A stretch of DNA of 32,165 bases, taken from positions 1 through 32,165 of the forward strand of contig CAJXOR010000018.1 of NCBI GenBank assembly GCA_913057715.1. Direction: 5' to 3'. The DNA is from an uncultured Moraxellaceae bacterium (GTDB lineage Bacteria; Pseudomonadota; Gammaproteobacteria; Pseudomonadales; Moraxellaceae). Of the stretch, positions 1-32,165 are shown piece by piece. Numbering within the stretch: the stretch's first letter is position 1; each line of letters opens with the position of its first letter. The notes beneath the pieces are model-generated. The model was not told the DNA's origin. It did no database searches and saw only the letters and a list, made by a program, of their open reading frames with translations. The translations under genes and the position numbers were made by a program.

Positions 1-1333
1 CCAGCATCAGTCCAAAGAACACCATAAGCGCGAAAAACAAGATGTAGAGGCGGTTATAGGTAAAGCCCAACATCGGAGTAATTTGCCAAGTGCCGCTCAT
101 CCACTGCGGCGTGATCACCGACTGGTTCAGCGGCCCAAAGATCGAGCGCGCTGCCTGTTGCAAGATCAAGCTGATCCCAAAGGTGGCTAGCAAGGTTTCA
201 AGCGGACGTCCATAGAGGTGACGGATCACCAAACGCTCGATGATGACTCCGACCAACCCAGCCGCTAGAAAAGCGCCCGGTATCGCCACCCATATCGAGT
301 ATTCGATGGTGTTTGGCATCAGAGCTTGGACCACGTAGGTCGTGTAGGCGCCGATCATGATCATCTCGCCGTGCGCCATGTTGATGACCCCCATGACCCC
401 AAAAGTGATCGCAAGGCCGATCGCTGCTAGTAGGAGCACCGAGCCCATGGAGAGGCCAAAAAAGGTGTTTTCGATCAATTTGTAGCGACTAGAGCGCGCC
501 TGGATCGACTTCATAGAGGCATCGATCGCGCTAATTAAAACCGGATCGCTGCTGGCTTTTTTTAGCCGCGAGAGTACGTAAAAAGTTTCCATGTGCTGGG
601 ATTCGCCCAGCAGTTTGACGGCCTCAATCTGTCCTGGTCCTGCTTCTTTGGCTGTGATGCTGGCCAGCGCCATATCGATCTGTTTTTTAAGTTTTGGTTT
701 TTGTTCGGCTTCGCGTGCCTCAAGTAGCAGCGGTAGGCTGCTTGCACTGGGCGTCGTGATAAAACTTTGTATTGCCTGCTCACGGATGCTTGAGTCTTCA
801 GCAAAAAGCTTTAAAACTGCGAGCTCGTCTTGGATTTGAGAGCGTAAGCTGTTGTTAACTCGAATCTTTTTTAAGTTGCTTGAGTCAAATGTCTGGGTGC
901 CTGCATCTCCGATGAGCGGAGTGGCTTTGCTTTTTTCAGGCCCTTCTGACTCCAAGATCACCACTTGTTGGGTGTCTTTGGTGAAGTGCAGCTGCCCCTC
1001 GGTTAGGGCTTCAAGCAAAGTAAGTGCTTTAGGGTGTTTCGATACCACGATGGCCTCAATCAGAATCGATAACTCAGATTTACTGGCTTTAGGCATCTGG
1101 CCAACGGCGTCTTCAAAACTAAGTGGAGCAGCAGATGCTGCATCCAACTCAGTGTCGCTTACCGGATCAGCGGATGTGGGTGTCAGCGTGTCGGTGGTTT
1201 TTCTCTCGGATGAGCCGACCGCTAGCTGACTGGTGGCGAGGTCTGCCTGAGGTTCAGCTGCCTGAAGCTGAGTGCTTAGAAAACAAGTCAGTAAGCAGGT
1301 CTGCAAGAGGGCGGTGAGGCGAAGATAGCGCAT
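1..1333 (-). CDS. urtB: UrtB, urea ABC transporter permease (3' end outside window)
   Basis: Membrane permease of the UrtABCDE high-affinity urea importer. The frame is open from an ATG at 1333 to the window edge, giving 444 codons; the C-terminus is missing (the family is usually a little over 500 residues). The N-terminus is a signal peptide (MRYLRLTALLQTCLL...STQLQA). A long extracytoplasmic region of about 260 residues follows, which is typical of UrtB and absent from LivH-type permeases. From about residue 285 come hydrophobic segments with the permease signature VMGVINMAHGEMIMIGAY. A GGAG ribosome site lies just upstream of the ATG. It follows urtA on the same strand after 87 bases that contain a hairpin terminator, so it is probably read at a lower level than urtA. 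The long N-terminal region plus the urtA neighbour make the urea assignment firm relative to a branched-chain amino acid permease. Confidence 0.93.
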   Translation of the reverse strand, partial: MRYLRLTALLQTCLLTCFLSTQLQAAEPQADLATSQLAVGSSERKTTDTLTPTSADPVSDTELDAASAAPLSFEDAVGQMPKASKSELSILIEAIVVSKHPKALTLLEALTEGQLHFTKDTQQVVILESEGPEKSKATPLIGDAGTQTFDSSNLKKIRVNNSLRSQIQDELAVLKLFAEDSSIREQAIQSFITTPSASSLPLLLEAREAEQKPKLKKQIDMALASITAKEAGPGQIEAVKLLGESQHMETFYVLSRLKKASSDPVLISAIDASMKSIQARSSRYKLIENTFFGLSMGSVLLLAAIGLAITFGVMGVINMAHGEMIMIGAYTTYVVQALMPNTIEYSIWVAIPGAFLAAGLVGVIIERLVIRHLYGRPLETLLATFGISLILQQAARSIFGPLNQSVITPQWMSGTWQITPMLGFTYNRLYILFFALMVFFGLML

Positions 1334-1361
1334 GAAAACTCCTCAATGGTGGGCATTTTGC

Positions 1362-1395
1362 TAAAAAGGCTCTGAGACTTGATGCCCCAGAGCCT
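1362..1395 (-). terminator. Intrinsic terminator/attenuator between urtA and urtB
   Basis: Read on the minus strand, AGGCTCTG pairs perfectly with CAGAGCCT around a 13-base loop and is followed by TTTT. It lies between the urtA stop (1421) and the urtB start (1333). A partial terminator here would let the binding-protein gene be expressed above the permease genes, an arrangement known from other ABC importers. The T-run is short, so read-through is expected. Confidence 0.65.
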
Positions 1396-1420
1396 GTTTT
1401 TAACCGTTAACCGCTAGGTG

Positions 1421-2767
1421 TCAGTAGTTTTGACCTGAGCACTTTTTGGTTTCGGTGTTGTAGTTACCGCAGTTGATGGCAGGGTCTTGCCAATCAGCTT
1501 CGATCTTCGCGCTCTCAGGCAAGAAGTCGGTCCAAGCATCACCGGCGATTTCTTTGGTTTGCGAGACGATCTCGAACTGGCCGTCTGCTTGAATCTCACC
1601 CATGAGAACGGGTTTGGTGAAGTGGTGGTTAGGCAACACTTTAGCCATACCGCCGGTCAAGTTTGGCACCTCGAGTCCGTACATAGCAGAGCGAACCGCA
1701 TCGACTTCGGTGGTACCGGCTTTCTCAACTGCTTTAACCCAAGCGTTGAAACCGATGTAGGTCGCTTCCATCGGATCGTTGGTGACGCGTTTGTCGTCGC
1801 CAATGAACTTTTTCCACTGGGCGATAAAGGCTTTGTTGGTGTCGCCTTCAGCGCTTTGGAAGTAGTTCCAGGCCGCTAAGTGACCAACCAGAGGCGTGGT
1901 GTCAAAGCCTGAGAGTTCCTCTTCACCGACCGAGAAGGCCATGACGGGGATATCGGTTGCTGAGACGCCTTGGTTTGCCAGCTCTTTATAAAATGGCACG
2001 TTAGCATCACCGTTGACCGTAGAGATCACCGCAGTTTTCTTGCCAGCAGAGCCAAACTTCTTGATCTCACTCACGCGAGTTTGCCAATCAGAGTGACCAA
2101 AAGGCGTGTAGTTAACTGAGATATCGGCAGCAGCGACGCCCTTACTTTTGAGGTACGCCTCAAGGATCTTGTTGGTGGTACGTGGGTAAACGTAGTCAGT
2201 CCCCTCAAGCACCCAGCGCGTAACGCCTTCCTCAGCCATCAAGTAATCAACCGCAGGGATCGCTTGTTGGTTAGGTGCGGCGCCGGTATAGAAGACATTT
2301 TTCGAAGATTCCTCTCCCTCGTACTGCACCGGGTAAAACATCAGACCGTTGAGGTTTTCGATCACAGGCAACACGGACTTGCGTGAAACCGATGTCCAAC
2401 CACCAAAGATCACCGATACTTTTTCTTTTTCCAGTAGCTCTTTGGCTTTTTCAGCAAACAGTGGCCAGTCAGAGGCGGGATCAACGACGACGGGAACCAG
2501 TTTTTTGCCGAGCAGGCCGCCTTTGGCGTTTTGCTCTTCAATCAACATGAGCACAGTGTCTTTGAGAGTAGTTTCACTGATCGCCATGGTGCCGGAGAGT
2601 GAGTGCAACACACCAACTTTGATCTCACCATCAAAGGTTTGTTCAGCGGCTGGTTTTTCTGCTGTTGCCGCGGTTTCTTCTTTGGGCTTGCTACAGCCGC
2701 TCAGTGCCAAGCTAGCAGCGCAAAACGATGCACCGACAAGCAGTTTGGCTTTGTTAAAAAGGGGCAT
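1421..2767 (-). CDS. urtA: UrtA, urea ABC transporter substrate-binding lipoprotein
   Basis: Periplasmic, lipid-anchored urea-binding protein that delivers urea to UrtBC. I chose the ATG at 2767 (448 residues) over an upstream in-frame start at 2812. Only the inner start has AGGAG at the right distance and begins directly with a lipoprotein signal peptide ending in LALSGC (Cys25). The mature part has the UrtA-type start (VGVLHSLSGTMAISETTLKDT) and the type I periplasmic binding fold of the amide/urea-binding Peripla_BP_5 group. It includes VVDPASDWPLFAEKAKELL and, near the C-terminus, PVLMGEIQADGQFEIVSQT. It is first in the operon, ahead of urtB, and is preceded by a sigma-54 promoter, which fits nitrogen-controlled expression. 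The substrate is inferred from family and neighbour. Confidence 0.95.
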   Translation of the reverse strand: MPLFNKAKLLVGASFCAASLALSGCSKPKEETAATAEKPAAEQTFDGEIKVGVLHSLSGTMAISETTLKDTVLMLIEEQNAKGGLLGKKLVPVVVDPASDWPLFAEKAKELLEKEKVSVIFGGWTSVSRKSVLPVIENLNGLMFYPVQYEGEESSKNVFYTGAAPNQQAIPAVDYLMAEEGVTRWVLEGTDYVYPRTTNKILEAYLKSKGVAAADISVNYTPFGHSDWQTRVSEIKKFGSAGKKTAVISTVNGDANVPFYKELANQGVSATDIPVMAFSVGEEELSGFDTTPLVGHLAAWNYFQSAEGDTNKAFIAQWKKFIGDDKRVTNDPMEATYIGFNAWVKAVEKAGTTEVDAVRSAMYGLEVPNLTGGMAKVLPNHHFTKPVLMGEIQADGQFEIVSQTKEIAGDAWTDFLPESAKIEADWQDPAINCGNYNTETKKCSGQNY

Positions 2768-2808
2768 GTGGACTCCTGTTGGGTTGTGGTATGACCAACT
2801 AAGAGTAA

Positions 2809-2823
2809 GCAAACTTCGTGCCA
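2809..2823 (-). promoter_or_regulatory. Sigma-54 (RpoN) promoter of urtA
   Basis: The minus strand reads TGGCACGAAGTTTGC, a near-perfect -24/-12 element: GG and GC doublets separated by exactly 10 bases, with the consensus TGGCACG and TTGC blocks. A start about 12 bases downstream of the GC would leave a leader of roughly 30 bases before the urtA ATG at 2767. Sigma-54 with NtrC is the usual nitrogen-limitation control of urea uptake; I could not pick out convincing NtrC sites upstream. Confidence 0.82.
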
Positions 2824-3120
2824 GTTGTTACACAAACCGGCGGTACTTTCACTTTATCTCACCTAACTTTACCTATTAGTACAAAAACTATCCTGCTGCA
2901 AAATGCCAACCTTATGCAGATCGCCCCGTACATTAAACCCGCGCCGTTAGTTGGTTGAAACTCAATCAGCCATAGGAGCGTGCGGTTTAGCGCTGCACGT
3001 AACTTAACTTTTAAGCGTGAGAGTTTTAGAGTTGAGTTTTAGACGCGTGGGCGGATCACGCTGGCAGATAAGGGTAGGGCTGGTTAAGTGATTTGCTCGC
3101 TTAGGCGTAAAACCCAAAAA
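2824..3120. other. Intergenic region upstream of urtA, no gene seen
   Basis: About 300 bases between the urtA sigma-54 element and the leuD terminator. I see no credible gene. One short inverted pair lies at about 2979-2999 (CGTGC, 11 bases, GCACG). It is oriented opposite to the NtrC consensus, so I do not call it a site. Any enhancer for the sigma-54 promoter should lie here. Confidence 0.5.
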
Positions 3121-3145
3121 CAAAAAACCCGCTGGCTAGGCGGGC
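3121..3145 (-). terminator. Intrinsic terminator after leuD
   Basis: On the minus strand CCCGC, a 7-base loop and GCGGG are followed by TTTTTTGTTTTTGGG, a GC stem with a strong U-tract, about 40 bases after the leuD stop codon. It ends the leuCD transcript before urtA. Confidence 0.85.
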
Positions 3146-3184
3146 ATTTTACTCAAGCAAATTAAGAGGCTTAGCTTGAGTTAC

Positions 3185-3841
3185 TTAGCTAGCTTCAGTC
3201 AGATCGCGAAAGATCCAAGGGCGATTTTGTTTGGCTTTGGATTCAAAGGCCTCGATCGAATCAGCATCCTCCAAGGTCAAACCGATGTCGTCTAGTCCGT
3301 TGAGCAGGCAGTGCTTACGGAAGGGGTCGACCTCAAAGTGAAACACTTGTCCGCTTGGAGTGGTCACGGTTTGCGCCTCAAGATCGGTGGTTAGGCGGTA
3401 GCCATGGCTGTTCTCGGCTTCCATAAACAGTTGCGCGACGATCTCCTCGGGCAGCTCAATCGGCAACATGCCGTTTTTAAATGAGTTGTTATAAAAGATA
3501 TCGGCGAAGCTTGGCGCGATTACGGTGCGAAAACCGTATTCCTCCAGTGCCCAGGGCGCGTGCTCACGCGAGGAGCCACAGCCAAAGTTTTTACGCGCAA
3601 GCAAAATCGTGGCACCGGCATATTCAGGCAGATTGAGCACGAAGTCGGGGTTGATTGGGCGCTGGGCGTGGTCTTGACCGGGGTAACCTTCATCCAGGTA
3701 GCGCCACTCATCAAACAGGTTCACACCAAATCCGGTGCGTTTGATCGATTTTAAAAACTGCTTTGGGATGATCTGGTCGGTATCGACGTTGGAGCGATCC
3801 AGTGGACAGACGAGACCATCTTGGGTGGTATAGGCTTTCAT
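3185..3841 (-). CDS. leuD: LeuD, 3-isopropylmalate dehydratase small subunit
   Basis: Small subunit of isopropylmalate isomerase, which with LeuC converts 2-isopropylmalate to 3-isopropylmalate in cytoplasmic leucine synthesis. At 218 residues it has normal length. It starts with the family pattern [19 protein letters not shown]. The swivel-domain signature [15 protein letters not shown] lies at about residues 84-98, followed by [25 protein letters not shown] precedes the ATG. It lies downstream of leuC on the same strand, but the gap of 142 bases is long for this pair and holds an extended inverted repeat. No leuB or asd follows; the next gene is the unrelated urtA. Confidence 0.97.
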
Positions 3842-3883
3842 AAGTGTTCCTTTATTGGTTTCGCTGGCTGCTATGAGCCAACT

Positions 3884-3954
3884 GCGCGATTGATCTGGCT
3901 GACTGTGTTCTGACTCTAATTAACCAAAATGTCAGCTGAATCAGATCACCGCGC
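3884..3954 (-). repeat. Extended imperfect inverted repeat between leuC and leuD
   Basis: Arms 3884-3903 and 3931-3954 can pair as GCGCG, then TGATCTG, then GCTGAC (18 base pairs in three blocks), interrupted by a small internal loop and a five-base bulge, with a 27-base loop. It occupies the centre of the leuC-leuD gap. It could be an mRNA stem-loop setting the LeuC to LeuD ratio or the remains of a small repeat element. There is no U-tract, so it is not a normal terminator. Confidence 0.6.
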
Positions 3955-3983
3955 GTATCAGGCTAAGGTGGTCATTTGGCTAT

Positions 3984-5405
3984 TTAAAAGCTGCGCACAT
4001 CGACAAAGTGACCGGCGATCGCCGCCGCCGCCGCCATGGCAGGGGAGACCAAGTGCGTGCGACCGCCGTTGCCTTGGCGACCCTCAAAGTTGCGGTTTGA
4101 GGTGCTGGCGCAATGCTCACCGGGTTCCAGTTTGTCAGCGTTCATGGCAAGACACATCGAGCAGCCAGGTTCGCGCCACTCAAAACCGGCCTCAGAGAAC
4201 AGTTTATCAAGACCTTCGGATTCTGCCTGAGCCTTAACTTGACCTGAGCCGGGCACCACAATCGCCTCTTTGACTGAGCTTGCGACTTTACGGCCTTTGA
4301 TCACACCAGCCGCTTCGCGCAGATCCTCGATCCGTGAGTTGGTGCAGGAGCCGATGAACACCCGATCCAGCACGATCTCATCTAAACCCTGACCCGGAGT
4401 TAGCCCCATGTACTCATAAGCACGAGTAAAGCCGCTTTTTTGCACGTCGTTCTGGGCATCATCGAGCGTCGGCACGTTGGCTGAAACAGGGATCACCATC
4501 TCAGGAGAAGTGCCCCAGCTGACCTGAGGCTCGATGGTCGAGCCGTCGATCTCAATCAAGGTGTCAAAGCGTGCGCCCGGATCAGAAACTAAGGTGCGCC
4601 AGTAGTCAATTGCCTGATCCAGTATATCCCCGGTGGGGGCATAGGGACGACCGCTCACATAATCAATCGTGGTTTGATCGACCGCCACCATGCCCACGCG
4701 AGCGCCGGCTTCGATTGCCATGTTGCATACCGTCATGCGGCCTTCCATGCTCATGTCTTCAAACACAGATCCAGCAAACTCGATCGCATGTCCGGTGCCA
4801 CCCGCTGTACCGATCTGCGCGATGATCGCCAGCACCACGTCTTTAGCGCTCACCCCAACGGCGAGTTTGCCCTCTACGCGGATCTGCATGTTTTTCATCT
4901 TTTTTTGTACCAAGCACTGAGTCGCCAGCACATGCTCAACTTCGCTGGTGCCGATCCCGTGCGCCAGACAGCCAAGCGCGCCGTGGGTGGCCGTGTGCGA
5001 GTCGCCGCAAACCACGGTCATGCCAGGCAAAACCAAACCTTGCTCAGGCCCCACCACGTGCACGATCCCTTGACGCACGTCGTTGATCTTAAATTCAGTC
5101 ACACCAAACTCGTTGCAGTTGGCGTCCAGCGTCTGCACTTGGATTCGTGACACGGGATCTTTGATCCCGGCGATGCCCTCGGCGCGCTCGCGGATCGAGG
5201 TCGGCACGTTGTGATCGGGGGTGGCGATGTTGGCAGACAGGCGCCACGGCACTCGCTTCGCCAGCTTCAATCCCTCAAAGGCTTGAGGGGAGGTCACTTC
5301 ATGCAGCAAGTGGCGGTCGATGTAGATCAAGGAGGAGCCATCGTCGCGTTTTTTGACTTCGTGGTGCGCCCACAACTTGTCATATAGGGTTTGCTTGTTG
5401 CTCAT
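3984..5405 (-). CDS. leuC: LeuC, 3-isopropylmalate dehydratase large subunit
   Basis: Large, [4Fe-4S]-carrying subunit of isopropylmalate isomerase in leucine synthesis. I chose the ATG at 5405 (473 residues), preceded by GGAGG at good spacing; the frame extends to 5456 but those extra residues do not resemble the family. Visible are the aconitase-type motifs [21 protein letters not shown], the first cluster cysteine in [17 protein letters not shown], and the CSMC pair in [21 protein letters not shown]. It is transcribed with leuD. A perfect 18-base palindrome lies about 80 bases upstream of the start, a good candidate for an operator used by the LysR regulator encoded at 9611. Confidence 0.97.
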
Positions 5406-5484
5406 AGAGCCTCCGTGTGCGGTGGATTGCCGAAAACAAACTGCGATCTGCTTCATGATTCAATTTTAAAACAGACGGCAGCTG

Positions 5485-5502
5485 TCAAATGTCGACATTT
5501 GA
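5485..5502. promoter_or_regulatory. Perfect 18-bp palindrome upstream of leuC (candidate operator)
   Basis: TCAAATGTCGACATTTGA is identical to its reverse complement over all 18 bases. It sits between leuC (start 5405, minus) and the Anbu operon (start 5718, plus), closer to leuC. A dyad with A/T-rich ends is compatible with a LysR-type site. The binding protein is not shown by the sequence. Confidence 0.6.
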
Positions 5503-5717
5503 TAGAGTCACCATAACGCGACCAGAATCATAAATAAAATGAATTATATATATAGTATGTATAACTAATAATTATATATTTATCTGTAATTGCTTCTTTT
5601 TGGTGCATTTTACAGATGGCTTTGATGAGTTGTTTTAATCCGTAACTTCAAGAGTTTAGCGTCTACTTATCAGTTATATTTGCTCGATAACAACCACTAT
5701 CCTACTTGGAAATATGC
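5503..5717. other. AT-rich leader and promoter region of the Anbu operon
   Basis: No gene. The stretch from about 5527 to 5583 is almost entirely A and T, with a run of alternating TA, against a mid-GC background. It probably contains the promoter for the plus-strand operon and perhaps an A/T-rich activator or silencer target. I cannot assign -35/-10 boxes with confidence. Confidence 0.4.
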
Positions 5718-7322
5718 ATGCCGCCAGATTCCGCCGCATCGAAGCCTAACGACAGAACCACCATCGAATACCCTCCAGCCGCTATTTTTGACGAACTCCT
5801 AACCATTGACGGGGCTAGGCCTTACGCCTCAGCCGTGCATGACTGGATTCAAAGCTCCAGCATCAATGAGCTCAGAAGTCTCTCGGATCAAGCCGGATCG
5901 ATCATGTACCGTAAAGGGGTTACTTTTACGGTTTACTCGGACGCGGCAAACGTCGAGCGGATTATCCCGTTTGATCTGGTGCCCCGGATCATCACCGCCC
6001 AAGATTGGGAGTTGATTGAGCGCGGCTGTGCTCAGAGGATCACCGCACTCAACGCTTTTATCCATGACACTTATCATGATCAAAAGGCGATCAAGCAGGG
6101 CATCGTCCCGCCTGAGTATATCTTCACCAATCCTTGCTATGAGCCGTGGATGCAGGGGATTGATCTGGCTTCCCAAGTTTACTCGGCGATCAGCGGGATC
6201 GATTTGATCCGTGATAACGAAGGCAACTGGTTGGTGCTTGAGGACAACCTAAGAACCCCAAGCGGCGTCTCTTATATGCTCGAGAGTCGTAAACTTTCTG
6301 AGCAGCTGCTCTCGCCGGTGTTCGATAAGTACGATGTAGAGCCGATCTCTCACTACCCTGAACTACTACGTCAGACGTTGGCTGAAATCAGTGGACTTGA
6401 GCGTCCGCAAATCGTGGTGTTAACACCAGGTCGCTTTAACTCGGCCTACTATGAGCACGCCTTTTTGGCCAGTTCCATGAACGTGCCGCTGGTTCACGGC
6501 TACGATCTTCGTGTGCTCAACAACAAAGTGTTCATCATGACGGTTAACGGCCGCGTTCAAGTCGACGTGATCTACCGCCGCTTGGACGATGATTTCTTGG
6601 ATCCGTTGGCATTTGACTCATCGACGATCTTAGGTGTGCCAGGTCTCATGAGTGCTTACCGGGCAGGTAACGTCGTGATCACCAACGCACCGGGCACCGG
6701 TATTGCGGATGACAAATCGGTTTACCCCTATGTGCCGGACATGATCCGTTACTATTTGGGAGAGGAGCCGATCCTACAAAATGTCCCCACTTATCAGTGC
6801 CGGGACCCTAAACAGCTTGATCACGTGCTCAAAAACCTAAGTGAGCTGGTGGTCAAAGAAACCCGCGGCAGCGGCGGCTACGGGATGCTGATTGGACCTA
6901 AGTCCTCCAAAGAGCAGATTGAAGAATTTGCTCGCAAGATCAAGGCGAACCCCAGTGATTACATTGCTCAGCCGACGATTAGCTTGTCGACTTGTCCCAC
7001 CCTTGTCGATGAAGGGGTTGCTCCGCGTCATATTGATTTGAGGCCATTTATCTTGGCTAGCGGCGACAAGGTCAGATCTGTGCCAGGCGGGTTGACCCGC
7101 GTTGCGATGAAGCAAGGGTCTTTGGTGGTCAACTCCTCACAAGGCGGCGGTGTCAAAGACACTTGGGTGCTTAAAAGCTCACCTGAGCACTTATCTTTTG
7201 GTGCTGAAGACGCAGCCTCAACTACCGGCGCAGCGAAATCTAAGGCGACTAATGCGCCCTCCAAATCTGGATCAGCCAAACAGATCTCTCCTAAAACAAA
7301 ATCAGCAGGAGCGGCCCAATGA
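5718..7322 (+). CDS. Circularly permuted ATP-grasp protein of the Anbu operon
   Basis: A member of the circularly permuted ATP-grasp type 2 family (formerly DUF404/DUF407), predicted to form amide or peptide-like bonds using ATP. I chose the ATG at 5718 (534 residues); a TTG four codons earlier is also open. Family-typical blocks are LEDNLRTPSGVSYMLESR at about residues 175-195, VYRRLDDDFLDPLAF near 290, NAPGTGIADDKSVYPYVPDM near 330, and the ATP-binding KETRGSGGYGMLIGP near 380. After about residue 495 the protein ends in a Ser/Ala/Lys-rich tail of about 40 residues, likely disordered. Its stop overlaps the start of the next gene (ATGA), so translation is probably coupled. It is first of four genes that recur together in bacterial genomes with Anbu. 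Substrate and product are unknown. Confidence 0.9.
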   Translation: MPPDSAASKPNDRTTIEYPPAAIFDELLTIDGARPYASAVHDWIQSSSINELRSLSDQAGSIMYRKGVTFTVYSDAANVERIIPFDLVPRIITAQDWELIERGCAQRITALNAFIHDTYHDQKAIKQGIVPPEYIFTNPCYEPWMQGIDLASQVYSAISGIDLIRDNEGNWLVLEDNLRTPSGVSYMLESRKLSEQLLSPVFDKYDVEPISHYPELLRQTLAEISGLERPQIVVLTPGRFNSAYYEHAFLASSMNVPLVHGYDLRVLNNKVFIMTVNGRVQVDVIYRRLDDDFLDPLAFDSSTILGVPGLMSAYRAGNVVITNAPGTGIADDKSVYPYVPDMIRYYLGEEPILQNVPTYQCRDPKQLDHVLKNLSELVVKETRGSGGYGMLIGPKSSKEQIEEFARKIKANPSDYIAQPTISLSTCPTLVDEGVAPRHIDLRPFILASGDKVRSVPGGLTRVAMKQGSLVVNSSQGGGVKDTWVLKSSPEHLSFGAEDAASTTGAAKSKATNAPSKSGSAKQISPKTKSAGAAQ

Positions 7323-7936
7323 AAATGCTACTTTTATCCACCTCAGACTGTATCTACTGGTTGGCTCGCCAAGTTGAGCGCATGGTTTGTTACGAGTATC
7401 TGTTTGAGCAAGCCACTCACGGCGGCAAACCGCGTGATCCAGCGGGTTTTTACAGCGGATTTTACTACTACCCTTGTGAGGCGATATCGGGCACCGACGC
7501 GGCTCACTTGCGCGAAAATCAGATTCCCAAACTCGGAGAGCAAATCAACCAAAACGTGCAGCAGGTGCGCGGTGTGATTTCTCAAGAGACCTTTGAGCTG
7601 TTTAACTTAGTTAAGCGCCTATGTGACTCGGGTTCCTACCGAGCCGCCTCTTTTCAGGTTGAGGCCTGCCGAGCAGCGATGAACTTTGAAGCAGATATCG
7701 TGAGACTTTTTTGGCAAATGGGCGTCTACTCAGAGCGGATTGATCTGGCCTACACCTGCAACAAAGACTCATCCGAGATGACGATCAAGCTCAACGAGAT
7801 CGTCCAGCAACTACCGGCCAACACACGCTGGCAAGAGCTGATGCGACCAGCTGACCGCTTGGCTGGCTCAGGGGATCGCCGAGACTTTATTGCTTACCAG
7901 AACATGTTCAGTGAGCTAGTGGCACAGGGGATATGA
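7319..7936 (+). CDS. Short alpha-E domain protein of the Anbu operon
   Basis: All-helical alpha-E (DUF403) type protein, the usual partner of circularly permuted ATP-grasp enzymes. At 205 residues it is clearly shorter than the roughly 300 residues I expect for the family. The N-terminus SDCIYWLARQVERMVCYEYLFE matches the conserved opening (YWxARxxER). INQNVQQVRGVISQETFELFN matches the central NVRxVRDxIS-like helix, and MGVYSERIDLAYTC matches the later G-x-x-x-ERxD element. The missing length appears to be spread between these blocks. It overlaps the ATP-grasp gene by four bases and its own stop overlaps the next start region. A structural or adaptor role for the ATP-grasp enzyme is inferred from context; no catalytic residues are known to me. 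Confidence 0.8.
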   Translation: MKMLLLSTSDCIYWLARQVERMVCYEYLFEQATHGGKPRDPAGFYSGFYYYPCEAISGTDAAHLRENQIPKLGEQINQNVQQVRGVISQETFELFNLVKRLCDSGSYRAASFQVEACRAAMNFEADIVRLFWQMGVYSERIDLAYTCNKDSSEMTIKLNEIVQQLPANTRWQELMRPADRLAGSGDRRDFIAYQNMFSELVAQGI

Positions 7937-7938
7937 TT

Positions 7939-8721
7939 ATGAAACTACAGATTTCTCACCAAACCAATTACGGCTACGCAGACAAAGCTCGTCACAGTGT
8001 TCAGTACCTTCGCATGACGCCATGGATCATGGAGCACCAGAAGATTGAGAACTGGAGCATCATGTTGCCATCAATCGGACACATCACCTCCGACGGTTTT
8101 AACAACACACTCACTACCTTGATTCGTTCAGAGTCACATAATTCTTTGCAAATTCAGGCAAGTGGGATCGTTGAGATCGACACCAGCACCAAAAGTCTGC
8201 CTTTGGGCTCTACCGATCCCATGGTTTATCTGTGCCCAACTCGTCTGACCACCTGTTCCGCGGAGATGCTGGATTTTGCTAAACAAGCTGGAGCCGCGCC
8301 AAATCTAAAAGCCATGCAACAGTTTGGCGCCAAACTGCTTGAACGTGTGCCCTATACGTCAGGGACGACTGGTGTGAAAACCAGCGCTGAAGACGCGTTT
8401 GTTGAGTCGAGCGGAGTTTGTCAGGATCACGCGCACATCACCATCGCGGTAGCGCGCGCTCTGGGTGTTCCGGCAAGGTATGTCTCAGGCTATCTGTACA
8501 CCACTGACGTTAATCACCTTCAGTCTCATGCTTGGGCAGAATTGTGGTTTGATGGTGCTTGGTATATGTTCGACGTCTCAAACCAGTTGTATACTCCGCA
8601 GTGTCATGTTTATGTCGCTTTTGGGCGAGATTACAACGACGCAGCACCTCTTCGAGGCACGCGTTTGGGCGGCGGCAACGAAACCATGAACTCTCAGGTC
8701 TGGGTCAATCGGATCGACTGA
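7939..8721 (+). CDS. Transglutaminase-like cysteine protease-fold protein of the Anbu operon
   Basis: Papain-like transglutaminase-fold protein. It begins with the bacterial N-terminal region found in these proteins (LQISHQTNYGYADKARHSVQYLRMTP). It then carries a full catalytic triad: Cys161 in SSGVCQDHAHI, His197 in SHAWAELWFDG and Asp212 in MFDVSNQ. The ending YVAFGRDYNDAAPLRGTRLGG is also family-typical. I prefer the ATG at 7939 (260 residues), which has AGGGG eight bases upstream; an ATG at 7933 overlaps the alpha-E stop but is too close to that site. In this gene set the enzyme is thought to hydrolyse or transfer amide bonds on the ATP-grasp product. An intrinsic terminator follows just after the stop. 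Confidence 0.9.
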   Translation: MKLQISHQTNYGYADKARHSVQYLRMTPWIMEHQKIENWSIMLPSIGHITSDGFNNTLTTLIRSESHNSLQIQASGIVEIDTSTKSLPLGSTDPMVYLCPTRLTTCSAEMLDFAKQAGAAPNLKAMQQFGAKLLERVPYTSGTTGVKTSAEDAFVESSGVCQDHAHITIAVARALGVPARYVSGYLYTTDVNHLQSHAWAELWFDGAWYMFDVSNQLYTPQCHVYVAFGRDYNDAAPLRGTRLGGGNETMNSQVWVNRID

Positions 8722-8739
8722 CATTTTTCAGGCTTTATC

Positions 8740-8766
8740 AAGAGGAGCTTGGCTCCTCTTTTTTTA
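8740..8766 (+). terminator. Intrinsic terminator inside the Anbu operon
   Basis: AAGAGGAGC and GCTCCTCTT form a perfect nine-pair stem with a TTG loop, and the 3' arm merges into a run of T bases to 8765. It lies between the transglutaminase-like gene and the Anbu gene, ending about 14 bases before the Anbu ATG. It should limit Anbu transcription relative to the three upstream genes unless Anbu has its own promoter or read-through is regulated. Confidence 0.85.
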
Positions 8767-8779
8767 TAGGATTTATCAG

Positions 8780-9586
8780 ATGACTTACTGTGTGGGTGTT
8801 CACGTTGAAGACGGACTGGTGTTTGTATCGGACACTCGAACCAATGCGGGAATCGATCATATCTCGACGTTTCGTAAGATCAACTTCTACCAAATCGAAG
8901 GTGATCGCATACTGATCCTACAAACTGCGGGGAATCTAGCGACCTCTCAGTCGGTTTTTGCAAAAATCCAGCAAGACATAACTGAGGGTGCTGAGCGCAA
9001 TCTACTCAACACTTCTACCATGCACCAAGCGGCGCTCATGGTCGGTGAATACGCCCGTGAAGTCACCCGTCATGCCCAGTCAGTGGCCGATAAGGTTAAA
9101 GGGTTCACCAGCTCGTTTATCTTGGGCGGGCAGATCAAGAACCAAGAACCTGAGCTTTATCAGATCTACACCGAAGGCAACTCGATCCACAGTACGCCTG
9201 ACACCCACTTTTTTCAGATTGGTGAAGTCAAATACGGCAAACCGATTTTGGATCGCTCATTGACCTTTGAGTCCAGCATAGAGGCAGCGCTCAAAGCGGC
9301 GCTGATCTCTTTTGATTCGACCATCCGATCCAACTTATCGGTGGGTTTCCCGCTTGATCTGATTGTTTATCACAAGGGTAGCTTGTCGATCAATGAGCCG
9401 CTCAGGATTGATCGCGACGATGAGTATATCTCGCAAATCCGTGTGATCTGGAACGAAGGCCTCAAAAAGATCCTAGATGAAGTGCCTCACGTGCCTGAGC
9501 ACTACAGCACCAGCCAAAGCCCTGACAAGCCGACTCCCAGTCAGTCTAAAACTAGCCCAGCTTCAGCTAAAAAAACCAAAGCTTAG
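8780..9586 (+). CDS. anbu: Anbu, proteasome-type (HslV-related) peptidase
   Basis: Bacterial proteasome homologue of the Anbu family, an Ntn-hydrolase fold protein related to HslV and the 20S beta subunit. After removal of Met1 the N-terminal residue would be Thr2 (MTYCVGVHVEDGLVFVSDTRT), the expected nucleophile. SDTRTNAG and the Lys in STFRKINFYQ fit the conserved Asp and Lys of the active site, and ILQTAGNLATSQSVF is a strong Anbu signature. At 268 residues it carries about 30 extra residues, a Ser/Pro/Lys-rich tail after HVPEHYSTSQ. The start has AGG nine bases upstream. It is the fourth gene of the ATP-grasp/alpha-E/transglutaminase set but is set apart by a terminator. Published Anbu proteins form open helical assemblies; native substrates are unknown to me. 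Confidence 0.93.
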   Translation: MTYCVGVHVEDGLVFVSDTRTNAGIDHISTFRKINFYQIEGDRILILQTAGNLATSQSVFAKIQQDITEGAERNLLNTSTMHQAALMVGEYAREVTRHAQSVADKVKGFTSSFILGGQIKNQEPELYQIYTEGNSIHSTPDTHFFQIGEVKYGKPILDRSLTFESSIEAALKAALISFDSTIRSNLSVGFPLDLIVYHKGSLSINEPLRIDRDDEYISQIRVIWNEGLKKILDEVPHVPEHYSTSQSPDKPTPSQSKTSPASAKKTKA

Positions 9587-9610
9587 TCAAATGCCAACCC
9601 TAGCAAGCAC

Positions 9611-10519
9611 ATGACCGAAGCCCAGCTACGCGCTTTTTGCACCGTGATGCAAGTGGGCAGCGTCTCGGCTGCTGCACAAACTCTTTTTTTGTCGCAGCCA
9701 GCAGTGACTAAGCGCCTGCAGGCACTTGAGGCGATGCTCGGGGTTACGCTGTTTGATCATATCGGGCGCAAGTTGGTGCCAACTCCCGCAGCACTCAAAT
9801 TGTTGCCAGAGGCGCGCCGCTGGCTCAGTGAGTTTTCCGCGCTCAAGCATGAGCTCAAGACCCCTGAGCTGACGCTGCAGGGAACCATCACGCTTGGCAC
9901 CTCTCACCACTTCGGTCTTCACCACTTAGCACCGGTTCTGGTTGCCTGGCAGCAGCAGCACGCTGAAGTGGAGCTAGACGTGCGCTTTGTTGACTCTGAG
10001 GAGGCGCACCTTGCTGTGCACTCAGGGCTGCTACCCATGGCATTTATGACGCTGCCAGGCGAGGCAGAGCAGCGGCGCGAGCCGGACTGCTCCTACTTAG
10101 AACTCGTGGCTGACCCGCTTTACTTTGTGGCGGCGCGTGATCATGTTTTATCTAAGAGGCAGATCGATCTGCAGCTGCTCAGTGAAACCAAGGCTCTGTT
10201 GCCAGACATGCATACCTACACCACCCGGCTGGTGCTTGAGGCCTTTGCAGGGGAACGCATCCGCTTAAGTTTGTCTAACTCAGGCAATACGCTTGAGTCG
10301 ATACGCGCGCTGGTGGGCGCTGGTCTGGGCTGGAGCGTGCTACCGCAGATTTTAATCGATGACTCTTTGGTCAAACTGGATCTCGAACAGGACCCCAAGC
10401 TCTCGCGCTCGCTTGGCATCATGCGGCACACCCAGCGCACGCTCTCCTTACTTGATCAAAGCTTTTATGAGTTTGTGACCCAGTACTTCAGACAAATGCC
10501 CGCCGTAGCCAACCACTGA
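9611..10519 (+). CDS. LysR-type transcriptional regulator, probably the leuC-linked one
   Basis: 302-residue LysR-family regulator. The winged helix-turn-helix occupies about residues 1-60 (FCTVMQVGSVSAAAQTLFL then SQPAVTKRLQALEAMLGVTL). The substrate domain starts near residue 90 with GTITLGTSHHFGLHHLAPVL and has FVDSEEAHLAVHSGLLPMA. The TSHH-GLH and DSE blocks resemble, from memory, the LysR regulator found next to leuC in many gammaproteobacteria. Here it lies 24 bases after Anbu, on the same strand, so it may also be read from the Anbu operon. I infer that it may control leuCD through the palindrome at 5485; the effector is not visible. Confidence 0.88.
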   Translation: MTEAQLRAFCTVMQVGSVSAAAQTLFLSQPAVTKRLQALEAMLGVTLFDHIGRKLVPTPAALKLLPEARRWLSEFSALKHELKTPELTLQGTITLGTSHHFGLHHLAPVLVAWQQQHAEVELDVRFVDSEEAHLAVHSGLLPMAFMTLPGEAEQRREPDCSYLELVADPLYFVAARDHVLSKRQIDLQLLSETKALLPDMHTYTTRLVLEAFAGERIRLSLSNSGNTLESIRALVGAGLGWSVLPQILIDDSLVKLDLEQDPKLSRSLGIMRHTQRTLSLLDQSFYEFVTQYFRQMPAVANH

Positions 10520-10732
10520 TAGGTCGCCCAAATCTTCTGCTTTTTTTAGAACTTAAGCTGTTTGGTTGCTTTGATTGGCTTTATTACCCAGACCTTTAAT
10601 TGAGTTAATCAAAGGGCTTAATCCCCGTTAACTGAGTCAAGGTGCGCTTTGGTTCAGGCTCTTAAAGCCGTTGCTTGGCTTGGCAGTGGGGCATTGATTA
10701 ACTACAGTGTCATGTCAAATCTCAAAGTCAGA

Positions 10733-12127
10733 TCAATTACGCCACTTGAGTTTCTCGCGCAGGCTCACCACCTCCCCGATGATGGTCAGCGTCGGCGCGG
10801 GCAACTCATGATTGGCGACTTTAACCGCGATATCACTGACTGTGCCGACCAGCACTTCTTCGTCCGGCAAAGTGCCCTTGGAGATCAGCGCGCAGGGCAT
10901 ATCGCTACGCATGCCGTGATCGATGAGCTTTTGAGTGAGCTCAGCTAGCCCGCCTAGCCCCATGTAGATCACCAGTGTCTGGCGCTCAAACACCAGCTCG
11001 CCCCATGGCAGATTTAGGGTGCCATCTTTTAAGTGACCGGTCAAAAAGCGCACGCTTTGAGCATAGTCTCGGTGAGTCAGCGGGATACCAGCATAAGCGC
11101 CGCAGCCAGCCGCCGCGGTGATACCAGGTACCACTTGAAACTTAACACCCTTAGCAAACAGCGTCTCAATCTCCTCACCGCCGCGCCCAAAGATAAAAGG
11201 ATCGCCGCCTTTGAGGCGACAAACCCGCTTACCTTGTTTGGCGTGTTCAACCAGCAGCTCGTTGATCTGAGGTTGGGGCACGGCATGATCCGCTTTGGCT
11301 TTACCCACATAGATCCGCTCAGCATCGCGGCGAACCAGATTCATGACCTCCGGGGACACCAGTCGGTCGTATAGAACCACATCGGCTTGTTGCATCAAGC
11401 GCAGCGCTTTAAAGGTAAGCAGCTCAGGATCACCAGGCCCTGCGCCAACCAAGTAAACCTCACCCTCAGGTTCGCGGAAGTCTTTGAGTAAGCCGGGCAT
11501 AAGCGCGTCAGCCTTGGCACGGTCGCCGGACAACACGGCTTGACCGGCGGGTCCTGCGTAGACATTTTCCCAAAAAACTCGGCGGATCTCAGGATCTTTG
11601 ATCGCGGCTTTAGACTCTGCCCGCCACTCACCTGAAAACTGCACCAAATCACCCATGCGTGCAGGTATGGTGGATTCAAGCTGGGTGCGCACTTGACGTG
11701 CGATCACTGGCGCGCGGCCCCCGGTGGCAATCGAGATAATCAGCGGAGATCGATCCACGATTGCTGGCACGATAAAGCGGCAGTTCGGCGGATCATCGAC
11801 CGCGTTGACCAGCAGATTCATGCGCTCGCAGTCTTTAAACACGCGGGCGTTAACGGGCTTTGAGTCGGTAGCTGCTATAACTAGGCGGTAGTTTTTAAGT
11901 TTGCGGCGCGCCAGGCGACTGAAGCGAGCCGGGTAGGCACCTTTGATGTGCTTGCCGCCGGTTTTTGTGACCAGAGCTGCCAGCTCATCGCATATATAGG
12001 GGCTCAGCACATAAATAGCGGGGCCGGTCGGCGCGATCAAGCAGGCTTTGCGGTAGGCGATGCTGCCGCCGCCGATGAGCAACACCTTTTGGTTGGTGAG
12101 TTTTAAGCCGATGGGCAAGACGTCCAA
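10733..12127 (-). CDS. cysG: CysG, trifunctional siroheme synthase
   Basis: Fusion enzyme making siroheme, the cofactor of sulfite and nitrite reductases, from uroporphyrinogen III. Residues 1-150 are the precorrin-2 dehydrogenase/ferrochelatase part, with the NAD-binding GGGSIAYRKACLI and the catalytic Asp in VNAVDDPPNCRFIVPAIVDRSPL. A dimerisation region follows. Then comes uroporphyrinogen methyltransferase from about 215, with VGAGPGDPELLTFKALRLM, LKGGDPFIFGRGGEE and VPGITAAAGCGAYAGIPLTHR. At 464 residues it has family length. The start is TTG (12127-12125) with GGAG upstream, and the first residues MDVLPIGLKL match the known N-terminus. The IATGGRAPV loop lacks the serines seen in the E. 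coli ISSSGTAPV loop. It follows serS on the same strand after 135 bases. Confidence 0.96.
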   Translation of the reverse strand: MDVLPIGLKLTNQKVLLIGGGSIAYRKACLIAPTGPAIYVLSPYICDELAALVTKTGGKHIKGAYPARFSRLARRKLKNYRLVIAATDSKPVNARVFKDCERMNLLVNAVDDPPNCRFIVPAIVDRSPLIISIATGGRAPVIARQVRTQLESTIPARMGDLVQFSGEWRAESKAAIKDPEIRRVFWENVYAGPAGQAVLSGDRAKADALMPGLLKDFREPEGEVYLVGAGPGDPELLTFKALRLMQQADVVLYDRLVSPEVMNLVRRDAERIYVGKAKADHAVPQPQINELLVEHAKQGKRVCRLKGGDPFIFGRGGEEIETLFAKGVKFQVVPGITAAAGCGAYAGIPLTHRDYAQSVRFLTGHLKDGTLNLPWGELVFERQTLVIYMGLGGLAELTQKLIDHGMRSDMPCALISKGTLPDEEVLVGTVSDIAVKVANHELPAPTLTIIGEVVSLREKLKWRN

Positions 12128-12262
12128 ACAGAACTCCGGTTGGGTTGTGAGTCAACTTAAAGCACGCGCTGTGCCAGATTGACTAAAGCGGCGCAAAACT
12201 TATGCGTTAAGTCGTATGTTTAAAGCGAGACGCTAAAGTTATACGTGTGTCGCCGCGGCAGA

Positions 12263-13522
12263 TCAACCGATATGGGTTTTACCGCCCATGTAGCTTTGCA
12301 GTTTGGCCGGGATCGCAATCTTGCCGTCTTCGGTTTGGTGGTTTTCCATGATCGCCAGTAGCGCTCGCCCAACCGCAAGGCCGCTGCCATTTAGGGTGTG
12401 CGCGAGCACAGTTTGTTTGTCCTGCTTGAAGCGCGCCTTGAGTCTGCGCGCCTGAAAGTCGCCGCAGTTAGAGCAGGAGCTGATCTCCCGGTAAGTGTTC
12501 TCACTCGGCAGCCAGACCTCAAGATCGTAGGTTTTTACCGCACTAAAGCCCATGTCCCCAGCGCAAAGCAGCATCACCCGGTATGGTAGCTCAAGCGCCT
12601 GCAAGATTCCTTCGGCCTGAGCGGTCATGACCTCAAGGAGCTGCATGGATTGATCTGGAGCGGCGATGTTGACCATCTCCACCTTTTCAAACTGGTGCTG
12701 GCGGATCAGGCCTCGAGTATCGCGGCCAGACGAGCCAGCCTCTGAGCGAAAGCAGGGCGTGTGCGCGGTGAACTTAAGCGGCAGCGAGGCTTCATCTAGC
12801 ATCTGATCGCGCACCAGATTGGTGAGCGGAACTTCAGCGGTCGGTATCAGGTAGTTGCCGTCCTCTAATTTATAGAGGTCTTCGGCAAATTTGGGCAACT
12901 GACCCGTGCCATAAAGCGAGTCACTGTTAACGATATAAGGCACATAAACTTCGGTGTAACCTTGCTCGGTGTGAAAGCTGAGCATGAACTGGATCAGTGC
13001 GCGGTGCAGCTGCGCCAGCTCACCCTTAAGCACGCTGTAGCGTGAGCCGGTGATCTGAGCGGCCACCCCAAAGTCAAGCAAGCCCAGCGCCTCGCCCAGG
13101 TCTGAGTGCTCTTTGGGAGCGAAAGTAAACTCACGTGGCTCACCAATCCGGCGAACCTCGACGTTTTCTGCTTCATCGCGCCCGGCAGGGACGCTGGCGT
13201 CGGGCAAGTTAGGCAAGCGCAGCGCCGCATCTTGGATCTCCTCCATCAACTCACGCAGCTCAGTTTCCCGCGCTTTAAGCTCATCACTCAGCGTGTTCAT
13301 CTGCGCCATGATCTCGCTTGCGTCCCCGCCGTCTCGCTTGATCTGTCCGACTTGCTTGGCGCCGGCGTTGCGTTTGGCTTGCAGCTCCTCAGTTGCTTGC
13401 TGCAGCGTCTTGCGCCTGGCTTCAGTGCCTTCCCAAAAGTCGGTATCTAGCGTCACGCCGCGCTTGGCGAGCGCTTGGCTGACAGCAGCCAAATCGTTAC
13501 GAAGGAGCTTGGGATCAATCAT
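12263..13522 (-). CDS. serS: SerS, seryl-tRNA synthetase
   Basis: Class II aminoacyl-tRNA synthetase that charges tRNA-Ser (and tRNA-Sec where present). At 419 residues it has normal length. The N-terminus [14 protein letters not shown] begins the long helical-hairpin arm (to about residue 110) that grips the tRNA variable arm. The class II motif 2 is [21 protein letters not shown], and motif 3 is [19 protein letters not shown]. The serine pocket segment [20 protein letters not shown] is present. The ribosome site before the ATG at 13522 is weak. It lies upstream of cysG, an adjacency also seen in Pseudomonas. Confidence 0.97.
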
Positions 13523-13774
13523 GAGTCACGGATCAGTTAAAGATTGCGCCAATCTTATCAAACCCCGCTGCTTTTGTGTGACCGTGGCCGCTTAAGAGGT
13601 GCCTAAGCTTTTAGCAAAATGTCATCAATCTCAGACTCGCCAATTGGCTTGGGCTTGACGCAGGTTGGATACGGCTAATGTGGGCATTTTGCCACTTGCT
13701 GGTTTAACACTTAAGGGTGTGAAGTCAGGCGCTATCGGTTAAAATCTGGTTTTTACGCACGCAGAATCAGTTTC

Positions 13775-14371
13775 ATGGCCAAATACGAATACACCTTGCA
13801 GCCCATTGATGCGCGGATCACCCCCGATGAGTTTCGCGCCGCGCAGATGGAGATGTTCGCCAAAACCAATCAGCCAAGCAAACAAACTTGGTTGATTTTG
13901 GCTGCGGTCGCCCTGGTGGGACTGGGCGGTGTGATTTACTTCAGCGGCATCTCAAGTGTCTTTTTCTGGCTGCTTTTGGTTGGGGTGGCGCTGTACTTTT
14001 TGGTTAAGTTTGTCGGGATCAAGTGGTATGTAAAGCGCGAGCTGGCCAAGCAAGAGATCCCCACTGAAGTTACCCAGATGAAGCTGGGCTTGCAGCCACA
14101 CGGGATCGTGATCTCCATGCCCAACTCCATGGCTGATCAGATGATGTCGGGCATGAACAAAAACCAGCGCATGATGGTGAAAAACCGCCCCATGAACGGT
14201 GATATCGCTTGGAAAAATATCTCGGATTATACCGAAACCGACAACTTCTTAGTGGTGACATTTAAGCTGCGTGGCCAAGACGGCTCTCAAGTGATCCCTA
14301 AGAGACTATCGACGCTCAACTTCCCAATCGAGCGCCTAAAGCAGCACCTTAAAGAAGACGTAAAACTCTAA
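13775..14371 (+). CDS. YcxB-like two-helix membrane protein of unknown function
   Basis: A 198-residue protein with a short cytoplasmic N-terminus (ARITPDEFRAAQMEMFAK), then two adjacent hydrophobic helices at about residues 40-58 and 62-80, followed by a soluble domain. The domain includes QPHGIVISMPNS, GDIAWKNISDYTETDNFLVVTF and VIPKRLSTLNFPIERLKQHL. This layout and the W-x-x-I-xx-Y/F-tet segment resemble the YcxB-like family (a PH-like fold after two helices). A methionine-rich stretch (SMADQMMSGMNKNQRMM) interrupts the soluble domain. It diverges from serS and is followed by a clear terminator, so it is probably a single-gene unit. Function is not known. Confidence 0.75.
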   Translation: MAKYEYTLQPIDARITPDEFRAAQMEMFAKTNQPSKQTWLILAAVALVGLGGVIYFSGISSVFFWLLLVGVALYFLVKFVGIKWYVKRELAKQEIPTEVTQMKLGLQPHGIVISMPNSMADQMMSGMNKNQRMMVKNRPMNGDIAWKNISDYTETDNFLVVTFKLRGQDGSQVIPKRLSTLNFPIERLKQHLKEDVKL

Positions 14372-14392
14372 AACCAATCAACGCCTAAAATT

Positions 14393-14418
14393 AACCGGCC
14401 AATTTGGCTGGTTTTTTT
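14393..14418 (+). terminator. Intrinsic terminator after the YcxB-like gene
   Basis: AACCGGCC pairs with GGCTGGTT (seven Watson-Crick pairs and one G-U) around AATTT, followed by seven T bases in total. It lies 22 bases after the stop codon at 14371. Confidence 0.85.
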
Positions 14419-14571
14419 ATGGATTGATTGGTTTTACTTAAGGTGGCGATCACCCGCAAAACCATACTTGCACAGAGCCTTACTCACTTTCACGGCTGAT
14501 TTGGTTATGATCGTTTCAGGGTTTGAAGATGCTTCGCCCAAAAACTTTATAAACAAAGAACAGGAGATACC

Positions 14572-15042
14572 ATGGGAAACCATATTGGCTTAAACGACGA
14601 ATACACCAAACAAATCACCGAGCATTTAAACCTGCTGCTTGCTAGTTCTCAGCAGTTCTACATGAACGTGCGCGGCTACCACTGGAACGTAACCGGTGAG
14701 CACTTTTTTGAACTGCACGTTAAATTTGAAGAGCTCTACAACGAGCTGATCTTGCAGATCGATGAGATCGCTGAGCGTATCTTGACGCTGGGTAAAACTC
14801 CGCTGCATACCTATGCTGATTACGGCGAGATCAGTGTGATCGAGCAGACCAAAGACGTCACTGGCGGCAAAGACTGCGTTAAACAGATACTTGCAGGCTT
14901 TGATCAATTGCTTGGTCTTGAGCGCAAGATCCTATCGGCTGCGAGCGAAGAGGGGGATGAGGGTACGGTCGACCAGATGACTGGCTATATCTCCGCTCAA
15001 GAAAAACACGTCTGGATGTACAGCGCCTTTTTAGGCAAATAG
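14572..15042 (+). CDS. dps: Dps-family ferritin-like DNA-protection protein
   Basis: Dodecameric mini-ferritin that oxidises and stores Fe(II), protecting DNA from peroxide. The 156-residue protein has the Dps ferroxidase signature at subunit interfaces: His37 (RGYHWNVTG), His49, Asp64 and Glu68, with the standard 12-15-4 spacing, in the two conserved helices ELHVKFEELYNELILQIDEIAERI. The sequence is closer to the Gram-positive-like and marine proteobacterial Dps group than to E. coli Dps. There is no long Lys-rich N-terminal DNA-binding tail, so direct DNA binding is doubtful. AGGAG precedes the ATG and a strong terminator follows, so it is monocistronic. Peroxide or stationary-phase control is likely for the family but I cannot point to a regulator site. 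Confidence 0.95.
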   Translation: MGNHIGLNDEYTKQITEHLNLLLASSQQFYMNVRGYHWNVTGEHFFELHVKFEELYNELILQIDEIAERILTLGKTPLHTYADYGEISVIEQTKDVTGGKDCVKQILAGFDQLLGLERKILSAASEEGDEGTVDQMTGYISAQEKHVWMYSAFLGK

Positions 15043-15054
15043 TAGATCGGTGAT

Positions 15055-15084
15055 AAAGCGCCCTAAGTGAGGGCGCTTTTTTTT
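15055..15084 (+). terminator. Intrinsic terminator after dps
   Basis: AAAGCGCCCT and AGGGCGCTTT form a perfect ten-pair stem with loop AAGTG, running into eight T bases. It begins 13 bases after the dps stop. Confidence 0.93.
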
Positions 15085-15253
15085 GGGCGCACCGACCGTG
15101 CGCAAACAGCAGCATCAAAATTTTCGATGCTCTCAGATTGGTGACATTTTGCTTCACTGCTCAGGTAATCTGCCACGCCCGTCGGTTAAAGCGCCCCTAA
15201 CGCATTGATCTGTTTAACTTAATTCGACCTAACTCAAGGATGTTCAAATTTAC

Positions 15254-16207
15254 ATGACTCAACCTGTTGATGGGGCAGAACTCAAGCGTCTAAATAAACT
15301 CTGGTCACTGGGCTTGATGGATTCTGGCACTGAAGATCGGTTTGATCGAATCACGCGCATGGCGAGGCGCTTGTTTGACTTGCCGATTGCAATGGTGGGA
15401 CTGATAGACGACGAACAACAGTGGTTTAAGTCTTCTTTGGGGGCAGATAAGGCGTCCGTGCCTAGGCATGAGGTCTTTTGCGATATCACTCTCGATCAGG
15501 ATCAGGTTTTAGTAATAGAGGACACCTTAAGTCACGACAGCTACCGACAATATGAGGTTGTTGAGGGAGATGCTGGCGTGCGGTTTTATGCCGGTTACCC
15601 GCTTAAAGTCGATGGGGAAAAGCTGGGCACCCTGTGCGTTCTCGATGTTAAACCTCGTAGCTTTAGTGACGCTGATCAACAGGCGCTTAAGGATTTGGCC
15701 GGTTTGGTTGAGGAGCAGTTGAAGCTGAGCGGCTTTGCTTTCACCGATGAGTTGACTCAGCTACTCAACCGTCGCGGCTTTGTTTCATCGGCAGCTCACT
15801 CGATGGCTCTTCTTCGGCGGTATCAAATCCAAGCTGCGCTGGTGTTTGTGGATCTGGATAATTTTAAAAGTATCAATGACACCCATGGACACGCTGAAGG
15901 TGATGCTGCCCTCAGCGCCATGGCCAGTGTGATGCAGGCCACTTTTAGAGAGTGTGATTTGCTCGCGAGATTGGGCGGTGATGAGTTTGTGGCGCTACTG
16001 CCGGCCAGTAGCGCCAAACAAGCCCAGATTGCGCTTAAAAGACTTGATGAGGCGCTAAGTGCCTATCAAACAGGTGCGGGCAAGCCTTACGGGCTTAAGT
16101 TTTCAAGTGGTATCAGTGAGTATGATCCTGAAGGGTCTGACAGTATTGCTGAGCTTTTAGAGCAAGCTGATCGACTCATGTACCAGCACAAAACCAGCAA
16201 AATTTAG
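15254..16207 (+). CDS. GAF-GGDEF diguanylate cyclase
   Basis: Cytoplasmic sensor enzyme making the second messenger cyclic di-GMP from two GTP. Residues about 20-155 form a GAF domain of the type often joined to GGDEF (MARRLFDLPIAMVGLIDDEQQWFKS, then RHEVFCDITL and YAGYPLKVDGEKLGTLCVLD). The cyclase domain starts at DELTQLLNRRGF (about 164) and has VFVDLDNFKSINDTHGHAEGD, an intact GGDEF at 241-245, and the inhibitory I-site RECD at 232-235, exactly five residues upstream. No membrane segment is visible, so the signal is probably a small cytoplasmic ligand. The AAGGA upstream is 13 bases from the ATG, rather far. The gene stands alone between dps and parC. Confidence 0.94.
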   Translation: MTQPVDGAELKRLNKLWSLGLMDSGTEDRFDRITRMARRLFDLPIAMVGLIDDEQQWFKSSLGADKASVPRHEVFCDITLDQDQVLVIEDTLSHDSYRQYEVVEGDAGVRFYAGYPLKVDGEKLGTLCVLDVKPRSFSDADQQALKDLAGLVEEQLKLSGFAFTDELTQLLNRRGFVSSAAHSMALLRRYQIQAALVFVDLDNFKSINDTHGHAEGDAALSAMASVMQATFRECDLLARLGGDEFVALLPASSAKQAQIALKRLDEALSAYQTGAGKPYGLKFSSGISEYDPEGSDSIAELLEQADRLMYQHKTSKI

Positions 16208-16393
16208 CGGGAGACAGCTCAAGCAAGATTACCCGTGGGCTGGGTTGGTAAAGATCTTTGATGGCTGCAGACAGGCGATTGGCTGAGCCCTTAGGAGTTT
16301 GGGATCTGTCAGTCAGATCGCTTAAGGTTTGCACAAGCTGCACGCTTTACGGCACACTTAAAACCGTTTCCATTTTGCTAGAGCTGAACCGCC

Positions 16394-18634
16394 TTGAACC
16401 TGCCTGTGTCACCGATTGAGTCGCGCTCGGTTGCTGAGTTTACCGAAAGCGCTTACCTGAACTACGCCATGTACGTGATCATGGATCGGGCGCTGCCGCA
16501 TATCGGCGATGGGCTTAAACCGGTGCAGCGACGGATCATCTTCGCGATGAGTGAGCTGGGTCTCAAGGCCTCAGGCAAGCCCAAAAAAAGTGCGCGCACC
16601 GTGGGTGATGTGCTGGGTAAGTACCACCCGCACGGGGACTCAGCTTGTTACGAGGCGATGGTGCTTATGGCGCAGCCATTTAGCTATCGCCACCCGCTGA
16701 TCACCGGTCAGGGCAATTGGGGTTCACCCGATGAACCCAAGTCTTTTGCTGCGATGCGCTACACCGAGGCGAAACTCTCCCACTACGCTCAGGCGCTGCT
16801 TGAGGAGCTGGGGCAGGGGACAGTTGACTGGCAGGACAACTTTGACGGCTCGCTTAAAGAACCCATGGTGCTGCCAGCGCGCGTTCCTAACATACTACTG
16901 AACGGCTCAACCGGTATCGCGGTTGGTATGGCAACCGATATCCCTCCGCACAACTTGTTAGAAGTGATCGACGGGGCGATCGCGCTGCTGCGAAAGCCTA
17001 GCATGAGTAGCGAAGATCTGTGCGCGATCATACCAGGGCCTGATCTGCCAACCGAGGCGGAGATCATCACTCCTAAAGCCGATCTGCTTAAGATTGCTGA
17101 AACAGGACGTGGCAGCTACAAGATGCGCGCCCGCTACTTTGTTGAAAAAGCCACCAAGCAAAACCCCAACCCGCAAATCGTGATCACCGCGCTGCCGTAT
17201 CAAGTCTCAGGCAACAAAGTGCTTGAGCAGATCGCCTCTCTCATGCAAAACAAAAAGCTGCCTTGGGTAAGTGATCTAAAAGACGAGTCTGATCACGAAA
17301 ACCCTTGTCGACTGGTGATTGAGGCCAGATCCAACAAGGTGGATATCGAGCAGCTGATGAGCCACGTGTTTGCTTCAACCGATCTGGAAAGTAGCTTTCG
17401 GGTGAATCTGAACATCATCGGGCTCGACAATCGCCCGCAAGTTAAATCGATCAAGTCGATACTTGCGGAGTGGCTTGAGTTTCGCCGCAGCACCATCACG
17501 CGTCGTCTTGAGCACCGCCTAGGCAAGATCGATGCGCGCCTGCACATCTTGGCCGGTCTCATGATCGCTTATCTCTCGATCGATGAGGTGATCCGCATCA
17601 TCCGTGAGGAGGAAGACCCTAAGCTTGAGCTAATGCAGCGTTTTGGTTTGTCTGAGATTCAGGCTAACGCGATCTTGGATTTGCGCCTGCGCCAGTTGGC
17701 TAAGATTGAGGAGTTTGAACTTAAGAGCGAACAAGATGCGCTTGAGCTTGAGCGCCAAGGAATTGCCGATAAACTGGGTAATCCAGGATCCATGACCAAG
17801 CTGATGATCAAGGAACTTAAAGAAGATCAAAAAACCCATGGAAATGCCCGCCGTTCACCCATCATCGAGCGAGCAGAAGCAGTTGCCCTTAAAGAGACTG
17901 ATTTGTTGCCAGCTGAACCGATCACGGCGGTGATCTCAGAGGCGGGCTGGATACGAGCTGCCAAAGGCCATGACATAGACGCCACTAGCATGAACTACCG
18001 AGCGGGCGATGGTTTCTTAAGTTCAGCCTTGGGTAAAACCAACCAAAACTTAGTGCTGCTTGGTTCAACCGGCCGGGCTTATAACCTACCAGCCAGCACC
18101 TTGCCCTCCGCCCGATCTCAAGGCGATCCGGTTTCCAGTCGTCTGAGCCTTAAGGACGCCTCAATCACTCAGCTGCTGATGCCGGAAGCTGACGACTGCT
18201 TGATTATGGGCAGTGATGCGGGGTATGGGTTTATCTGTGAAGCCGGAAGTCTGGATACCAATCAAAAAGCCGGGAAACAGTTGGTGAGCTTGCCTAAAGG
18301 TTCCAGCTTGCTTAAGGCTGACATTTTACCTATCGATGCCGATAAGATCGCCGTGATCTCAAGTGGCGGGCGGCTGCTCGTCTTTGGGCGCGAGGATTTG
18401 CCCGTCCTCTCCAAAGGCAAAGGAAATAAGCTGATGAATTTGTCTTCGGGTGAAACAGTCGTCGGGATTTGCGGATTCACAACAGGCGCGACACTCAAAG
18501 TGGTTGCGGGCAATCGGCATGTGCGCTTAAATGCTAAGGATCAAGCACTTTATGAGGGCAAGCGTGCCACTCGAGGTTTGCTTTTACCCAAGGGCTTCCA
18601 GCGCGCCGTTCATGTGTGTGTTGATGAGACATAA
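16394..18634 (+). CDS. parC: ParC, DNA topoisomerase IV subunit A
   Basis: Subunit A of topoisomerase IV, which with ParE unlinks replicated chromosomes. The 746 residues align along most of E. coli ParC (752). The catalytic tyrosine is Tyr123 in [14 protein letters not shown]. The quinolone-determining region is [14 protein letters not shown], with Ser83 and Glu87 (E. coli 80 and 84) unchanged. The C-terminal beta-pinwheel is short but has [17 protein letters not shown] and [15 protein letters not shown]. The start is a TTG at 16394 directly after an in-frame TGA; a GTG at 16406 is an alternative, and the ribosome site is weak. parE is not adjacent. ParC rather than GyrA is supported by the family-specific N-terminus [28 protein letters not shown]. 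Confidence 0.97.
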
Positions 18635-18687
18635 ATCTTGGATGGCCCATAATTAAATCCACGAACGACAGATTGCAGGAAGACAGC

Positions 18688-19827
18688 ATGAGTGATAATT
18701 CAGATGACCCTAACAAATCCAAGCCGCCTAAAGTGGATGATCAGGTTATCGATGAAAACTTGTCAGACGATGATCTAGATGCGCTGCTTTCAGCTGACAT
18801 CAAAAGCTCATCTAGACCGCCGACAAACCCCTTTCGCGAGACTGAAGAGCCCTCCGAGCACAGCAATCTGCTCAGCGAGCTGACCGAGTCAGACGACAGT
18901 GATGAAGATGAAGTAGTTGACTACTTTGCTGATGATGAAGATCAGTCATCGTCTTTGGTTCTAGAACTAGAAGACGTGGATGAAGAGCCTACTTTTGCCT
19001 CGCCGCAAAAGCCCTCTGAGGTTGTTAGCAAGTCAGAGCCAATTGAATCGGTAGATTTTGGCTTCGAGTATGAAGCGCCAGAGCAAGACACACATGAGTT
19101 TGAGGTGCCTGAAGAGCTTCTGGGGGAATCTGCTGATGCACAAGACGAGGCCCCGCAAGTTGATCTTGAAGACTACACGCCCTATCAAAACAGCGTGGAT
19201 GATCAGACTGACTTGAGAGACACGACTGAGCTGTTAAAGACACTGGGTGAAGAACTGCCTGAGCAGCAAGAAGTTCCCAAATTCATCGACGATAGCTTGA
19301 GCACTGAGGAGTCAAGCAGCTCTGATCCTGTTCACTCTCCTGATTTGGACCAAGCGGCCTCAAACGAGCAGTCTGAACCAGTTGTAAATCCTGAGCCAGT
19401 GCCCAAAACCGCGCCTGCTGCAGTCGCTCGAAGTGCCTCAGTTTTGTCTGTTAATAAAGTAACTGTTCAAGCCAAACCTACTTCAAACCCAACCGTATCT
19501 ACCAAAGGAAATATCAACATGAGCGTTCAAGAATCACAAATCGAAAAAATCCTATCAGCCATTGATGAGCTGAAGCGCAAATTACATGGCATGAACAGCG
19601 ACTTTTATAACGCTGCTACCGAGTCAGCTGCTTTAATCAGTGAAGTTCGTGAGCTTGAAGTTTCTAGCAGTGATGCTCAGGACTTCACCGCCACTTACAC
19701 TCAAAGCCGCGAGCTGCGTAAGAACTTGGTTGAATCACGCAAAGCCTTTAACGTACTCGCCAGTGCGATTGATGAGCTTGAAGAAGCGCTTGAATCGGAC
19801 CTTTACGCTGTTCAGAAAAACGGCTAA
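18688..19827 (+). CDS. Acidic disordered protein with a C-terminal coiled coil, unknown function
   Basis: I do not recognise this protein. The ATG at 18688 (379 residues) has AGGAAG six bases upstream; a TTG at 18673 is open but less likely. Residues 1 to about 245 are extremely rich in Asp, Glu and Ser with few hydrophobics and are presumably disordered. A Ser/Thr/Val/Pro linker follows. The last 102 residues (from MSVQESQIEKIL) look helical and coiled-coil: SAIDELKRKLHGMNSDF, SREL and SRKAFNVLASAIDELEEALE. An internal ATG at 19519 with AAAGGAAA upstream begins exactly at this helical domain. The gene follows parC by about 50 bases and converges on ispH. Its acidic composition resembles that of the FimV-like protein at 29902, but no shared domain is evident. 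Confidence 0.8.
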   Translation: MSDNSDDPNKSKPPKVDDQVIDENLSDDDLDALLSADIKSSSRPPTNPFRETEEPSEHSNLLSELTESDDSDEDEVVDYFADDEDQSSSLVLELEDVDEEPTFASPQKPSEVVSKSEPIESVDFGFEYEAPEQDTHEFEVPEELLGESADAQDEAPQVDLEDYTPYQNSVDDQTDLRDTTELLKTLGEELPEQQEVPKFIDDSLSTEESSSSDPVHSPDLDQAASNEQSEPVVNPEPVPKTAPAAVARSASVLSVNKVTVQAKPTSNPTVSTKGNINMSVQESQIEKILSAIDELKRKLHGMNSDFYNAATESAALISEVRELEVSSSDAQDFTATYTQSRELRKNLVESRKAFNVLASAIDELEEALESDLYAVQKNG

Positions 19828-19848
19828 TTAGTTAAGCCCGACCAGCGC

Positions 19849-20796
19849 CTATAGGCTGGTGGTCGGGATCTTGAGCTCCTTGGGTATCGAAAAAACCACG
19901 TTTTCCGGTATGCCGTCAAACTCTTGCGGAGGGTTTGCACCCATATCCACCAGCTTTGAGATAACCTCACTGATCAATACTTCAGGCGCAGACGCCCCTG
20001 CAGTTACTCCTATCGTTTGACATCCATCTAGCCAGCTAGCTTTAAGCTCTTTAGCGTCATCGATCAGATGAGCATTTACGCCCATGCGCTCGGCCAATTC
20101 CCTGAGTCGGTTAGAGTTCGAGGAGTTTGGTGAGCCCACCACGATCATCAAATCGCAGCGCGCGCTGAGTATCTTGACAGCGTCTTGACGGTTTTGAGTG
20201 GCATAGCAAATATCGTCTTTTCTAGGACCTTCGATCTTCGGAAAACGCGCTCTTAGTGCGTCGATGATCTGAGCGGTATCATCCATGGATAGGGTGGTTT
20301 GCGTGACATACGCGAGTGGCTCATCAAGGCTGGCATTTAGCTTGAGCACATCATCGGTGTTTTCAATTAGGTGAATCTGGCCTTTATCGGAATGATAGCG
20401 CCCCATGGTCCCCTCGACTTCAGGGTGACCGGTGTGACCAATCAAAACCGCGTTGACGTTTTGCTCAGCGTACTTGGCGACTTCTAAGTGAACTTTGGTG
20501 ACCAGCGGACAGGTCGCATCAAAGACTTGAAGTTTTCGCGCCTTGGCCTCCATAGCTACTTCGGTTGAGACACCGTGTGCGCTAAAGATCACCACCGAAT
20601 CGTCTGGCACTTCGCACAGCTGATCAACAAACACAGCGCCGCGTCTCGCCAGATCATCGACGACATAGCGGTTGTGCACCACCTCGTGACGGACATATAT
20701 CGGCGGGCCAAATAACTCCAAAGCCCGGTTAACTATGGTAATCGCCCGATCAACCCCAGCGCAAAAGCCTCGGGGATTTGCCAGCAAGATATCCAT
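19849..20796 (-). CDS. ispH: IspH, 4-hydroxy-3-methylbut-2-enyl diphosphate reductase
   Basis: Last enzyme of the methylerythritol phosphate pathway; an iron-sulfur enzyme making IPP and DMAPP. At 315 residues it matches the family length. The three cluster cysteines are in [10 protein letters not shown] (Cys12), [12 protein letters not shown] and [11 protein letters not shown]. The His and Glu residues around [12 protein letters not shown] and [16 protein letters not shown] and the diphosphate-binding [12 protein letters not shown] are also present. GAGG lies just before the ATG at 20796. It diverges from gmk; the 100-base gap must hold both promoters. Confidence 0.97.
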
Positions 20797-20896
20797 AAAA
20801 CCTCAAGTACATGCAAAACCTTATTATAAGGGCTTAAGCGCTCGGGGGTGATATTGCCCGTGTTAATATGCGTTTATTTAGCGATCAGGTGAGCCT

Positions 20897-21505
20897 ATGA
20901 GTGCCAATCTCTTTATCATATCTGCCGCGTCAGGCACGGGTAAAACTTCACTTGTCTCTGAGCTGCTCAAATCAGTTGAGGGGCTGACGGTTTCGGTTTC
21001 CCACACAACCCGCAGCCCTCGGCCAGGTGAGATTGACGGCGATCACTATCATTTTATTGATACCAAAACCTTTGAAGAGCACATAAAAAATGGTCATTTT
21101 TTAGAGCATGCTCAGGTGTTTGAAAATTATTACGGTACCTTGCTGCAGACGGTGGAAGCGCAGCTAGCTGACGGATTGGACGTGATCCTTGAGATTGACT
21201 GGCAGGGCGCTGAGCAGGTTGCAAAGCGTCTGCCAGATGCGATCAGTATCTTTATCTTGCCGCCTAGTTTACAGACGCTGCATCACCGTTTGAGTAATCG
21301 CGGTCAGGATTCAGAAGAGGTGATTCAAAAGCGCTTAGCTGGCGCGATCCTTGAGATGTCTCAGCATCAAAACTTTGATTATCTGGTCATCAATGATGAG
21401 TTTGAAGTGGCCCTGAGGGACTTACAGTCAATCATACGCTCAGCTCGCTTAAAAACAACTCGCCAGCGTCAGCAACAAGCGGCACTCATCGAGGCTTTGA
21501 TTTAG
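20897..21505 (+). CDS. gmk: Gmk, guanylate kinase
   Basis: Phosphorylates GMP (and dGMP) to GDP with ATP, supplying GTP and therefore ppGpp. The 202 residues start with the P-loop [12 protein letters not shown] (Lys16), a slight variant of the usual APSGAGKS form. The GMP-binding [20 protein letters not shown] and [14 protein letters not shown] follow, then [27 protein letters not shown] and the lid [21 protein letters not shown] precedes the ATG. It is followed after 76 bases by rpoZ and then spoT, the classic gammaproteobacterial order that links guanine nucleotide supply with the stringent response. Confidence 0.97.
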
Positions 21506-21581
21506 GCGTGAGGATAGATAGTTGTTGAGATCAGGACTGCAAAATGTTAATATTCGTCCTCAATTTTTAAGGTGAAGCGTT

Positions 21582-21845
21582 ATGGCACGAGTGACTATAG
21601 AGGATTGTTTGCACAGCGTGGATAACCGCTTTGAGCTGGTTTTGGTTGCTTCTAAGCGTGCTCGCCAACTAGCAAAGGGTATCTCTGAGCCGATGCTTGA
21701 GTGGGAAAAAGACAAGCCCACTGTTATGGCGCTGCGCGAAATTGCTGCTGGTAAAATTGACCGCAGTATCTTGACTCAAAAAGATCATGATCTGGTCAGC
21801 TCATCTTTCGTTGATCAGGTGCTTGGTGAAGATCTGTTTGGTTAA
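21582..21845 (+). CDS. rpoZ: RpoZ, RNA polymerase omega subunit
   Basis: Small subunit that assists beta-prime folding and contributes to ppGpp binding site 1 of RNA polymerase. The 87 residues start [20 protein letters not shown] and contain the conserved [10 protein letters not shown] and [16 protein letters not shown]. The [18 protein letters not shown] wording resembles Pseudomonas and Acinetobacter more than enteric omega. AAGGTGA precedes the ATG. A terminator directly after the gene separates it from spoT. Confidence 0.97.
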
Positions 21846-21859
21846 ACATCGCGATTGAT

Positions 21860-21886
21860 AAAAGGCCCTTATTCGGGGCCTTTTTT
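21860..21886 (+). terminator. Intrinsic terminator after rpoZ
   Basis: AAAAGGCCC pairs with GGGCCTTTT around a seven-base loop, and the T-run continues to 21886. It begins 15 bases after the rpoZ stop, so spoT (22002) probably has its own promoter in the following gap or depends on read-through. Confidence 0.9.
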
Positions 21887-22001
21887 GTGTGTGGTGTTTT
21901 TGTTTATTCGTGCTAGATTATAAGGATACCAATCCATCAGCCAGCAAGGCTTAGTCTGTGCTGCCATAGGCTGTCTGTTTTATTTGGAAAAAAACTTTTA
22001 G

Positions 22002-24170
22002 ATGAAGACCCTAATCCGTGATGAACAGCGTAACCCGCTGGACATTTGCCTCAAGCAGATCAAGCACCTGACCGGTTATCCCTTGATTGAGCTGAGTATA
22101 CGAGATCTCTGCGCAAACTTGCACTACCTCAAGCCTGAGCAGATGGTGCAGGTCATCGATTCGTGTGCATTTGGAGCGCTGGCCCATAGTTCAGATTTTC
22201 GTAAAAGCGGCGAGCCCTACATCACCCACCCCATCGCCGTCGCTGAGATCTTGGCTGAGTATCAAGTCGGTTTTGAGGCTCTGGTTTCAGCGGTGCTGCA
22301 CGATACGGTTGAAGATACTGACGTCACCTTAAGCGACTTGTCTGAGCGATACGGTCATACGGTCGCTCAATTGGTCGATGGGGTGACCAAGCTCAAACTG
22401 TCATCTGACAAAAACCAGAACAAAGCGGCCACTTTTCGTAAGATATTAACCGCCACGTTAACTGACGCCCGTGTCATGGTGGTTAAACTGGCCGATCGTC
22501 TGCACAACATGTCTACTATGGAGGCGATCAGGCCTGATAAACGTCAGTCGACGGCTGAGGAAACACTTGAGTTCTATTTGCCTTTTGCGCGTGTGCTGGG
22601 TCTAAATGCCCTGGCAGATCAAGTTGAGCTCTTATGCTATGAAAACCTAGATCCTGAGCAGTATAGTTTTTTTGCAGGTCAGTGGAGCCATGGGGCACTT
22701 AAGCGTAAACATCGAATCTCGCAGTTAACACAATACTTCGATGCGAAGTTATCTCAACTCAATATCCATGGAAGCGTGTTGCCTGAAGACCACCGGGTGG
22801 ATCTTTGTCGGGCATTTTTCACCAATAAAAAGCCTCTTGAAACACTGCTTAACTCTTATCGCTTCACGATCATCGTGCCGCAAGTTTTGGATTGTGATGC
22901 GCTGGCAGCTAGCCTTAAGCACTACTTAGTGCGTCCCATCCAAATCCAGGATCATATTCGACGTCCCAATCCAGGTGGAACTCAATCGCTCAACTTGTTT
23001 TTTGAGCGCCAAGCAGAGCACTTGGAGTTGGTGATACAGACGCAGATTATGTTTGATGTCGCCAAGCGCGGGGCGATCTTGGCAGATTTAGCTCCAGAAA
23101 GTAGCCGCAGCATCCTAAATGCCAGTTTAAGTAACCTGAGCGAATTGGTGGACCCAGAGTGCGCCATGACCACTGCGCAGGATATGTTTGAGTATTTCCG
23201 TCAGAAAAAAGTTTGGGCCTACACCCCAGCTGGCAGCGTGATCGAGCTACCAAAGGGTGCAACTTATCTCGACTTTGCTTATGCGGTAAGTCCCTTTATC
23301 GGTAATCACGCACTCAAAGTTCGGGTTGATTCCAAATTAATGAGTCTGGCTGACAAGGTGGTTACTGGCCAAACGATAACTGTGTTAACGGATCCACTGG
23401 CTGTTCCAAATGCTGAGTGGCTAGGCTTTTTGGTCACCAAAAAAGCGCGACGTTCACTGCAGCAGTGGTTGTCCACTCAGTCTTATGAGGAGCAACTCAA
23501 AGGGGGCGAGGAAGCCTTAGCACGCGCACTTCAATTAAGCGGTGATCTGGAACTCAGCGATCAAAACTGGCGAGATATATTGCAGTGGCAGCAGACCCAA
23601 GACAAATCTCTTGTTTACCAGCGTATTGCGACGGGTGATTTGCTGCCTCAGTTGGTAGTGACTAGGGTGATCTCAGCATATCCTGAGCAATCATTATCGG
23701 ATAAAGCCTTGATTTCAGGGACTCAGGGCGTCGAGTTGTTTTTTGCGAAGTGCTGCAATCCGGTGTTCGGAGATCCTATCTATGGACACTTAACCCGGCG
23801 TGGTACCACTGTGCATCGCCGAAAATGCCACAGTATCCAGGAAGTACTCATCAATCAGTCTCACCTGATTCTTGATCTGGAGTGGGGAGTTAACCACAAC
23901 AACCAAAGTATCTTTCAGTGCATGCTTGAGGTGAAGAAAAAGATGACTTCCGAGGCGCTCAGCAGCATCTTGCTGGCACTCAAGCAGCTTGAGATAGGGG
24001 TGCTCAGCACGCAAAGTTCTGAGCAAAGTACATTTTTACTGCTAGGTTTAACTGGCCGTGAAAGGATTGTTCGAGCCATAAAAGCAATCAGATCTCAGCT
24101 TGATTACCCTGAGATCAGACGCCTATATGAGTTTAACTTTTCAGTACTGGATACTGATTTTGACATTTAA
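22002..24170 (+). CDS. spoT: SpoT, (p)ppGpp hydrolase with a degenerate synthetase domain
   Basis: Long RelA/SpoT protein of 722 residues. The HD hydrolase domain is intact: RKSGEPYITHP with His76, LHDTVEDT with His100-Asp101 and Glu104-Asp105, and KLADRLHNM. The synthetase domain (about 240-360) has lost its signature residues. The usual Gly-Arg-x-Lys-x-x-x-Ser loop reads GSVLPEDHRVDLCRAF, the DxxAFR segment reads NSYRFTIIV, the YIxxPKxNGYQSLH segment reads DHIRRPNPGGTQSLNLFF, and ExQIRT reads ELVIQTQ. The TGS (VWAYTPAGSVIELPKGAT), zinc-finger-like (AKCCNPVFGDPIYGH) and C-terminal ACT regions follow. The start at 22002 has only a weak ribosome site. I predict a hydrolase without synthetase activity, a state reported for Moraxellaceae SpoT; a separate RelA would be needed. 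Confidence 0.95.
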   Translation: MKTLIRDEQRNPLDICLKQIKHLTGYPLIELSIRDLCANLHYLKPEQMVQVIDSCAFGALAHSSDFRKSGEPYITHPIAVAEILAEYQVGFEALVSAVLHDTVEDTDVTLSDLSERYGHTVAQLVDGVTKLKLSSDKNQNKAATFRKILTATLTDARVMVVKLADRLHNMSTMEAIRPDKRQSTAEETLEFYLPFARVLGLNALADQVELLCYENLDPEQYSFFAGQWSHGALKRKHRISQLTQYFDAKLSQLNIHGSVLPEDHRVDLCRAFFTNKKPLETLLNSYRFTIIVPQVLDCDALAASLKHYLVRPIQIQDHIRRPNPGGTQSLNLFFERQAEHLELVIQTQIMFDVAKRGAILADLAPESSRSILNASLSNLSELVDPECAMTTAQDMFEYFRQKKVWAYTPAGSVIELPKGATYLDFAYAVSPFIGNHALKVRVDSKLMSLADKVVTGQTITVLTDPLAVPNAEWLGFLVTKKARRSLQQWLSTQSYEEQLKGGEEALARALQLSGDLELSDQNWRDILQWQQTQDKSLVYQRIATGDLLPQLVVTRVISAYPEQSLSDKALISGTQGVELFFAKCCNPVFGDPIYGHLTRRGTTVHRRKCHSIQEVLINQSHLILDLEWGVNHNNQSIFQCMLEVKKKMTSEALSSILLALKQLEIGVLSTQSSEQSTFLLLGLTGRERIVRAIKAIRSQLDYPEIRRLYEFNFSVLDTDFDI

Positions 24171-24184
24171 AGTTTGAGCTTTGT

Positions 24185-24553
24185 TTAACTGACTTTAGAG
24201 TGTTTCAACAGGTTGATTTCAAGAAAATCAGAGATCGCTCTCATCTGTTCTTTATCTGCTTTTTTTAAGATCTTATGACCAACTGAGTGGGTCAGCTTAT
24301 TAATCGTAGACAAGCCCATATTCAGTGCGGTCGTCCCAAGCCGGCTCAGCTTAAGTTCAGCTGCAGGTTTGGTAAAATAGTGATCTAAGTTGTCTTCAAC
24401 TGACTTGGTGAGAAGATCAATCGCTTTTTTCTTAGTATCTGGATTCTCAGGCTGATTTCTGAGCAGATAGATCACTTCTATCAACTCGACTTCAAGCTTG
24501 GCGCTCAAAAGTAAATCAACCGTGTAATCTTTATGGGAGTTAATCGGATTCAC
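24185..24553 (-). CDS. Unknown small helical protein downstream of gor
   Basis: A 122-residue protein I do not recognise. It starts with GTG at 24553, with AGGAG six bases upstream, 13 bases after the gor stop codon, so it is very probably cotranscribed with gor. Composition suggests mostly helix: KLEVELIEVIYLLRNQ, KKKAIDLLTKSVEDNLDHYF, and a basic C-terminal part KILKKADKEQMRAISDFLEINLLKHSK. There is no signal peptide, membrane segment or cysteine pair to suggest a redox role. It converges with spoT, with only 14 bases between the stop codons. Confidence 0.75.
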   Translation of the reverse strand: MNPINSHKDYTVDLLLSAKLEVELIEVIYLLRNQPENPDTKKKAIDLLTKSVEDNLDHYFTKPAAELKLSRLGTTALNMGLSTINKLTHSVGHKILKKADKEQMRAISDFLEINLLKHSKVS

Positions 24554-24566
24554 AGGGGCTCCTGAA

Positions 24567-25928
24567 TCAATGATTGAATCGGTGGCAACGGGTAGGCTCC
24601 CTTAGGGTAACCAGTTCTTCTGCAACCGTGGGGTGGATTCCGATGGTTCTGTCCATTTGGCGCTTCGTTACTCCGGCAACCATGAGGGCAGAGAAGCCTT
24701 GCATGATCTCACCGACTTCTTCACCAACAATCTGGATCCCTAAAATTTTACCATTGTTGGGTTCACAGATCAGCTTAATATAAGTGTAGGTGTCTATCTT
24801 GGTCACGCTGTATTTGAGGTGTTTAAAGCGTGAGACATACACGTCAGCATCAAGCTCTTGCTCACTAACGCACTCCTCGCTAAGCCCCATGCAGGACATC
24901 TGTGGGTGGGTAAATATAGCGGTTGCGATGTGCTTAAGATCAGGCTGATCGTGCTCACCCTCGGCAAACAAGTATTTTGCGACGTACATGCCTTGAGCCA
25001 GAGCTGCAGGAGTCAGATCGGGATAATCAATGATGTCCCCGATTGCAAAGACACCGGGACAGCAAGTTTCAAAGTTTTCATCAACATCAATTAATCCTTG
25101 ATCATTGATCTTAAGATCTAAGCACTCAACCCCCAGGTTTTCAAAGAGTGGAACCCGACCGGTCGCCATGAGAACCGCGTCGTATATCTCGCAGGTTCCG
25201 CAGTCAAATGTCACCCGTAATCCGCCATCTTCTTGTTTAACGATCGAAACGGGAGTAAAGCCCGTCTTAAAGCTGATTCCTTTTAAAGCCATCTCTTGCT
25301 TCAAAAAATCCACTGACTCACGATCAAAACCGCCCAGTATATCTGAGCGGGTAGCAACGGTAACCTGGGTATCTAAAGCGCAATAGATACTTGCAAATTC
25401 GCAACCGATGTATCCCCCGCCGACCACCAAAAGCTTCTCTGGGAGCGCTTCGGTATAAAACAGATCATCAGAGCTTAGTGTATGCTCAATTCCCTCTATA
25501 GAGGGGAAGCTCGGCTTGGCGCCAACCGCAATCACCATATGTTTGCAGTCATAGCGCTGTCCGCCAATCTCGATAGCGCTGTCACTAACTATCTTGGCAT
25601 GACCCTCAAGTAGGGTACAACCCGCATTTTTGAGCATGTCGGTGTAGATGCGATTTAGGCGGTGTATCTCATGATTCTTTTTATCTTGAAAATCCGACCA
25701 GTTAGGATAGGTGAAATCAACGCCCCAGCCATAAGCCTCAGCGGTTTTAAGCTGATACTTAAAACCAGATAGATAGTGATAGAGTTTTTTGGGAACACAG
25801 CCCACGTTGACGCAAGTGCCGCCCCAGTGCTTCTCTTCAGCGATTGCAACTTTAGCGCCTAGGCTGGCTGCGATGCGAGCAGTGCGAACCCCTGCAGAGC
25901 CACCGCCGATGACAATTAAATCAAACAT
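24567..25928 (-). CDS. gor: Glutathione-disulfide reductase
   Basis: FAD-dependent pyridine nucleotide-disulfide oxidoreductase that keeps glutathione reduced with NADPH. I chose the ATG at 25928 (453 residues), because MFDLIVIGGGSAGVRTA is where the family begins; an open extension to 26003 runs toward the infA terminator and has no family character. The redox pair is Cys39/Cys44 in GGTCVNVGCVPKK. The second dinucleotide fold is VVGGGYIGCEFASIY, followed by TRSDILGGFD. The FAD site is GVFAIGDI, and the C-terminal catalytic segment is GIHPTVAEELVTL. Gor rather than Lpd or mercuric reductase is supported by CVNVGC and the short interface domain. The ribosome site is weak. A small unknown gene follows in the same operon. 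Confidence 0.92.
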   Translation of the reverse strand: MFDLIVIGGGSAGVRTARIAASLGAKVAIAEEKHWGGTCVNVGCVPKKLYHYLSGFKYQLKTAEAYGWGVDFTYPNWSDFQDKKNHEIHRLNRIYTDMLKNAGCTLLEGHAKIVSDSAIEIGGQRYDCKHMVIAVGAKPSFPSIEGIEHTLSSDDLFYTEALPEKLLVVGGGYIGCEFASIYCALDTQVTVATRSDILGGFDRESVDFLKQEMALKGISFKTGFTPVSIVKQEDGGLRVTFDCGTCEIYDAVLMATGRVPLFENLGVECLDLKINDQGLIDVDENFETCCPGVFAIGDIIDYPDLTPAALAQGMYVAKYLFAEGEHDQPDLKHIATAIFTHPQMSCMGLSEECVSEQELDADVYVSRFKHLKYSVTKIDTYTYIKLICEPNNGKILGIQIVGEEVGEIMQGFSALMVAGVTKRQMDRTIGIHPTVAEELVTLREPTRCHRFNH

Positions 25929-26016
25929 AGATTGAGCTATAAAATACAAAAACTCATTATAGGTATGTAGCCAGACTAAGTCAGTTTGGCTTTTGCTTGG
26001 CATGTAGTCGGGTTGT

Positions 26017-26052
26017 AAAAAACAAAAAAGCCCCTCAATTTGAGGGGCTTTT
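26017..26052 (-). terminator. Intrinsic terminator after infA
   Basis: On the minus strand AAAAGCCCCTCA pairs with TGAGGGGCTTTT around a three-base loop (12 pairs), followed by TTTGTTTTTTAC. It lies about 25 bases after the infA stop codon and isolates infA from gor. Confidence 0.93.
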
Positions 26053-26076
26053 CAGATCATCTGGTTCTTATAAGGT

Positions 26077-26295
26077 TTATCTGGCGCGATAAGTGATGCG
26101 ACCTTTATCCAAATCGTACGGAGTCATTTCAACCTTGACTTTATCACCAGTCAAAATTCTGATGTAGTGCTTGCGCATCTTACCTGAGATGTGGGCGATG
26201 ATCTCGTGACCATTTTCCAAACGAACTCGAAACATGGTGTTGGGGAGGGTTTCAATAATCTCACCTTCGAATTCGAGCAGATCGTCTTTAGCCAT
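26077..26295 (-). CDS. infA: InfA, translation initiation factor IF-1
   Basis: Single OB-fold protein that occupies the A site of the 30S subunit during initiation. The 72 residues show the conserved core [36 protein letters not shown] and [19 protein letters not shown]. The Arg/His wording ([17 protein letters not shown]) is closer to Pseudomonas and Acinetobacter IF-1 than to the enteric form. It is flanked by a strong downstream terminator and, upstream, by an 11-pair hairpin at the end of the lipoprotein gene, so it is probably transcribed on its own. Confidence 0.98.
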
Positions 26296-26352
26296 ATAAC
26301 CGTTGTCTGTTAAAAAATTTGGCGTATTTTAGCACAAATTTGTATTTATAGC

Positions 26353-26381
26353 ACTGATCAACTAAAACTGAGTTGATCAGT
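26353..26381 (-). other. 11-bp perfect hairpin over the stop codon of the lipoprotein gene
   Basis: ACTGATCAACT and AGTTGATCAGT form a perfect 11-pair stem with a seven-base loop. It covers the last codons and the stop codon (26358-26360) of the lipoprotein gene. The sequence after it on the minus strand is A/T-rich but has no T-run, so termination is possible but weak; an mRNA-end stabiliser or a protein site near infA are alternatives. Confidence 0.55.
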
Positions 26382-26672
26382 CGAGGTTATCTCGATATTG
26401 CCGCTGCGCTTGTCAACGATACAAAGCTCACCCTTTTGAGTATTGGCGGGTGGTTCGGCACTCATCGATATCAAGGCGTAGCTATCACTCTGAATAACTT
26501 CGCCGGCAACATAGGGAGTGGTAAAGCGACTGCGCGTCTGACACTCCATCACCAATTTCTCGGTGCTTGAGTACTGAAGATTCACGAGACTAGAGGGCTT
26601 GAGTAGGGCGCAGCCACTTAAGCCTAAAGCGGCGATTGAGAGGCCTGCCAAACACAGATTTTTCATGGACAT
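26358..26672 (-). CDS. Small predicted lipoprotein, unknown function
   Basis: A 104-residue protein starting MSMKNLCLAGLSIAALGLSGC, a clear lipoprotein signal peptide with lipobox LSGC and lipidation at Cys21. A second ATG two codons later is equally possible, and neither has a good ribosome site. The mature part is about 84 residues with two further cysteines (ECQTRS and ELCIVDK) about 40 residues apart that could form a disulfide. It contains short beta-like stretches (YVAGEVIQSDSYALISM, GNIEITSTDQLSFS). I do not recognise the family. It is divergent from the AraC-type regulator at 26906, and the shared upstream region holds 9-bp-spaced repeats, so the regulator may control it. Confidence 0.72.
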   Translation of the reverse strand: MSMKNLCLAGLSIAALGLSGCALLKPSSLVNLQYSSTEKLVMECQTRSRFTTPYVAGEVIQSDSYALISMSAEPPANTQKGELCIVDKRSGNIEITSTDQLSFS

Positions 26673-26776
26673 AATGATATCTAGGGATAGTTAATCTTAA
26701 GCATAGCGGCTTTACCCACTCAGGCAAGTGCACAAGTTGAGTTAATGTGTAATTGAGGCGCTGTCTCAATTTAAAA

Positions 26777-26892
26777 TGTCATTTTGGTCAATACTGTCAC
26801 TGAACTTTAAGCTGACTTGGGTTTAAAGCCTGTAAAAATCTAAGCCAAGGCGCTCATCTGGGTTTAGTATGTTAGTCAATAGTGTCAATAGT
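26777..26892. repeat. GTCA direct repeats with 9-bp period upstream of the AraC-type gene
   Basis: TGTCA, GGTCA and TGTCA occur at 26777, 26786 and 26795, exactly nine bases apart. A second cluster has AGTCA and TGTCA at 26874 and 26883, again nine apart and part of a perfect tandem copy of GTCAATAGT (26875-26892). Thirteen of 15 bases match between GTCAATACTGTCACT (26787) and GTCAATAGTGTCAAT (26875). Such phased direct repeats suit an AraC-type dimer or tandem binding. The second cluster overlaps a possible GTG start at 26882. Confidence 0.55.
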
Positions 26893-26905
26893 TATGAGAG
26901 AAACC

Positions 26906-27922
26906 ATGCACCGAGTGCTGACGGATTCACCTATCTTGCTGCGTATGGCGTACTCAGGTCTTTGCAAACTTGAGATACCGGTTGAGCAGGTGTTTGCTAA
27001 GGCGGGGCTGAGCCCTCAGGATATCGATAATTCAAAACGCACGCCTACCTCAGCTCAGCATGGATTTTGGCAAGCGCTGATCGACATCACTCAAGATGAG
27101 CACATTGGGTTGCACTTGGGTGAGTCTTTGCCGTTGTATCGAGGTCATGTGATTGAGTATTTGTTCACCAGCAGTAGTACTTTTGGGCAGGGACTGGAGC
27201 GCGCTTTAGCTTATCAAAGGCTGGTGAGTGACGGTCTTAGGGTTAAGCTGGTTAAAACCGATGCTGAGTGTTACCTGGTTAACGATCACTTAAACAAGGG
27301 TGATCTGCTGACGCTGAGACATTTTACTGAGTGCTTATTGGTTGCTGTAATCCGATTTTTTCGCTTCATCACTGAGGGGCAGTTTCAGCCGCTCTACTTG
27401 TGCCTGAATTTGGAGAAAGGTGCGGATCTTGAGGAGTACCGTGAAATATACGGTTGTGAGGTTTCTCTTCAGGAGGAGCAGACGCGACTGTATTTCGATC
27501 CTGAGGTGCTGGAAATGCCTATGTGGCAGGCTGAACCTGAGCTGCTGCGTCTGCACGAGCGCTTGGCTGCCGATAAACTGATGCAGCTGGCGCGTTTTGA
27601 TTTGATTAACCGGGTCCGGCAGTTGATTGGTGAGAATTTAGAGAGTGGGGAGGTGAGTCTGTCGTTTATCTCGGGTTTGATTGGTATGCCGCAGAGGCAG
27701 CTTAGAACTCAGCTCTCTGAGGCAGACACCAGTTTTCACCAGATACTCTCAAGCTATCGTGAGCGCTTGGCTAAGAATTTGCTCGCCGACACTCAGGAGA
27801 GTATTGAGCGTATCGTTTACCTCACCGGCTTCTCAGAGCCCAGTACGTTTTACCGTGCGTTTAAGCGCTGGACTCAAGAGACCCCAATTCACTATCGTCA
27901 GCGCAAAATGACCTCTCAATAG
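26906..27922 (+). CDS. AraC-family transcriptional regulator (Arabinose_bd/OruR-like type)
   Basis: A regulator of about 338 residues. The N-terminal two thirds match the Arabinose_bd (PF12625) layout: an opening such as LRMAYSGLCKLEIPVEQVFAKAGL, then GLHLGESLPLYRGHVIEYLF, and a long mixed domain. The C-terminal HTH_18 region has VSLSFISGLIGMPQRQLRTQLSE and YRERLAKNLLADTQESIERI. It also has the second helix-turn-helix YLTGFSEPSTFYRAFKRWTQETPIHYR, the standard AraC signature. The start is uncertain: GTG 26882, ATG 26894 and ATG 26906 are all in frame. I prefer 26906, since GAGA precedes it and the GTG lies in a tandem repeat. Relatives control amino acid or fatty acid catabolic genes; the ligand here is unknown. 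Autoregulation and control of the divergent lipoprotein are plausible. Confidence 0.88.
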   Translation: MHRVLTDSPILLRMAYSGLCKLEIPVEQVFAKAGLSPQDIDNSKRTPTSAQHGFWQALIDITQDEHIGLHLGESLPLYRGHVIEYLFTSSSTFGQGLERALAYQRLVSDGLRVKLVKTDAECYLVNDHLNKGDLLTLRHFTECLLVAVIRFFRFITEGQFQPLYLCLNLEKGADLEEYREIYGCEVSLQEEQTRLYFDPEVLEMPMWQAEPELLRLHERLAADKLMQLARFDLINRVRQLIGENLESGEVSLSFISGLIGMPQRQLRTQLSEADTSFHQILSSYRERLAKNLLADTQESIERIVYLTGFSEPSTFYRAFKRWTQETPIHYRQRKMTSQ

Positions 27923-27959
27923 AGGGAGTTTCGGTTTAGAGGTCTGTCGACTGTTTGCG

Positions 27960-28817
27960 TCAGTGGTTGTTCAACCACAGCGGCCCTATCGACATCTCAG
28001 GTAATTCGAACTTAGCTGGGTAATAGGCGTTAACGAAGTAGAGTCCGTCTGGCGGAGCAGTCGCTGGCGCTAGTGTGCGGTCTTTAGCTAACAGTATCTC
28101 GGATACGCAGCTGGGCTTGAGCTCACCCTGACCAACTTTTAAAAAGGTACCCATGAGATTGCGTACCATGTGGTGCAAAAAGCCATTTGCCTTTATATCC
28201 AGAACCACAAGAGAGCCTTGAGCAGAAAACCTCGCAAACTCAATCCGCTTAATGGGGCTCGGTGCTTGGCAAGCAGCAGCTCTAAAACTACTGAAGTCGT
28301 GCTCACCGACGATCAAGTCGGCGGCCTCTTGCATGAGCGACACATCTACAGCCTGGTTGATGCAGGTCACCATACCGCTCATGAGTGCGCTGGGGTGGTT
28401 TTGCACCGAACATACATAGTGGTAGCGACGGGCGTTTGCCTTGAAGCGAGCATGGAACTGTGGATCCATGTTTTTGACCCAGCGCACAGCTATATCGTTA
28501 GGTAACCAGGTATTGATACCTCGTAGCCACTGGTGCTGGGTGCGCTCAGATGGGCTGCAAAAGTGAGCCACCATGTTGCTTGCATGAACCCCTGCGTCAG
28601 TTCGCCCAGCGCCTTGCAGGGTAACTTGATGATTGGCGACACGACTGATCGCCTTCTCCAGCTCTTCCTGAACACTGGCCACGCCAGCCTGTTGTCGCTG
28701 CCAGCCGCGGTAATTACTGCCGTTAAACTCTATGCCCAGAGCAATGGTTTGAGCCTGAGGAGGTATGGCTGAATGTTCAGGGTTGATCGGTTGTGATTTT
28801 GGGTCTTTGGGGTTCAT
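27960..28817 (-). CDS. truA: TruA, tRNA pseudouridine(38-40) synthase
   Basis: Converts uridines 38, 39 and 40 of the anticodon stem to pseudouridine. I chose the ATG at 28817 (285 residues); an open TTG at 28859 would add residues without family character. The catalytic Asp74 lies in LQGAGRTDAGVHASNMVAHF. FNGSNYRGWQRQQ near the start and ARRYHYVCSVQ, FSSFRAAACQAPSPIKRI and GFLHHMVRNLMGTFLKVGQG follow as in the family. The first 22 residues (Pro/Gln-rich) precede the fold and are probably disordered. It is downstream of the fimV-like genes, as in Pseudomonas fimV-truA, but here an asparaginase-like gene is interposed. Confidence 0.96.
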   Translation of the reverse strand: MNPKDPKSQPINPEHSAIPPQAQTIALGIEFNGSNYRGWQRQQAGVASVQEELEKAISRVANHQVTLQGAGRTDAGVHASNMVAHFCSPSERTQHQWLRGINTWLPNDIAVRWVKNMDPQFHARFKANARRYHYVCSVQNHPSALMSGMVTCINQAVDVSLMQEAADLIVGEHDFSSFRAAACQAPSPIKRIEFARFSAQGSLVVLDIKANGFLHHMVRNLMGTFLKVGQGELKPSCVSEILLAKDRTLAPATAPPDGLYFVNAYYPAKFELPEMSIGPLWLNNH

Positions 28818-28891
28818 GCTCAGATCACTGTTGAGATGGCGAATATGGTAACACTGCAAAAAAAGTTCGCCACACTTGATGCGAGCATCGT

Positions 28892-29905
28892 TTAATTGGC
28901 AATCAAAGCTAGGTTTTTTTTGCGATCATTAAGTGCGGTGTAGCGGGTACAGGTATATAGCAGGGCTGCGTAGCTGGCAGGGTAGCTGAGCTGGCCCGAT
29001 GAGACGGCGAACTGACTCAGCCATGTGCCTGCCTCATAATCCAAGCTACAGCCACCGAAATTGACCTGAGTTGTGATCATGATCAAGCTTTGAGTGGATA
29101 TACACCTTAGAAGTTGTTCAATCTGCTGAGTTTGAACAAAATTACCAGCGCCATAACCAACCAGAAGTAAGGCATCTGGTGGTTCATGGGCGAGCTGCTC
29201 CAACTGGTTAACTAGCGGCTCATGAGAGGGTGTTGCGAAGCACACAGCGATAACGGGTGAGTGGCTCAAGTCAGTATTTTGTGGGCAAAACTGCTGATCA
29301 TAAAATTGTGCGCGTGATCTATCTGCTTCTTTAAGATCGGCATAGATAGCACCCCAACTATCAGCAAACGCTTTGGGGGAGCGACTGTGAAGTTTACTTA
29401 AGCTCAGTGGATGCAGGTCCTCGCCGTCAACCACGCAGGAAACTCCAGCCTCACCAGAGAGCCTTTGTAGGGCCGACAGTAAAGACTTAAAAGCAAAACT
29501 ATCGGGGTTGAGTTTTGCGTTGATGGGGTTAATCAACGTATCCATAGAGGCGATGATGCAGCAGTGGGGGTGACATCTACTAAGCGCTATATAGCTACTT
29601 AAAAAACTCAGCGTATCTGTTCCAGTGATGATCAGACAGGGCGCTTCTGGAAGGTGGCAAAGCGCCTGCTCAAGTTGCATAAAAGCTTGAGAGCTTAGCT
29701 GTGAGCTGTCACAGATCTTAATTGGGCAGGTGATATTGAGTTGAACTGAGGCTGAAACAAGATCGGAGTTGATTGATTCTTGGTTCAGGGCTTGAGTCAA
29801 AACATCGCTCAGAGCATTAGAGTCCATTGGCGCAAGGGGCTTGCCGATACAGGCAAACGTCCCCCCGAGATAGACGACTTCAAGTTTACTTAATGCGGAA
29901 ATCAC
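28892..29905 (-). CDS. Divergent L-asparaginase-family protein coupled to fimV
   Basis: A 337-residue member of the type I asparaginase/glutaminase family. The catalytic threonine is Thr16 in YLGGTFA, Ser68 lies in CDSSQL, and Thr96-Asp97 lie in ITGTDTLSFLSSYIAL. A lysine is present in LSKLHSRSPKAF, and LLVGYGAGNF matches the family GxGNG-like element. The usual MRP...SADGP segment after the TDT motif is replaced by SMDTLINPINAKLNPDS, so substrate or oligomer contacts may differ. It has no signal peptide, so it is cytoplasmic. The GTG start overlaps the fimV stop (GTGA), indicating translational coupling. This gene is not part of the usual fimV-truA pair as I know it. Activity is likely but not certain. 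Confidence 0.82.
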   Translation of the reverse strand: MISALSKLEVVYLGGTFACIGKPLAPMDSNALSDVLTQALNQESINSDLVSASVQLNITCPIKICDSSQLSSQAFMQLEQALCHLPEAPCLIITGTDTLSFLSSYIALSRCHPHCCIIASMDTLINPINAKLNPDSFAFKSLLSALQRLSGEAGVSCVVDGEDLHPLSLSKLHSRSPKAFADSWGAIYADLKEADRSRAQFYDQQFCPQNTDLSHSPVIAVCFATPSHEPLVNQLEQLAHEPPDALLLVGYGAGNFVQTQQIEQLLRCISTQSLIMITTQVNFGGCSLDYEAGTWLSQFAVSSGQLSYPASYAALLYTCTRYTALNDRKKNLALIAN

Positions 29906-32013
29906 ATGGAGTCGAGAAGTTTTTGCGCCTGTTGACGATCGTCATCGGCTCCATTTTCTAGGACGTCTTCCAACAGGCTTTGCGCGCCTGATTTCTCACC
30001 CAGTCGAATGTACTCTTTGGCCAGCTTAAGGTTGACGTGGGTTGACTCACCTGAATCTATGTCGGAGAACTCTCTGTCCAAGCTGGCAAACCAGTCATCA
30101 TCGATGTCGTCAGATTCAGTGTTATCACCAGAGATAGATGATGTGGCACTGGATTCGGGTTCACTCAGGGCTGGGCTGATTAAAGTGGGTTCTTCTTCGG
30201 TGTCTGCCTCTTCAAAATCAAAGTCAAACTCGGCATCTGGCATTGCTTCTTCTGAGACTGCTTGATCTGAATCAAGCGTATTCACCTTCTGTATGTCATC
30301 CTCTTTAGTTTCGGCAACTTCGAGGGAATCAGAGGGATCTTTATCTAAATTCTCAGCAGGGTTGTCCGAAGGATCAGGAGTTAACTCTGGCTCATCTTCA
30401 TCCAAGCTAAGCGAAAAATCAGTTTTGGTGTCTGTGGAAGAGTTGACTTCTGGCTCCAGTGAAAAGCCAAAATTAAGCTCGTCCTCCAGGCTAATAGACT
30501 CTGATTTTGCTTCAGTTTCCGGTTTAACCTTGGGCTGGTCAACCGCCTCAAACTGCATCGATAAATCGAAGGTGCCCGGTTCTGACTCGGCGCTGTCCAG
30601 CTCAATTTGATCCAGCGCATCACCTGCTAGGGCTTCACCAAAGTCAAAGGTGTCACCGTCATCCATGGTTTCCATGGATTCATCGTCCATGTCCAACTGA
30701 TAGGCAGTGTCTTCACTGGTATCAGCTGCGAGCTCTGAAGAGGATAAGTCGTTTGCAAAATCATCCTCATCAGAGGCTGTATCAGGGTCCGATTCAAGTT
30801 TTAAGCTTTCGTTGTCCGATTTGATTGGCTCCATATCAAAGTCGATATGATCTGGACCCGGCTGTGATTGTTGATCCAAGGTGGGAATGCCGTCTGAATC
30901 TGCTGGCTGATCTAAGGTGGGGATATTTTCATGATCGCTGCTAGCAACAAAATCAATATCACCTGCTTCTTCTAGCCCGATATCGTCATCGGCAGGACTT
31001 AGTTTGAGCTCAGTGAGTTGCTCTGAGTCGGCTGCTTCTTGATTGATGGGTGAGGAGGGTTCGTCTGCCTCATCGGTTATATCAAGCTCATAGCTAATGT
31101 CATCTAATGACAAGCTACCTGTTGGGTTTTCATCGTTCTTGGACTCAAATTCGATGACATTTGCTGAGGGCTCGAAATCAATTGAGGCAGTCTCTGAGGT
31201 TTCATCGGTTGATGAGGAGTTAGGGTCTTCAACATCAAGTGAAAAGTCTTGTCCGTCACTCACTGAGTCAGCTTCAGGCTCTTCATCAGAGATATCTTCG
31301 TCTATGGTGATTTTAAGGTTAGTCAGACTGACGTTGGTCATGGCTGTCTGAGTCATCTCATTTTCAAGATCAAGCAAGGTTTGATCTAAAGAGGGCTCCA
31401 AATCAAAATCAATATCTAGATTATCCAGCTCATCGGGATTGTCAGATGAAGATTGGGGTAGGTCTAACGCCTTAAGGTTCTCTGCATCGGTCTGATTTAA
31501 AGTGGGGATGTTACTTGGAGCAGGTTCTGCCGGGGTGATTGCGGCTTTGACTGAGCTTCGCTCAGAATGGATAGCGTCGATCTTACTTTTGGGTATGTCG
31601 TTTGGAGTTACCTCAAAGCGAGCACGAAGTGCGTTGGCTTTGGAGATAGTTTCAGGATCAGCTTGGTGACAGATAATATCGTATTGGTTTTCAAATGCTT
31701 CGGCTTGACGAGTTTTCACGTAAATCGCCATAAGAAACAGTCTTAAGTCGTGATTAGCCGGATCTTGATCGAGTTGAATCTCACAAAAACCAACGGCCTG
31801 TGCCACTTTGTTTTGCGCAAGCAACTCTCTGGCTTGAGTCAGTGAATTACCTGAATTGGACTCTGCATTAGTCTCGGATTTGTCTGATTTAGACTTAAGC
31901 TTCTTGGGCGAAGTTCCCGTTGGTTTGTTTTTTCGACCTCGCAGGTACACGACCACCAGCAAAAGCACTAGGATGACATTGATCAACAGCGATGCTGGTA
32001 GGGCGTAGTACAT
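29902..32013 (-). CDS. fimV: FimV-like protein, membrane and cytoplasmic half
   Basis: 703 residues with the layout of the C-terminal half of FimV, a polar inner-membrane protein needed for type IV pili and twitching. A single transmembrane helix lies at about residues 6-24, followed by a basic stop-transfer stretch. A TPR-like helical region is at about 55-130 (LTQARELLAQNKVAQAVGFCEIQL). About 500 very acidic, probably disordered residues follow. The protein ends with the FimV C-terminal domain HVNLKLAKEYIRLGEKSGAQ...SLLEDVLENG. The acidic part contains IPTLNQ once and IPTLDQ twice. The ATG at 32013 has AGGAG six bases upstream. The N-terminal LysM/periplasmic half appears to lie upstream in the same frame, separated by one TAG. 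The next two genes are the asparaginase-like gene and truA. Confidence 0.85.
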   Translation of the reverse strand: MYYALPASLLINVILVLLLVVVYLRGRKNKPTGTSPKKLKSKSDKSETNAESNSGNSLTQARELLAQNKVAQAVGFCEIQLDQDPANHDLRLFLMAIYVKTRQAEAFENQYDIICHQADPETISKANALRARFEVTPNDIPKSKIDAIHSERSSVKAAITPAEPAPSNIPTLNQTDAENLKALDLPQSSSDNPDELDNLDIDFDLEPSLDQTLLDLENEMTQTAMTNVSLTNLKITIDEDISDEEPEADSVSDGQDFSLDVEDPNSSSTDETSETASIDFEPSANVIEFESKNDENPTGSLSLDDISYELDITDEADEPSSPINQEAADSEQLTELKLSPADDDIGLEEAGDIDFVASSDHENIPTLDQPADSDGIPTLDQQSQPGPDHIDFDMEPIKSDNESLKLESDPDTASDEDDFANDLSSSELAADTSEDTAYQLDMDDESMETMDDGDTFDFGEALAGDALDQIELDSAESEPGTFDLSMQFEAVDQPKVKPETEAKSESISLEDELNFGFSLEPEVNSSTDTKTDFSLSLDEDEPELTPDPSDNPAENLDKDPSDSLEVAETKEDDIQKVNTLDSDQAVSEEAMPDAEFDFDFEEADTEEEPTLISPALSEPESSATSSISGDNTESDDIDDDWFASLDREFSDIDSGESTHVNLKLAKEYIRLGEKSGAQSLLEDVLENGADDDRQQAQKLLDSM

Positions 32014-32049
32014 AAAAGCTCCTGACTGTAGTTGGTGTAAGTTAACAGC

Positions 32050-32165
32050 CTACTTGTTGGTTTTATTCAGTGACTTAAGCTTGCTTTCAAGCTCGGCTAA
32101 GCGGGAATTTTGCAGCTTGATCTTGGCGTTATAGGTGTTTAGCTGGGTAATCAGTTGATTCACCG
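32050..32165 (-). CDS. C-terminal end of the upstream gene, probable periplasmic half of FimV (partial)
   Basis: The last 38 codons of a gene entering from beyond the window, ending at TAG 32052-32050. They encode a heptad-patterned coiled coil (VNQLITQLNTYNAKIK, LQNSRLAELESKLKSL, NKTNK). FimV proteins carry such a coiled coil just before the transmembrane helix. The reading frame is the same as that of the 32013 gene, with no other stop in the 36 bases between. Together they look like one FimV divided by an amber codon. Most of the gene is not visible, so the identity is inferred. Confidence 0.6.
   Translation of the reverse strand, partial: VNQLITQLNTYNAKIKLQNSRLAELESKLKSLNKTNK

Follow-up and report, generated by a model that had tools for sequence, protein, structure and literature searches.

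FimV probably encoded as two consecutive genes in an uncultured Moraxellaceae bacterium and in related genera

The fimV locus at the end of the contig

The sequence analyzed here (the window) is an entire contig, C18, of 32,165 bases from an uncultured Moraxellaceae bacterium. On its minus strand, a frame encoding a coiled coil (VNQLITQLNTYNAKIKLQNSRLAELESKLKSLNKTNK) enters at position 32165 and is terminated by a TAG codon at 32052-32050. The 12 codons that follow the TAG (AVNLHQLQSGAF) are open and share the frame of an ATG at 32013-32011, which is preceded by an AGGAG at 32023-32019 and opens a 703-aa protein comprising a transmembrane segment (TM), a tetratricopeptide repeat (TPR) stretch, an acidic region, and the FimV C-terminal domain (Table 1). 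These elements, namely, the terminating TAG, the open in-frame codons, the AGGAG, and the ATG that begins the membrane and cytoplasmic half, had all been described from the letters of the sequence, and all were borne out when the minus strand was re-read. Residues 648 to 702 of this downstream protein (the C-half) match the PDB entries 4mal/4mbq, "Motility protein FimV" (E = 3.5e-4), which we take to be the Pseudomonas aeruginosa protein. The C-half gene is followed by asparaginase-like and truA-like genes, and the annotation of Acinetobacter baumannii likewise lists an asparaginase and truA at the equivalent positions. The genome that carries the window also contains a PilQ match of 519 bits.

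Table 1. Features of the window around the division of fimV
Feature	Coordinates	Strand	Basis or remark
N-half FimV, C-terminal coiled-coil tail	32053..32165	-	37-codon open frame VNQLITQLNTYNAKIKLQNSRLAELESKLKSLNKTNK, exits at contig end
N-half TAG stop	32050..32052	-	Counterpart is TAA/TAG/TGA in 30/8/6 of 44 split loci
36-nt spacer; AGGAG at 32019-32023 resembles a ribosome site	32014..32049	-	
C-half FimV gene, 703 aa	29902..32013	-	FimV_Cterm and PDB FimV matches
Hydrophobic TM-like stretch, aa ~6-24	31942..31998	-	Read by eye from the translation
TPR_19 stretch, aa 64-110	31684..31824	-	PF14559, 30.7 bits (cut-off 25)
Acidic cytoplasmic region, aa 170-640	30094..31506	-	D/E 31%, pI 4.05
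FimV C-terminal domain, aa 661-702	29908..30033	-	TIGR03504 FimV_Cterm, 41.6 bits (cut-off 30.65)
Asparaginase-like gene, 337 aa	28892..29905	-	Similar frame in 34/53 loci; named by position and similarity
truA-like gene	27960..28859	-	Similar frame in 46/53 loci; named by position and similarity

The sequence-only reading offered three explanations for the TAG: a real split of FimV into one protein in the periplasm and another in the membrane and cytoplasm, a recent nonsense mutation rescued by reinitiation, or amber readthrough. The first was supported by the comparisons described below, and the other two were not.

Because the window is the whole contig, the LysM region of the upstream gene (the N-half) cannot lie inside it. 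The genome (2.23 Mb in 131 contigs) yields a single FimV_core match, at C27:25410-25598, in a frame that lies behind an asd-like gene and heads toward the terminus of contig C27; asd is annotated at the matching position in A. baumannii. This 313-aa piece of the N-half scores above the cut-offs for FimV_N (57.6 bits; cut-off, 27), LysM (22.2 bits; cut-off, 20.9), and FimV_core (50.0 bits; cut-off, 43.45). The last 47 bases of the contig (C27:25709-25755) are adapter-like, that is, the assembly contains untrimmed adapter there, presumably the Nextera transposase adapter plus index; the genome's own sequence thus stops at C27:25709, and the N-half is cut. Order and direction of the genes fit a single series consisting of asd and the N-half on C27, a gap, and then the N-half tail, the C-half, asparaginase, and truA on C18. 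Thus, the two pieces would form one locus, gene order being the one link between them. The middle part of the N-half is absent from both contigs, so that the N-half of this genome is incomplete; because the N-halves of relatives are mostly ~450 to 620 aa long in the frame listings, we estimate that perhaps ~100 to 270 aa are missing. The concern, voiced in the sequence-only reading, that the upstream gene might prove to lack LysM and FimV features did not materialize, although these features lie on a separate contig whose physical connection to the window is deduced from gene order.

Distribution and anatomy of the divided gene

FimV_core and FimV_Cterm profiles were searched against 145 genomes, 90 of which belong to Moraxellaceae and 55 to other families (genera are labeled g1 to g16, and genomes by G numbers), and the 90 genomes were sorted by their listed frames and the fetched loci. 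In 44 of the 90 (window included), FimV is encoded as two frames divided before the TM (g1, 1 genome; g7, 5; g8, 1; g9, 14; g11, 5; g12, 3; and g15, 15). The two domains lie in one frame in 32 genomes (g2, 6; g3, 3; g4, 2; g5, 4; g6, 3; g10, 4; g13, 1; and g14, 9), a class assigned from the frame listing, with 15 and then 4 more loci read directly. No genus among the 90 genomes mixes the split and one-frame states. Five genomes were placed in neither class: no N-half frame of at least 120 aa is present in the stretch read from G008, the contig of G015 begins inside the C-half, and the FimV halves are on different contigs in G049, G062, and G087. Nine genomes, eight of g11 and one of g2, gave no match to either profile, which is not proof of absence given that the profiles missed halves that are present, namely, the C-half in G040, G081, and G099 (g15) and the N-half in G095 and G100 (g9).

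The proposed real split is therefore well supported within the family, and the comparison suggested in the sequence-only reading, TAG versus a sense codon in related genomes, revealed a stop codon at the equivalent position of 43 further loci. These stops, in independent genomes, speak against a sequencing or assembly error at the TAG, the other way in which that reading was expected to fail; such an error is barely credible, even in a fragmented assembly in which adapter-like sequence closes one contig. A recent nonsense mutation in a FimV that is usually intact, with rescue by reinitiation, would suit a spacer that is short and in frame. However, among genomes in which both halves were readable on one contig, the same division occurs in 5 of g7, 14 of g9, and 5 of g11, the genera nearest to the window on the tree (support, 100), and the C-half begins at a matching position with respect to the TM and has a Shine-Dalgarno (SD)-like site of its own; moreover, dN/dS values well below 1 in pairs of relatives (see below) argue against reading the gene as a pseudogene. 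A recent mutation is contradicted by the nearest genera and is very improbable.

Across the 44 split loci, the N-half ends in TAA (30 loci), TAG (8 loci), or TGA (6 loci), and the start of the C-half is in the frame of the N-half in 22 loci and in a different frame in the other 22. The gap between the halves has a median of 57 nt and ranges from -8 to 432 nt. All 44 chosen C-half starts follow an SD-like run of 4 nt or more, a count that is biased because the start was chosen partly by this feature. The spacer is in frame and open throughout in six loci (the window, G011, G046, G048, G068, and G078), compared with ~2.9 expected from shuffling the spacers of 36 loci, all six open ones among them; these numbers are small and related, G046 and G078 being close relatives. 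With 6 of the 44 loci set against the shuffled expectation, an in-frame open spacer carries little evidential weight. Amber readthrough, whereby the TAG would sometimes be decoded to give both a short and a full-length FimV, could draw on the 12 open codons of the window and on the roughly 2-fold excess of open spacers, but TAG is the stop in only 8 of the 44 loci, half of the starts are out of frame, and 38 loci could not yield a readthrough product at all. With readthrough conceivable in six loci only, this option found no support and is highly unlikely.

Most of the N-halves in the 44 loci end soon after a similar coiled-coil motif (the exceptions noticed are G007, G040, G100, and the shortened G092 and G095), and the C-half starts a few residues ahead of the TM, except in g12. 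Pfam FimV_N scored above the cut-off in all four N-halves scanned (g15, 51.3 bits; g11, 53.9; g9, 35.2; and g7, 53.9) and was not reported in the three C-halves scanned, which show TPR. Pfam LysM reached 20.7 and 19.0 bits (cut-off, 20.9) in two of these four N-halves, with no match reported in the other two; FimV_core is the better marker.

Several loci depart from this layout. In g9, the N-half is shortened before its coiled coil in G092 (locus L056) and G095 (L065) and was not found in the stretch read from G008 (L063), with the C-half intact in all three; the N-half thus appears dispensable in some species. The one-frame FimV of g2 is only ~546 to 581 aa long, with the FimV C-terminal domain soon after the TM and the acidic region nearly absent. 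The eight g11 genomes without a FimV match have a short PilQ frame (451 to 502 aa in seven; no PilQ match in G064), and the PilQ frames of the six g11 genomes with FimV span 701 to 724 aa. In g11, the presence of FimV seems to coincide with that of the N-terminal part of PilQ, and a single event in one subclade may account for this pattern. Among the other families, G111, G112, and G127 have the two FimV domains in different frames, yet these were not counted as the same split because their first frame extends through the TM and is broken beyond it, in a low-complexity part that is only partly readable. Neither were G036 and G142, where the two FimV matches lie at contig ends or at two FimV-like loci; the remaining genomes of the 55 were classed by listed frames alone.

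Maintenance of the N-half and the published FimV of Acinetobacter

Names for members of the family came from ribosomal protein L2 (RplB) and from A. baumannii records in a plasmid collection. Of the 270 residues of RplB from G085 (g15), all but 3 agree with chain 6v39_C, a deposit for the A. baumannii ribosome (PMC6974574), and the best match of RplB from G022 (g9) is 8rd8, from work on Psychrobacter urativorans (PMC10901736). When a g15 N-half was compared by tblastn with this plasmid collection, four records were retrieved, all from A. baumannii and all containing the N-half; a second g15 N-half retrieved the same four, and a g9 N-half gave weak partial matches to two of them. Three of these records, filed as plasmids (NZ_CP104448.1, NZ_CP077849.1, and NZ_CP064203.1), are 3.66 to 4.09 Mb long and look like chromosomes, and the other is 1.02 Mb; all four are evidently chromosomes or chromosome parts. 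In A. baumannii CP035931.1, whose recorded taxonomy is Moraxellaceae, the gene order is asd, a hypothetical protein (454 aa), 59 nt, a second hypothetical protein (420 aa), asparaginase, and truA. The 454-aa protein matches FimV_N (49.5 bits) and falls below the cut-offs for LysM (16.6 versus 20.9 bits) and FimV_core (36.2 versus 43.45 bits). The 420-aa protein is below the cut-off for FimV_Cterm (14.3 versus 30.65 bits) but occupies the same place and has the same TM start as the C-halves. These low profile scores may be the reason why both halves are labeled hypothetical.

Ellison et al. (2022) detected no FimV in Acinetobacter baylyi by bioinformatics and recovered ACIAD0477 by pulldown with FimL; this protein, described as a truncated FimV homologue lacking the periplasmic domain, sets the line of pili along the long axis of the cell and depends on PilG and FimL (PMC9596432). 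The A. baumannii homologue is stated to be one that "completely lacks a periplasmic domain" (PMC12918733), and A. baumannii fimV is given as a hypothetical protein (PMC8811193, PMC8088505); deletion of fimV ABD1_03970, which could be either half, left transformation unchanged (PMC8811193). In searches of the open-licence literature on Acinetobacter and Moraxellaceae FimV, on A. baylyi, and on ACIAD0476 to ACIAD0478, no title or passage was found in which the upstream gene is named as the missing half of FimV.

These descriptions (PMC9596432, PMC12918733), together with g9, where the N-half is shortened in two genomes and was not found in a third, would favor the possibility that FimV works as the C-half alone, with the N-half a remnant being lost. 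Several observations weigh against it. The N-half adjoins the C-half in all 15 g15 genomes read and is present in all four matching A. baumannii records, and the eight g11 genomes without a match lack one to both halves rather than to the N-half alone. In 12 within-genus pairs, drawn from g7, g9, g11, and g15 only, with some genomes used twice and some dS values saturated, dN/dS is 0.08 to 0.41 for the N-half and 0.17 to 0.47 for the C-half; in 11 of the 12, similarity is higher in the N-half than in the C-half. To judge by these substitution rates, both halves of FimV are under purifying selection and maintained in relatives of the window genome, and a vanishing N-half is unlikely. ACIAD0477 resembles the C-half described here in that it starts at the TM and matches the FimV C terminus. 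However, the periplasmic domain is treated as lost in that work (PMC9596432), whereas the 15 g15 genomes read and A. baumannii CP035931.1 carry it directly upstream. The published view that Acinetobacter FimV has no periplasmic domain would thereby be corrected, and two adjacent A. baumannii "hypothetical proteins" would be given an identity as the halves of FimV.

Origin of the division and comparison with FimV/HubP

On a tree built from RpoB and TruA (44 rows, 4 of them with TruA only), the split genera form one clade together with g10 and g16 (support, 99), which g5 and g13 adjoin (support, 96). The split/one-frame label needs two changes on the best tree because the one-frame g10 sits beside g15 (support, 87), inside the clade; grouping all split rows as one clade was not rejected in a test on a quick tree (p-AU, 0.174). 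A single split, a split followed by re-fusion, and several splits are all compatible with the tree.

The one-frame FimV of g5, g10, and g13 shares the coiled-coil tail, the TM, and the flanking truA with the split genera but has a signal-peptide-like segment where those have a stop and a start. This segment is a basic hydrophobic stretch between the coiled coil and the TM, ending in AKA|A or ARA|A, as read in eight printed proteins (L212 to L215, L070, L071, L072, and L083) of the nine genomes in these genera. A self-made signal peptide rule, written after the sequences had been seen, identified such a segment in all five g5, g10, and g13 proteins scanned, compared with none of 10 other one-frame proteins. 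In the three g12 C-halves read, the protein begins with a signal-peptide-like stretch that precedes the TM, and the sole g8 N-half ends in a hydrophobic stretch. The segment is much alike between g5 and g13, though its flanks differ. The placement is no proof, but it suggests that the break point started out as a processing site. It is conceivable, if rather doubtful, that the split at the protein level preceded that of the gene, with signal peptidase cutting the unbroken FimV of g5, g10, and g13 and a later stop making the separation permanent; if so, cleavage in these genera would set free a LysM protein in the periplasm and leave a hub in the membrane.

FimV/HubP proteins are described as landmarks that span the inner membrane, binding peptidoglycan on the outside and forming a hub in the cytoplasm. 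In the bacterium studied here, FimV is very probably two consecutive genes, separated by an old break that is common to sister genera and Acinetobacter. In the exported periplasmic protein encoded upstream, the FimV_N Ig-like domain would be followed by a LysM-like core and, at the C terminus, by a coiled coil. The TAG would end this N-half, and 36 nt farther on would begin a second gene with its own ribosome site, whose product would sit in the inner membrane by a single TM and carry TPR, the long acidic region, and, as its hub, the C-terminal domain of FimV. The short spacer and the SD-like sites point to one message with two translation starts that would give two proteins. Peptidoglycan binding would no longer be tied covalently to the cytoplasmic hub, and a C-half that places the type IV pilus machine would, with its scaffold no longer held in this way, have to use other anchors. 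Such a loss fits, without proving, the dependence of A. baylyi FimV on PilG and FimL (PMC9596432).

In much of Moraxellaceae, then, the two parts of FimV/HubP are separate, maintained genes. This arrangement allows a direct test of whether the hub requires a physical connection to peptidoglycan binding, and of a possible association between the separation and the unusual arrangement of A. baylyi pili in a line along the long axis. An exported LysM protein tied to type IV pili is also known in TsaP of the type IV pilus secretin; however, TsaP has a gene of its own (ABD1_01670), distinct from fimV (ABD1_03970) in the A. baumannii gene list, and the N-half has FimV_N and FimV_core. P. aeruginosa FimV and the HubP of Vibrio and Shewanella share with the two genes the order of FimV_N, LysM-like core, coiled coil, TM, TPR, acidic region, and C-terminal domain. 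FimV_N and the LysM-like core (on the other contig), the C-terminal TPR-like domain, and the TM with the acidic region are all found in the genome studied here, but the TAG and the new start interrupt the single polypeptide that spans periplasm and cytoplasm in FimV/HubP, so that its periplasmic and membrane/cytoplasmic parts do not form a single chain. For lack of this one spanning polypeptide, we refer to a two-gene FimV rather than to an ordinary member of the FimV/HubP polar landmark family.
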